The notes beneath the pieces were generated by a model. It did no database searches. It worked only from the letters and a program-made list of their open reading frames with translations, and was not told the DNA's origin. The translations under genes were made by a program, and so were the position numbers. A stretch of DNA of 52,249 bases from Prevotellaceae bacterium (GTDB lineage Bacteria; Bacteroidota; Bacteroidia; Bacteroidales; UBA932), in assembly GCA_031270845.1 (NCBI GenBank), contig JAISXF010000010.1:1-52249 (forward strand). The letters are read 5' to 3'. How positions within the stretch are numbered: position 1 is the first letter of the stretch; each line of letters opens with the position of its first letter. Shown here in pieces: positions 1 through 52,249 of the stretch.

Positions 1-1393
1 CCTGCGTGGTAGTGGCGCCGCAATTACCGGTAGCGGTTACGGTGTAGGAATGCGCGCCGACGGTGGCCGAGGCAGCGGCCGTGCCGGTAATTTCTACATT
101 CGGGGCGTTCCATGTGTAGCTCAGGCCGGCGGGCAGGCCTTCGACGGTAACGTCGGTGGCGTCGGTGGCGCCGTAAGTAATAACGGTGGTTAGCGGCTGG
201 CCTAACGGTATTGTTTGGACATTGGTGCCTTGTGGAGAAATTAATGCGAAGGCCGGGGCGGGCGTAGCGCCAATAGTAACGCACGTGTCAGCCGGGCAAC
301 CAAAGGCGTTCCATGCCCGCACGCAGATGGTTACGCTGCCGCTTTCGGGCATCCGTACCGTGAAGGTGCTGTCGCCTGAAGGCGAGCAGTGTTGTACCGT
401 CGGGAAGTCGCAATCAACGCCGGCGTCGGTATCATTCCCCGAAAGGTAGGGGTTATGCGAGGCGCCGGTGTAAGTTTGCGTAAAGCAATACGAGCTGCCC
501 GCGCCGGCGGAGGCGGTGAGGTCAAAGGTGCTGTCGGCGCAGTAGGTCGCCGGCGGGCTAATAAATACAGGCACCGGCGGCGGCACGAGGGTAACGGTGG
601 CGGGCGCACCGGTGGCGGTGCAGCCGGCAGCGTTCTTTATGGCAACGGGGTATTCGGTTGTGGCCGTTGGCGAGAAAGTGGCGGAGTTCGTGGCTATCCA
701 TGTGGCGCCGTCATCGAAGCTGTAGAAGGCGGCATCGGCGGCGGTGGCGGTGAGGGTTGTCGTGTCGCCGGTACAGACGGAGTCGGGTGCGGCGGAGAGC
801 ACCGGCGTGGCGGGCGGCGTGGGAATTAAGCCCGGGCAGCCGGTGGCGTCGGTCAGGGTCGTGATACATTCGCCGGAGAAGGTGCGGACACCGGAGCCTA
901 AAGAAGAGCCGTTAATCTCAAAGGGCGGAGTGCCGTGCAGGTCATAATGCGCGGCGCCGAGGGTGGCGTTGGGGGGGTAGTCGGTAGCGTAGGCGCACCA
1001 GTTGAATTTGGCGTCGGCCAGGTTTTGCAGCTCTACCGTTACGGTAGAGCTGAATGCGCCGGCGGCATTGCCCCGCAGGTAGAAGCCGCGCGCCGCGGGC
1101 TGGAAGGGGTAACTCGGCGTGCCGGCGCTCACGGAGGCCACCGGAGTGGCGAGGGTGGCCGGCGCCCAGCTGTCCAACACATTGCCGGCGTTGATGCGCT
1201 GGTAATCGACAAACACCCAGACGCTGTCCAAATGCTTGGCGCCGACGGGCGCCGTGTCCCAATAGACGCGGAAGGTTACGGTCGGCGTGGCGCCGTAGGT
1301 GGTCGAGAGTTGCTCAATTTGTACAACGCGCGACTGCCCGAAGGCCGGGGTCAGGGAGAGGGATAAAACGGAAAGGAAGAGAATTTTTTTCAT
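1..1393 (-). CDS. Secreted multi-domain surface protein, N-terminal 464 residues (cut by window edge)
   Basis: The reverse strand is open from an ATG at 1393 to the window edge with no stop, so the gene continues to the left. The product starts with a signal peptide (MKKILFLSVLSLSLTPAFGQ) and goes on as a Thr/Ala/Gly-rich extracellular protein with Cys-containing Ig/PKD-like modules. One module begins near residue 210 with the pattern APDSVCTGDTTTLTATA, and later ones contain YCADSTFDLTASAG and TCVTIGATPAPAF. Such modules are common in Bacteroidota cell-surface proteins exported by the type IX system; the sorting domain that would prove this lies outside the window. Third codon positions are strongly GC-rich, unlike the 4093-residue protein at 13073. 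It is divergent from the SprB-like gene at 1993. The exact function is unknown. Confidence 0.8.
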   Translation of the reverse strand, partial: MKKILFLSVLSLSLTPAFGQSRVVQIEQLSTTYGATPTVTFRVYWDTAPVGAKHLDSVWVFVDYQRINAGNVLDSWAPATLATPVASVSAGTPSYPFQPAARGFYLRGNAAGAFSSTVTVELQNLADAKFNWCAYATDYPPNATLGAAHYDLHGTPPFEINGSSLGSGVRTFSGECITTLTDATGCPGLIPTPPATPVLSAAPDSVCTGDTTTLTATAADAAFYSFDDGATWIATNSATFSPTATTEYPVAIKNAAGCTATGAPATVTLVPPPVPVFISPPATYCADSTFDLTASAGAGSSYCFTQTYTGASHNPYLSGNDTDAGVDCDFPTVQHCSPSGDSTFTVRMPESGSVTICVRAWNAFGCPADTCVTIGATPAPAFALISPQGTNVQTIPLGQPLTTVITYGATDATDVTVEGLPAGLSYTWNAPNVEITGTAAASATVGAHSYTVTATGNCGATTTQ

Positions 1394-1488
1394 TTGTTTA
1401 CTGTATTAGTCTGAACTATGATTTTTTTGATTTTATGAGGACTGTGATTTATATTGTGATTTATATAAAGGATACGATACCAATAGAA

Positions 1489-1520
1489 AACCCCGACAGA
1501 GGCTTTCGCCCTGCGGGGTT
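1489..1520 (-). terminator. Stem-loop followed by TTTTC in the leader of the minus-strand gene
   Basis: AACCCCG pairs with CGGGGTT, and inside it CAG pairs with CTG and GGC with GCC, with two bulged A residues and a TTTC loop. Read on the minus strand the stem is followed by TTTTCTATT, as in a weak intrinsic terminator. It lies between a minus-strand -7 element (1741) and the start codon at 1393, so it could act as an attenuator, or simply be a leader structure. Confidence 0.45.
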
Positions 1521-1553
1521 GTATTAAGATAGTTTGTATTTGAGGAAATGATT

Positions 1554-1623
1554 ACGCTGTGCGCTGTGCGCTGTGCGCTGTGCGCTGTGCGCTGTGCGCT
1601 GTGCGCTGTGCGCTGTGCGCTGT
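1554..1623. repeat. Tandem heptamer GCGCTGT, nine perfect copies plus one variant
   Basis: Nine identical copies of GCGCTGT run from 1561 to 1623, preceded by the variant ACGCTGT at 1554. The array is non-coding and lies in the 563-bp gap between the divergent genes at 1393 and 1993, inside what would be the 5' leader of the minus-strand gene. Perfect identity indicates recent expansion, so copy number is likely to vary between strains. Confidence 0.9.
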
Positions 1624-1740
1624 GCTGAATGCGTCAGCGCAGCACAAAGCTACGGGTTTTTCCGGTATAAAGCGGGGGTTACCGGAACTTTTTATGAGAA
1701 AGTTATTAACAATATACATGTCTTTATATTGAATGTGGTG

Positions 1741-1748
1741 CAAAGATA
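1741..1748 (-). promoter_or_regulatory. Bacteroidota -7 element (TATCTTTG) on the minus strand
   Basis: CAAAGATA on the plus strand reads TATCTTTG on the minus strand and matches TAnnTTTG. It would start a transcript near 1734 leading to the gene at 1393, with a leader of about 340 nt that holds the GCGCTGT array and the 1489-1520 stem-loop. No good -33 TTTG was seen. Confidence 0.45.
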
Positions 1749-1783
1749 CTATATTTTTCTTTAATCCGCCAAATTTTTTTTTA

Positions 1784-1930
1784 AACTATGAACTATGAAC
1801 TATGAACGATGAACGATGAACGATGAACGATACCTCATACTTCATACTTCATACTTCATAGTTCATACTTCATAGTTCATACTTCATAGTTCATACTTCA
1901 TAGTTCATACTTCATAGTTCATACTTCATC
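1784..1930. repeat. Two opposed arrays of 7-bp repeats (CTATGAA/CGATGAA and ACTTCAT/AGTTCAT)
   Basis: From 1784 there are about six heptamers of the form CTATGAA or CGATGAA. After a few bases, about thirteen heptamers ACTTCAT or AGTTCAT follow up to 1930. TATGAAC is the reverse complement of GTTCATA, so the two arms can pair into a long imperfect hairpin. The block ends about 20 bp before the -7 element of the SprB-like gene. The rest of the 1394-1956 gap is AT-rich and holds no supported gene. Confidence 0.85.
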
Positions 1931-1951
1931 GTTAAATTCGTAATTAATTCC

Positions 1952-1959
1952 TACCTTTG
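1952..1959 (+). promoter_or_regulatory. -7 promoter element TACCTTTG of the SprB-like gene
   Basis: TACCTTTG matches TAnnTTTG exactly, with TTCG at 1937-1940 as a poor -33. Transcription would start near 1965, about 28 nt before the ATG at 1993. The TTG at 1957 lies inside this promoter element and so cannot be the start codon, which moves the translation start to 1993. Confidence 0.7.
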
Positions 1960-1992
1960 CCCCGAAATAATATCCTTTTTATACTTATTTAT

Positions 1993-4900
1993 ATGTTGCG
2001 GAATGTTAAATCGGTTGTGGCAATGTGTTTATTGCTTTGCTTTTTCTGCTTTTGGTCGGGCATGAACGGGCAGACCCTCTCGGCTACTATTACGGCCACG
2101 CGCGATAGCGTGTGTGAGGGCGGAACCTCGCCTGTTATTACGCTGACGGGCTTTGGGGGCACGGCGCCCTATATTTTTACCTATACCGTGAATGGCGGGC
2201 CGGTGCAGACGGCTGTTTCGTCGTCTTACAGTGATGCGGTTACGGCTATTCCGCTGCCGGTATCGGTGCCGGGCAGCTATGAGTATCGTATTACGTCGGT
2301 CTCGGATGGGGTGTATTTGACGGTCTCGGACGTGTTACATACCTTTACGGTGGTTCCGTTGCCGGCGCCCGATTTTACGGCGACTTCCGGTCAGTGTGCT
2401 ACGACGCAGTTTACCTATACCGGTACGCCGAATGTAGGTACTTATAGCTGGCTTTTTGGTGATGGTACGGGGTCGAGTTATGAAAATCCGGGGCACGGGT
2501 ATCCGGGCACATCAACCGGCACGACAAATTATAATGTTTCGCTGACGGTTTATGATAATACGACGTTGCACTGTTCGGCGACTACGGCTCATGTCGTTAC
2601 GGCGTATCAGGTGCCCGATGCGCGGCTCGGGCCTGACCCCGATATTCCGTTTGTGTACCGGTCGTGTACGGACGATACCAGCCCGCAGTCGTTTACATTT
2701 GTTAATTTTTCATCGACTACGGCTACCAATACGCATTATGCAATCAATTGGGGCGATGGCACGCCGGGCTACAGTTCGGCGGTTTTCAATACGGCGCTCA
2801 CGCATGTGTACAGTTTTGGGGTCTGGACGTTGCAGTTTACGGTGTCGGCGGGTTCCTGTTCGCGGACGACGAACTATACGGTTTTTATAGGCAATGTGCC
2901 GGGGGTAAAGATTGAGAAGGTGGCCAATACGCAGATTTGTGCGGGTAATTTGCTCACCTTTCCGCTGACGGCTTCGAGTGATAATCCGGTGGGTTCGACT
3001 ACCTATACGGTAAATTTTGGCGACGGTTCGCTGCCCATTACGCTCTTCGACCCGTTGCCGGCCAATATTACGCACCAGTATGATAGCTGTTCGTGTGAGA
3101 GTTCGATTCTCGGCGCCGGACAGGAGCTTTATTCGGCGGCGTTTCGGTTTTCTATTAAAGCTGAAAACTACTGTGGTGCGGCGTCGGCGGATGCCTATCC
3201 TATTTATGTGTCGGCGATACCGGAAATCGGGTTCAAAGTCATTTCTGACAGCATCTGTGTCGATGCGCCGCTGTGTATTATCGATACTACAAACTGGACG
3301 GAAGTAGTAACCACGGGAGGAACCAATGCGGAGTGCCGTCCGGGGAAAAAAGTATGGCAGATAACGCCGGCGAGCGGCTTTACGCTCGATGAGGGGAGTT
3401 TGGGAAATGATAACGGCAGTATGAACCCGAACCTGTGGCTGAGCGGCTCGGAAAGGATATGTCCGACGTTTACGACTGCCGGAACGTATAAAATAAGTCT
3501 TAAGCTCGGTAACAAATGCGGTACCCAAAGCAAAGACTCGGTCATTTGTGTGGGCGAGGCCAAGAAGCCGACCTTTATATTGGATACAAACAGAGGCTGT
3601 GCTCCGCTCATTATCCATCCCGTAACGACGACCGATACCTCCAATTCCTGCCATCCGCTGCGCTATACGTGGGCTGCCGAATATGCTGTGGGGAATTGCG
3701 GCACCGGCACGTCCTATACGTTTTTGGGTGGTAAGTCGTCGGCATCGCCGACTATTGAGGTGCACAACCCCGGCACGTATTCTTTCTGGTTGAGGGCAGG
3801 CAATGCCTGCGGAACCCATACCTCCGACCCGCAAATTGTAATCGTGAATGATAAGCCGAAGCTATCGGGCATCTTGCCGGCAACGGCCTGCGAAGTGCCG
3901 GCGGGTACTACTATAACCACCTCCGCTGCGGTCGATAGCTGTAATGGCGGTACGGTAAACTACACCTGGCTCTTCCCCGGCGGCCTGCCGGCGACAGACA
4001 GCGGTATGGTTACGGCAAGCTCTGTCTCGGCGACGGTTGTCTATGCCACGCCCGGTGAGAAAACCATTACCCTGAAGGCCTTCAATGCCTGTGGCACCAC
4101 AACGGCTATCCGTCCGCTGACCATCTACACTGCGCCGGTGATGACGCCTGTCCCTGACGGGAAATACTGTAACGGCGCTACCGTGCCCGCCGTGTCGTTC
4201 AGCGCCACGCCTACGGCTACTTATGGCTGGACTAATTCCAATACGGCTGTCGGGCTGCCGGCGAGCGGCACCGGCGCGATACCGTCGTTTATTGCGCGCA
4301 ATAGCGGTACGGCGCCCGATACGGCGACGATTGTCGTTACCCCCGAGACGGGCGGTTGTCCGGGCAACCCGACGACATTTACCATCGTCGTGTATCCCTC
4401 GCCCCAGACGCAGTTTTCGCAGGCGGGGCAAACCGTCTGCTCCGGCGATACCACCTCGCCCGTAACGCTAAGCAGCACGACCGACAGCGTATTGTTCCAA
4501 TGGGCAGCGGTTCCTGTCGGCGGTATTACCGGTATGCTGGCTTCCGGTGCCGATACTGTTCCCGGTCATGTGTTAATCAATACCACCAATGCGCCGATAA
4601 CCGTCCGTTACCGCGCCTTCGCAGAGCTGGCCTACGCGCCTTCCTGTGCCGGCCCGACGGTCGATTATTCTATTATTGTCAATCCCCGTCCGGCTATTGA
4701 TACGCAACGGGTGGCGGTGTGCAGCGGCGAAGCCTTTTCCCTTATTCCGTCCGGCGGTGGCGCCATTATTCCCGTAGGAACTGTGTACAGCTGGACGGCG
4801 CCGGCTACCGATGCCGACATCTCCGGTGGCGCCTCCGGCACCGATGCCCCGGCGATTAGCGGCACCCTGACCAATGCCGCCGATACCGTCCGGTCGGCGA

Positions 4901-7900
4901 CCTATACCGTAACCCCGAAAGCCGGTGCCTGCATCGGCAATCCGTTTAGTGTTATCGTAACCGTATATCTCAAACCGATTATCGAAAACCGGACGGATAC
5001 AATTTGCAGCGGCGGTTCGTTTTCGATAACACCGCTGCACGGCGGCGGTACGATTGTTCCTCCGGGTACAACGTACCAATGGCCGCTGCCTGTCTGCACT
5101 CCCTCCGGCGCCGTTACCGGGTTGAGCGGGGGCAGCGCCCAGACATCCGTTAGCCAGACACTGACGAACGGAACCACCGCCGCAGCCACCGTTACCTATA
5201 CCGTAACGCCCGTGTCGGGCACCACGCCCGCTTGCACGGGGATGCCCTTTACCGTAACGATAGTGGTGAAACCCGCGCCTTCGGGAGTGCTAACCGGCAG
5301 CACGACGGTATGTGTCCTTGCCCCGGAACCGGCACTGACCTTTACCGGTGAAAACGGCGTGGCGCCCTATACCTTTTTCTATACGATGAACGGCGGCAGC
5401 GAGCAGTCGCTTATATCAACCGGCAGCACGGCCACTGTCGCCGTGCCTGTGGCCGATACGGGGGGCTATGTCTATTTGCTGGTGCGCGTAACCGACGCCA
5501 GCGTGAATACCTGCACCGGCGGCCTGTCCTCGGGTGCTACCGTTACGGTTATGCCGCAACCGGAGATTACGCAGCCGGTAGCCGTGCAAACCATCTGTAC
5601 CGGCGGTTCTCCGGCGTCGCTGAGTGTAGCTTATGCTTACGGCGCAGGCCTGCCCGTTTATACCTGGTATAAAAACGCAACACCCACAACCGCCGGCGGT
5701 ACGCTCATTGCCGGAGCCACGTCCCACACGTACACCCCGCCACCGACCGACTTCACCGCTGCGGGTACTTATTATTATTATGTAACGATTGATTTCCCCG
5801 ACGGCGGCTGTGCCCCGGCCGCGGCGGTGATTGCCGAAATACAGGTCTTCGACCCGCCGGTAATTACCGTGCAGCCCCCCGGCAGCCTGACCATTTGCGC
5901 CAATACCCCCGTAACGCTCGAAGTAACGGTATCGGGAGGCGTCGATACGAGCTATAATTATATATGGTCTCACAACGGAACCCCTGTTTCCGCTGCCGAT
6001 ACCTGCTCTCTAACCGGTGTCCTTGCCGATGCGGGAACCTATATCTGTGCCGTTTCCCAGCCTCCTTACAGCGGATGTAGTGTAGCGACGACGGGAACCG
6101 TTGTCCAGGTCGTCCCCGGCCCTTCTATCACTGTCCAGCCGCAGCCGTTCGAGGTCTGCCGCTGGTCGAACGTGGCGATGCTTACCGTCGAAACGCAGGA
6201 CGACAACGGTACGCCCGTCTACCAATGGTACTACAGTACGACCGACCAGTATGCCGACGGCGTAGCCATTGCCGGCGCCACGGCCGCAAGCTATATGCCC
6301 CCGACCGATACCGTTGGCGGGGCGTGGTATTACGGCACCGTATCGTATGCCGAAGGGCTGTGCAACAGTCTGACGTCGGCCATTGTGCCGGTTACGGTAA
6401 AGCCGGTGCCGCAGATTACCGACAAGGCCGATTCGATTAATACCGGAACGATGTTTTTCATTAACCCCGTTACCGATGCCGTCGATACCGTGCCGGCAGG
6501 TACCGTTTATACCTGGGAAGTAGTATCAATCAACCCGCCCGGAGGCGTTTCCGGCGCCACCGACGAGAGCTGGCCGCAGCCGGTCATCAGCCAGCTGCTG
6601 AACGTCGTTGTTGATGTCCCGGTCGTCGTTACATACCGTGTAATGCCGATAACCAATGGCTGTATGGGCGCGCCCTTCACCGTCGAGATAACGGTATTTC
6701 CGCCCTTCACGCCGACCATTACCGTAACCGGTATCCCCTGTCATTATTCGACCGGCGGCGGCAGCATCGACATGGTGATTGCCGGCGGCGTGCCTCCTTA
6801 TACGGTGGCATGGACAGGCCCCGGCGGCTTTACGGCCGACACCACGGCGCTCACGAACCTCGAGGCCGGGACTTATCAACTGCTGCTCACCGACGGGCGG
6901 AGCGCTACGTACAGCGGAACCTATACTGTCGGGAGGCCGGATGCGCTGGCGCTCGATGTGCTCGATGTGCATCACGTAACCTGCTTCGAAGCTATGAACG
7001 GAGCCATCACGCTGAATATGGCCGGCGGCGTTACGCCCTATGCCTTCACCTGGACGAAGGACGGCGTCCCGTTTGCCGACTCGTTGAACCTTTCGGGGCT
7101 GGGGCCGGGAAGCTATGCTCTGAGCGTAACCGACTCTAACGCCTGCAACCCCGTAACGGCGTCGGTGGTGATTACCGAACCGGAGCGGCTCACCATTTCC
7201 CTCGTTACCAAAGCCGACCTGCACTGTTTCGAGTCGGCTGACGGCATTATTGACATCCGGGTTGATGGAGGGATTCAAATCCCCCTGCCTTCCGGCGGAT
7301 GGGGCTATCGGTATGAGTGGATAAATGACAGTCTCGTTGTCGGGCTTGAGCAGGACTTGCGCAATGTGCCTGCCGGAACCTATGAGGTACATGTCGAAGA
7401 CGTCTATTGCTCCGCCGCGGCGACCTACGCATTGACCCAGCCGGACGAAATTATTCTCCATGCGGAAACCACTCCCATCACCTGCTATGGCGACGACAAC
7501 GCCACCATCGCCGTCAGTGTTGTCTCCGGCGGCTTCGCGCCCTTTTATGCTATATGGAATACCTACCTTTCGGGGTTTTATAAGGACAATATGCCTCCGG
7601 GCGACTATGTGATTACGGTTACCGACTCCACGGGCTGTGCCGCCTCCATCGACGTGCATATCGAAGAGCCGCCGCTCTTTGTCATGCAGCCGGTGGTCAG
7701 GCATGTATCCTGTTACGGAGCGGCCGACGGGAGCATCCGTCTTTACTTTGAAGGCGGTGTGCCGCCGGTACATTTTGAATGGGAAGATGACCCCGCCGCC
7801 GGCTCCGACCGGACACACCTCTCGGCCGGAACCTACACCGTCCACATCAGCGACGTCCAGCCCTGCCGTTTTGACCGTACCTTTACCATTCTCGAACCCG

Positions 7901-9309
7901 CTCCCGTAAACATCGCCGCCGCCGTAACCCATGTGATGGACTGCTTCGATGTCAATGGCGGAGCCATCCAGCTAAATGTGTCGGGGGGCACGCCGCCGTA
8001 CGCCTATCTGTGGTCTACCGGCGATACTACAGCCCGGCTCAATGCTGTCCCGGCAAACGATTATTTGGTTGATGTCCGTGACCGGAACGGCTGCACGGCC
8101 ACAAAAAGCTATACCATACAGCGCCCGCAGGAAATCTCGGTGCAGACGGAAAGCGCCCCGTCGTTCGACTGCACAACCAACCGTAAAATCCGCGTTACAA
8201 CGGCTATCGTAACCGGGGGAGTCCCGCCATACGTGTACAGCTGGTCGCGGGGAACGCCGGTCGGCACGCACGGCGAAAGCATGGCCACCGACGAAGAAGG
8301 GATGGGCTTTGTTTCGGTTACCGATTCGCGCGGATGCCGGGCCGAAACATCCTTCGATGTCTCCGTTACGCAGGAACTCTTCGGCATCGAACCGGAAATG
8401 AAAGACTGCACCGAACACATTTATGCCTTCGATGCAAAAGTATATGACGAGCAGCCCGGCGATGTCTATGTCTGGGATTTTGGCGACGGCACCACGTCGC
8501 TTGGACGCATCGCCACGCACCGTTTTGCGCAGGCCGGAATCTATACCGTAACCCTGACCGTAACCAACCGGATTTGTACCTACCACCTCACCCAGCAGGT
8601 CGGCGTAGAAGGGCTGCCCGATTTGCTCATTTATCCGCCCGAACCCCGATTTTGCCCCGACGACTCGGTGGTGCTAACCGTCAGCGGTGCCGAAACCTAT
8701 CGCTGGAGTACGGGGGCCGAAGGAAATACCACCGCCATTTATGCCGAAGGAACCTATACCGTGCTGGGAATCTCGCCGGCAGGATGCCGGAACGAACGAA
8801 CCGTCGCGGTCGGGCTATATCCGTTTGAATATTATAAAATCGTAGCCGACAAGCAGACCGTAACCAACAACGACCCCGCCGTCCAATTCCAGACACACGA
8901 AACTCCGGAATCATTTTACGTATGGAATTTCGGCGATGGCTCGGAAGATAACGGAAACCCGGTGCAGCACACCTATTCGGTAACGGGCGACGGCTATTTC
9001 CTCGTGAAATTAGCGGTTACCAACCCCTACGGATGCCTCGAAACCGACGAAACATTCATCCATGCCGACAACGACCGGCGCCCGAATACCTTTTCCCCTA
9101 ACGGCGACGGGATCAACGACCGCTTTATGGAAGGATGGTACCTCGAAGTATATAACCGCAACGGCGTGCTGTTCTATCGGGGAACGGAAGGCTGGGACGG
9201 AACCTACCGCGGCGTGCCGGTAAGTAACGACACCTACTTTTATTGCCTCTTCGACAGCGGCGCGTCGGGAGCTAACAAAAATTGCGGATATATCACAGTG
9301 ATACGATAA
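1993..9309 (+). CDS. SprB-like giant surface adhesin with PKD domains and T9SS type B sorting domain
   Basis: A secreted protein of 2438 residues. It starts MLRNVKSVVAMCLLLCFF and has a hydrophobic signal segment ending near NGQ. Residues about 150-360 hold PKD-like modules with FGDG or WGDG cores. A long middle part holds Ig-like and PKD-like modules (repeated ICSGGSF-type starts and TYTVTP ends). Residues about 1578-2046 hold six or seven SprB-type repeats of roughly 80 residues with CYG..DG, GG.PPY.Y.W, L.AGTY and V.D..GC motifs. Two more PKD modules (WDFGDGTT, WNFGDGSE) precede the C-terminal NTFSPNGDGINDRF...EVYNRNG motif, the type B sorting domain used by T9SS. SprB of Flavobacterium johnsoniae is a mobile gliding adhesin; here only a surface adhesin role is inferred. 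The stop codon abuts the PorP/SprF gene, matching the sprB-sprF order. The ATG at 1993 was chosen because of the promoter. Confidence 0.88.
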   Translation: MLRNVKSVVAMCLLLCFFCFWSGMNGQTLSATITATRDSVCEGGTSPVITLTGFGGTAPYIFTYTVNGGPVQTAVSSSYSDAVTAIPLPVSVPGSYEYRITSVSDGVYLTVSDVLHTFTVVPLPAPDFTATSGQCATTQFTYTGTPNVGTYSWLFGDGTGSSYENPGHGYPGTSTGTTNYNVSLTVYDNTTLHCSATTAHVVTAYQVPDARLGPDPDIPFVYRSCTDDTSPQSFTFVNFSSTTATNTHYAINWGDGTPGYSSAVFNTALTHVYSFGVWTLQFTVSAGSCSRTTNYTVFIGNVPGVKIEKVANTQICAGNLLTFPLTASSDNPVGSTTYTVNFGDGSLPITLFDPLPANITHQYDSCSCESSILGAGQELYSAAFRFSIKAENYCGAASADAYPIYVSAIPEIGFKVISDSICVDAPLCIIDTTNWTEVVTTGGTNAECRPGKKVWQITPASGFTLDEGSLGNDNGSMNPNLWLSGSERICPTFTTAGTYKISLKLGNKCGTQSKDSVICVGEAKKPTFILDTNRGCAPLIIHPVTTTDTSNSCHPLRYTWAAEYAVGNCGTGTSYTFLGGKSSASPTIEVHNPGTYSFWLRAGNACGTHTSDPQIVIVNDKPKLSGILPATACEVPAGTTITTSAAVDSCNGGTVNYTWLFPGGLPATDSGMVTASSVSATVVYATPGEKTITLKAFNACGTTTAIRPLTIYTAPVMTPVPDGKYCNGATVPAVSFSATPTATYGWTNSNTAVGLPASGTGAIPSFIARNSGTAPDTATIVVTPETGGCPGNPTTFTIVVYPSPQTQFSQAGQTVCSGDTTSPVTLSSTTDSVLFQWAAVPVGGITGMLASGADTVPGHVLINTTNAPITVRYRAFAELAYAPSCAGPTVDYSIIVNPRPAIDTQRVAVCSGEAFSLIPSGGGAIIPVGTVYSWTAPATDADISGGASGTDAPAISGTLTNAADTVRSATYTVTPKAGACIGNPFSVIVTVYLKPIIENRTDTICSGGSFSITPLHGGGTIVPPGTTYQWPLPVCTPSGAVTGLSGGSAQTSVSQTLTNGTTAAATVTYTVTPVSGTTPACTGMPFTVTIVVKPAPSGVLTGSTTVCVLAPEPALTFTGENGVAPYTFFYTMNGGSEQSLISTGSTATVAVPVADTGGYVYLLVRVTDASVNTCTGGLSSGATVTVMPQPEITQPVAVQTICTGGSPASLSVAYAYGAGLPVYTWYKNATPTTAGGTLIAGATSHTYTPPPTDFTAAGTYYYYVTIDFPDGGCAPAAAVIAEIQVFDPPVITVQPPGSLTICANTPVTLEVTVSGGVDTSYNYIWSHNGTPVSAADTCSLTGVLADAGTYICAVSQPPYSGCSVATTGTVVQVVPGPSITVQPQPFEVCRWSNVAMLTVETQDDNGTPVYQWYYSTTDQYADGVAIAGATAASYMPPTDTVGGAWYYGTVSYAEGLCNSLTSAIVPVTVKPVPQITDKADSINTGTMFFINPVTDAVDTVPAGTVYTWEVVSINPPGGVSGATDESWPQPVISQLLNVVVDVPVVVTYRVMPITNGCMGAPFTVEITVFPPFTPTITVTGIPCHYSTGGGSIDMVIAGGVPPYTVAWTGPGGFTADTTALTNLEAGTYQLLLTDGRSATYSGTYTVGRPDALALDVLDVHHVTCFEAMNGAITLNMAGGVTPYAFTWTKDGVPFADSLNLSGLGPGSYALSVTDSNACNPVTASVVITEPERLTISLVTKADLHCFESADGIIDIRVDGGIQIPLPSGGWGYRYEWINDSLVVGLEQDLRNVPAGTYEVHVEDVYCSAAATYALTQPDEIILHAETTPITCYGDDNATIAVSVVSGGFAPFYAIWNTYLSGFYKDNMPPGDYVITVTDSTGCAASIDVHIEEPPLFVMQPVVRHVSCYGAADGSIRLYFEGGVPPVHFEWEDDPAAGSDRTHLSAGTYTVHISDVQPCRFDRTFTILEPAPVNIAAAVTHVMDCFDVNGGAIQLNVSGGTPPYAYLWSTGDTTARLNAVPANDYLVDVRDRNGCTATKSYTIQRPQEISVQTESAPSFDCTTNRKIRVTTAIVTGGVPPYVYSWSRGTPVGTHGESMATDEEGMGFVSVTDSRGCRAETSFDVSVTQELFGIEPEMKDCTEHIYAFDAKVYDEQPGDVYVWDFGDGTTSLGRIATHRFAQAGIYTVTLTVTNRICTYHLTQQVGVEGLPDLLIYPPEPRFCPDDSVVLTVSGAETYRWSTGAEGNTTAIYAEGTYTVLGISPAGCRNERTVAVGLYPFEYYKIVADKQTVTNNDPAVQFQTHETPESFYVWNFGDGSEDNGNPVQHTYSVTGDGYFLVKLAVTNPYGCLETDETFIHADNDRRPNTFSPNGDGINDRFMEGWYLEVYNRNGVLFYRGTEGWDGTYRGVPVSNDTYFYCLFDSGASGANKNCGYITVIR

Positions 9310-10293
9310 ATGAAACAGACAATACTCTTACTTACTGCCCTCCTCGTGGCCGGAAGCCTTGCCGGACAGTCGAACATCCGCCTGAGCAACTACTGGATGG
9401 ATACTTATTTTATAAACCCCTCGGCGCTCGACGCCAACCTCTCGCCCCTGCGCTTCGGTATCGCGCACCGAAGCCAGTGGATAGGATTTCAGGGGGCGCC
9501 CCGGACATCCATACTATCAGGCGTGTATTTCAACGACATGATGCGATCGCAATTCGGTCTGAGGGCTGTTTTTGATAAAATCGGATATACTACCACCGCC
9601 GACGTCGCCCTTACATACGCTTACTCGGCTCGCTTTGAAACAGTCGATATTAATATGGGATTCGGCCTGCGATACCAGCGCGTAGCATACGACTGGTCGC
9701 AGGCGCGGCTCGAATCGTCGATCACCGACCCCGCCCTCTTCGGCGCCCGTCCCGAGTCGCGATACAATACCGACGTCGGGCTCGAGATTGTCTTTCCGGG
9801 GCGGGGGTACTGGGTCATCGGTCTCTCGTCGCTCAACCTTCTCTCGTTTATTCAGGCCGGCCAGGCGCCCTTTGCCAATACCAATTTTTTGTATCTTCGG
9901 TACCGCTCGAACCACGGCCTCTATGCCTTCAGCCGCGAAAAAAGCTGGTGGGACTTCTCGGCCGCCGCCACGCTCATCCATTCCAAAGCCATCGAATCCC
10001 CGCATGTATTTCAGGAAGAGTTTAATGCCAATCTGCATATCAATTTCCCCACCGCGGTACTCACCGTCGGACTGCTATACCGAACCCTCGCCGAAGCCGG
10101 ACTGATTGTCGGGGTAGAGTGGGGGAGGTTCAATCTCTCCTGCGTGTACGAATATCCGCTCGAGTACGCCCGTGCCGGCGTCGTTCATCCCGTAGGTACT
10201 ATGGAAGCCATCCTCATTTACAAACTCAACAGCCACATTAAAGTCTCCCCCTGCGGACGCCGTGACGGACGCCCCTGTACCGGAACACTGTAA
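9310..10293 (+). CDS. PorP/SprF family type IX secretion outer-membrane protein
   Basis: A protein of 327 residues with a signal peptide (MKQTILLLTALLVAGSLAGQ) followed by the family hallmark NYWMDTYFINPSALDANLS, equivalent to the Y..N...INPA.AG start of PorP/SprF proteins. The IAHRSQWIGFQGAP segment (family HR.QW.G..GAP) and alternating beta strands follow, predicting an outer-membrane barrel. SprF-type proteins are needed for export or attachment of their cognate SprB-type adhesin. The ATG directly follows the TAA of the adhesin gene with no gap, so the two are almost certainly co-transcribed and perhaps translationally coupled. The Cys-containing C-terminal tail (SPCGRRDGRPCTGTL) extends beyond the last strand, as it does in the paralogue at 50783. 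The two other paralogues in the window are at 25438 and 50783. Confidence 0.92.
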   Translation: MKQTILLLTALLVAGSLAGQSNIRLSNYWMDTYFINPSALDANLSPLRFGIAHRSQWIGFQGAPRTSILSGVYFNDMMRSQFGLRAVFDKIGYTTTADVALTYAYSARFETVDINMGFGLRYQRVAYDWSQARLESSITDPALFGARPESRYNTDVGLEIVFPGRGYWVIGLSSLNLLSFIQAGQAPFANTNFLYLRYRSNHGLYAFSREKSWWDFSAAATLIHSKAIESPHVFQEEFNANLHINFPTAVLTVGLLYRTLAEAGLIVGVEWGRFNLSCVYEYPLEYARAGVVHPVGTMEAILIYKLNSHIKVSPCGRRDGRPCTGTL

Positions 10294-10365
10294 TAAATGA
10301 TTGACAGGGAATGATTAAAGATACGTACGCTGTAATGCGCAATGTGTAATCCGTACTTCAAAAAA

Positions 10366-10691
10366 CGTAACTACTTTTTGTAAAAACGTAACTACTTTTT
10401 GATAAAAGGTAACTACTTTTCGTAAAAAGGTAACTACTTTTCGACGAAAGGTAACTACTTTTCGTAAAAAGGTAACTACTTTTCGTAAAAAGGTAACTAC
10501 TTTTCGTAAAAAGGTAACTACTTTTCGACGAAAGGTAACTACTTTTCGACGAAAGGTAACTACTTTTCGACGAAAGGTAACTACTTTTCGTAAAAAGGTA
10601 ACTACTTTTCGACGAAAGGTAACTACTTTTCGTAAAAAGGTAACTACTTTTCGACGAAAGGTAACTACTTTTCGTAAAAAGGTAACTACTT
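10366..10691. repeat. Exact-period 21-bp tandem array, 15.5 units of two types
   Basis: Units begin every 21 bp from 10366 to 10681 with no indel. The common part is GGTAACTACTTTTCG, followed by TAAAAA (type a) or ACGAAA (type b). The first two units are diverged (CGTAACTACTTTTTG). From unit 3 the order is a b a a a b b b a b a b a, followed by a truncated unit. Each unit has dyad symmetry: TACTTTTCG can pair with CGAAAGGTA when G-U pairs are allowed, and the type a change keeps most pairs. The array is non-coding and occupies most of the 561-bp gap between 10293 and 10855. Confidence 0.93.
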
Positions 10692-10728
10692 ATGGGCTGA
10701 AGTCCTTACCGATTTGCTCAAAGTGTTT

Positions 10729-10759
10729 ACCGATTGCCGAGAGGCGGTTAATTTTTTTT
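10729..10759 (+). terminator. Possible weak intrinsic terminator
   Basis: GCC-GAGA-GGC with outer ACC/GGT pairs and a 4-nt bulge is followed by TTAA and a run of T. It could end the transcript of the SprB/SprF pair after the 21-bp array. The stem is short, so confidence is low. Confidence 0.35.
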
Positions 10760-10760
10760 A

Positions 10761-10821
10761 AATACGGATTATGAATTACGGATTAGGCAAAACGTAATTC
10801 GTAATTCGTAATTTGTAATTA
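10761..10821. repeat. Heptamer repeats AATACGG/ATTATGA/ATTACGG and GTAATTC, inverted arms
   Basis: Four 7-bp units (AATACGG, ATTATGA, ATTACGG, ATTAGGC) at 10761-10788 are followed by four more (GTAATTC twice, GTAATTT, GTAATTA) at 10794-10821. GAATTACG and CGTAATTC are complementary, so the block can form a hairpin. It ends just before the -7 element of the next gene, as at 1784-1930. Confidence 0.75.
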
Positions 10822-10827
10822 ATTTCC

Positions 10828-10835
10828 TATCTTTG
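10828..10835 (+). promoter_or_regulatory. -7 promoter element TATCTTTG
   Basis: TATCTTTG matches TAnnTTTG and lies 19 bp before the ATG at 10855, giving a leader of about 14 nt. A TTG inside it (10833) is not the start codon of the gene that follows. Confidence 0.65.
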
Positions 10836-10854
10836 TCGTCAAATTTTAAAAAGG

Positions 10855-11712
10855 ATGAAACGACTCTTATTATTATATGTGGTATTTTTCTGTATGGCGG
10901 TCGGCGTGTTTGCCCAGAAACGGGCAGTGCCTACGCCGGAGCAGGCCGAACGTGTGTTGAGGACAACCACCGATGTCGTCCTCTCGGGGCAGAACATGCT
11001 GCTCGACGCCGCATTGCGCTCGGCGGTCGAAAAAAACTGGACAATCACGCCGGTCGCCTTTATTGATACGGCCGAATTTAACCGGCGTATCGGCGATGCC
11101 AACCGCACCTTTTTACTCATCGTCGGCGGAACATATCACGACGACGACGTACCAAACGGCTATACATTCCTCAACTTCGTTATGGGGGGCAATACGGTAT
11201 TTGAAAAACTCTCCGACTTTATGCTCTGGCCGCTTACCTGCAAAGGCCGCGACGAAGACGATGCCATCCTCTTTATGGAAGCCTTCGTTGATATCATTCA
11301 ACAACATGTTCGCCTGATACGCCAAAACCCCTCGATGGCGCGTGCCGACATCGACACCTATAATAATAATATACCCCAACTGCGCTCCCGAACCATTCTG
11401 ATTGCCGCCGACGATATCCCCTCCCCAATACCCGACGCGGAAATGGAACGCTTCGGAGGGCATCTCAAAATCGTATCGCGTGCCGAAATTGCCGATGCCC
11501 TCACCAATGCGAGCCCTGACACGGTGGTCGGCCTCGCCATCTTCTCCCTCGACGAGCAGCTGAAGTCCTCTTCCTGCTTCACCATGCTCATTACCGCCGA
11601 CACCCATGAACTGCTTTATTTTAAACGGCACAAAGTGCGTAACCCCCGCCAGCGCGGATTCCTCAAGGAAGAAATCCGGCGAATCGGCATACCCTTTGCC
11701 ATTAAGAATTAA
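10855..11712 (+). CDS. Secreted protein of unknown function
   Basis: A protein of 285 residues. Residues 1-20 form a typical signal peptide (MKRLLLLYVVFFCMAVGVFA), so it is exported to the periplasm or outer membrane. The mature part is mixed alpha/beta. It has a hydrophobic strand TFLLIVGGTYHDDD near residue 85, and IPQLRSRTILIAADDIPS near residue 175 looks like a second core strand. There is no lipobox Cys after the signal. I recognise no catalytic motif or family. It is 42 bp upstream of gcvT on the same strand with no visible terminator between, so the two may be co-transcribed, but a link to glycine metabolism is only positional. The start is supported by the promoter at 10828. Confidence 0.8.
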   Translation: MKRLLLLYVVFFCMAVGVFAQKRAVPTPEQAERVLRTTTDVVLSGQNMLLDAALRSAVEKNWTITPVAFIDTAEFNRRIGDANRTFLLIVGGTYHDDDVPNGYTFLNFVMGGNTVFEKLSDFMLWPLTCKGRDEDDAILFMEAFVDIIQQHVRLIRQNPSMARADIDTYNNNIPQLRSRTILIAADDIPSPIPDAEMERFGGHLKIVSRAEIADALTNASPDTVVGLAIFSLDEQLKSSSCFTMLITADTHELLYFKRHKVRNPRQRGFLKEEIRRIGIPFAIKN

Positions 11713-11754
11713 GAATAATAACCATTAATCACATTAGTATATTAATACATTAGC

Positions 11755-12858
11755 ATGAATACCGTATTTACCAGTAAACACATTAGTCTGGGCGCGAAGA
11801 TGGCGCCTTTCTCCGGATACAATATGCCGGTAGAATATTCCGGAATCAACGACGAACACCGCGCTGTATGCCATGCGCTGGGCGTGTTCGACGTAAGCCA
11901 CATGGGCGAAATCTGGGTCAAAGGCCCCAAAGCGCTCGACTTTATTCAGTATCTCACATCCAATGACGCCGCCGTGCTTGTACCCGGGAAGGTGCAGTAC
12001 TCCTGCTTTCTCAACGGACAGGGCGGCATTATCGACGACCTGTTGGTGTACTGCATCGACCCGCAGACATATCTGCTGGTTGTCAATGCCGCCAACATTG
12101 CCAAAGACTGGGCTTTTCTGTCTCACTACGCCCCCTGCTTCGGCCTCACCCCCGGGAAGGAACTCTACAACGCCTCCGGCGAAATTTGCCAGCTTGCCGT
12201 ACAGGGACCGAAAGCGCTGGCGGCCGTGCAAAAAATTTGCGACACCGACATCCTCCGGATGGAATACTACACGTTTACGAAGGCTGTCGTCGCCGGCATC
12301 CCCGACGCCATCCTTTCCATTACCGGATACACCGGCGCCGGCGGCTGCGAAATATATGTCGCCAATGCCGACGGCCCGCGACTCTGGGACGCCGTCTTCG
12401 AGGCCGGCAAAGAATATGGCGTCAAGCCCGCAGGGCTGGGAGCCCGCGATACCCTCCGCCTCGAAATGGGATTCTGCCTCTACGGGAATGACATCGACGA
12501 CTCCACCTCGCCTGTCGAAGCCGGACTGGGATGGATCACCAAATTCAGCGACGCCAAAGGCCGCTTCCTCGACCGCGACTACCTGCTCAACCAGAAGACC
12601 GCCGGTGTTGCCCGACGCCTGACCGGCCTGCAGATGATCGACCGCGGAATCCCCCGGCACGGCTACGAAATTTGCGACGCCGACGGCACTGTCATCGGAA
12701 CCGTAACATCAGGAACCATGTCGCCATGCCTGAACGTGGGGATAGCGCTGGGCTACCTGCCAACTATTCGGGCAACCCCGGGAAACGAAGTTTTTGTCAA
12801 AATCAGGGGGCGTTTACTAAAATCGAAGGTCATTAAGCCGCCATTCCGAAAAAATTAA
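11755..12858 (+). CDS. gcvT: Glycine cleavage system aminomethyltransferase (T protein)
   Basis: A protein of 367 residues, normal for GcvT. In the glycine cleavage complex it transfers the aminomethyl carbon from lipoyl-GcvH to tetrahydrofolate, releasing ammonia and 5,10-methylene-THF; it is cytosolic. Visible signatures are MAPFSGYNMPVEYSGINDEH near the N-terminus, FDVSHMGEI, FLNGQGGIIDDLLVY, SITGYTGAGGCEIYV and GLGARDTLRLEMGFCLYGNDID, which build the folate-binding cavity. The C-terminal barrel has GTVTSGTMSPCLNVGIALGY. The genes for GcvH and GcvP are not in the window. No glycine riboswitch is visible upstream; the 42-nt spacer has three diverged 8-bp repeats of the ACATTAGT type. Confidence 0.96.
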   Translation: MNTVFTSKHISLGAKMAPFSGYNMPVEYSGINDEHRAVCHALGVFDVSHMGEIWVKGPKALDFIQYLTSNDAAVLVPGKVQYSCFLNGQGGIIDDLLVYCIDPQTYLLVVNAANIAKDWAFLSHYAPCFGLTPGKELYNASGEICQLAVQGPKALAAVQKICDTDILRMEYYTFTKAVVAGIPDAILSITGYTGAGGCEIYVANADGPRLWDAVFEAGKEYGVKPAGLGARDTLRLEMGFCLYGNDIDDSTSPVEAGLGWITKFSDAKGRFLDRDYLLNQKTAGVARRLTGLQMIDRGIPRHGYEICDADGTVIGTVTSGTMSPCLNVGIALGYLPTIRATPGNEVFVKIRGRLLKSKVIKPPFRKN

Positions 12859-12954
12859 CATTTTGTTTATATATAACGAAAATCTGACTGTCAATAAATT
12901 AGAAAAAACAGATACCATTCTAATGTTATTTTTTAAAAAAAAGTGAAAAATAAA

Positions 12955-12986
12955 TTTGCAACATTGAGAAATCTTCCCTAAATTTG
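12955..12986 (+). promoter_or_regulatory. Promoter of the giant protein: TTTG, 20-bp spacer, TAAATTTG
   Basis: TTTG at 12955-12958 and TAAATTTG at 12979-12986 are separated by 20 bp, which fits the Bacteroidota -33/-7 pattern well. Transcription would start near 12993, leaving an AT-rich leader of about 80 nt before the ATG at 13073. Confidence 0.72.
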
Positions 12987-13072
12987 CACCGTATTTTTTA
13001 AAAAAACAAATAATACTTAGTAATTATGTTTACAAATAACAGAACATTTACAAATTAAAATTATAACCTACT

Positions 13073-16000
13073 ATGAAAAAAAGTAAGATTCTCCGTAATT
13101 TGAGTATTCGGAAACTATTTGCGACTTTAGCGGTTACGCTATGTATGGTAACATTTGCGCTGGGACAGACTGTAACGGTAAACGCACCGGATGTCGTTTG
13201 TGCTGGTTCAACTATTACAGCGACGTTATCAGGAGTAACAATGGGCACAGGTGATTACATTACCTGGAGCGTTACACCTCAAAATGCTGCTTTAACTTGG
13301 GTCGAAAATATTATTGTAGTTGACCCCTCTACTGGCACTGACAGTACAACGAACATCATTATCCCTGCAAATTTTCCAGAATATGCGGGTTTTTCAATTG
13401 TCGCTATCTACACCCAGTACGGACAGCCGGCCATCACTATCGCGAAGCTGTATCCCGTGTATGTGCAGCCTCAGCCTGTGCTTAACATTAGCCAGTATAA
13501 TCCTGCTACGTGGTGCGGAAAAGATACCGTGCTGGTAGCTATAACGGCTCCATCCGACTCGCATACCTGCCATTGGAATGAGTCGTTGGCGGTGAAATTT
13601 ACAACCGACGATCCCGATTATCAATATGTGGATTTGCGCTTTGGCGCCGCTACATCGAGCAATTCCTTTATAGGGCAAACGTTTTCGCTTGGGGATAGCA
13701 TCTCTTTCCCCTTTTATATAAAAAACCAAAATACTTCGCACAGTACGGTAACGGTTAGTTATACGGCTACATTAGTATATCCGAATGGAAGCCCTGTAAT
13801 GGCCGGCACTGATTCCATTGTATTCGCCGGCTCTGTCGTCGTGCCGCCACTGCCGTGGATTGAGATGGCCTCGAGTGATACCGTATATTGCTCGGGGGCT
13901 TCGGTATCTGTAACTTTACATGGCGCTTGTTTGGGCGGACATGTGAGGTTGCAATTTGATGCCGAAGATGCAGACAAATTTCAATATGTGAATTTGACGT
14001 ACGGCGGTCAACCCCCTGCGCCGGCATCGTTTTATAGTGATTCCTTCCCCTTGCCTGCGGCAGATACATTTGCTACTTTCACTTTCGCAGTGAAAGATAC
14101 GAATACGACATGGGAAAACCAGACTATAAAGTATAAAGTATCGCTGGCCGAAGCCAACAAATCGACTTATACCTATACAGTGCTGCCTGTCGAAGACTCG
14201 ATCGTCGTAGCGCCGCTCACGAAAGTAGAAATTACCACGAAGGAGGACTCCATCAGGTGTACGCCGGGGTACTTTATGGTAAAAGCTGCCACCTGCGAGA
14301 AGGATTCTGTGTATGGCATAAAATTAGAGATATTAAACTGGGAGGATACTCTCGTAAAAGATGGGGGTTACATTAAGGTAGAATATAACTACCAGGGTGC
14401 TTGGATGGACATAACAAGCACTATTAGTCCCAGTGGCGTTATATGGGGCGCAGCTAATCCGATAACAGCGGCAAAGTCCGACTCCATAGAGTTCAGGATA
14501 ACGAATACCAATGCTTCAACCAAAGATACTGTCTTAAAATATCAGATATTTCTTGAAAGCTTTGGTAGTAATCATCGGCCCATTTCTCCTGTTTCCGGTT
14601 CTGTTAAGTTGAAGGCATTGCCTTATCTAACGATTATCGCACCGGATTCATTAGGATGTCGCGATACTTTGTTGCAGGTTGATATTACCGGTGTCTGCGA
14701 AGATACCTATTCATGGCTCCAATTAGAAGTGGAAAACTATAGCCAGGTAAAGGACTTGTTTAATTTGCTGTTAGAGGACACCTCCAATAATCGCGATACT
14801 TTAGCGATTGACCCCATCACGGGTGCCGCGTGGGGGCCTGAGCCTATCCCTGCGGGTTTCGATCCCATAATTGATTTATACGCGCACAGCCTTAACACCG
14901 GCGATTCGGCAAAGACAATTTACTTTACGGTGAGTCTGTACGATTCCCTAAAGCAATCGACGTTTGCTACAGCGCGAGATTCTATTGTCCTCCTGCCGAA
15001 GCCGTATATAACAGTGGCGGATTCCTCGCAAAACGAGATAACGTTAGATACGTTAGGTTGTGATCCTGTAGAATTTTTTGTGCGCACTAAAACAGACGCT
15101 ACCTGTTATGAAGGGGATGCCATACGTATATTGTTTACCATGCCTAATACAGGGGATAATCAGTTTAAAGATGTTAAACTGGAATGGTACAATCCTTCTA
15201 CTGTTACCCCTGGTCCTGGTTATCAACTGTCGGTATTTGATTCAACGGATAATGGAGTGGGGTTAATGTATAGCGGAACTTTTCTCCCTGCACAGATAGA
15301 CAGTTTCTACTTCAAGCTATCCAATGCCAACAGGGATAGTATCGAGACGCTCAAAATTCCTTACTCTATAAAGATAATACGAAACTCTGATTTTGAGGAA
15401 ATCGGGCGTACGTATTCGGGAACGCTGACGGTACTTCCCTACGAAGGGGTAAAAGTTGCCGGTTTAGACTCTTCTATGGTCTGCGAACGCAAAGACTTCA
15501 CGGTTGAGGCATGGCAATTCTGTGATCGGAGCAATATGAAAGCAGTAAAACTACAGCTTGTGGCTGCAAATATACCGGACACGTCATTATTTGCGCTGGA
15601 ATATTTGTGGGATACTCCCTCTGGGGATACGGCCTATCATACCATTAAAGATTATAACGCTGGTGCTATAATCGGTCTCACGCATACGTTTGACACTATC
15701 AGCCCCGTTATTAACTTCCGCGTAAGTAATAAGGATACGTCGTCCACGGCGAAAACGGTAAAGTTTGTAGTGTCTATCGTGAATGCGACCACGACTACTA
15801 CTACTTATTATACCACCGATACGATGTCCTTCCGCCTGTCTCCGCTGCCGAAATTAACGCTCACCTCAGCGCCTGATTCGGTAGGGTGTGCGACGCCGGG
15901 CAATATAGCGATAACCGTTGGCGCCAGTGAGTGCGCTAACGCAAAAGCATTAAAGTTTGTAATAGATAATTTTGCCTCCGGCGATTCGGTTGCCGGCCTC

Positions 16001-19000
16001 TATGGGCTGACGTCAGTTGAGGGCCTAACAGAAACAGTGGATAGTGCTTCCGGCGCGCACTGGTTCAGCGGCGCGAACGCGGCTCTTACTACTACCACCG
16101 GCGGCAGTGTAGCGTTTAAAATCGCGAACCTCAACTCCCGCGATTCGTTAGTGCCGGTTATCTATTCGGTATATTTGCTGAACAACAACGACTCGGTAGA
16201 ATTAGCCGTTGTGAAAGACACCGTTTACCTCAAACCCCAGCCGCACTTCAAATGGGATGGCATTAAGCCGGATACGGTAAGTTGTGAGAAAGACTTTCAA
16301 CTGGTTGCCATAACAACGGGTGCATGTTATGAAGAGTTGCCCTACAAATTTTTTACTATATCACTTGATACTACGCTTGTTGAGTGGTATATAACATCGA
16401 ATACGGGTGGTGGTACTTATAATCCGGGACTACATCCGCAAAATACTATTGCTATGGTAACGAAATCGGATACCGTCACGATTAGTATGGTTGGCCGGAG
16501 TGATACTGCATTTATACCGCAGGTAGTAAACTATAATATACAATTTTGGAATGTTATCAGTTTTTACCCGGACTACATTGTTGAGAAGATAGGTGAAACT
16601 TACACCGATTCAATCCTTGTAATGCCGCAGCCCGGTGTAAAAATTGAAGGATTAGAGACGGGTACTATAGTCTGCGACCAGCAGCCCTTCACCATTCAGG
16701 CATGGGATTACTGCGATGACACGGTTGCTAATAAAGTGCCTATGCTGCAACTTGCAAATCCGAACGATACGGCCTACTTCAGGCTGGAATATGAGTATCC
16801 TGTAGGCACCGGCCAATATGATACGGTTAAGAATTATAACGGAGGTGGCTATATATATGGGTTGCCCAATACGTTTTACGATCTCTCGGATACTATTCGC
16901 TTCCGTCTTGTGAACAATAATACTACGGATAGCATTATAGACGTGAAATATAACGTGGCCATAGTAAATCGAAACACTTGGGATACACTATATACTACGG
17001 ATACGATTACCTTCACATTGGCAGCGTTGCCGAAGATAGAGGTTACTGCACCGGATACGGTAGCCTGCGCGACCGATACCATTAGGGTTACCACAGCCAA
17101 TACATGCGCCGGTAGTTCGCTCTTCCGATTGGAAATAGAGAATTTCGTGGCAGATACGATGAAAGACTGGTTTACACTGACATACGAACGTTATGGAACG
17201 GTTAATCTGGTGGATTCCCTCGTAAAATATGATGGCACCATAATAGGCCCCGATGTTATTCCGCAGGGTGTTACTATGGATGTTCAATTCGCTATAACCA
17301 GTAAATTAGATTTAATCCATTTACCTGGCATGGGGCCGGAGGAGATCTATTATACATTGAGCCTGCTCAACGCAGACAGTTCAGTGATAGTCTCGCATCG
17401 CGATTCTATTGTGCTGTTGCCAAAGGCCCACGTAAGCCTGATCGATACTGCCGGGTCGCAGAGATCGTTTAAGGATACTTTACTGTCTTGCGATCCGATT
17501 GTTATGTGGTTGGAAGCCCTCGTATATGAGACGTGTGCTCAAGGTAACGATAATTTTGTAAGGATAACATTCCCGAGTCAGGATACCTTAAAATATATAG
17601 GTTTGGAATACAGGATCGATACTTCTAGTAGTTATCCGCCGGCCCAGTATGATGCATGGGGTGATGCAAAACCGTTCTTTAACGGAGGGATAATGTACAG
17701 CGATCCTTATGATACAATAAATACTATCGACTGGAAAGACAAAGTACAGTTTAGGCTGACTAATACGAATACGTTTAGTTCTGACACGGTCAAAATACCT
17801 TATACTCTAGAATTAGTGCAATCAGATTTGACAACCGTTGCCGCAAAGTGGGAAGGCGTGTTGAGTGTGCTGCCCTATAAAGGCATAGACATTGATATTG
17901 TGGACTCCGTGTCCTGTCTGCGTCAGGATATCAGCATTACGGCATGGGATTTCTGTGATGCAGGGAAAAGCAAAGCCGTAGCGGTAAGACTTTTAGATAC
18001 GAATGATATAGACCTGTTTTATCTGGAATATGAATTGTTATCAGGCGTAAAGGATACGGCTAATAAGCACTTTACCGCCGGCGTATTGTACGGTATGCAG
18101 GATGTATTTACCGATTCTATTTCAAATCCGATTGAGTTCACTATCATTAATAATAATACGTCGGGGAGTGATTCGATTGTAAGTTTTGTTTTATCTATTG
18201 TAAATAGCACAACCGTAGCAGATACCCTTTATCTCCTTAAGGATACGATTGATGTTACGCTGAAAGCATTGCCGAAGATAAATGTTACTCCGGCGTTGGA
18301 TACGGTAAGTTGCCAGGGCGACTCCATTGTAGTTAGCACAATCAACGGCACATGCAGCAATATATCGCTCCTTAAGTTAGAAATAGAAAATTTTGTTGAT
18401 GTCGATGGTTTGTTTACACTGCGGTATGAAAATTACAACGCAGAAGTGAATATCGATTCGATCCTCCATGTCAATGGAAATGGCGGCTATATGTTTGGCC
18501 CCGATACAATTCCTGCGGGTGTTCAGATTCCGGGTGTTACATTCCGTGTAACCAGCACCAATGACAGCATTAACCCGGTAACGCTTTATTATCGCCTCAG
18601 TTTAGTCAATGCCGATACGACGGAGATAACTTCGTATCGTGATACGGTGGTTCTGTTACCGCAGCCGTATATCAAACTGCTGGATTCAAGCCAGCTTGTT
18701 ACCACAGGCCTGACGGCAGATTGCGATACGACGCATTTCTCCATCTCATTTGATACAAAAGGCAAATGTTATAAAGATTCGGCCTTGACATTACGGATTA
18801 CGCTGGATAGTGCCGACCTCTTGAAGTATGTTTACCTGGATTATTTGTTTGAACATGCTGGCGGCACCACCGCTTATTATGATATGGCTCCTTATTTTAA
18901 CAATGGAGTTATGGTGGGCGGTTATCCGTTTACGAATAAAACTGATACTGTTAACTACAGGGTAATCAGCGCCAATATCTATGATACTATCGAGCATGTA

Positions 19001-22000
19001 ATCTATTATACGGTTGATTTCGTGCTGGCATCGGATAATACGGTAAGTGTCGGTAAGTCTTATCGGGATTCGATAGTGGTGCTGCCTCACATCGGAGCGC
19101 AAACCGACTTGAGTGCTTATCTGACGAGCGATACCCTGTGTTGCGAACGGATAAACTTTGTTGTAGAGGCATGGGATAAGACGACTTGTGCGCGCTACGA
19201 CACACCCAAGGTTGTAAAACTTGAGCTTCCGAATCCGTCACAGGCAGGTTTGTTTACCTTAAGTTACTGGTACAACGGCAATCCTGCTGACCCCAACTTC
19301 CCCGCCGGATACTATGACGTGCAAGCATCTTATTACGTAGGTGGTGCATTATACGGCATGAGCGATGTGTTCGGACAGGGAGAATCGGTGAATATACCGT
19401 TCCGTGTAACGAATAATAATCACACGGGCGGTGTAGTTCCGGTTACATTTGTATTGTCCGTCGTAGATTCGTTGACTGGAAACCAATTGTCGCCCAAGGC
19501 CGATACGATTGTTGTCTATCTGGATCCGCTGCCGGAGCTGACTGTGACGGTCGCTGCTGTCGATTCGATAGCCTGCACGCCGAGTGGTATAGCTATTAAT
19601 ATGCTAAACAATACCTGTACTAACGATAAGATATTGCAGCTGGTAATAGACAATTACACGAAGAACGATTCGGTTGAAGGATTGTTTACCTTATACGATG
19701 GCGTGGGCGATCCTGTGAATAGCTGGTTCATAGCAAATCCCGATGGCACGGGCGTGCTATGGGGTGGCGCCGATACTATCGGTAATGTTGCCAATGCCTC
19801 TGTAAATCTCTCGATAGTTAGCGATAATCTGCGTGACTCGGTAGTGCCGGTTTATTATACGGTGAATTTGGTGAATACATCGGATTCGCTCGTGCTGGTT
19901 TCTGTGAAAGACACCATTTACCTGAAACCGCAACCGTATGTGAAACTGTTAGAGACCGCTGATCCGACGACAAGTCCGGAGTTCTCAAATATAGTGGCTT
20001 GCGATACGTCGTCGTTCTTCCTGCATTATTTTGTAAAGGACGCCTGTTATGACACGGTCGAGAAACGCATACGCATTACGCTGGATGACACCTATCTGGA
20101 CTATATTGATTTGAAGTACAGGACTGCGTATAGCGGAGGTTTGGTTGATGCGGAACAGTTCTTTGTTGGCGGCACAATGTATAGCGATGTCAGTGCTCCT
20201 ATAACAAACGTTTCGGGAGATTTCGAGTTTTCGATATCGAATACCAATACCTTTAGTCCGGATACCATTCGCATTCCTTATACGATAGACCTGGTTCTGG
20301 CACAAAATACGAATAGAACGGTCGGCCGGCCATACAGCGATACGCTGGTAGTATATCCTTACAAAGGACTTGAAATGAATTTACAGAACAAGCTGGTTAA
20401 TGATACCCTGTTCTGCGATGCGGTGAAATTCGACTTGACGGCGTGGGATTATTGCGATCCGTCGGCGAACAAAGTCGTGAAACTGCAAATCACCGAAGGC
20501 AATATTGATGATGCTGTACAGTTGCAATACCTCTTCGATGATGAATATGTAGATGCCAATCGGTTCTTTACTAACGGCGCGTTCTATGGTAATGACGATG
20601 TGATCAACGGCGACCCTGTTACTGCCCGCTTCCGGCTTGTCAATAACAACCATACCGGTGTAGCACAAACGCTTTCCTACACGGTGGCGATTGTAGATAC
20701 GCATAACAGCGATGCGGTTCTCTATCCCGTAACCCTTGATACGGTTACCATTGTTATCGCTCCGCTGCCGAATGTAGAAGTGCTCTTTAACGCAGGGCTT
20801 GATACGAATGCTACGACTTTGGATTGTGGCTGGGAAGAATTTAATATCAACGCCGTTCTCGGTTGCCGCGAAGGAACGAACTCCCTCGTGAAACTGAAAA
20901 TATTCAACCCGTCCGATACGTCCTACTACCTGATGCAGTACTACGAAGCATACGGTTATAATGACTGGTTCGACTTCTCGGTTGATTCCTCCGGTACGCA
21001 GGTTGGGCCGTTCTATGGATTCTCTCATGACACGACCTTGAATTTCCGTATCGTAAACAACAATTACTCGGGCCTCGATGATGAACTGGTATATAAGGTG
21101 TCGATCATAGATGCAGCTACAGGCGATGAATATGCAAGCAACTATGGCATTGTAACGCTCAAAGCCTTAACGCCACCTTCTGTTATCGTGAACAATTTGG
21201 CCGACGGTCAAATAATAAGTTGTGATACAACCGAATTTTCCGTAACTACCGTAGGCGGATGTATCGACTCGTTAGTGAATGTCTTCATTACGGTTGATTC
21301 GGTTAACGTACAATATTTCGATTTGGAATATTGGGCAATCAGTTCCATCGACCCAACTCAAAGTTCATGGCAGCCGGTGCCCTTTACCAGTGGCGGTGTA
21401 GCGATATTCCACCCCAGTGGCATTCCCTATCCGTTACCGACAGACTCGGCGACCCTGGATTTGCGGATTATCAATAAAAATACCTCTTTTGCAGACCAGA
21501 CGGTACCGTATGCCATTTCGGTGGTCGGAACCAATCCGGCGGAAACTTATGCGACTGCCAATGGCTGGTTTGTTGCAGCCGTTATCCCGCAAGAACCGAC
21601 GGCACCGTACTATGACTTGACGGTAGCGGCCTGTGAAGGTGGTGTCGCGCCTCTGACACCGGTATCGCATGACCCGGATCATTTGGATCTGATATGGTAT
21701 CAGGCAGGCAGCACGGTAACTGCGCCGACGTTATCAACAGCCTCGGTAGGTGTAGAAACTTACGAAATAGCGTTGCGGAGCAAAGTCTCTCCGAACTGCG
21801 AAGGCCCGAAAGCGACGTTTACTTACGAAGTGCGCGCCGTACCGACTATCACTGTTCGCGATACAACTATATGCTACGGCAATGATGTGGATTTGTCCAC
21901 TTTGATAGACGCCGTTGCAGGAGATAGTGCGATAACTTATTGGACAACGATAGTGCCGATAACTCAATTATCCGGTTCAACGGTGAATGATATTCGCCAG

Positions 22001-25000
22001 AGCGTAACCTATACGCTACAGGCTGAAAAATTCTATACCGGTATTCCGGCAGGCACTTGCACTGCTTCGGCCGATATACATATTACCGTAAATCCGCTGC
22101 CGGAAACGCCGATATTGGCTCCGCTTACAGCCTGCCAATACGATACGGCTCCGACTCCGTCGGTACCGACGCCGGTGCAGCAGGATTATGAATTTGTGTG
22201 GTACTTAAACGCCGGTGGCACGTTGACCCCCGTTGCCGCGCCGACAATGAGTACGCTTAAAGATACTACCTATAATTATAAGGTAGCCTATCGTAACATA
22301 ATTACTGGTTGCGAAAGCGATTCGTTGGCCGATTGGAGCTATACGGTACATCCGAAACCGGTTACTCCGGTATTGGTAGCCTTGGATACGACCTTCTTCT
22401 GTGTAGGCAGTTCCGTAGAACTTAGAGATACGATAACCCGTCCGGTCGGTACCACGTACCGCTGGTATAAAGACGGTGTGTTGCAATATTCGGCGCCGAC
22501 TAATTCCTTCGTTGTGTATGAATCGGGCAGCTATACGTCAGTGGTTATTAGTGAGTATGGATGTGAATCCGATGAAAGCAATACCATTACGGTAATCGTA
22601 CGTCCGTTGCCGACAATTGGAGTAGATGGCTTAATTGACGGCCAGATTGTAAACTGCGATACGACCGACTTTACGGTAACGACCGTGGGCAGTTGTGTCG
22701 GGACGTATGTAAATTCTATTATTACCATTGCCAATGTGGATGATGTGCAATACTTCGACCTGTATTATTTGGAAACCGATCCGGCAGTAGATCCCAATGT
22801 GCCGGTATGGAAGCCGTTAGTTATTGATCCGGCAACCGGAGCAGTTAGCTTCCATCCGAACGGAGCGTATCGTTTACCGCTCGACTCGGCGACCTTGCAG
22901 TTGCGGATTGTTAATCATAACAGTTCGGTGATAGAAAGGACGGTACAATATACCGTAGCGGTTGTTGATGACGTAGATCCGACAATAGTCTATACCTCGA
23001 CCAACGGCTGGTTTGTGATACCTGTTATTCCGCCGGTACCGGCAACTCCGCTGTATGACTTGACTGTAGCGGCTTGTGCTGGTGCCGAAGCGCCTGCTTT
23101 GCCGGTATCGCATGACCCGGATCATTTGGATCTGAAGTGGTACGTGCCGGGCAGTTCGGTCGCCCTGGCTTATCCGCCGGTATTATCGACGAGTGCGGTA
23201 GGCATAACGACTTACGAAATAGCGCTGCGGAGCAATACTTATCCGTACTGCGAAGGCCCAAGGGCGACGTTTACTTCCATAGTACGCGCCGTACCGACCG
23301 TCGCTGCTCGCGATACGACTGTCTGCTACGGCAGTGATGTGGATTTGTCCACGCTGGTAGCGTCCCACTCGGGCGACGATACCCTGACTTACTGGACAAC
23401 CGTAGTGTCGGTAGCTCCCATTGTGCCGCTGGTACAGGATATCCGCCAGAGCGTAACCTATACGGTACAGGCTGAAAAATTCTATAACGACTATCCGGCA
23501 GGTGTTTGCACCGCTTCGGCCGATATACGTATTAACGTAAATCCGCTGCCCGAAGCGCCGATATTGACTCCGCTCACAGCTTGTCAGGGAACAACGCCTC
23601 CGTCGTTACCGACAGCGCTGCAAGGTTATGAATATGTATGGTATCTGTCCGACGGTTCGGCAACAATTACGGAGCCCGTATTGAGCACGGCCGACGATAG
23701 CACTTATCATTATAAAGTAGGCAACCGCTACCTGAGCACCGGATGCGAAAGCAATGCTTTAGCCGACTGGAGCTATACGGTATATCCGAAACCGGTTCTT
23801 CCGGTATTGGATACATCAGGCGTTACTACTTTCTGCGCTGGTGGTAATGTAGTCATCAGTGATGTAGTAACCCGTCCGAACGGAACAACTTATCGCTGGT
23901 ATAAAGACGGCGCTACCCTGAACACCGCGCCGACGGCTAACTCCTTTATTGCATACGAATCGGGCGAATATTCGCTGGTGGCTATCAGTGCCGACGGATG
24001 TGAATCCGATGAAAGCAATACTGTCACGGTAACCGTGAATCTGGTACCGACCATTCCGGTAGTAACGCCGGCACAATCGGTAATCATCTGCGCAGAAGAA
24101 CAGGTAACGCTGACAGCGGTATCAACCATCTCCGACAATTCGGTTATCTCGTATCAATGGTATGCAGGCACTTTGTCGATTAGCGGCGCAACCGCCAGTC
24201 TTTACACGACTCCGGCGCTGACCACCACCACAACCTATACGGTTGAGGCTATCAGCACAGAAGGCTGTACTTCGACCCGGAGCGGCGAGGTGGTAGTAAC
24301 GGTTAATCCGAAACCGGTAACGCCGGCTATCGTTTCCTCGGGTACGGCAACGACCGTATGCGAAGGCAACGTGCCGACATTATCCACCACAACGACTGTT
24401 GGAACCAATACGATTGTATGGTATAAAAATGGTGTTGAAATTCCATTTGCAACGGCTTCTTCGTACCAGCCAACGGAAACGGGTACTTACACGCTTCGCT
24501 TCGTGAGCAGGGATGGATGTCTGTCGGATGAAAGTAATGCGATTACGTTAACCGTACATCCGCTGCCGCCGCAACCGCTTATCCTTCCGGGAGGCGAGTT
24601 GAAGATTTGCGAAGGCGATGCCGTAGAACTGACAGCTGTAGTAAGTGGCGGCTTCGATGTAGCGAGCTACAAATGGTCGTTGAACGGTAATCCGATAGCG
24701 GGTGCTACAGGCTTGACCTATTCGGCTACGGCGGGTGGTTCTTATACGGTAAGGACAGTCAGTTCGCAAAATTGTGAATCGACAGACAGTGAAGTAGTGG
24801 TGGTAATCGTTGTGCCGAGACCTCCGGCGCCGGTTATCTTTAGCTCTGCCAACCAAGATACTATCATACGTGTCCGCAAGGATGAAAGTACGGGTATTAT
24901 TATTGACAACTATTCCTCTGCGTATTCCTACCAGTGGTATCACAACGGGTATGAAATAACGGGTGAAACAGGTAATTCGTTGCAGTTTAATCCGGTGAAA

Positions 25001-25354
25001 ATCTACGATGCCGGTGTCTATACCGTCGTAGCATCATCGTTGCCGGGTTGCGACGCTACTTCGAATCAGGTGGAAGTGATTGTAATAAATACGATAGTTG
25101 TACCCAATGTATTAACTCCGAATAACGATGGCTCGAATGATATATTGGTAATCAAAGGCCTTGACGAGTATCTGTCCAACGAACTGACGATAGTCAACCG
25201 TTGGGGGAACCAGGTCTTCTATATGAAGAATTACAACAATAGCTTCACGGGCGAAAAGCTACAGGATGGCGTTTACTTCTACAAACTGAAGCTAACCGAC
25301 CATAATAAGCTAACAACTGTGAAAACAGGGTATATAACATTAAAGAAAGATTAA
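13073..25354 (+). CDS. 4093-residue repetitive surface protein with T9SS type B (gliding-motility-associated) C-terminal domain
   Basis: Residues 1-32 form a signal peptide with a long basic start (MKKSKILRNLSIRKLFATLA) ending near ALGQ. From about residue 130 to 2700 there are about twenty modules of 120-150 residues. Each opens with LPKPYI, LPYKGI or LPKIEV-like strings and a Cys, and has an internal .EAWDFCD or LEIENF stretch and an NNNT..... spacer before the next module. From residue 643 the modules follow a strict A-B-C order, five times. Residues about 2703-3656 are a 480-residue unit present twice. Residues about 3660-4000 are Ig-like modules (YQWYAG, WYKNGVEI, YKWSLNGNPI, YQWYHNGYEI). 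The end, NVLTPNNDGSNDILVIKG...IVNRWGNQVF, is the type B sorting domain, so T9SS export and surface attachment are expected. It heads a cluster with a PorP/SprF gene and a PorE-like gene. Base composition is more AT-rich than in its neighbours. The ligand is unknown. Confidence 0.9.
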   Translation: MKKSKILRNLSIRKLFATLAVTLCMVTFALGQTVTVNAPDVVCAGSTITATLSGVTMGTGDYITWSVTPQNAALTWVENIIVVDPSTGTDSTTNIIIPANFPEYAGFSIVAIYTQYGQPAITIAKLYPVYVQPQPVLNISQYNPATWCGKDTVLVAITAPSDSHTCHWNESLAVKFTTDDPDYQYVDLRFGAATSSNSFIGQTFSLGDSISFPFYIKNQNTSHSTVTVSYTATLVYPNGSPVMAGTDSIVFAGSVVVPPLPWIEMASSDTVYCSGASVSVTLHGACLGGHVRLQFDAEDADKFQYVNLTYGGQPPAPASFYSDSFPLPAADTFATFTFAVKDTNTTWENQTIKYKVSLAEANKSTYTYTVLPVEDSIVVAPLTKVEITTKEDSIRCTPGYFMVKAATCEKDSVYGIKLEILNWEDTLVKDGGYIKVEYNYQGAWMDITSTISPSGVIWGAANPITAAKSDSIEFRITNTNASTKDTVLKYQIFLESFGSNHRPISPVSGSVKLKALPYLTIIAPDSLGCRDTLLQVDITGVCEDTYSWLQLEVENYSQVKDLFNLLLEDTSNNRDTLAIDPITGAAWGPEPIPAGFDPIIDLYAHSLNTGDSAKTIYFTVSLYDSLKQSTFATARDSIVLLPKPYITVADSSQNEITLDTLGCDPVEFFVRTKTDATCYEGDAIRILFTMPNTGDNQFKDVKLEWYNPSTVTPGPGYQLSVFDSTDNGVGLMYSGTFLPAQIDSFYFKLSNANRDSIETLKIPYSIKIIRNSDFEEIGRTYSGTLTVLPYEGVKVAGLDSSMVCERKDFTVEAWQFCDRSNMKAVKLQLVAANIPDTSLFALEYLWDTPSGDTAYHTIKDYNAGAIIGLTHTFDTISPVINFRVSNKDTSSTAKTVKFVVSIVNATTTTTTYYTTDTMSFRLSPLPKLTLTSAPDSVGCATPGNIAITVGASECANAKALKFVIDNFASGDSVAGLYGLTSVEGLTETVDSASGAHWFSGANAALTTTTGGSVAFKIANLNSRDSLVPVIYSVYLLNNNDSVELAVVKDTVYLKPQPHFKWDGIKPDTVSCEKDFQLVAITTGACYEELPYKFFTISLDTTLVEWYITSNTGGGTYNPGLHPQNTIAMVTKSDTVTISMVGRSDTAFIPQVVNYNIQFWNVISFYPDYIVEKIGETYTDSILVMPQPGVKIEGLETGTIVCDQQPFTIQAWDYCDDTVANKVPMLQLANPNDTAYFRLEYEYPVGTGQYDTVKNYNGGGYIYGLPNTFYDLSDTIRFRLVNNNTTDSIIDVKYNVAIVNRNTWDTLYTTDTITFTLAALPKIEVTAPDTVACATDTIRVTTANTCAGSSLFRLEIENFVADTMKDWFTLTYERYGTVNLVDSLVKYDGTIIGPDVIPQGVTMDVQFAITSKLDLIHLPGMGPEEIYYTLSLLNADSSVIVSHRDSIVLLPKAHVSLIDTAGSQRSFKDTLLSCDPIVMWLEALVYETCAQGNDNFVRITFPSQDTLKYIGLEYRIDTSSSYPPAQYDAWGDAKPFFNGGIMYSDPYDTINTIDWKDKVQFRLTNTNTFSSDTVKIPYTLELVQSDLTTVAAKWEGVLSVLPYKGIDIDIVDSVSCLRQDISITAWDFCDAGKSKAVAVRLLDTNDIDLFYLEYELLSGVKDTANKHFTAGVLYGMQDVFTDSISNPIEFTIINNNTSGSDSIVSFVLSIVNSTTVADTLYLLKDTIDVTLKALPKINVTPALDTVSCQGDSIVVSTINGTCSNISLLKLEIENFVDVDGLFTLRYENYNAEVNIDSILHVNGNGGYMFGPDTIPAGVQIPGVTFRVTSTNDSINPVTLYYRLSLVNADTTEITSYRDTVVLLPQPYIKLLDSSQLVTTGLTADCDTTHFSISFDTKGKCYKDSALTLRITLDSADLLKYVYLDYLFEHAGGTTAYYDMAPYFNNGVMVGGYPFTNKTDTVNYRVISANIYDTIEHVIYYTVDFVLASDNTVSVGKSYRDSIVVLPHIGAQTDLSAYLTSDTLCCERINFVVEAWDKTTCARYDTPKVVKLELPNPSQAGLFTLSYWYNGNPADPNFPAGYYDVQASYYVGGALYGMSDVFGQGESVNIPFRVTNNNHTGGVVPVTFVLSVVDSLTGNQLSPKADTIVVYLDPLPELTVTVAAVDSIACTPSGIAINMLNNTCTNDKILQLVIDNYTKNDSVEGLFTLYDGVGDPVNSWFIANPDGTGVLWGGADTIGNVANASVNLSIVSDNLRDSVVPVYYTVNLVNTSDSLVLVSVKDTIYLKPQPYVKLLETADPTTSPEFSNIVACDTSSFFLHYFVKDACYDTVEKRIRITLDDTYLDYIDLKYRTAYSGGLVDAEQFFVGGTMYSDVSAPITNVSGDFEFSISNTNTFSPDTIRIPYTIDLVLAQNTNRTVGRPYSDTLVVYPYKGLEMNLQNKLVNDTLFCDAVKFDLTAWDYCDPSANKVVKLQITEGNIDDAVQLQYLFDDEYVDANRFFTNGAFYGNDDVINGDPVTARFRLVNNNHTGVAQTLSYTVAIVDTHNSDAVLYPVTLDTVTIVIAPLPNVEVLFNAGLDTNATTLDCGWEEFNINAVLGCREGTNSLVKLKIFNPSDTSYYLMQYYEAYGYNDWFDFSVDSSGTQVGPFYGFSHDTTLNFRIVNNNYSGLDDELVYKVSIIDAATGDEYASNYGIVTLKALTPPSVIVNNLADGQIISCDTTEFSVTTVGGCIDSLVNVFITVDSVNVQYFDLEYWAISSIDPTQSSWQPVPFTSGGVAIFHPSGIPYPLPTDSATLDLRIINKNTSFADQTVPYAISVVGTNPAETYATANGWFVAAVIPQEPTAPYYDLTVAACEGGVAPLTPVSHDPDHLDLIWYQAGSTVTAPTLSTASVGVETYEIALRSKVSPNCEGPKATFTYEVRAVPTITVRDTTICYGNDVDLSTLIDAVAGDSAITYWTTIVPITQLSGSTVNDIRQSVTYTLQAEKFYTGIPAGTCTASADIHITVNPLPETPILAPLTACQYDTAPTPSVPTPVQQDYEFVWYLNAGGTLTPVAAPTMSTLKDTTYNYKVAYRNIITGCESDSLADWSYTVHPKPVTPVLVALDTTFFCVGSSVELRDTITRPVGTTYRWYKDGVLQYSAPTNSFVVYESGSYTSVVISEYGCESDESNTITVIVRPLPTIGVDGLIDGQIVNCDTTDFTVTTVGSCVGTYVNSIITIANVDDVQYFDLYYLETDPAVDPNVPVWKPLVIDPATGAVSFHPNGAYRLPLDSATLQLRIVNHNSSVIERTVQYTVAVVDDVDPTIVYTSTNGWFVIPVIPPVPATPLYDLTVAACAGAEAPALPVSHDPDHLDLKWYVPGSSVALAYPPVLSTSAVGITTYEIALRSNTYPYCEGPRATFTSIVRAVPTVAARDTTVCYGSDVDLSTLVASHSGDDTLTYWTTVVSVAPIVPLVQDIRQSVTYTVQAEKFYNDYPAGVCTASADIRINVNPLPEAPILTPLTACQGTTPPSLPTALQGYEYVWYLSDGSATITEPVLSTADDSTYHYKVGNRYLSTGCESNALADWSYTVYPKPVLPVLDTSGVTTFCAGGNVVISDVVTRPNGTTYRWYKDGATLNTAPTANSFIAYESGEYSLVAISADGCESDESNTVTVTVNLVPTIPVVTPAQSVIICAEEQVTLTAVSTISDNSVISYQWYAGTLSISGATASLYTTPALTTTTTYTVEAISTEGCTSTRSGEVVVTVNPKPVTPAIVSSGTATTVCEGNVPTLSTTTTVGTNTIVWYKNGVEIPFATASSYQPTETGTYTLRFVSRDGCLSDESNAITLTVHPLPPQPLILPGGELKICEGDAVELTAVVSGGFDVASYKWSLNGNPIAGATGLTYSATAGGSYTVRTVSSQNCESTDSEVVVVIVVPRPPAPVIFSSANQDTIIRVRKDESTGIIIDNYSSAYSYQWYHNGYEITGETGNSLQFNPVKIYDAGVYTVVASSLPGCDATSNQVEVIVINTIVVPNVLTPNNDGSNDILVIKGLDEYLSNELTIVNRWGNQVFYMKNYNNSFTGEKLQDGVYFYKLKLTDHNKLTTVKTGYITLKKD
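15000..21170 (+). repeat. Five A-B-C module triplets of about 1.2 kb inside the giant gene
   Basis: Triplets begin near 15000, 16245, 17420, 18660 and 19930 and end near 21170, a spacing of 1.18-1.27 kb. A modules open with PYI.L.DSS or a similar string. B modules open with PYKG or a similar string and hold Cys-rich AWDFCD. C modules open with LPKI.VT.PDTVAC. DNA identity between triplets is modest, so the duplication is old and kept under protein-level constraint. Confidence 0.75.
21180..24040 (+). repeat. Direct internal duplication of about 1.44 kb in the giant gene
   Basis: The two copies start near 21180 and 22620. Landmarks recur 1443 and 1449 bp apart: GGTATCGCATGACCCGGATC at 21661 and 23104, and GATATTCGCCAGAGCG at 21989 against GATATCCGCCAGAGCG at 23438. 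Runs of more than 30 identical bases suggest a recent duplication or ongoing gene conversion. The encoded unit starts with a DGQI..CDTT..VTTVG motif and includes AACEG, HDPDHLDL and VYESG motifs. Confidence 0.85.
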
Positions 25355-25368
25355 AGCAAACAGTTAGA

Positions 25369-25397
25369 GTTTCCGGGCAATCGCGCCCGGAAACTTT
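25369..25397 (+). terminator. Stem-loop after the giant gene
   Basis: GTTTCCGGG and CCCGGAAAC form a perfect 9-bp stem with an 8-nt loop, followed by only TTT. The U tract is short, so it may end most giant transcripts while allowing read-through into the PorP/SprF gene 40 bp further on. Confidence 0.7.
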
Positions 25398-25437
25398 AAA
25401 TGGTTTTATAGATAAAAAAATATCAAACCTTTAAAAG

Positions 25438-26382
25438 ATGAAAAAGATAATTCTCCTAATTAGTGTGATGAGTGTGCTGGCAGGTTTATTCCCGGCAAAA
25501 GCACAACAAATTCCTCAGTTTTCACAGTATATGTTCAATGGGTTGTATATCAATCCGGCGTATGCAGGATACAAAGAAAACATGTACGCCCATTTGATTT
25601 ACAGAAACCAATGGGTGGGTATTAAAGGCGCACCGAACACCACCATGTTGAGTATCGACGGCAGAATCGCCGGCGGGTCGAATTTAGGGTTGGTGTATGC
25701 CAATGACCAGATAGGCCCATTTACAACGAATAGCGTTATGCTCAGTTATGCATTTCGGTTTAATACAGGCGACCGCTCTCGTTTAAGTTTCGGTTTAACG
25801 GGCGGCGCGCTGCATTACGCGGTAGATAAAAGCAAAGTGGATGAAGATCCATTAGTTGCTTCGACTGAAAATGAATGGCGACCGGGTGTAGATGTCGGGG
25901 TTTATTTCGATATGCCGCAGTTTTATGCCGGCTTTTCGGTGATGAGCCTTGTGCCGAATAAAACGGAAGTTAAAACTTCGCTTTTAGTAATGCGCACCGA
26001 CCCGGGTTATTTCTTAACCTTTGGCGGGATGATTCCTTTGACGAAGAATTTGGCATTAATGCCATCCACGCTGTTAAAGACAGACTTCAAAAGCCCGATA
26101 ACGTTTGACATCAATGCCATGTTGATGATTGTAAACCGTTTTTGGATTGGCGCAAGCTACCGGACGGGGATCATTCCGAAAGCGGGCTTTGAAGACACGA
26201 AACAAAATAATGCCATCGCGTTGATAGCAGAAGCATTCATTACGGAACGCATCCGGTTGGGTGTCGCGTATGACTTTGATTTGAATCATTTGGCGAATAC
26301 CTACAATGGCACGTTTGAAGTGTCGCTGGGTTATTACCTGACAGGGGCCAAACGTAAATATAGTACACCAAGATATTTTTAA
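25438..26382 (+). CDS. PorP/SprF family type IX secretion outer-membrane protein
   Basis: A protein of 314 residues with a signal peptide (MKKIILLISVMSVLAGLFPAKAQ), followed by the classical family start PQFSQYMFNGLYINPAYAGY and the RNQWVGIKGAP motif. Further strands such as GLVYANDQIGPFTTNSVMLSYAFRF and a C-terminal strand FEVSLGYYLTG fit an outer-membrane barrel. It is the most typical of the three paralogues in the window. It follows the giant T9SS cargo gene after an 83-bp gap containing a stem-loop and precedes a PorE-like gene by 36 bp. A role in export or anchoring of the giant protein is inferred from the SprB/SprF precedent. Confidence 0.95.
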   Translation: MKKIILLISVMSVLAGLFPAKAQQIPQFSQYMFNGLYINPAYAGYKENMYAHLIYRNQWVGIKGAPNTTMLSIDGRIAGGSNLGLVYANDQIGPFTTNSVMLSYAFRFNTGDRSRLSFGLTGGALHYAVDKSKVDEDPLVASTENEWRPGVDVGVYFDMPQFYAGFSVMSLVPNKTEVKTSLLVMRTDPGYFLTFGGMIPLTKNLALMPSTLLKTDFKSPITFDINAMLMIVNRFWIGASYRTGIIPKAGFEDTKQNNAIALIAEAFITERIRLGVAYDFDLNHLANTYNGTFEVSLGYYLTGAKRKYSTPRYF

Positions 26383-26418
26383 TTAGCAACAACCAACATG
26401 AACTTAAATTTAGTGAAT

Positions 26419-27930
26419 ATGAAAAAGCTATTATTAGTAGTTGCTCTGTCGGCCTTTGTATGGACGGCCGGCGCACAGACGCAACAATATAAACTTACGC
26501 AGATAGAAACCGGCACCGACGGAGAAGATTGGGGCGCTATTCCGGGAACTAATGGAGAGATTATCTTTTCGAATACCGGATTTGTAAAGGCCAGAAATTA
26601 TTCGGGCGATGTAGTAACCCGCTTGTTGGTATTGGATGCCAATAAAAAATTGCGGGCGCTTTTCCCCGACGATGAGTATCAAAAAAGCTATATCGGCGCG
26701 CCTTTCCTGTCGAAAGACGGTAAGGAGTTGTTTTATGCCGTGTCGGGAGATAAAGCGATAAAGATTAAAAAGGGCTTCTTCCTGAGCAGCGAGATGCACT
26801 ATCCGTTGCAGATACTGTCGCGGACAAAAGGAAGCGACGGTAAATGGGGTGCCCCGGTAGATTTTCCGTATAACAGCGACTCGTTCTCGTCGGGCGACCC
26901 CTGGCTTGGAGAAGACGGCTTCCTGTATTTCGCATCGGATCGTCCGGGAGGAATCGGTGGCTTGGATCTTTGGAGAAGTAAACGGGTTGGCGACACTTGG
27001 AGCGAACCGGAAAACTTAGGCCCGGAAATCAATTCGGATGCCGACGAACGTTCGCCGCGTTTCGACAGGCAGGGGAATTTTTATTACTCGTCGAACTATG
27101 TTTCGATGGGAGGCTTGGATGTGTTTAAAGTGGCGGTTGTAAACAGCCAGTTTTCGACGCCGGTACGCATATCGCCGTTCAATTCCAAAGGCGACGATTT
27201 TGCCGTTACCTTCATTACCGATCGTACGGGCTATCTTTCGTCGAACCGTTACGATGGCGCCGACCGCATTTATTATTTTGAAATTCCCGAAGCGCCGGAA
27301 CGGAAGACATCCGTACGGGTACAGGATAAAGCCGGCGCTCCGATTGAAGGCGCACTGGTAACTTACCTGAACAACGAAGATGTGAAGACCGTAGCAACCA
27401 ATGCCGCCGGCGAAGCAGTCGTTTACCTGCCCGAAAAATTGTATGACCTCAATGTAAGCAAGCCGGAATATGTTCCGCTGGAAGAAAAGGAAAAATTACC
27501 TTCGGCTTACAACGGCTCTGTGCTGACATTGGATAAGATTGGCGCTCGTGCGATAGATGCGGAAAAGACGGCGGAAGGGCCGCAAATCGCCATCCTGTTT
27601 GATTTGGCCAAGTACAATATTCGTCCCGATGCCGCTAAGGAAATCGACAAGCTATTGGCTTACTTACAGAATAACCCGTCGCTGAACATTGAAATATCGG
27701 GTCATACCGATTGCAGAGGCTCTTATTCGTATAACTTGAAGTTGTCGCAAAATCGCGCCGATGCCGTGAAAGGTTATCTGGTTGGCAAGGGCATTGATGC
27801 CGGACGTATTTCAACGAAAGGATATGCCTATGCGCGCCTGGTTAATAATTGCGTTTGCGCGCCGGGTGTAACCTGCACGGAAAAAGAACATGCGCCTAAT
27901 CGCTATGTTACATACGTTGTGGTGAAATAA
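26419..27930 (+). CDS. PorE-like protein: beta-propeller, carboxypeptidase-regulatory and OmpA C-terminal domains
   Basis: A protein of 503 residues from the ATG at 26419 (MKKLLLVVALSAFVWTAGAQ, a clean signal peptide); an in-frame ATG at 26398 would add seven residues. Residues about 90-290 hold PD40 propeller blades (GEDGFLYFASDRPGGIGGLDLW, YYSSNYVSMGGLDVF, GYLSSNRYDGADRIYYF). Residues about 295-370 are a carboxypeptidase-regulatory-like domain (VRVQDKAGAPIEGALV). Residues about 385-503 are an OmpA peptidoglycan-binding domain (ILFDLAKYNIRPDA, ISGHTDCRGSYSYNLKLSQNRA). The Porphyromonas PorE protein has this domain order with an added N-terminal TPR region, absent here. It probably links a secretion or adhesin assembly to peptidoglycan in the periplasm. 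It is the last gene of the cluster, with a strong terminator after it. Confidence 0.9.
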   Translation: MKKLLLVVALSAFVWTAGAQTQQYKLTQIETGTDGEDWGAIPGTNGEIIFSNTGFVKARNYSGDVVTRLLVLDANKKLRALFPDDEYQKSYIGAPFLSKDGKELFYAVSGDKAIKIKKGFFLSSEMHYPLQILSRTKGSDGKWGAPVDFPYNSDSFSSGDPWLGEDGFLYFASDRPGGIGGLDLWRSKRVGDTWSEPENLGPEINSDADERSPRFDRQGNFYYSSNYVSMGGLDVFKVAVVNSQFSTPVRISPFNSKGDDFAVTFITDRTGYLSSNRYDGADRIYYFEIPEAPERKTSVRVQDKAGAPIEGALVTYLNNEDVKTVATNAAGEAVVYLPEKLYDLNVSKPEYVPLEEKEKLPSAYNGSVLTLDKIGARAIDAEKTAEGPQIAILFDLAKYNIRPDAAKEIDKLLAYLQNNPSLNIEISGHTDCRGSYSYNLKLSQNRADAVKGYLVGKGIDAGRISTKGYAYARLVNNCVCAPGVTCTEKEHAPNRYVTYVVVK

Positions 27931-27971
27931 ATTTGTTTGAAATTGTTAGACATTTAATTTGATTGTAAAGG

Positions 27972-28006
27972 AAAACCGTCTAATAAATTAGGCGGTTTTC
28001 TTTTTT
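27972..28006 (+). terminator. Strong intrinsic terminator
   Basis: AAAACCG and CTAAT pair with ATTAG and CGGTTTT around a very short loop, followed by TTTTCTTTTTT. It ends the giant protein/PorP/PorE-like cluster. Confidence 0.9.
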
Positions 28007-28040
28007 GTGAACGGAAAAAGAAGGTAGGAACTAAAAAAAA

Positions 28041-28072
28041 TTTGCACATCGTCAAAAATATCCTTACCTTTG
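28041..28072 (+). promoter_or_regulatory. Promoter of rplS: TTTG, 20-bp spacer, TACCTTTG
   Basis: TTTG at 28041-28044 and TACCTTTG at 28065-28072 match the Bacteroidota -33/-7 consensus with normal spacing. The leader to the ATG at 28146 is about 65 nt. As for other ribosomal protein genes it could hold a regulatory structure, but none is clear. Confidence 0.75.
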
Positions 28073-28145
28073 CACCCCAAAATAAAAACGCAACCGCTTA
28101 CAACCGGTTTATACCTTGTAATGTTGCCTAAAAACAGTAAAAGAA

Positions 28146-28526
28146 ATGGACTTATTAAAGATTGCCGAACAGGCATTTGCTACAACGATAAAAAATCATC
28201 CGGCCTTTAAGGCGGGAGATACAGTTACGGTTACTTACCGGATAAAGGAGGAAAGTAAGGAACGCTTGCAGAGGTTTCGGGGAGTATGTATCCAGCGGAA
28301 AGGCGCAGGGACAACGCAAACCTTTACAGTGCGGAAGATTTCAAATGGGGTAGGGGTGGAGCGTATTTTCCCGCTGTTTTCGCCCTTTATTGAAAATATT
28401 GAATTGAACAAAGTAGGGAAAGTGCGTCGTGCGCGTATTTACTACCTGCGTAATCTTACGGGAAAGAAGGCGCGTATTAAGGAAAAGAGAGTTGCGCTGG
28501 CGGTAGAAGACGCCAAAATAGAATAA
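28146..28526 (+). CDS. rplS: 50S ribosomal protein L19
   Basis: A protein of 126 residues, slightly longer than the usual 115 because of a short charged tail. The L19 signatures are [54 protein letters not shown] and [24 protein letters not shown]19 sits at the interface of the 30S and 50S subunits. It is a single-gene unit here, with its own promoter and followed 49 bp later by tRNA-Arg. The usual bacterial partners rpsP, rimM and trmD are not adjacent. Confidence 0.97.
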
Positions 28527-28575
28527 ATGTCAGCCTTCAGGCATCTTCCCCTGTTGTAACTGTAAGATAATTAAT

Positions 28576-28649
28576 GGCCCCGTAGCTCAACTGAATAGAG
28601 TTCCTGACTACGGATCAGAGGGTTACAGGTTTGAATCCTGTCGGGGTCG
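28576..28649 (+). tRNA. tRNA-Arg (anticodon ACG)
   Basis: The acceptor stem GGCCCCG pairs with CGGGGTC, the D arm has GCTC/GAGT, the anticodon loop is CTACGGA (anticodon ACG, reading CGN Arg codons after A34 to inosine editing), and the T arm is ACAGG-TTTGAAT-CCTGT with discriminator G. CCA is not encoded. The last anticodon-stem pair is C-A. A terminator follows after 11 nt. Confidence 0.95.
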
Positions 28650-28660
28650 CGAAACACGAA

Positions 28661-28692
28661 TAAGCCGCTAATTATTGGCGGCTTATTTTTTT
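28661..28692 (+). terminator. Intrinsic terminator after tRNA-Arg
   Basis: AAGCCGC and GCGGCTT form a stem around an AT-rich loop, followed by ATTTTTTT. It ends the rplS/tRNA-Arg transcript and also separates it from the convergent minus-strand gene ending at 28703. Confidence 0.9.
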
Positions 28693-28702
28693 GCATCACG
28701 GC

Positions 28703-29533
28703 TCAATAACCGGTAACTGTTAATCCGTCGTAAGCCGGCAGGACGTTGGGCGGCAGGGCGGCGGCGAGTTCGGCGTGCGGTTCAATCTGGTGCGAGAGAT
28801 GCGAGAGGTATAGCCGCTTCGGTTGCAGCTCGTCGTACAGCGCCAGCGCTTCGGGTAAGGAAAAGTGCGACAGGTGCGGCGTGCGCCGGATGACATTCAA
28901 TACCAAAATATCTAATCCTTGCAGTTTCTCCTTCTCGCGCTCGTCGATACGGCTCGCATCGGTGATGTAGGCCAGGCGGCCGATCCGGAACCCCAAGACG
29001 GGCAACCGGTGATGCCATACGCGGACAGGTATTATTTCAATTCCGTTGATAGTAAACGGGTCTTCGTCAATGGTGCAGAGGTTAAATTCGGGGACTCCGG
29101 GGTATTTATGCTCGGCAAAGGCGTAGGCGTACTCGCGCTTAAGGGCGTCGTGTACACGTGTTTCGGCATATACATCGACCGGCTTTCCGGTCGTATAGTT
29201 CAGGGCGCGGACATCGTCGAGGCCGCCGGTGTGGTCTTTGTGTTCGTGGGTGAGGAGGATGCCGTCGAGGCGGGTAACCTGTGCGCGAAGCATTTGTTGA
29301 CGGAAATCGGGGCCGGCATCGATCAGCAGGCGGGCATGGCATGAGCCTTGTGCGACGTCGAATAATACCGACGCACGCAGGCGCCGGTCGCGGGCATCGG
29401 CAGAACGGCATACCCGACAGTTACACGCAATAACCGGTATGCCCTGCGATGTGCCTGTGCCAAGAAATGTCAGGCTGACGGCGCATTTATTATCATCATT
29501 CATTGTATCATCATTCATTTTATCATCATTCAT
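28703..29533 (-). CDS. MBL-fold metallo-hydrolase, PhnP-like phosphodiesterase
   Basis: A protein of up to 276 residues. After the start it shows LTFLGTGTSQGIPVIACNC, the Cys motif CNCRVCRS seen in PhnP-like proteins, LLIDAGPDFRQQM, the metal site THEHKDHTGGLDDVRALN, a later WHHRLPVLGFRIG and the third-metal Asp region YITDASRI, then LSHLSHQI. PhnP of Escherichia coli hydrolyses phosphoribosyl cyclic phosphate; Bacteroidota homologues lack an established substrate, so only a cyclic phosphodiesterase role is likely. The N-terminus is odd: a 15-bp repeat encodes MNDDK, MNDDT, MNDDN, giving three possible starts (29533, 29518, 29503) before the fold begins. The first start overlaps the stop of the transporter gene by 4 bp (ATGA), implying translational coupling. 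Confidence 0.9.
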   Translation of the reverse strand: MNDDKMNDDTMNDDNKCAVSLTFLGTGTSQGIPVIACNCRVCRSADARDRRLRASVLFDVAQGSCHARLLIDAGPDFRQQMLRAQVTRLDGILLTHEHKDHTGGLDDVRALNYTTGKPVDVYAETRVHDALKREYAYAFAEHKYPGVPEFNLCTIDEDPFTINGIEIIPVRVWHHRLPVLGFRIGRLAYITDASRIDEREKEKLQGLDILVLNVIRRTPHLSHFSLPEALALYDELQPKRLYLSHLSHQIEPHAELAAALPPNVLPAYDGLTVTGY

Positions 29534-30972
29534 CGTTTCATCCCGCGCAGCGGTTTTATTTTCTTAAAAAATAACCAGAGCAGGAGGAGCGTAACGCCGC
29601 CGCCGAGGGCGTAGGAGAGGGTGTGCGGAAGCGAAAAACCTTCTTTGGCAATGAGGATGTAAGTGCTGCAAACGAGGGTCATAAAGAGGGCGGGAATGAG
29701 TGTGAGCAGGTAGTTTTTATGTTCTTTGGCGAGATATACGGTTATCGCCCATAGCGTAAATACGGCCAGCGTTTGGTTGCTCCATGCAAAATAACGCCAG
29801 ATGATGTCGAAGCTTTTCTGACTGAGCAACAGCAGAACAAAGCACAGGGCAAAGAGCGGGGCGGAGATGACAATCCGGTTTTTGAGGCGTTTCTGCGGGT
29901 ACCGGAGGATGTCGGCAATGATAAGGCGTGCGGAGCGGAAGGCGGTATCGGCAGAGGTGATTGGCGCGGCGACGACGCCGAGCAGCGCGAGGATGGCGCC
30001 GGCGGCGCCGAGCCAGTCGTGCGAAATTTTATCGACCACCACGGCGGCGCTGTTATTGTTGGTTTCCATGAATGCGTGAAAGCCGTCGAGTCCTTTGAAA
30101 AAGGCCATTGCGGCGGCAGCCCATATCATCGCGACGATGCCTTCGGCGACCATCGCGCCGAAGAAAATTTTGCGGCCGGCGGTCTCATTTTTCATACATC
30201 GTGCCATCAGGGGCGACTGTGTGGCGTGGAATCCCGATATGGCGCCGCAAGCGACGGAAATAAACAGCATCGGGAGGAGCGGCAGGGAGGCGGCAGCGGG
30301 GTGCCGGTTGCCGAGGGTGTCCCAGGTGAGTTCGGTCATGTCGCGATGATGAAAAAGCATAGCCGTGAGGATGCCCGCCGCCATAAACAGCAGCGCAAAG
30401 CCGAAGAGCGGGTAAATGCGCCCGATGATTTTATCGACAGGAAAAAGCGTCGCCGCGATGTAGTAGCAAAGGATAATGGCAATCCAGAGGCGGTAGTCGA
30501 TAGCGCCGCCGGTGAGCTTCGTGAGCAGGTCGGCAGGGCCGGAAACAAAGACTACGCCGACGAGTATCATCAGGATGATCGTGAAGAGGCGCATAACCTG
30601 TTTGACGGACAGCCCCAACTGGTCGCCAATGATTTCGGGCAGGCTTTTGCCGTCGCTGCGGAGGGAAATCATCCCCGAAAGGTAGTCGTGTACGGCTCCG
30701 CCGAAGATGGTTCCGAAGGCAATCCACAGAAAGACCACCGGCCCGTACATCGCGCCCATAATGGCGCCGAAGATAGGCCCCAAGCCCGCAATGTTAAGAA
30801 ACTGGATGAGGAATATTTTCTTATTCGACATCGGTACATAATCGACCCCGTCGAAGAGGGTCGTTGCCGGTGTGGGGCGGCTGGCGTCGGGCGCAAAGAC
30901 GCGGTCAACATATTTGCCATAGACGAAATACATGGCCGTCATAAAAGCAAGCGCTGCGAGAAATGTAAACAT
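29530..30972 (-). CDS. Carbon starvation protein CstA family transporter
   Basis: A protein of 480 residues with many membrane segments, the short form common in anaerobes (Escherichia coli CstA is about 700). Recognised segments are YVPMSNKKIFLIQFLNIAGLGPIFGAI, FGTIFGGAVHDYLSGMISLRSDGKSLPEI and GFHATQSPLMARCMKNE, followed by SADTAFRSARLIIADI, all CstA hallmarks. The family imports peptides or pyruvate in the inner membrane; the substrate here is unknown. The stop codon overlaps the start of the MBL-fold gene. The upstream gap (30973-31098) holds six heptamers and a small CCCC-TGAC-GGGG hairpin but no clear -7 element, so it may also be read from the DUF6261-like gene's promoter. Confidence 0.93.
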   Translation of the reverse strand: MFTFLAALAFMTAMYFVYGKYVDRVFAPDASRPTPATTLFDGVDYVPMSNKKIFLIQFLNIAGLGPIFGAIMGAMYGPVVFLWIAFGTIFGGAVHDYLSGMISLRSDGKSLPEIIGDQLGLSVKQVMRLFTIILMILVGVVFVSGPADLLTKLTGGAIDYRLWIAIILCYYIAATLFPVDKIIGRIYPLFGFALLFMAAGILTAMLFHHRDMTELTWDTLGNRHPAAASLPLLPMLFISVACGAISGFHATQSPLMARCMKNETAGRKIFFGAMVAEGIVAMIWAAAAMAFFKGLDGFHAFMETNNNSAAVVVDKISHDWLGAAGAILALLGVVAAPITSADTAFRSARLIIADILRYPQKRLKNRIVISAPLFALCFVLLLLSQKSFDIIWRYFAWSNQTLAVFTLWAITVYLAKEHKNYLLTLIPALFMTLVCSTYILIAKEGFSLPHTLSYALGGGVTLLLLWLFFKKIKPLRGMKR

Positions 30973-30991
30973 AATGCCTTAAATTTTTAAC

Positions 30992-31033
30992 GATGAACTG
31001 TGAACGATGAACGATGAACGGTGAACGGTGAAC
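30992..31033. repeat. Six tandem heptamers of the form GATGAAC/GGTGAAC
   Basis: GATGAAC, TGTGAAC, GATGAAC, GATGAAC, GGTGAAC and GGTGAAC run without gap for 42 bp, directly in the leader of the CstA-type gene and 20 bp before its start codon. The unit resembles CGATGAA at 1805-1830. Confidence 0.85.
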
Positions 31034-31098
31034 CGCGCTTGACGCATCTTCCGTTAGGAAATACAGATCCCCTGACGGGGAAAAAGACAGGCGGCGGG

Positions 31099-32055
31099 TC
31101 ATGATACAATATTAAAAGTTACGATTGTTTGTCCGGAATAATTTCCGATACCGGAAATAAAAATCGTGGCTAAGCCGGGCTCGATATTGTCCTCGTAGGT
31201 GAGGGTGAAGTCGCGCCCGAAGAGCAGCTCGACCGTCGTTTCGACGCCGTAATGAACGACGGTGAGGCGGAGTTCCGGGATCACAAATATGGGGCTGCCG
31301 GTGTAAGGTTCGGGCGCGATCGGGGCGACGTAAGCCGTCGCAATGCTGGGACGCACATGCAGCCGCCCGTAATGCTCGAAGAGCACGATATTATAATGAT
31401 GCACGGTAACGTTCCAATGCCTCACGAGCGCGCTGTAGTCGGTCGTTTCATTGATGGTGATGAGCGAAGTGAGGCGCCCGGCGAGGGCGCGCATGGCGAG
31501 GTCGGTGGTGCGGCGCAGGGTTTTGAGGGGCGTTTTGGGGCGGGCCATGCCCTCATCAATAGTATGGTCGGCATCGGTTTTGAACGCCTCATTGAGGCGC
31601 TTAAGCTCATCGACCCAGTCGGTGAGGTGAAGCATCTGCAAGGCCGGCAGGTAGTCGGCGCTGCGCAGGTTTTCGAGGACGGCGTCGATAGCGGTCGTCG
31701 TGGAGTCGTAGGCCAGCTGGAGCAGGTGTTCAAAGGCTTCTATCGGCACGCTGAGGTGCTCGGCGGCGTCGCGCACGGTCGGCTCAAAGTGCTTACAATA
31801 AATGCGCACGATACCGAACAGGCACCGGAATACCCTTTTACGCTCCCTGTTCAACTGTTTTTTATTTCTCGTATAGGAGTTCACAAAGACATAGTTAATG
31901 ACCTCCGTTTCACGTTCGATAGCGAGCTTGTAGGCGGCGAGTTCGGCGGGTGCATCGAGCAGGTCGCGGTACTGGTCGAAAATCCGGTATATGATTTCGT
32001 GAAATTCGAGATGCCCGGTATTCCGGTAGTAATAGGTTCTTGGTTTTTCTAACAT
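31099..32055 (-). CDS. DUF6261-like protein with C-terminal Ig-like segment
   Basis: A protein of 318 residues from the ATG at 32055 (MLEKPRTYYYRNTGHLEFHEII). The start resembles the RN.EH.EF opening of a helical protein family found in many Bacteroidales (DUF6261), often in several copies per genome; function is unknown. Residues 1-210 are predicted to be almost all helical with conserved RKRVFRCLFGIVRIYCKH and a MLHLTDWVDEL segment. The last 60 residues differ: TLTYEDNIEPGLATIFISGIGNYSGQ is the signature of Ig-like MBG/YDG-type modules usually found in surface proteins. There is no signal peptide. Its start is one base after the stop of a repeat-encoded frame (32057-32497), and the probable promoter is at 32632. 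Confidence 0.75.
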   Translation of the reverse strand: MLEKPRTYYYRNTGHLEFHEIIYRIFDQYRDLLDAPAELAAYKLAIERETEVINYVFVNSYTRNKKQLNRERKRVFRCLFGIVRIYCKHFEPTVRDAAEHLSVPIEAFEHLLQLAYDSTTTAIDAVLENLRSADYLPALQMLHLTDWVDELKRLNEAFKTDADHTIDEGMARPKTPLKTLRRTTDLAMRALAGRLTSLITINETTDYSALVRHWNVTVHHYNIVLFEHYGRLHVRPSIATAYVAPIAPEPYTGSPIFVIPELRLTVVHYGVETTVELLFGRDFTLTYEDNIEPGLATIFISGIGNYSGQTIVTFNIVS

Positions 32056-32056
32056 T

Positions 32057-32497
32057 TTATACAATAGATAATAGATTTTTAGACAAAAGATTTTTAGACA
32101 ATAGATTTTTAGACTTTAAGACTGATAGATTTTTAGATAATAGACGGCTTTGCGGGGTGCAAGACAATAGACTTTTAGATAATAGACGGCTTCGCGGGCT
32201 GCGGCCTTGCAGATTGATAGATAATAGACGGCTTCGCAGGGTGCGGCCTTGCAGATTGATAGATAATAGACGGCTTTGCGGGGTGCGGCCTTGCAGATTG
32301 ATAGATAATAGACGGCTTTGCGGGGTGCGGCCTTGCAGAAAACAGTTTTCTACACGGACTGTAGCCTGCAACCCTTGCAGAAAATAGTTTTCTACACGGA
32401 ATACAGCCTGACGACAGGGTAGAAAACTGTTAACTACCCCGTCACACGTCATGATTCCGGGTAGAAAATTATTTTTTATAAGGATTGTTGTCTCCAT
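32057..32497 (-). CDS. Possible 146-residue repeat peptide, translationally linked to the DUF6261-like gene
   Basis: An open frame across the 42-bp array, so each unit encodes 14 residues. Repeats include RTPQSRLLSINLQG (twice) and variants such as RQAVFRVENYFLQG and LQATVRVENCFLQG. The position of L/V, N and FLQG or NLQG is kept although the DNA of the units changes. The stop TAA (32059-32057) is followed after one base by the ATG of the DUF6261-like gene, a typical coupling distance. Against coding: no signal, low complexity, the opposite strand is also open because the period is a multiple of three, and simple repeats produce such frames by chance. It may be a leader peptide, a real repeat protein or an artefact. 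Confidence 0.3.
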   Translation of the reverse strand: METTILIKNNFLPGIMTCDGVVNSFLPCRQAVFRVENYFLQGLQATVRVENCFLQGRTPQSRLLSINLQGRTPQSRLLSINLQGRTLRSRLLSINLQGRSPRSRLLSKSLLSCTPQSRLLSKNLSVLKSKNLLSKNLLSKNLLSIV

Positions 32498-32640
32498 TCC
32501 GTTTTGCTGTCTATATTCTGTTAGTCTAAAAGTCTAAAGTCCGTGTAGCTGTCTATATTCTGTTAGTCTAAATGTCTAAAGTCCGTGTAGCTGTCCATGT
32601 TCTGTTAGTCTAAAAGTCTAAAGTCCGTCTGCAAAGATAG
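32066..32640. repeat. Phase-locked 42-bp repeat superarray with several unit sequences
   Basis: From 32079 the sequence falls into 42-bp units with no loss of phase up to about 32624. Units at 32163-32330 share AGACGGCTT.GC and, in part, CCTTGCAGATTGATAGATAA. Units at 32331 and 32373 share CCTTGCAGAAAA.AGTTTTC. Units at 32415 and 32457 share GGGTAGAAAA. Units at 32499, 32541 and 32583 share CTGTC.AT.TTCTGTTAGTC. The left end (32066-32115) has a nested 15-bp repeat AGATTTTTAGACAAA whose sequence is roughly inverted in the right-end units (GTCTAAAAGTCTAAAG). The whole array lies between the DUF6261-like start and a minus-strand -7 element, so it would be transcribed. Confidence 0.85.
32632..32639 (-). 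promoter_or_regulatory. Minus-strand -7 element (TATCTTTG) for the DUF6261-like gene
   Basis: CAAAGATA on the plus strand is TATCTTTG on the minus strand. Transcription would start near 32625 and read through all 42-bp units as a leader of about 570 nt before the ATG at 32055. Confidence 0.5.
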
Positions 32641-32690
32641 AAATAATTTAAGGGATTGGTAAAAAGTATCGAATTTTCAATAATTTCATG

Positions 32691-32698
32691 TATCTTTG
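32691..32698 (+). promoter_or_regulatory. -7 promoter element TATCTTTG of the Lrp/AsnC gene
   Basis: TATCTTTG matches the consensus. The ATG at 32688 overlaps it and so cannot be the start; the real start is 32712 or 32718, with a leader of only 9-15 nt. Confidence 0.65.
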
Positions 32699-32711
32699 TG
32701 CCTTAAATTTG

Positions 32712-33269
32712 ATGACTATGAGTACCCGTTACAAGATTGATCCGCTGGATCAGAAAATTCTCAGCTTTTTAATTAAGAATGCCCGGATGGCTTATCTCGA
32801 AATAGCCCGCGAATGCGGGATTTCGGGGGCGGCGGTGCATCAGCGCGTGAAAAAAATGGAAGACGCCGGCATTATCACCGGCGCCCGGCTGCTGGTCAAA
32901 CCGCCGGCGCTGGGTTTTGACGTATGCGCTTTTGTGGGCGTTCATCTTTTGCAGTCAGGGCTTTATCCCGGCACGGTGGAGGCCATTCAAAAGATCCCCG
33001 AAGTGGTCGAGTGCCATTTTGTGACGGGTGATTATGCGCTGCTGTTAAAGCTCTTTTGCCGCGACCACGAGCATCTGATGGATGTATTGCTCAATACAAT
33101 ACTCAATCTTCCGAATGTGAGCAAAACGGAAACGATTATTTCGCTCGACCAGATTTTTGAGCGGCAGGTATGGGTCAAGGATAAGCGGACGCCCAAAGCC
33201 AAATCGGCCGCAGGCGCTGCGCCGGCGCAGAAAAAAGCCGGGCGGAAGGCAAAGGCGGCGGGGAAGTAG
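32712..33269 (+). CDS. Lrp/AsnC family transcriptional regulator with basic C-terminal tail
   Basis: A protein of 185 residues from ATG 32712 (183 from 32718). Residues 5-60 are the winged helix-turn-helix (LDQKILSFLIKNARMAYLEIARECGISGAAVHQRVKKMEDAGIITG in several pieces). Residues 70-150 are the ligand-binding RAM domain (VGVHLLQSG, IPEVVECHFVTGDYALLLKLFC, LNLPNVSKTETIISL). Lrp-type proteins form octamers or larger and respond to amino acids. The last 24 residues are unusual: rich in Lys and Ala with KKAGRKAKAAGK, like a histone H1 or HU-type tail, and not part of the normal fold. This could give extra non-specific DNA binding. It is a single gene, convergent with ispD, whose stop codon lies 2 bp past its own. 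Confidence 0.92.
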   Translation: MTMSTRYKIDPLDQKILSFLIKNARMAYLEIARECGISGAAVHQRVKKMEDAGIITGARLLVKPPALGFDVCAFVGVHLLQSGLYPGTVEAIQKIPEVVECHFVTGDYALLLKLFCRDHEHLMDVLLNTILNLPNVSKTETIISLDQIFERQVWVKDKRTPKAKSAAGAAPAQKKAGRKAKAAGK

Positions 33270-33271
33270 GG

Positions 33272-33982
33272 CTAACGCCGGAGCGCCATCCATGTTTCGG
33301 CGACGGGCAGGTCGTCGGGCTCCGTAATTTTTATATTGTCGCGACTGCCGTCGATGAGTTTGAGGGCAAATCCGGCGGCCTCAACGGCCGATGCGTCATC
33401 GGTGAAGACGGCATCGGCCGTATCTTTGTAAGCGATGCGCAGCCAGTCGGCGCGGAAAACCTGCGGTGTCTGTACCGCGCAGATGTTTTCGCGCGGGATG
33501 CTGTGGCTGGCGTCGCCTGTTTTTTTGCGCAGCGAATCGGTAACGGGTATCACAGGTACGGCGCTGCCGTGGAGCGCCGCCGTGTCGAAGCTGCGGGCAA
33601 TGACATCAACCGATACGAGCGGGCGGACGCCATCATGGACGGCGATAAAATCCGCGTCGGCTACGGCCAGCGCATTCCGTACCGAAGCGGTGCGGGTGTC
33701 GCCGCCGGCCACTGTGCGATGCGGCACCGCAAATCGGCAAGCCTCGCAGAGCTGCTGCCAGCGGTCGATGTGCGCAGCGGGCAGGGCGACAACAATAGCT
33801 ATCGCGGCGTCGTAACGGATAAATGGGGTCATCGCGTGCATCAGCAGCGGTCTGCCGGAGAGCGGCAAAAACTGCTTCGGGATACCGGCGCCCATGCGCA
33901 GTCCCTGTCCGCCGGCGACGATAATCACGCAGCGGGAGGCGCCCAGCGCCGGCGGGCGGTTGTCGGGCGACGGCTGTTCCAT
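33272..33982 (-). CDS. ispD: 2-C-methyl-D-erythritol 4-phosphate cytidylyltransferase
   Basis: A protein of 236 residues from the ATG at 33982 (MEQPSPDNRPPALGASRCVI). It transfers CMP from CTP to MEP in the non-mevalonate isoprenoid pathway. Motifs: VAGGQGLRMGAGIPKQFLPL (nucleotide loop), AVHDGVRPLVS (substrate and metal site), TPQVFR, TDDASAVEAAG and KITEPDDL. A longer frame reaches upstream to 34228 but overlaps dnaB and encodes a low-quality Arg/Pro-rich stretch, so it is not used. The start lies one base after the dnaB stop codon, so ispD is the second gene of a dnaB-ispD operon and is probably translationally coupled. Confidence 0.95.
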   Translation of the reverse strand: MEQPSPDNRPPALGASRCVIIVAGGQGLRMGAGIPKQFLPLSGRPLLMHAMTPFIRYDAAIAIVVALPAAHIDRWQQLCEACRFAVPHRTVAGGDTRTASVRNALAVADADFIAVHDGVRPLVSVDVIARSFDTAALHGSAVPVIPVTDSLRKKTGDASHSIPRENICAVQTPQVFRADWLRIAYKDTADAVFTDDASAVEAAGFALKLIDGSRDNIKITEPDDLPVAETWMALRR

Positions 33983-33983
33983 C

Positions 33984-35591
33984 TTAAAAGGCATCTTTGA
34001 CGGGCGGCGGGCCGGGGAACGGGTCGGAAGTATCGGGCTCGAACGTCGCATTGTATTCGATACCGCTGCCGGCCGACTCATTTGTTTTCGCTTCCTTTGC
34101 CTTGCTCCCTTTTTTCGACGCACCCATCGCCGAACGATAGACGTTTTGCGCGGTGGTACTGATATTGGATGTCGTGGCGGCGGCGTCTTCGTAAGGCCAA
34201 TCGACAAATTTCGCGTGCCGGTGTTCAAATTTCAACCGCACGTCGCCCGTCGCGCCGTTACGGTGCTTGGCGATCATGATTACGGCCAGGCCTTCGGTAT
34301 TTTCTCCGTATTCTTCGTCGTTCATGCCGTAGTATTCGGGGCGGTGGATGAACAGCACGAGGTCGGCATCCTGTTCGATAGCGCCCGATTCGCGGAGGTC
34401 GTTCAGCTGCGGGCGCTTCTTGCTGCGTTCGCGTGCTTCGACCGAGCGGTTCAGCTGCGAGAGCGCGACAATCGGCACGTTCAGCTCTTTTGCAATCGCT
34501 TTCAGCGACCGCGATATGGCCGATACTTCCTGTTCGCGGATGCCTTTTTGCAGTTCGGGCGGGCCGGTCATCAACTGCAGGTAGTCGATACATATCATTT
34601 GCACTTTGTGCGAGGCGACCAATTTGCGGGCTTTGGAACGAAATTCATAAATCGACAGCGCCGGCGTATCGTCGATGAAGAGCGGAGCTTCCCGCAGTTT
34701 TTGCAGTCCGGCCTCGAGCTGCTGCCACTCGTAGGCTTCCATTTTGATGCCGCCGCGAATCTTCTCCGAAGCAATATCGGCTTCGCTCGCCATGAGCCGC
34801 TTGACCAATTGCTCCGACGACATTTCGAGCGAAAAGAACGCCACCGGCAGGTTGTGATCGACGGTGATATTGCGCGCCATCGAAAGCACGAAGGCCGTTT
34901 TTCCCATCGACGGCCGTGCGGCGACGATAATTAAGTCCGACGGCTGCCAGCCCTGCGTCACGCGGTCGAGCTTCGTGAAGCCCGACGGGATACCGATAAA
35001 GCCGTCTTCCTTCGTCTGCGCTTCTTCGAGCGCCTTAATCGACCGCTCGATGATGGTATTGACGTGCTCTGTTTCACGATGAATATTGCCTTCGGCGATT
35101 TCAAATATTTTCTGCTGGGCGTCGTCGAGCAATGTCGTTACATTGGCGTCCTCTTCAAAGGCATCGCGCTGTATTTCCGACGACGCGGTGATTAGCTGCC
35201 GCTGAATATATTTTTCCGACAGCAGTTTGGCGTGGTATTCCACATGCGCCGCCGAACCGACCGTCATCGTTAGTTGCGAGAGATAATACGGGCCGCCGAT
35301 TTCGTCCAGATGACCTTTCTTTTTCAATTCTGCGGCGACCGTCAGCATATCCACCGGCTCATGCCGCTGCGAGAGGGCTTGGATGGCCGCAAATATTTTT
35401 TCATGCCCTTCGTTGTGGAACGTTTTGGGCGCGAGCAGGTCCTGCACTTCGTCGATAGCGTCTTTTTCGAGCATCAGCGCGCCGAGTACTGCTTTCTCCA
35501 AATCCGGCGCATGAGGCGGCATTTTGCCTGCTTCGAGAGCAATCGCTTCAATTGTCCGTTTTGTTAAGGGGGGGGGAGTTGTTTTTGCCAT
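33984..35591 (-). CDS. dnaB: Replicative DNA helicase DnaB
   Basis: A protein of 535 residues from the ATG at 35591 (MAKTTPPPLTKRTIEAIALE). The N-terminal domain has PPHAPDLEKAVLGALMLE and the C-terminal RecA-like motor has Walker A ARPSMGKTAF, Walker B MICIDYLQLM, SQLNRSVEARERSKKRPQLNDLRESGAIEQDAD and FIHRPEYYG. The hexamer unwinds DNA at the replication fork. A disordered tail of about 60 residues follows (ASKKGSKAKEAKTNESAGSG). Codons 6-8 contain nine consecutive C bases (Pro-Pro-Pro), a slippage-prone tract near the start of an essential gene. The promoter is at 35611. The upstream extension to 35663 starts before this promoter and is rejected. Confidence 0.97.
   Translation of the reverse strand: MAKTTPPPLTKRTIEAIALEAGKMPPHAPDLEKAVLGALMLEKDAIDEVQDLLAPKTFHNEGHEKIFAAIQALSQRHEPVDMLTVAAELKKKGHLDEIGGPYYLSQLTMTVGSAAHVEYHAKLLSEKYIQRQLITASSEIQRDAFEEDANVTTLLDDAQQKIFEIAEGNIHRETEHVNTIIERSIKALEEAQTKEDGFIGIPSGFTKLDRVTQGWQPSDLIIVAARPSMGKTAFVLSMARNITVDHNLPVAFFSLEMSSEQLVKRLMASEADIASEKIRGGIKMEAYEWQQLEAGLQKLREAPLFIDDTPALSIYEFRSKARKLVASHKVQMICIDYLQLMTGPPELQKGIREQEVSAISRSLKAIAKELNVPIVALSQLNRSVEARERSKKRPQLNDLRESGAIEQDADLVLFIHRPEYYGMNDEEYGENTEGLAVIMIAKHRNGATGDVRLKFEHRHAKFVDWPYEDAAATTSNISTTAQNVYRSAMGASKKGSKAKEAKTNESAGSGIEYNATFEPDTSDPFPGPPPVKDAF
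35568..35576 (-). repeat. Homopolymer C9 in codons 6-8 of dnaB
   Basis: Nine G on the plus strand are read as CCC CCC CCC in dnaB. Loss or gain of one base would frameshift the essential helicase. Such tracts are usual in phase-variable genes, not in replication genes. Confidence 0.9.
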
Positions 35592-35610
35592 ATAAATTAA
35601 AATTACGCCG

Positions 35611-35618
35611 CAAAGGTA
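35611..35618 (-). promoter_or_regulatory. -7 element (TACCTTTG) of dnaB-ispD
   Basis: CAAAGGTA on the plus strand is a perfect TAnnTTTG on the minus strand, 20 bp before the dnaB ATG. It is divergent from the galE promoter at 35675, with about 57 bp between the two. Confidence 0.7.
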
Positions 35619-35674
35619 CGCATTTTTATATTGACGATTGGAAATGGAAAGGCTAAAATTCAAAATCTAATACG

Positions 35675-35682
35675 TACCTTTG
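35675..35682 (+). promoter_or_regulatory. -7 element TACCTTTG of galE
   Basis: A perfect consensus 14 bp before the ATG at 35696, giving a very short leader of about 8 nt. Confidence 0.68.
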
Positions 35683-35695
35683 TCCTAAATTTTAT

Positions 35696-36733
35696 ATGAT
35701 GAAAAAACCTCTTATTCTTGTTACGGGCGGCGCCGGTTATATCGGTTCGCATACGGTAGTGGCCTTGCAGCAGGCCGGTTTTGAAGCCGTTATTGTCGAT
35801 AATTTGTCGAACTCGACGGTCGAAGTTCTTTCCGGCATAGCCCGGATTACGGGTATCCGTCCGCATTTTGCGCAGGTCGATTGCTGCGACCGTCCGGCGC
35901 TTGCCGGCGTGTTCGATGCCTGGCCGGGCATTGTCGCCGCCATTCATTTTGCCGCTTCCAAATCGGTTGGCGAAAGCGTCCATCAGCCGTTGAAGTACTA
36001 TCACAACAACCTGCAGTCGTTGATTAACATGCTCGACGAGATGCTCCACCGCGGCATCGCGCATTTTGTATTCTCGTCGTCGTGTACGGTTTACGGCCAG
36101 CCCGACAGGCTGCCGGTAACCGAAGATGCGCCCGTCAAACCGGCCATATCGCCCTACGGGAATACGAAACAGATTTGCGAAGAGATTATCCGCGACACAG
36201 CGGCGGCGGGCTTTGCACTGCAAAGCATCCTGCTGCGATATTTTAATCCGATAGGCGCGCATCCGTCGGCCGAAATAGGCGAGCTGCCGGTGGGCGTGCC
36301 GCAAAATTTAGTGCCGTTTATTACCCAAACGGCCGCCGGTATCCGCAAGGAATTAAGCGTATTCGGCAACGACTATGCAACACCCGACGGCAGCTGCATC
36401 CGCGACTATATCAATGTCGTCGATCTTGCGCGCGCCCATGTGTCGGCGGTCAATTACCTGCTCGAAGGGAAGAATACGGCGCCCGTCGAAGCCTTTAACA
36501 TCGGCACGGGGCGCGGGCTGTCGGTGCTGGAACTCATCGCCCTCTTCCGGCAGGCGACCGGCGCGGCGCTGCCTTTTAAGATTGTCGGACGGCGCGCCGG
36601 CGATATAGAACAGGTCTGGGCTGACCCCCGGAAAGCCAACAGCGCCTTAGGCTGGCAGGCGACCGAAACAATAGAAGACACCCTGCGCTCCGCCTGGAAG
36701 TGGGAAAAACGAATTCGGGGAATTAACGATTAA
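35696..36733 (+). CDS. galE: UDP-glucose 4-epimerase
   Basis: A protein of 345 residues, normal for GalE. It interconverts UDP-glucose and UDP-galactose using tightly bound NAD. Motifs: VTGGAGYIGSHTVVAL (Rossmann loop), IHFAASKSVGESV, FSSSCTVYGQP with the catalytic Ser/Thr, SPYGNTK with the catalytic Tyr and Lys, RYFNPIGAHPSAEIGE, DGSCIRDYINVVDLA and ADPRKANSALGW. ATG occurs twice in a row (35696 and 35699). It is divergent from dnaB. The stop codon overlaps a -7 element that probably drives the next epimerase gene. Confidence 0.96.
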   Translation: MMKKPLILVTGGAGYIGSHTVVALQQAGFEAVIVDNLSNSTVEVLSGIARITGIRPHFAQVDCCDRPALAGVFDAWPGIVAAIHFAASKSVGESVHQPLKYYHNNLQSLINMLDEMLHRGIAHFVFSSSCTVYGQPDRLPVTEDAPVKPAISPYGNTKQICEEIIRDTAAAGFALQSILLRYFNPIGAHPSAEIGELPVGVPQNLVPFITQTAAGIRKELSVFGNDYATPDGSCIRDYINVVDLARAHVSAVNYLLEGKNTAPVEAFNIGTGRGLSVLELIALFRQATGAALPFKIVGRRAGDIEQVWADPRKANSALGWQATETIEDTLRSAWKWEKRIRGIND

Positions 36734-36738
36734 CTTTG
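36731..36738 (+). promoter_or_regulatory. -7 element TAACTTTG overlapping the galE stop codon
   Basis: TAACTTTG matches TAnnTTTG and its first three bases are the galE stop codon. It would start a transcript near 36745, giving a 54-nt leader for the SDR gene at 36799. The TTG at 36736 lies within it, which argues against a start there. No clear -33 was seen. Confidence 0.4.
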
Positions 36739-36798
36739 GATGCTGTGGCGGGAGCGGTTCTGCCTCTCTTCCCTGCCGTTGCACAAGAAACACATGTT

Positions 36799-37824
36799 AT
36801 GAAACTGTTATTTATCGGCGGCACGGGTACTATCAGTACGGCTGTGTCGGCGGCGGCGCTGGCGGCAGGGCACGAGCTTTACCTTATCAATCGCGGGAAC
36901 CGGAACAGCCGCGTACCCGAAGGCGCCGTGTCGCTCACGGCCGACATCAACAGCGAACAGCAGGTGGCAGCCCTGATCGACGGCCTGGAATTTGACGCCG
37001 TCGCCGATTTTATTGCCTTTGTGCCGGCGCATCTCGAACGCGACTACCGGCTCTTTCGGGGGCGCACGCGGCAGTTCATCTTTATCAGTTCGGCATCGAC
37101 CTGCCGGAAACCGCCGGCCGATTACCGCATTTCGGAAGCAACACCGCTGGCCAATCCTTACTCGCAGTACGCACGCGATAAGATTGCCTGCGAAGAATAC
37201 CTGCTCTCGCTCTACCGCCGCGGGCTGTTCCCTGCGACCATTGTCCGGCCGAGTCATACGTATTGCGAGCTGGCGGCGCCGGTGGCCGTCCGCGGGGCTA
37301 ACGGCAGCTGGCAGGTGCTGCAGCGGATGCTCGAGCGCAAGCCGGTGATTATCCACGGCGACGGTACATCGCTCTGGACGATGACCCACAGCCGCGATTT
37401 CGCACAGGCATTCATCGGCCTCACGGGCAATATCCACGCCATCGGCGAAACGGTACAAATTACATCGGACGAGGTACTGACGTGGAATCAAATTTACGAA
37501 TGTACGGCGCAGGCGCTGCACGTGCCGTTGAATGCCCTGCACGTCCCGTCGGAACTGCTGGCAGCTTGCAGCCCGTACGATTATACGGCGAATTTGTTGG
37601 GCGACAAAGCCCATTCCCTCGTCTTCGACAATACGAAATTAAAACGCATGGTACCCGGCTTCACCGCCACTGTCCGCTTCGACCGGGGGATTCGGGAGAC
37701 CGTCGATTACATCCTCTCCCACAAGGAATGCCGGCCGGCCGACGAGGCGTTCGACGCCTGGTGCGACCGCGTTGTTTCCGTGATGCAGCATGCCGCCGGC
37801 GTCCTCAATCCAAATGCACTGTAA
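36799..37824 (+). CDS. NAD-dependent epimerase/dehydratase (extended SDR family)
   Basis: A protein of 341 residues from the ATG at 36799. MKLLFIGGTGTISTAVSAAA is the Rossmann nucleotide loop (GGTGTIS in place of GG.G.IG), and FISSASTCRKP plus NPYSQYARDKIACEEYL provide the Ser and Tyr...Lys positions. Later motifs are IVRPSHTYC, IHGDGTSLWTMTHSRDFAQAFIGL and ITSDEVLTWNQIYE, which together resemble the CSP41/sugar-nucleotide epimerase-like branch. The substrate is unknown, but position after galE suggests nucleotide-sugar metabolism. The frame is open upstream to a TTG at 36736, but that codon sits in a likely promoter element. Confidence 0.88.
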   Translation: MKLLFIGGTGTISTAVSAAALAAGHELYLINRGNRNSRVPEGAVSLTADINSEQQVAALIDGLEFDAVADFIAFVPAHLERDYRLFRGRTRQFIFISSASTCRKPPADYRISEATPLANPYSQYARDKIACEEYLLSLYRRGLFPATIVRPSHTYCELAAPVAVRGANGSWQVLQRMLERKPVIIHGDGTSLWTMTHSRDFAQAFIGLTGNIHAIGETVQITSDEVLTWNQIYECTAQALHVPLNALHVPSELLAACSPYDYTANLLGDKAHSLVFDNTKLKRMVPGFTATVRFDRGIRETVDYILSHKECRPADEAFDAWCDRVVSVMQHAAGVLNPNAL

Positions 37825-37875
37825 CAACAAAAACCATTCGGAGAAGGATCCGAATGACTCATCGTTTGCTGTTTG

Positions 37876-38066
37876 ACGGTATTATACCGTAACGCATGAT
37901 TACTGTGCAGTAATGCACGATTACTCTGTAGTAATGCACGATTAACACATCGTGAGGCTCAGTTATGCTGTCTTCAATGGCCGGGAATCAATAAAAAATT
38001 CGCCCCTGTATTCCGAATTTCACCCCACACAGGGCTATCTTGCCCCATCAACGGGCTATTTCCCCC
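37876..38066. repeat. Degenerate 21-bp and 20-bp repeats in the 322-bp gap before the acyl-CoA synthetase
   Basis: GCATGATTACTGTGCAGTAAT (37894) and GCACGATTACTCTGTAG.. (37915) are 21-bp neighbours with a partial third copy at 37936; each is palindromic around ATTAC...GTAAT. ACGGTA-TTA-TACCGT just before (about 37877-37891) is another hairpin. From about 38001 a 20-bp period of CCCC-centred units (CCCC at 38003, 38023, 38043, 38063) follows, two of them ending GGGCTAT. No gene is visible between 37825 and 38146. Confidence 0.7.
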
Positions 38067-38146
38067 TTTTATTTTGTGGAAAAGCCGGCATGTTGTTCCT
38101 TTGCATTCGCTAACATATTTTTTTAATAAAAAAGAATAAAAAACGA

Positions 38147-39766
38147 ATGATGAAACAATTATCTTACATGCATGGAACCTGCGATACGCCGCTGAAAGGC
38201 GAGACTATCGGGGAAAATTTGCGACAAATTGTCGCCCGGTATGGCGACCGCGAAGCGCTGGTGGTCGTCGAGCAGGGCTATCGTGCCACTTACCGGCAGT
38301 TTTGGGACCAGACCACCGAACTGGCCAAAGGTCTGATGGGCTACGGCATCCGCCGCGGCGACCGCGTAGGCATTTGGGCGGCCAATCGCGCGGAATGGGT
38401 ACTGGTGCAGTACGCCACCGCCCGCATCGGCGCTATTATGGTCAATATCAATCCGGGCTATAAGACCACCGGCCTGCGGTATGCCATGGAGCAGTCGCAA
38501 ATCGATTTGCTGATTGCCGCATCGCATTTCCGGCAAACCGATTACATTGAGTTGCTCAACCGCGTGCGCCCGTTCTGCAATTATCCCAACCGGACGCTTA
38601 TTATTGAAGACGATTGGGCGCGGATGATTCGCGCCGGCGTCAAAATCAGCGACGCCGAACTGGCCGAACGTGAACAGTCGCTGCAGTTCGACGACGCGGT
38701 CAATATTCAATATACATCGGGCACAACCGGCTACCCGAAAGGCGCTACGCTTTCGCATCACAATATTTTAAACAACGGCTTTTTTATCGGCGAACGCATG
38801 TATTACAGCGAACACGACCGGGTGTGTATCCCCGTTCCGTTTTACCACTGCTTCGGGATGGTGCTGGGCAATATGGCCTGTACGTCGCATGGCGCGTGCA
38901 TGGTGATTGTCGGCGAATCGTTTGACCCCGAAGCCGTGATGAAAACCGTGATGGACGAGCGATGCACGTCGTTGCTGGGCGTCCCCACCATGTTTATTGC
39001 GCAATTGGAGCATCCGAATTTTGACCGTTACGATTTTTCAAACCTGCGCACCGGCATCATGGCCGGCTCGCCCTGCCCGATCGATACGATGCGGCAGGTG
39101 CAGACGAAGATGAACATGTCGCAGATTACAGTCTGCTACGGCATGACCGAAACCTCGCCCGTATCGACGCAAAGTTTGGCCGACGACGATATTGAACGGC
39201 GGGTAAGCACCGTCGGCAAAGTGCATCCGCATGTGGAGATTAAGATTGTGGACGAGGCGGGCAATGTGGTGCCACGCGGCACGGCGGGCGAGTTTTGCAC
39301 GCGCGGCTATTCGGTCATGATTGGCTATTGGAACAACCCGGAAGACACGGCCGCTATTATCGACAAACAGCGCTGGCTGCATTCGGGCGACGTGGCAACG
39401 ATGGACGACGAGGGCTATGTGAAAATCACCGGTCGCATTAAGGACGTCATCATTCGCGGCGGCGAGAACATCTCTCCCCGCGAAATCGAGGAGTTTCTTA
39501 TCTCGCACGAAGCCGTAGCCGACGTATATATCATAGGTGTTCCCAGCGCCAAATACGGCGAGGAGGTAATGGCGTGGGTCAAAGTGCGCGAAGGCTTTGA
39601 GGTAACCGAAGAACAATTATTAAAGTATTGCACCAACCAAATCGCCACCTATAAAATCCCCAAATACTGGAAGTTTGTCGACGACTTTCCCATGACCATC
39701 TCCGGCAAAATCCGCAAAGTGGAGATGCGCGAAATCTCGGCTAAGGAGCTGGGACTGGAAGGTTAA
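38147..39766 (+). CDS. AMP-binding acyl-CoA synthetase (fatty acid-CoA ligase type)
   Basis: A protein of 539 residues. It activates a carboxylic acid as acyl-AMP and then forms the CoA thioester. Motifs: YTSGTTGYPKGATLSHHNI (P-loop A3), PFYHCFGMVLG, CYGMTETSPVSTQS (A5), SGDVATMDDEGYVKITGRIKDVIIRGGENISPREIEEFL (A7-A8, in pieces), and the catalytic Lys in PMTISGKIRKVEM near the C-terminus. Overall closest in style to ACSF2/FadD-like medium-chain ligases. No transmembrane segment, so cytosolic. It stands alone with a terminator shared with the convergent tRNA-Leu. A likely promoter has TTCCTTTG near 38096. Confidence 0.93.
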   Translation: MMKQLSYMHGTCDTPLKGETIGENLRQIVARYGDREALVVVEQGYRATYRQFWDQTTELAKGLMGYGIRRGDRVGIWAANRAEWVLVQYATARIGAIMVNINPGYKTTGLRYAMEQSQIDLLIAASHFRQTDYIELLNRVRPFCNYPNRTLIIEDDWARMIRAGVKISDAELAEREQSLQFDDAVNIQYTSGTTGYPKGATLSHHNILNNGFFIGERMYYSEHDRVCIPVPFYHCFGMVLGNMACTSHGACMVIVGESFDPEAVMKTVMDERCTSLLGVPTMFIAQLEHPNFDRYDFSNLRTGIMAGSPCPIDTMRQVQTKMNMSQITVCYGMTETSPVSTQSLADDDIERRVSTVGKVHPHVEIKIVDEAGNVVPRGTAGEFCTRGYSVMIGYWNNPEDTAAIIDKQRWLHSGDVATMDDEGYVKITGRIKDVIIRGGENISPREIEEFLISHEAVADVYIIGVPSAKYGEEVMAWVKVREGFEVTEEQLLKYCTNQIATYKIPKYWKFVDDFPMTISGKIRKVEMREISAKELGLEG

Positions 39767-39787
39767 TGGTCAAAGGTCAAATAAAAA

Positions 39788-39822
39788 AACACTAATACTG
39801 TGGATTGCCTGTTATTAGTGTT
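39788..39822. terminator. Bidirectional intrinsic terminator
   Basis: AACACTAATA (39788-39797) pairs with TATTAGTGTT (39813-39822). It is flanked by A7 on the left and TTTT on the right, so it serves both the acyl-CoA synthetase on the plus strand and tRNA-Leu on the minus strand. Confidence 0.88.
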
Positions 39823-39830
39823 TTATAGAG

Positions 39831-39914
39831 TACCCGGAGCCGGGATCGAACCGGCACAGCATTGCTGCCACTGGTGTTTGAGACCAGCGCGTCTACCAAT
39901 TCCGCCATCCGGGC
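39831..39914 (-). tRNA. tRNA-Leu (anticodon CAA)
   Basis: Class II tRNA with acceptor GCCCGGA/TCCGGGT, a D arm with GCGGAATTGGTAGACGC, anticodon stem-loop CTGGT-CTCAAAC-ACCAG (anticodon CAA, codon TTG), a long variable arm, T arm GCCGG-TTCGATC-CCGGC and discriminator A. CCA is not encoded. Confidence 0.96.
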
Positions 39915-39942
39915 AATATGTCAAAGATTTGCTTTGGGAGTG

Positions 39943-39950
39943 CAAAGGTA
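39943..39950 (-). promoter_or_regulatory. -7 element (TACCTTTG) of tRNA-Leu
   Basis: CAAAGGTA on the plus strand is TACCTTTG on the minus strand, 28 bp before the mature 5' end. Confidence 0.65.
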
Positions 39951-40085
39951 GTACTTTTTTAAAAAGTAACAAAAGTTTTTTTATAATCTTACTATTATGT
40001 TGGCGCTGTGTAATGTAATAAGCCTTTTTAAGACGTCTCATCGGCGTATTTGCAAATTCTATTTTTCGTTTCCAATTTTTATTTC

Positions 40086-40093
40086 TACCTTTG
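40086..40093 (+). promoter_or_regulatory. -7 element TACCTTTG of the coiled-coil/zapA operon
   Basis: A perfect TAnnTTTG 17 bp before the ATG at 40111, so the leader is about 12 nt. Confidence 0.68.
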
Positions 40094-40110
40094 CACAAAA
40101 GTAATATGTT

Positions 40111-40404
40111 ATGACGATTGAACAGAAAGCACTTGTTAATGGGTTGAATGATAAGGTTCAGCAATTATTACTTATATGCGAACGCACAAAAGCAGAACGG
40201 AATACATTACGGACAGAATTGGTAGAACGAGATGCTAAAATAGACGGGCTGCAGGTGTCGATTCGTGAATTGGAAGAAAAAAATAAGAAGTTACAGTTGG
40301 CCGATGCGTTCAAAGTCTCGAGCGAAGATACGCGTGAAGCCAAATTGAAGATAGGACGAATTGTACGCGAGATTGATAAATGTATGGCTCTTTTAAATAA
40401 TTAA
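40111..40404 (+). CDS. Small coiled-coil protein encoded before zapA
   Basis: A protein of 97 residues with no signal or membrane segment. Residues 3-62 form a near-continuous heptad coiled coil (LNDKVQQLLLICERTKAERNTLRTELVERDAKIDGLQVSIRELEEK in pieces), followed by a second helix EAKLKIGRIVREIDKCMALL. A gene like this lies directly before zapA in many Bacteroidales. By size, shape and position it resembles ZapB-type coiled-coil division proteins, though sequence similarity cannot be asserted. It is 6 bp upstream of zapA and shares its promoter, so a role at the division ring with ZapA is inferred. Confidence 0.8.
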   Translation: MTIEQKALVNGLNDKVQQLLLICERTKAERNTLRTELVERDAKIDGLQVSIRELEEKNKKLQLADAFKVSSEDTREAKLKIGRIVREIDKCMALLNN

Positions 40405-40410
40405 CAGGCA

Positions 40411-40710
40411 ATGGACGAAGAGAAGATATCAATAAGCATAGAAGTAGCCGACCGCCGTTATCCCTTACGGATAGCGCCTGCCGACGAGGAGCATATCAGA
40501 GTTGCAGCCAAGCGTATCAATGAAAAGATAATGCGCTACCGTCAAAACTATAAAGGCAGGGATATACAGGATGCTTTATCGATCACTGTTTTACAATTTG
40601 TAATGAAGTTGATAAAATATGAAGAAGCGGCCGATACAGTACCTATTATAAATAGTGTACAGCAGATAGATAAACAGTTGGAAGAATATTTAAAATATAT
40701 AATGGATTAA
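40411..40710 (+). CDS. zapA: Cell division protein ZapA
   Basis: A protein of 99 residues. ZapA tetramers bundle FtsZ filaments and stabilise the Z ring in the cytosol. Signatures are ISISIEVADRRYPLRIAPADEEHIRVAAKRINEKI (globular head with DEE..R.AA..IN, quoted in part) and a C-terminal coiled coil ILDLA-like region here seen as ALSITVLQFVMKLIKYEE followed by QIDKQLEEYL. It follows the coiled-coil gene by 6 bp and is followed by the 6S-type RNA candidate. Confidence 0.93.
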   Translation: MDEEKISISIEVADRRYPLRIAPADEEHIRVAAKRINEKIMRYRQNYKGRDIQDALSITVLQFVMKLIKYEEAADTVPIINSVQQIDKQLEEYLKYIMD

Positions 40711-40720
40711 GTAGGAATGA

Positions 40721-40728
40721 TATATTTA
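40721..40728 (+). promoter_or_regulatory. -7-like element TATATTTA before the structured RNA
   Basis: TATATTTA is one base from TAnnTTTG and sits just after zapA, about 20 bp before the first base of the proposed closing stem at 40741. Confidence 0.35.
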
Positions 40729-40737
40729 CAACAAGGA

Positions 40738-40923
40738 AATAAACCCGTGTCACTAAAAGCTCTTTGCGAAACTCAACATTATTTAATTTAATGGAGTGAA
40801 GCTCGGATACGTAGAACAGGCCTGTCTTATCCCGCTTACAAGCGGGTGATTCCGATACAAGTCGGGACGTAGGAGGTTCGAAATAACAAACCGGCAGCTC
40901 CGTACATAACATTAAGGGTTTTC
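40738..40923 (+). ncRNA. ssrS: Probable 6S-type regulatory RNA between zapA and rny
   Basis: The gap of 307 bp contains no supported gene but folds as one long interrupted hairpin of about 181 nt. AAACCC (40741) pairs with GGGTTT (40916). Inside, AATG/CATT, GGAG/CTCC and GCTCGG/CCGGC (bulged T) follow, then a large unpaired bubble and two distal hairpins, CCCGCT-TACA-AGCGGG and TTCCGA-TACAAG-TCGGGA. Length, closed stem and internal bubble match 6S RNA, which binds the housekeeping RNA polymerase, and ssrS also follows zapA in enterobacteria. A covariance-model search was not possible, so identity is inferred. Confidence 0.55.
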
Positions 40924-41017
40924 GTTAAACAAGCGTAGTGATATGGGTTTTTTTAAAAAGATAAAGAAAAGATAAAGAGATTAATAACAAATTAAAGCAT
41001 TTACATTACATTAACTT

Positions 41018-42562
41018 ATGGATAGTAGTTTGACAATATTATTAGCAGGCATTGGAGCGGTGATCGTTGGTGGTGCGCTATCGTTTTATATCGTAAATAA
41101 ACTGACAGCTAAAAGACGCGCCCGGATTATTAAAGAAGCGGAAGCCGCCGCCGAAAATCTGAAAAAAGAAAAAAATCTTCAAACCAAAGAACATTTTTTA
41201 CATTTAAAAACGGAACACGAACGAATAGCCAACGAGCGCAATCAAAAATTAGCCCAGGCAGAAAATAAATTTAAGCAGCGCGAAAGTCAGTTTAACCAAC
41301 AACTTGCCGAGCTACAACGAAAACAGCGCGAGTCCGAGACTATCCGTGAAAACCTTGCCGGTCAAATAGAAATCGTCGAAAAACGCGTCGAAGAGTACGA
41401 ACGGTTGCGCCGTCAGCAGATTGACAAACTGGAAACGATTGCCGGCATGAGCGCCTCCGAAGCGAAAAATATGCTGATAGAATCGCTTAAAGCCGAAGCG
41501 AAAACGCAAGCGATGTCGTATATTAACGAAATTATGGACGAAGCGCGGCTCAATGCCTCGAAAGAAGCCAACCGCATCATCATAATGAGCTTGCAGCGCG
41601 TGGCGCAGGAAACGGTGATCGAAAATTCGGTTACGATTTTCCATATTGACAACGACGAGATGAAAGGCCGCATCATCGGGCGCGAAGGCCGTAATATCCG
41701 GGCGCTCGAAGCCGCCACGGGCGTAGAAATTGTGGTGGACGATACGCCGGAAGCCATAGTCCTTTCGGCCTTTGACCCCGTACGGCGTGAAGTGGCGAGG
41801 CTGGCGTTACATCAGCTGGTTACCGACGGGCGCATTCACCCTGCCCGCATCGAAGAAGTGGTAGCAAAAATTCAAAAGCAGGTAGAGGAGGAAATTATAG
41901 ATGTCGGCAAACGCACGACGATTGATTTGGGCATTCACGGCTTGCACCCCGAGCTGGTGCGTTTAGTCGGCCGCATGAAATACCGTTCGTCATACGGGCA
42001 GAATTTGCTGCAACATTCGCGCGAAACAGCCAACTTGTGTGCGGTAATGGCTTCGGAATTGGGCTTAAGCCCGAAAGTAGCCAAGCGCGCCGGTTTGCTG
42101 CATGACATTGGAAAAGTATCTATCGAAGACCCGGAGTTGTCTCATGCCCTGCTGGGTATGCGGCTGGCCGAAAAATATAAAGAGAAACCGGAAATCTGTA
42201 ACGCTATCGGCGCACACCATGAGGAAATTGAAATGACATCGCTTATTGCGCCCATCGTGCTGGTTTGCGATGCTATTTCGGGCGCACGTCCCGGTGCACG
42301 CCGCGAAGTAGTGGAATCGTACATCAAACGGTTGAAAGATTTGGAAGACTTGGCGCTGGCGCATCATGGCGTAACCAAAACCTATGCCATACAAGCCGGC
42401 CGCGAATTGCGCGTAATTGTCGGCAGCGAAAAAATATCCGACCATGAAGCCGAAGTTCTTTCGCAGGATATTGCCAAAAAAATCCAAGACGAAATGACGT
42501 ATCCGGGACAGGTAAAAGTAACGGTCATCCGCGAAACAAGAGCGGTAAGCTATGCGAAGTAG
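41018..42562 (+). CDS. rny: Ribonuclease Y
   Basis: A protein of 514 residues, normal for RNase Y, a membrane-anchored endoribonuclease that starts mRNA decay. Residues 4-29 are the N-terminal membrane anchor ([20 protein letters not shown]). Residues 30-190 are a long charged coiled coil. The KH domain has [20 protein letters not shown] and [20 protein letters not shown]. The HD domain has [19 protein letters not shown] and [10 protein letters not shown], with [11 protein letters not shown] next. The end [16 protein letters not shown] is typical. The last 13 bp overlap the convergent phoH gene. The upstream region holds the 6S-type RNA. Confidence 0.97.
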
Positions 42563-43503
42563 TCGCTCTCGTTTTTCTCAAATTCTTCTACAATATCTTT
42601 AACCAGTGTGTGACGGATAATATCGCCCTTGTCGAAGGTTACGAAGCCGATGCCCTGTACGGGCTGTAACCAGGCGATGACGCGCGAGAGGCCGGAGTCG
42701 GAGCGGCGGGGGAGGTCGATTTGCGTGATGTCGCCGGTAACAATGAATTTGGCGTTGTGCCCCATGCGGGTGAGGAACATCTTTAGCTGGCCGACAGTGG
42801 TGTTCTGCGCTTCGTCGAGGATGGCGCAGGCGTTGTCGAGTGTGCGGCCGCGCATGTAAGCCAGGGGGGCAATCTGTACCGTGCCGTCTTCCATGAATTT
42901 TTCCAGCTTTTTGGAGGGGATCATGTCGTGGAGCGCATCATAGAGGGGCTGGAGGTAGGGGTCTAATTTTTCTTTCATGTCGCCGGGCAGGAATCCCAGT
43001 CGCTCGCCCGCTTCGACGGCGGGACGGGTAAGGATAATCCGTTTCACTTCCCTGTTCTTCAGCGCTCGCACGGCTAAGGCGATGGCCGTATAGGTTTTCC
43101 CCGAACCGGCAGGTCCGACGGCAAACAGCAGGTCATGGTCGTTGCAGGCGGTTACTAATTTCTTTTGATTGGCCGTTCGTGCGCGGATTACGCGGCCGTC
43201 GGTGCCGTACACCAGGACGTCGGCAGGCAGGTCGTGGGCATTGTCGGGCAGCTCGCCGGCAAAGAGCCTGTCGATGTCGCCGGGCGTAATGCGGCCGCGG
43301 CGGGCGTGATAGTCGATAAGCTGCCAGAGTTTGTTTTCAAAATCGTCGATTTCGTTGTCCTCGCCAAACACCTTGATGTCGTTGCCGCGTGCAACGATTT
43401 TCAGTTTCGGGAAATGCGTCGCCAGATGGTTGTACAGCCTGTTGTTGACCCCATATAATTCGACAGGGTCGATGCCTTCTACTACAATTAATTTTTCACT
43501 CAT
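42550..43503 (-). CDS. phoH: PhoH family ATPase
   Basis: A protein of 317 residues. An N-terminal KH-like region ([39 protein letters not shown]) is followed by the PhoH ATPase: [21 protein letters not shown] (Walker A), [44 protein letters not shown] (Walker B) and [17 protein letters not shown]. PhoH proteins are cytosolic RNA-linked ATPases/helicases, often near ybeY. It is the third gene of a probable DUF389-CapA-phoH transcript, starting 15 bp after the CapA-family stop. Its 3' end overlaps rny by 13 bp. Confidence 0.95.
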
Positions 43504-43518
43504 TATGTATTTATTAAT

Positions 43519-44595
43519 TTACCTGCATTCCGTAAAGCCGACCGTTTCCCTGTTGTACAGCGCTCTCATGCGTTCGGCGAAGCCGGTCATTGCCTTGAAG
43601 CCAACGGAAGTCAGGTCGCCGGGCGTGCGTTCAAAGTCGGCTATGGGCAAGATGGTATAGGTTTTCCGACCGTCTATTTCCGGCCGGTACGTCCATACGA
43701 AGCGGTATCCGCATTCGTCGATACACACCCCGCCGTTGTCCTTCACCAGACGGATGTGTGCCATCGCGCCGCCGTCGGTATTTTTGGCCGTCATGTTTGA
43801 AATATAATTACCCAATGAATATACGACGACACTGCTTGTCGAGCCGTCGTCGGCCAGCCGGCGCTCCATGCGTTGCAGCACGTGCGGGTGCGACCCGATA
43901 ATTAGCCGTGCACCCTGCCGGATAAGGAACTCCGCGGTTGCCTGCTGCGCCGCGTTGGGAGAGAGCGTATATTCGTCGCCCCAATGCATGTTGGCGATGA
44001 TAATGTCGGGCTGCATGGCGCGGGCGGTGGCCATGTCGGCGGCCATCCGGGCTGTGTCTATCCGGTTGACGGCCGTAGGCGGCGGCGTGGGGATGCCGTT
44101 CGTTCCGTAGGTATAATTGAGGATGGCCAGCCGGAAGCCCCGCACGTCGATAATCATCGGATAGAGGCTGTCGCGCTGTGCCTGCGAAAGGAAGGTGCCG
44201 GTATGGCGGATTTGCAGGGAATCCAACATGTCGATAGTTCGTGTTACGCCGATTTTCCCCCTGTCGCACGCATGGTTGTTAGCGGTGAGCAGGATGTCGA
44301 AGCCGGCGTCTTTTAAAGCGCCGGCCAGTTCGTCGGGCGCCGAAAACTGCGGGTATCCTGCGTAGGGTTTGCCGGCCAGCGTTACTTCGAGGTTGGCGAT
44401 GGCCACGTCGGCCGGCTCGATGTATTTCCGCACATGCGTAAAATACGTGCCGTAGTCATAGCTTTTGCCCTGCTGTGCGGCGTCGATTTGTGCTTTGTGC
44501 TGCATGACATCGCCCACAAACACCAGCGTGAGCGTATCCTGCGCATAGCCGGCGAACGATAACAGAAATGCGGATGTTACAAGAAAATATTTCAT
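43519..44595 (-). CDS. CapA family secreted metallophosphatase-like protein
   Basis: A protein of 358 residues from the ATG at 44595. MKYFLVTSAFLLSFAGYAQD is a signal peptide. The mature part is a calcineurin-like CapA fold: LVFVGDVMQHKAQIDAA, VAIANLEVTLAGKPYAGYPQFSAP, LLTANNHACDRGKIGVTRTID, RLAILNYTYGTNGIP, IIIANMHWGDEY and RLIIGSHPHVLQRME. CapA relates to poly-gamma-glutamate capsule synthesis, but Bacteroidales homologues occur without cap genes, as here. The start codon overlaps the DUF389 stop by 4 bp (ATGA), so translation is probably coupled. A frame extending to 44694 is rejected because it precedes the signal peptide. Confidence 0.92.
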   Translation of the reverse strand: MKYFLVTSAFLLSFAGYAQDTLTLVFVGDVMQHKAQIDAAQQGKSYDYGTYFTHVRKYIEPADVAIANLEVTLAGKPYAGYPQFSAPDELAGALKDAGFDILLTANNHACDRGKIGVTRTIDMLDSLQIRHTGTFLSQAQRDSLYPMIIDVRGFRLAILNYTYGTNGIPTPPPTAVNRIDTARMAADMATARAMQPDIIIANMHWGDEYTLSPNAAQQATAEFLIRQGARLIIGSHPHVLQRMERRLADDGSTSSVVVYSLGNYISNMTAKNTDGGAMAHIRLVKDNGGVCIDECGYRFVWTYRPEIDGRKTYTILPIADFERTPGDLTSVGFKAMTGFAERMRALYNRETVGFTECR

Positions 44596-45947
44596 TCGGA
44601 ATACGGGATTACAATGACATGATCGTTGTGTAGCCGCACCTTCAGCCATTCTTCCATCTGTTTGAGTTCCTGTGTGCCGACGGGGGATGTCCATTCGGTC
44701 ATCACCACAATACGGTCGGTGGTGGTTTGGGCGGGGACGTTCAGCTGCAGGCCTTTCGACAGGGTGATTTTCCGCAGCAGCGGATGATTAATCGCCAGCT
44801 CTTTGGCCACCTGCGCATAGGAAATATCGCCGGCTTTCAGTGTTGTCAGTTCCTGTTCTAACTGGGCAATCCGCTCGTCTTTGCTTTTCAGCGTGGCTTC
44901 AGAGCGGTTGTAAATATTTTCGAGGAGGGTGGTGGTGGTTTTGTCGTTACCCGTAACGGTGCCGTACGACAGCCGGTGCGAGAACCGCAGCTTCGTTTTC
45001 CGAAGGCCAAATTCGCTCAGCTTGCCGGTTAGCTGGGCGACCTGAAAACCGGTCAGCGGCTGGCCGATTGTATGCACCACAATTTCCGACGAGTCGAAGA
45101 GGCGATAGCTTCGTTCTATTTTGGTAAACTGGGTATTTTCGAATGCATTGGCGTACTCCTGCTCCAGTTTGCCGACGGCGTGTTCGAAACGGTTTTCACG
45201 GATGACCATCCATGCTACGACAATGCTCGGCAGGATAGTCAATGTCGAAAAAATGGCGATGGAGCGGTGGACGCGCCGCTGCTTGAGGGGGTCGGCAAAT
45301 TTGACCGACGGAAACTGCATGTAGCGAACCATCAGGAACGTGGCCAGGGCGATGAATACCGAATTAATCAGAAATAAATAAAACGCGCCGATGAAATACG
45401 CCCATTCCCCGTTGGCCAGCCCGTAGCCGGCCGTACACAGGGGCGGCATCAGCGCCGTGGCGATAGCTACGCCGGCAATCACCGTTCCCTTTTCTTTTCG
45501 GGCGCTTTCGATGATGCCGGCCAGCCCGCCGAAGAGCGCGATAAAGACGTCGAAAATCGTCGGGCGGGTGCGTGCCAGCAACTCCGTAGGCTCTCCCAGA
45601 TTCAACGGACTGATGAAAAAATAGGCGAACGACGCCGTGAGACTGATGGCAACCATGATAACCAAATTTTTCAACGACCGTTGCAACAGGCGCGAATCGT
45701 TAATGCCGATGGCCAGTCCGACGCCCATAATCGGCCCCATGAGTGGCGAAATCAACATCGCGCCGATGATGACCGGAATGGCGTTTACGTTCAGCCCGAC
45801 CGACGCCACGATTATGGCAAAGGCCAAAATCCACACGTTGGGACCCTTAAAGTCAATGCCTTTCTTAATGGCATCAATTGTCGATGGAGCGTCGATGTGC
45901 TCCGATAAATTTGTGATGTGTCTGATTGTAAGTATTAATTTACGCAT
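44592..45947 (-). CDS. DUF389 family membrane protein
   Basis: A protein of 451 residues. Residues 1-210 hold several membrane segments with the DUF389 hallmarks GPNVWILAFAIIVASVGLNVNAIPVIIGAMLISPLMGPIMGVGLAIG and GVAIATALMPPLCTAGYGLA (quoted in part, continuous across residues 35-80 and 155-175). Residues 225-245 are one more segment. The last 200 residues are a soluble domain with a coiled coil (SKDERIAQLEQELTTLK) and a mixed alpha/beta end. The function of the family is not established; a transport or stress role is often guessed. It is the first gene of the DUF389-CapA-phoH unit. Confidence 0.92.
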   Translation of the reverse strand: MRKLILTIRHITNLSEHIDAPSTIDAIKKGIDFKGPNVWILAFAIIVASVGLNVNAIPVIIGAMLISPLMGPIMGVGLAIGINDSRLLQRSLKNLVIMVAISLTASFAYFFISPLNLGEPTELLARTRPTIFDVFIALFGGLAGIIESARKEKGTVIAGVAIATALMPPLCTAGYGLANGEWAYFIGAFYLFLINSVFIALATFLMVRYMQFPSVKFADPLKQRRVHRSIAIFSTLTILPSIVVAWMVIRENRFEHAVGKLEQEYANAFENTQFTKIERSYRLFDSSEIVVHTIGQPLTGFQVAQLTGKLSEFGLRKTKLRFSHRLSYGTVTGNDKTTTTLLENIYNRSEATLKSKDERIAQLEQELTTLKAGDISYAQVAKELAINHPLLRKITLSKGLQLNVPAQTTTDRIVVMTEWTSPVGTQELKQMEEWLKVRLHNDHVIVIPYSE

Positions 45948-45969
45948 ACCGATTTCATATTTTGCACTG

Positions 45970-45977
45970 TAAAGGTA
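45970..45977 (-). promoter_or_regulatory. -7-like element (TACCTTTA) before the DUF389 gene
   Basis: The plus strand TAAAGGTA reads TACCTTTA on the minus strand, one base from TAnnTTTG, 22 bp before the ATG at 45947. Confidence 0.5.
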
Positions 45978-46023
45978 GTATTTTTTTAATAAACCGGCTA
46001 CTAAGACGGTTGCAGGAACCGCG

Positions 46024-46731
46024 TCAGGAAACCGGTCGGCTTTCTTCAGGACGGGACACCGCTTTGGCGAACCATTGCCACAAGGCTTCGTCGGGCACGG
46101 GCGCGATAATGGTCAGCGGTTCTTTTTTGACCGGATGTATCAATTCCACGCTGCGTGCGTGCAGCGAGATACTTCCGTCGGGGTTCGATCGTGCGGCGCC
46201 GTATTTCAAGTCGCCTTTTATCGGGCAGCCGATAGCCGCCAGCTGGCAGCGGATTTGGTGATGCCGGCCAGTCAGAAGTAGCACCTCTATTAAATAATAA
46301 TGGTCGCCGCCGGCCAGCAGGCGGTATTGCAGCCACGCTTCTTTCGCGCCGGAGTATGGCGCACGGTGGGCATACGATTTATTTTGCTTCTCGTTGCGTA
46401 TCAGATAATGCGTCAACGTGCCGGCATCGTTGGCAGGGCGGTTTTTGACAATCGCCCAATAGATTTTACGGACATCGCCGGTACGAAACAGCTCATTGAG
46501 CCGCTCCAGCGCCTTGCCGGTTTTGGCAAACAGGGTAACGCCGCTGACCGGCCGGTCGAGACGGTGCGGGACGCCGATAAACACCTGGCCCGGCTTGCTG
46601 TCACGTTGCTTAATAAAATCCTTCAGGCATTCGCTTAACGGGCGGTCGCCGGTTTTGTCGCCCTGCACAATCTCGCCCGTGCGTTTATTCACCGCAAGAA
46701 TATGGTTGTCTTCGTAGAGTATTTGTAGCAT
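46024..46731 (-). CDS. RluA family pseudouridine synthase
   Basis: A protein of 235 residues from the ATG at 46731 (MLQILYEDNHILAVNKRTGE). It converts uridine to pseudouridine in rRNA or tRNA. The catalytic motif is PHRLDRPVSGVTLFAKT with the essential Asp, preceded by VNKRTGEIVQGD. KIYWAIVKNRP, LLLTGRHHQIRCQLAAIGCPIKGDLKYGA and LHARSVELIHPVKKEPL complete the family. There is no S4 domain, so it is a short form; the exact target is unknown. A frame extending to 46791 starts inside GTAATTC-type repeats and is rejected. It follows panB by 56 bp. Confidence 0.92.
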   Translation of the reverse strand: MLQILYEDNHILAVNKRTGEIVQGDKTGDRPLSECLKDFIKQRDSKPGQVFIGVPHRLDRPVSGVTLFAKTGKALERLNELFRTGDVRKIYWAIVKNRPANDAGTLTHYLIRNEKQNKSYAHRAPYSGAKEAWLQYRLLAGGDHYYLIEVLLLTGRHHQIRCQLAAIGCPIKGDLKYGAARSNPDGSISLHARSVELIHPVKKEPLTIIAPVPDEALWQWFAKAVSRPEESRPVS

Positions 46732-46775
46732 TGACGGTAAAGGGTAAAAGGTACAGAGTACAGCATCCGCAGGCC

Positions 46776-46791
46776 GTAATTCGTAATTCAA
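46776..46791. repeat. GTAATTC heptamer pair between panB and the RluA gene
   Basis: GTAATTC occurs twice in tandem just after the panB stop codon side of the 56-bp spacer, the same unit as at 10794-10821. Confidence 0.5.
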
Positions 46792-47603
46792 TACTGTTCT
46801 TTTTCATTGGGGAAGTCGCCCGATTTGACATCGCGGACATAGTGGCGGAAGGCATCCTGCATGGCGTCGTATAAGGCGGCATAGCGGCGGAGGAATCGCG
46901 GCGAGAACTGGCGGTTCAGCCCCAGCATATCGTGTGCGACAAGCACCTGCCCATCGACAAACCGGCCGGCGCCGATGCCAATCATCGGGATTTTTAATTC
47001 TTCGGTGAGTTGCCGCCCCAGTGTGGCCGGGATTTTTTCCAGCACAATGGCAAAGCAGCCGGCATCTTCGAGCAAATGGGCGTCTTCGAGCAGCCGTGCC
47101 GCTTCGGCTTCGTCCTTGGCGCGCACGGAGTAGGTGCCGAATTTCAGGATCGACTGCGGCGTCAAGCCCAAATGCCCCATCACGGGAATGCCCGCCGACA
47201 GGATGCGTTGCACCGATTCCATGACCTCCCGCCCGCCTTCGAGCTTCACGGCGTCGGCTTCGCTTTCTTTCATCAGCCGGATGGCCGAGTGCACCGCCTC
47301 CTTCGAGTTCCCCTGGTAGGTACCGAATGGCATATCGACCACCACCATCGGGTTTTTCACCGCCCGCACCACGCTTTGCGCATGATAAATCATCTGTTCG
47401 AGCGTAATAGGCAGCGTAGTTTCGTGCCCGGCCATGATATTGGCCGCCGAATCACCCACCAGCATAATATCTACGCCGGCCGTATCCATGATACTCGCCA
47501 TCGTATAATCATAGACCGTAAGCATGGCGATTTTCTCGCCGCGCTGTTTCATTTCGTACAATCGATGGGTTGTTACAACCCGTTTTTTCCCTTCTACCGA
47601 CAT
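46788..47603 (-). CDS. panB: 3-methyl-2-oxobutanoate hydroxymethyltransferase
   Basis: A protein of 271 residues from the ATG at 47603 ([19 protein letters not shown]). It makes ketopantoate from 2-oxoisovalerate and methylene-THF, the first step of pantothenate synthesis. Motifs: [77 protein letters not shown] and [25 protein letters not shown], which cover metal and substrate sites. The promoter at 47631 rules out a start at 47669. The gene is followed by the RluA-type gene on the same strand. Confidence 0.97.
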
Positions 47604-47630
47604 GTTTGTGTGTTTTAACTTTATTGGGCG

Positions 47631-47638
47631 CAAAGGTA
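47631..47638 (-). promoter_or_regulatory. -7 element (TACCTTTG) of panB
   Basis: CAAAGGTA on the plus strand is a perfect minus-strand -7, 28 bp before the panB ATG. Confidence 0.68.
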
Positions 47639-47740
47639 GATATATTTTTGGAATGCGCTGCGCGGCCAACTTTATTTTTCAAATTGCTTTTTTATTTTTG
47701 TTGGATTTTAATTATTTAACAGATGTGTAAAATTAAAAAT

Positions 47741-47828
47741 GGCAGGTCTGTCAGTAAAACAGGCAGGTTTTTAAAAAAATCTATGGGAGATTTTGAAATA
47801 AAATCATGAGACGTTGAATCAAAATCTT
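47741..47828. repeat. Degenerate 21-bp repeats between panB and glmM
   Basis: GGCAGGT recurs exactly 21 bp apart (47741, 47762). GAGATTTTGAAATAAAATC at 47787 and GAGACGTTGAATCAAAATC at 47808 also differ by 21 bp. There is no gene in this 260-bp gap other than the panB promoter region. Confidence 0.6.
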
Positions 47829-47862
47829 CTTTCTGATTATTCATTGTTCATAGGGGTGTTGT

Positions 47863-49248
47863 TTAACTCTTCAACAATCCCACCACCTCCGCGGCCAATG
47901 CTTCGGCTTGCGCTTCCGTCGGAGCCTCGGCGTAGATGCGGATAATCGGTTCGGTGTTGGATTTGCGCAGGTGCACCCATTTCTTTTCGCTGTCGAAATC
48001 AATGCGAACGCCGTCGATGTCGGTGATGCGCCGGGAGGCATAGACGGTTTTCATTTGCTCCAGCAGGGCGTTGAGATCGGTTTGGAGAGTGAGTTCTACT
48101 TTGTTTTTGGAGGTAAAATAGCGCGGGTAGCTGTCGCGCAACTGCGAGCAGGGCGTCTGTCTGTGCGCCAGATGCGAAAGAAAGAGGGCAACGCCGATCA
48201 ACGCATCGCGGCCATAGTGGAAGTCGGGAACAATGACGCCGCCGTTGCCTTCGCCGCCAACAACCGCCTGCACCCGTTTCATTTCGCCAACGACATTGAC
48301 CTCGCCCACCGCCGACGCAAAATACCGGCCGCCGTACTGCTCCGTTACATCACGCAGGGCGCGCGACGACGAAAGGTTTGAAACCGTATTCCCTGCACGG
48401 TGCGACAGGATATAGTCGGCCACCGCCACCAGCGTATATTCTTCCCCGAACATCGTCCCGTCCTCGCACACAAGTGCCAGTCTGTCGACATCGGGATCGA
48501 CTGCAATGCCTGCCTGCGCCTGCTCTTCGACGACTTTGGCCGACAGCTCGCGCAGGTGCCCGGGCAGCGGTTCGGGATTGTGGGCAAACCGTCCGGTAGG
48601 CTCGCAAAACAGTGGCACGGCTTCGACTCCCAGCGCCGCCAGCAGCGACGGGATGGCTACCCCGCCCACTGAATTAACAGCATCGACTACAACCTTGAAG
48701 CCCGCTTTATAGATGGCTTCCACATCGACCAGCGGATAGTTCAGCACTGCCTCGATGTGTCGTTTCGTATAGCCTGTATTTTCCGTCAGACCGCCCAGCC
48801 AGTCGGCTTCCGCAAAGGCGCAGGCGTTCTGTTCGGCTAATTGCAGCAGCACGCGACCGTCGTCGGCATCCAGGAACTCACCCCGGCTGTTGAGCAGTTT
48901 CAGGGCATTCCACTGCGCCGGATTGTGCGAGGCGGTCAGGATAATGCCGCCGTCGGCCTGCTCGAAGACGACGGCCAGCTCCGTGGTCGGCGTCGTCGCC
49001 AGGCCGATATATACTACATCGACGCCGCAGGCCATAAGCGTGCCGCATACGATACGCTGCACCATCTCGCCCGAAATGCGGGCATCGCGACCGACCACCA
49101 CCTTCAGCCGCCGTTCCTTCGGCGCTTGTTGTTTCAACCATTCGGCGTAAGCCGCCGAAAATTTAACCAAATCAACCGGCGTAAGTGCGTCGCCCGCCCG
49201 CCCGCCAATAGTTCCCCGGATACCGGAAATAGATTTAATGAGAGACAT
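47863..49248 (-). CDS. glmM: Phosphoglucosamine mutase
   Basis: A protein of 461 residues. It converts glucosamine-6-phosphate to glucosamine-1-phosphate for UDP-GlcNAc and the cell wall. Motifs: SISGIRGTIGG near the start, GIILTASHNPAQWNALKLL with the phosphoserine, AVDPDVDRLALV (metal loop), VGGEGNGGVIVPDFHYGRD (sugar-binding loop, with GEGNGG) and LRKSNTEPIIRIYAEA (phosphate loop). The GEGNGG and SNTEP loops fit the archaeal/Bacteroidota GlmM branch. The start lies 41 bp after the purB stop, behind three GAATTAT-type heptamers, so purB and glmM are probably co-transcribed. Confidence 0.93.
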   Translation of the reverse strand: MSLIKSISGIRGTIGGRAGDALTPVDLVKFSAAYAEWLKQQAPKERRLKVVVGRDARISGEMVQRIVCGTLMACGVDVVYIGLATTPTTELAVVFEQADGGIILTASHNPAQWNALKLLNSRGEFLDADDGRVLLQLAEQNACAFAEADWLGGLTENTGYTKRHIEAVLNYPLVDVEAIYKAGFKVVVDAVNSVGGVAIPSLLAALGVEAVPLFCEPTGRFAHNPEPLPGHLRELSAKVVEEQAQAGIAVDPDVDRLALVCEDGTMFGEEYTLVAVADYILSHRAGNTVSNLSSSRALRDVTEQYGGRYFASAVGEVNVVGEMKRVQAVVGGEGNGGVIVPDFHYGRDALIGVALFLSHLAHRQTPCSQLRDSYPRYFTSKNKVELTLQTDLNALLEQMKTVYASRRITDIDGVRIDFDSEKKWVHLRKSNTEPIIRIYAEAPTEAQAEALAAEVVGLLKS

Positions 49249-49256
49249 GTTTTTTT

Positions 49257-49277
49257 GAATTATGAATTATGAATTAC
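49257..49277. repeat. Three heptamers GAATTAT/GAATTAC in the purB-glmM spacer
   Basis: GAATTAT, GAATTAT and GAATTAC are in tandem directly before the glmM start codon, within the 41-bp spacer. Confidence 0.7.
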
Positions 49278-49289
49278 GCAAAGCGGGTA

Positions 49290-50645
49290 CTAACCATTAA
49301 CCATTACTCCAGTGTAGCTCTGCGGCGTTAGTTGCAGGAGTTCGTTTTTGATGTCGTCGGGTACATCCAGCGAACGGATAAATTGCGTGATGCTTTCTTG
49401 GGTTATCGTTTCGTTGGTGCGCGTTAGCGCTTTCAGGGCTTCGTAGGGGTTGGGGTAGCGCTCGCGGCGGAGGATGGTCTGAATCCCTTCGGCGACAACC
49501 GCCCAGTTGCGGTCGAGGTCGGTGGTAATGGCGGCGCGATTGATGTACAGCTTGTCCAGTCCCTTGCGCAGCGATTGTATCGCAAGCAGGCTATGCGCCA
49601 GCGGCACGCCGATATTGCGCAGCACGGTACTGTCCGTCAGGTCGCGTTGCAGGCGCGACACCGGCAGTTTGGCCGACAGGTGTTCGTACAGGGCGTTGGC
49701 CACGCCGATATTCCCTTCGGCATTTTCAAAGTCAATCGGGTTTACCTTATGCGGCATGGCCGACGAGCCGACTTCCCCGTCCTTGATTTTTTGTTTGAAA
49801 TAATCCATCGAAATGTACAGCCACATGTCGCGTGCGAGGTCGAGCAGCACGGTATTGATGCGTTTCAGGGCATCGAACTGCGCGGCAAGGTAATCGTAGT
49901 GTTCGATTTGCGTCGTGCATTGCGAGCGCGCCAGCTGCAGCGACCGACCGACAAACGCATCGGCAAACGTCCGCCAGTCGATTGACGGATAGGCGGCGTG
50001 GTGCGCGTTGAAATTGCCCGTTGCGCCGCCGAATTTAGCGGCAAACGGGATGGCTTCCAGCAACGCCCGCTGCTTGGCCAAGCGTTCCGTAAACACGCGG
50101 ATTTCTTTCCCGACGCGGGTAGGCGATGCCGGCTGTCCGTGCGTGCGCGCCAGCATCGGCACATCGTCCCACTCGCCGGCCAGCGCCTGCAACTGTTCCT
50201 GCAGGTTGTCGAGCAGCGGGTAATAGGCCGCCTGCAAGGCATCGCGGAAGCTGCAGGGCACGGCGGTATTGTTAATATCCTGCGACGTCAGCCCGAAATG
50301 AATAAATTCCCGGAAGGGCTGCAGTCCCAGTTCGTCGAAACGCGCTTTGAGGAAGTATTCCACCGCCTTCACGTCGTGGTTCGTTATGCGCTCGATGCGC
50401 TTAATTTCTTCGGCCGATGCAAGCGGAAATGGTTCGTACAGCGCCCGCAGCGCTTCGCAGGAAGCTTTATCGATGCCCGCCAGCTGGGGCAGGGGAATTT
50501 CACACAAGGCAATAAAATATTCGACCTCGACCAGTAGCCGGTAGCGCATCAGCGCATATTCCGAAAAATAGGCGGCCAGCGGTTCGGCCTGCGCCCGGTA
50601 ACGCCCATCGACAGGCGCAATAGCAGTGAGCGGATGCAATGTCAT
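49290..50645 (-). CDS. purB: Adenylosuccinate lyase
   Basis: A protein of 451 residues. It cleaves SAICAR and adenylosuccinate in purine synthesis. Motifs: LTAIAPVDGRYRAQAEPLAAYFSE near the start, TNHDVKAVEYFLK, HFGLTSQDINNTAVP, LARTHGQPASPTRVGKE (catalytic His region), FGGATGNFNAHHAAYP and the fumarase-family signature GSSAMPHKVNPIDFENAEGN. The length fits the longer purB form. The promoter is at 50673, and the leader carries AATTATG heptamers. glmM follows on the same strand. Confidence 0.97.
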   Translation of the reverse strand: MTLHPLTAIAPVDGRYRAQAEPLAAYFSEYALMRYRLLVEVEYFIALCEIPLPQLAGIDKASCEALRALYEPFPLASAEEIKRIERITNHDVKAVEYFLKARFDELGLQPFREFIHFGLTSQDINNTAVPCSFRDALQAAYYPLLDNLQEQLQALAGEWDDVPMLARTHGQPASPTRVGKEIRVFTERLAKQRALLEAIPFAAKFGGATGNFNAHHAAYPSIDWRTFADAFVGRSLQLARSQCTTQIEHYDYLAAQFDALKRINTVLLDLARDMWLYISMDYFKQKIKDGEVGSSAMPHKVNPIDFENAEGNIGVANALYEHLSAKLPVSRLQRDLTDSTVLRNIGVPLAHSLLAIQSLRKGLDKLYINRAAITTDLDRNWAVVAEGIQTILRRERYPNPYEALKALTRTNETITQESITQFIRSLDVPDDIKNELLQLTPQSYTGVMVNG

Positions 50646-50671
50646 TAATTATGAATTATGAATTATGAATT
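50645..50671. repeat. AATTATG heptamers in the purB leader
   Basis: Three tandem AATTATG units lie between the purB -7 element and its start codon and would form nearly the entire leader. Confidence 0.75.
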
Positions 50672-50672
50672 G

Positions 50673-50680
50673 CAAATGTA
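50673..50680 (-). promoter_or_regulatory. -7 element (TACATTTG) of purB
   Basis: CAAATGTA on the plus strand reads TACATTTG on the minus strand, matching TAnnTTTG, 27 bp before the start codon. Confidence 0.6.
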
Positions 50681-50744
50681 CGGGAAATATTTGGAATTAC
50701 CTATCGTGGGCAATCCGCACATCCGTCAATTCATAAATTTCACG

Positions 50745-50752
50745 TATATTTG
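50745..50752 (+). promoter_or_regulatory. -7 element TATATTTG of the third PorP/SprF gene
   Basis: A perfect TAnnTTTG with a leader of about 26 nt to the TTG start at 50783. It is divergent from the purB promoter, about 65 bp away. Confidence 0.65.
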
Positions 50753-50782
50753 CATCTCAAATAACATCATTATATTATTGCT

Positions 50783-51814
50783 TTGAATCGTTTCGTACAT
50801 TGTTTGGCTGTTATGCCTGTTTTGTGGACGATGGTATCATTACCGGCGGCGGCTCAGGATGTGGTATTTTCGCATCTGCTGTCGGCGCCGCTATATACCA
50901 ATCCGGCTTTTGCGGGCACGCTGGGGGCATACCATGCGAGCGTGGCGGCGCGCAGCCCGTTTATGGCCGCAGCCGATATTGGGAGTACGGTGTATGCCGA
51001 TGGTGATGTCTTTATCGCGTCGTGGCAGAGCAGCATCGGGGTGTATGTACTGAACGACCGGTTTGCCAGCGGTGTTTATCAGACGACGTCGTTTGGTGTG
51101 GCGTATGCGTATGCGTTCAGGCTGTTCGGTCAGGTGGAGGTGCGGCCGGCGTTGCAGGCGGTTTTTCATTTGCAGCAGCGCACCTCGCAGCAGTGGTTAT
51201 TCCCCGATATGGTTGGTGGTGGGGGCGCTGTTTCGTATCCGGTCAGCGAACCGTCGGCGAGCCGTGTTGATTTTGCCGCCGGGGTACTGTTGTCGCATCC
51301 TGCTTTTGAGGTGGGGGCGGCGGTGCAGCATCTCGGTGCTACGGCCGGCGATTCGCTGTGGGCCTATGGTCGCCGCGGGCCGAAAGGGACAGCGCACGCC
51401 CGTTTTCCCGTTATTCTTGCCGGCGAGGGCGAGCTGCTGCCGCTGCAGGCATGGCTGGCGATGGAGAATATAGTATTGTCGCCTCATGTGAAATATGTGT
51501 TTCAGGGCGATTACCGGTACCTGATTGCCGGTGCTGCCGTGCGTAGCGGCGGACTGGTGGCCGGCGCCGCGGTGAAAACAACGTTGCAGAATGCAACTTA
51601 CGCAGGCGTGTTGTCGGTCGGGGTCGAGAGCCTGTCGCTGAAGGCAGGGTACAGTTTCGATTTTTTAGCCGGCGGCGGCGACCTGCGCGGCTGGAACAGT
51701 AGCTCGCATGAACTCTTCCTGCATTATTCCTTCGGTTCTTCCGACAATCGGCCACAAAGCCGTACCGGTAAACGTTACCGTCCGCTCAACCCGGCATGCG
51801 GATGCCCGTATTAA
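50783..51814 (+). CDS. PorP/SprF family type IX secretion outer-membrane protein
   Basis: A protein of 343 residues. The only start giving a full signal peptide is a TTG at 50783 (MNRFVHCLAVMPVLWTMVSLPAAAQ); the next ATG (50813) leaves just 15 residues before the cleavage site. The mature protein begins VVFSHLLSAPLYTNPAFAGT, the family start, and has beta strands with SIGVYVLNDRFASGVYQTT and a final strand HELFLHYSFG. The family RNQW.G..GAP motif is not seen; the region reads AARSPFMAAAD instead. It ends in a Cys-containing tail, PACGCPY. Unlike the other two copies, no large adhesin gene is adjacent, so its partner is unknown. Confidence 0.88.
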   Translation: MNRFVHCLAVMPVLWTMVSLPAAAQDVVFSHLLSAPLYTNPAFAGTLGAYHASVAARSPFMAAADIGSTVYADGDVFIASWQSSIGVYVLNDRFASGVYQTTSFGVAYAYAFRLFGQVEVRPALQAVFHLQQRTSQQWLFPDMVGGGGAVSYPVSEPSASRVDFAAGVLLSHPAFEVGAAVQHLGATAGDSLWAYGRRGPKGTAHARFPVILAGEGELLPLQAWLAMENIVLSPHVKYVFQGDYRYLIAGAAVRSGGLVAGAAVKTTLQNATYAGVLSVGVESLSLKAGYSFDFLAGGGDLRGWNSSSHELFLHYSFGSSDNRPQSRTGKRYRPLNPACGCPY

Positions 51815-52040
51815 TTCCGATTAAAAAGCAAAGCCTGTCAAACAAAAGACATGACCATGTACAGAAATCAGGATATTGAATGAAAATGAAAAAAAATGCT
51901 TGCATTTAAAATTCTCACGCGCTAATTTTAGATTCTTACAAGCAAAACCGTTTCTATTTTGCTTGTGATAACTTTAAATATAAACATTCGTTGCTCAAAA
52001 GAACGAAGATTAAATTTAAACCACAACCAAATCCTGACAA

Positions 52041-52090
52041 ACACAGAAAACCGCAGGAGCGAGAGATTTGTCGCCCCTGCGGTTTCTGTC
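52041..52090. terminator. Long stem-loop (CAGAAAACCGCAGG / CCTGCGGTTTCTG)
   Basis: CAGAAAACCGCAGG, then GCGA, pairs with TCGC, then CCTGCGGTTTCTG, around an AGAGATTTG-type loop with one bulged A. The U tract is missing, so whether it terminates or only stabilises a 3' end of the PorP/SprF transcript is open. Confidence 0.5.
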
Positions 52091-52217
52091 TGAAGAGTGG
52101 TTTGTATGATTGTCATAATTCGTAATGCGTAATCTCTGTTGTTGCGTTAATTTATTAAATGAAAATAATTAGAATAATTTATTTTAAATTATGAAAATAA
52201 TTTCGGACAGGACAGAG

Positions 52218-52249
52218 CTTCCGTATCAAGATCCGGAACTTCCGTATCA
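52218..52249. repeat. Start of a 21-bp direct repeat at the window edge
   Basis: CTTCCGTATCA is repeated exactly 21 bp apart (52218 and 52239), linked by AGATCCGGAA. TTCCG and CGGAA give each unit dyad symmetry. One and a half units are visible; the rest is beyond the edge. Confidence 0.6.

Follow-up and report, generated by a model that had tools for sequence, protein, structure and literature searches.

What keeps a tandem array in a fixed 42-bp register while the sequence of its units changes from one end to the other, and why does such an array lie in front of a gene of the DUF6261 family? Both questions are raised by a locus in a 52,249-nt stretch of a Prevotellaceae metagenome-assembled genome (MAG; contig JAISXF010000010.1), the whole of which is called the window here. 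A first-pass annotation had suggested that the array might encode a repeat peptide, form a structured RNA or owe its unit length to the mechanism that makes it.

Results

A 42-bp register runs through several unit types

When the window sequence was written at 42 bases per line from position 32085, the register was held over 13 units, up to 32630 (Table 1). Self-identity of the array at lag 42 was 0.71, while 100 dinucleotide shuffles reached 0.35 at best over all lags, and the best lag in the range 30-54 was 42 in every 126-bp segment slid along 32085-32630. Lag 42 was still the best at the joins between unit types, where neighbouring units share just 15-22 of 42 bases, and TRF returned period 42 at 32127-32339, 32331-32410 and 32498-32628. 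The array is real and far beyond chance, and the roughly 13 phase-locked units of the first-pass annotation, with 42 as the best period throughout, are confirmed. The unit types described there were also recovered. The sequence does not change completely between them, as had been claimed; because neighbours at the joins keep part of their sequence in common, the change is stepwise. The segment at the gene-proximal end, 32065-32114, has a period of 15 bp and not 42. AGAC-type repeats of the kind seen in that segment recur at many sites of the genome, and ends of this type are the only ones seen when the window element is viewed as a MITE. Elsewhere, AGAC-type elements were found at L016:290-499, L023 and L026:130-320, built as nested inverted tandem repeats (GACGGAACAGA/TAGACTTTTAGACAA versus GTCTCTGTTCC/GTCTATTGTCTAAAA).

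Table 1. Features of the DUF6261 locus in the window
Feature	Position	Strand	Basis
Heptad repeats AACGATG/AACGGTG, directly downstream of DUF6261	30989..31033		TRF
DUF6261 gene, 318 aa; DUF6261 domain at residues 63-215 and C-terminal Ig-like tail	31099..32055	-	Pfam, alignment
Open frame through the array, 146 aa; judged fortuitous	32057..32497	-	ORF list, frame statistics
15-bp repeats (AGACAATAGATTTTT), gene-proximal end of the array	32065..32114		TRF
42-bp array, 13 units, several sequence types, one register	32085..32630		line-up at 42 per line, TRF, lag analysis
Unit type 1 (AGATTGATAGATAATAGACGGCTTTGCGGGGTGCGGCCTTGC), neighbours up to 42/42 identical	32127..32336		TRF and self-comparison
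Middle units, AGAAAACAGTTTTCTACACGG / GGGTAGAAAACTG types	32337..32504		TRF
Unit type TTCTGTTAGTCTAAAAGTCTAAAGTCCGTGTAGCTGTCTATA	32505..32630		TRF and line-up
TAnnTTTG (-7) box at the far array edge, pointing through the array to DUF6261	32632..32639	-	sequence (CAAAGATA on +)
Lrp/AsnC regulator gene, divergent	32718..33269	+	Pfam

Within the units at the far end of the array we noticed GTCTAAAAGTCT, which is inverted relative to AGACTTTTAGA at the opposite end. The core of the middle units is partly self-complementary, as it is in a second array of the same genome, on contig C77. In the C77 array, which lies between two unrelated genes, the unit types succeed one another as in the window array. 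The two arrays are about 60% alike overall (66% over 371 bp by BLAST), and their alignment extends over some 500 bp with zero internal gaps. So much substitution without any indel speaks for a length that is kept constant.

The protein encoded next to the array matches PF19775 (DUF6261) with E=5e-28 and 98.4 bits, above the curated cut-off of 27, so the label "DUF6261-like" given to the gene can be replaced by membership of the family. Its Ig-like tail is similar to the Ig-like domains that are repeated in P0001, a Lachnospiraceae protein (L190). Long DUF6261 forms, in genus g1 and others, likewise carry a C-terminal Ig-like domain as in P0001, with no obvious signal peptide by eye. On the other side of the array, the comparison of 30 AsnC loci from this and related genomes revealed a 42-bp array at the window locus only; at the AsnC loci of the two nearest relatives both the array and the DUF6261 gene are absent. 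The orientation of the AsnC gene relative to its neighbours is flipped between the window (29530-35663) and relative G006 (L031).

The window holds further repeats. An array at 10361-10691 separates a PorP-like gene from the gene that follows. It consists of some 16 units 21 bp long (AAAAAGGTAACTACTTTTCGT), all of them palindromic in part, and CGTAATT heptads lie at 10793-10820; the genome has many 21-bp arrays, none of which was seen adjoining DUF6261. Intergenic repeats of period 7/14 (CGCTGTG, AACGATG, TTCATAC, TGAATTA) lie at 1555-1625, 1784-1933, 30989-31033, 49256-49276 and 50647-50671. Elsewhere in the genome such heptads form inverted pairs around arrays, and those directly downstream of the DUF6261 gene are of the kind that borders array elements at other sites.

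DUF6261 genes are accompanied by arrays of 41 or 42 bp

The first-pass annotation had advised a search for the pattern before other DUF6261 genes, and arrays were found before most of them. In this MAG, a 41/42-bp array lies near 11 of 11 DUF6261 genes, nearly all with a unit of their own. Across five genera of the family, an upstream array was present at 69 of 82 DUF6261 genes, where genomes of one genus do not count as independent samples; these arrays mostly end 40-140 bp before the ATG, and three that overlap the predicted start were excluded from later counts. None of three DUF6261 genes in genus g10 had an array. Across the order (probably Bacteroidales, judging by promoter type, PF19775 and gene content), with one DUF6261 gene taken per locus, the figure was 21 of 29.

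DUF6261 is found in many genera of the order, with up to 38 genes in one chromosome (G298). In this closed chromosome, an array lay within 400 bp of 16 of 23 DUF6261 genes but of 16 of 247 other ORFs; the odds ratio is 33 (p=4e-12). Stretches from nine DUF6261-free genomes, 520 kb in all, contained no array of the 41/42 class, and the same was true of 40 kb from a genome whose only DUF6261 gene is partial. No shared gene family was seen beside arrays that lack DUF6261. These results support the conclusion that the array belongs with the DUF6261 gene.

Unit length is conserved while unit sequence is free

All 65 units scored in the main set were either 42 bp (44 units) or 41 bp (21 units) long, with TRF periods of 38-45 accepted. 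In the order-wide set, with periods of 40-43 accepted, 17 were of 41 bp and four of 42 bp; thus 41-bp units make up about a third of the main-set arrays and the majority elsewhere in the order. Chromosome G298 also holds single arrays of period 40, 43 and 44. The proposal that length is the conserved property therefore holds, with 41/42 bp kept while unit sequence differs between loci.

Unit sequence followed the protein at short distances. Similarity between units rose from 0.43 for proteins of 20-40% identity to 0.80 at 80-90%, and was at background once protein identity fell below about 50%. Close DUF6261 orthologs have units in common, in the same orientation. Units turn over fast and are homogenised locally, neighbours being up to 42/42 identical. 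We saw neither a clear motif common to the units nor a 10.5-bp AT rhythm or intrinsic curvature. Units do tend to be palindromic, to a like degree on the two strands (median z near -1.8 and -1.9), about one third not being clearly so. In the one family tested for compensatory change, comprising 30 distinct units, 34 double changes were counted against 15.6 in shuffles (0/500), and pairing stood at 90.6% versus 44-55% in slid controls; in this family, palindromes are maintained by compensatory change. Taken together, the widespread pairing, the free sequence and a unit length held at 41/42 bp suggest that protein and repeat work together.

Units recur as dispersed satellites in some lineages

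In the genome of the window, units of seven out of ten DUF6261 genes tested recur elsewhere with about 75-100% identity, and no satellites were detected for the other three. Contigs of the MAG often end within these arrays, so that one array may be represented by pieces on different contigs; the statements on satellites rest on copies inside contigs. The neighbours of satellites are ordinary genes (RecA-, RadA-, GltX-like and others), met in every relative orientation, convergent included. Satellites of the C58 family are complete elements, in which common left and right ends, bordered by inverted heptads TGAAGTA/TTCATAC, enclose a variable number of 42-bp units; non-coding, intergenic, repeated and with inverted ends, they correspond to MITEs with a minisatellite core. 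Inverted heptad borders of the same arrangement were observed at L024:7374-7915, as (AATTACG)4, 21-bp arrays and (CGTAATT)4.

A satellite before radA is present in this genome and absent in seven of seven relatives checked, which indicates that such elements come and go; at the empty site the relatives are strongly diverged. Satellites of DUF6261 units, of the same kind and far from any DUF6261 gene, also occur in the distant genus g115, and they are abundant only there and in the genus of the window. In 160 kb from four other DUF6261-bearing genomes no free arrays were found. Hence spreading is limited to some lineages and the gene-adjacent array is the rule; given DUF6261-positive genomes with few of them, free arrays do not track DUF6261 everywhere.

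Arrays are probably transcribed at many loci

The -7 element that had been placed on the minus strand at 32632 is present, and boxes in the same position class are enriched at other loci. Within 150 bp beyond the array we counted 20 sense TAnnTTTG boxes versus five antisense ones at 64 loci, while there was no enrichment between array and gene (6 sense versus 7 antisense). Sense boxes upstream of the array make it probable that at many loci the array forms part of a transcribed leader, as had been supposed for the window. The sense strand of the units was A+C-rich at 45 of the 64 loci (p=1e-4), and this bias, together with the -7 boxes, keeps a role for the RNA open. A structured sense RNA is not favoured: fold stability was similar on both strands, and Rfam families identified nothing apart from a tRNA in the window and eleven further loci. 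Terminators between array and gene were predicted at 2 of 63 loci on the sense strand and 11 of 63 in the antisense control. Terminator-like hairpins within the arrays numbered 7 sense and 13 antisense at 63 DUF6261 loci. The arrays behave as if they stopped antisense transcripts, sense terminator-like hairpins being the rarer ones in both gap and arrays.

DUF6261 matches no known DNA-binding family

Pfam searches with 16 DUF6261 proteins gave no match to Y1/HUH transposases or to ToxN-type families, and none to a known DNA-binding family; matches to defence or phage families were single and weak. The proteins have a neutral to acidic pI. No relatives were found in the PDB or among viruses, and a single-sequence AlphaFold2 model was too poor for use (pLDDT 48). 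In the literature searched, we found nothing linking DUF6261 to repeats and no study of the family; the sole full-text match to its name concerned daptomycin resistance in Streptococcus.

Discussion

Our preferred and still tentative reading is that a DUF6261 gene and its array belong together as a unit of two parts, the repeat being cognate to the gene. From the linkage we infer that the DUF6261 protein would recognise its own array through the units, which most likely act as sites on double-stranded DNA. B-DNA has 10.4-10.5 bp per turn, so that 41/42 bp amounts to four turns; units repeated at this distance would present their sites on one face of the DNA. DNA is favoured as the form recognised because the palindromes show no strand preference, the satellites are free in orientation and the unit length equals four turns. 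Recognition may take place in the first instance at the promoter or leader of the gene itself, and in certain lineages it may extend to satellites, which would have spread there as MITE-like intergenic elements. Tandem homogenisation, by slippage or unequal exchange, would rewrite the sequence of whole arrays, and a length requirement would preserve the register despite this turnover. Conceivably, and here we are more reserved, genes coupled to a cognate repeat in this way represent a system of a new kind: a unit length of four turns would be what is conserved, and the sequence would be a paralog-specific address, free to vary and able to be set down at other sites of the genome too.

The main rival to recognition of DNA is an RNA version. 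A promoter followed by a leader of 41/42-nt repeats, which DUF6261 would bind or process and which would control it, would make a pair similar to type III toxin-antitoxin systems. The sense -7 boxes upstream of the array, with no such excess in the gap, and the A+C bias of the sense strand agree with this, as does the description of type III antitoxins with a conserved monomer length and free sequence and copy number (PMC5086642). We nevertheless consider it unlikely, since no terminator separates array from gene, a -7 box stands between them at 6 of 64 loci, ToxN-type Pfam matches are absent, sense folds are no more stable (26 vs 39), and satellites adjoin genes of unrelated kinds whatever the orientation, convergent pairs included. 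Encoding of a leader peptide, with 14 residues per unit and coupled to DUF6261, seems very improbable. The minus frame reported to end directly before the DUF6261 ATG does exist in the window, with 146 open codons at 32057-32497 and the ATG at 32055. However, 41-bp units shift the frame, open frames are not in excess (41.0 expected and 41 of 43 observed in 42-bp arrays), and no conserved ORF matching that of the window runs through the collinear C77 array, so that the proposed repeat peptide fails.

The other rival supposes that the arrays are passive minisatellites made by slippage, along with which DUF6261 genes merely travel without any interaction. Local homogenisation, the fast turnover of units and the abundance of 7-, 8-, 15- and 21-bp arrays in this genome are what slippage would produce. 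Slippage alone, however, cannot fix a length of 41/42 bp across many unrelated sequences, and it leaves unexplained the enrichment at a single gene family (odds ratio 33), the gap-free divergence of the window and C77 arrays and the compensatory changes. We therefore regard purely passive arrays as improbable. An easily scored, strict partner such as a 41/42-bp array offers a first handle on the function of DUF6261, and arrays in which length is held and sequence is free permit selection on length to be separated from selection on sequence.

Among known systems, the DUF6261-array pair resembles the layouts of two and lacks the defining features of both. Type III toxin-antitoxin loci (ToxIN, CptIN, TenpIN; PMC5086642) have short tandem repeats directly upstream of the gene, whose monomer length is conserved and whose sequence and copy number vary. 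DUF6261 loci share this arrangement as a matter of layout only; they differ in their dispersed satellites and in lacking a terminator, a ToxN-family match and structure on the sense strand, and we reject membership on the missing ToxN-type Pfam match and terminator. The nearest functional analogy would be with REPIN-RAYT systems, where dispersed intergenic palindromes form a distinct repeat class for each RAYT, itself distinctive and single-copy (PMC3116915). In a similar way, each DUF6261 gene comes with a unit of its own, and certain units turn up again as satellites; the gene is tied to its own dispersed repeat class, with three of ten units lacking a satellite. The DUF6261 repeats differ in being 41/42-bp tandem arrays upstream of the gene, and a Y1/HUH transposase partner is missing both among 16 DUF6261 proteins and, as Y1_Tnp, from the genome of the window. 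Y1_Tnp is also absent from genome G001, yet present in two array-free genomes; it does not follow the arrays, and spread driven by a RAYT was rejected.

As an element, the window array most closely resembles the MITE PgRS of Porphyromonas gingivalis, with 41-nt repeats and repetitive flanks in the part of its description used here (PMC4596501). In the same part, BrickBuilt and MITEPgRS/464 of that species are intergenic and MITE-like with a tandem-repeat core, as here, BrickBuilt differing in its 23-nt units, and neither BrickBuilt nor PgRS is tied there to a partner gene of the DUF6261 kind. Minisatellite MITEs of this sort have so far been without a partner, and DUF6261 is a candidate for that role.
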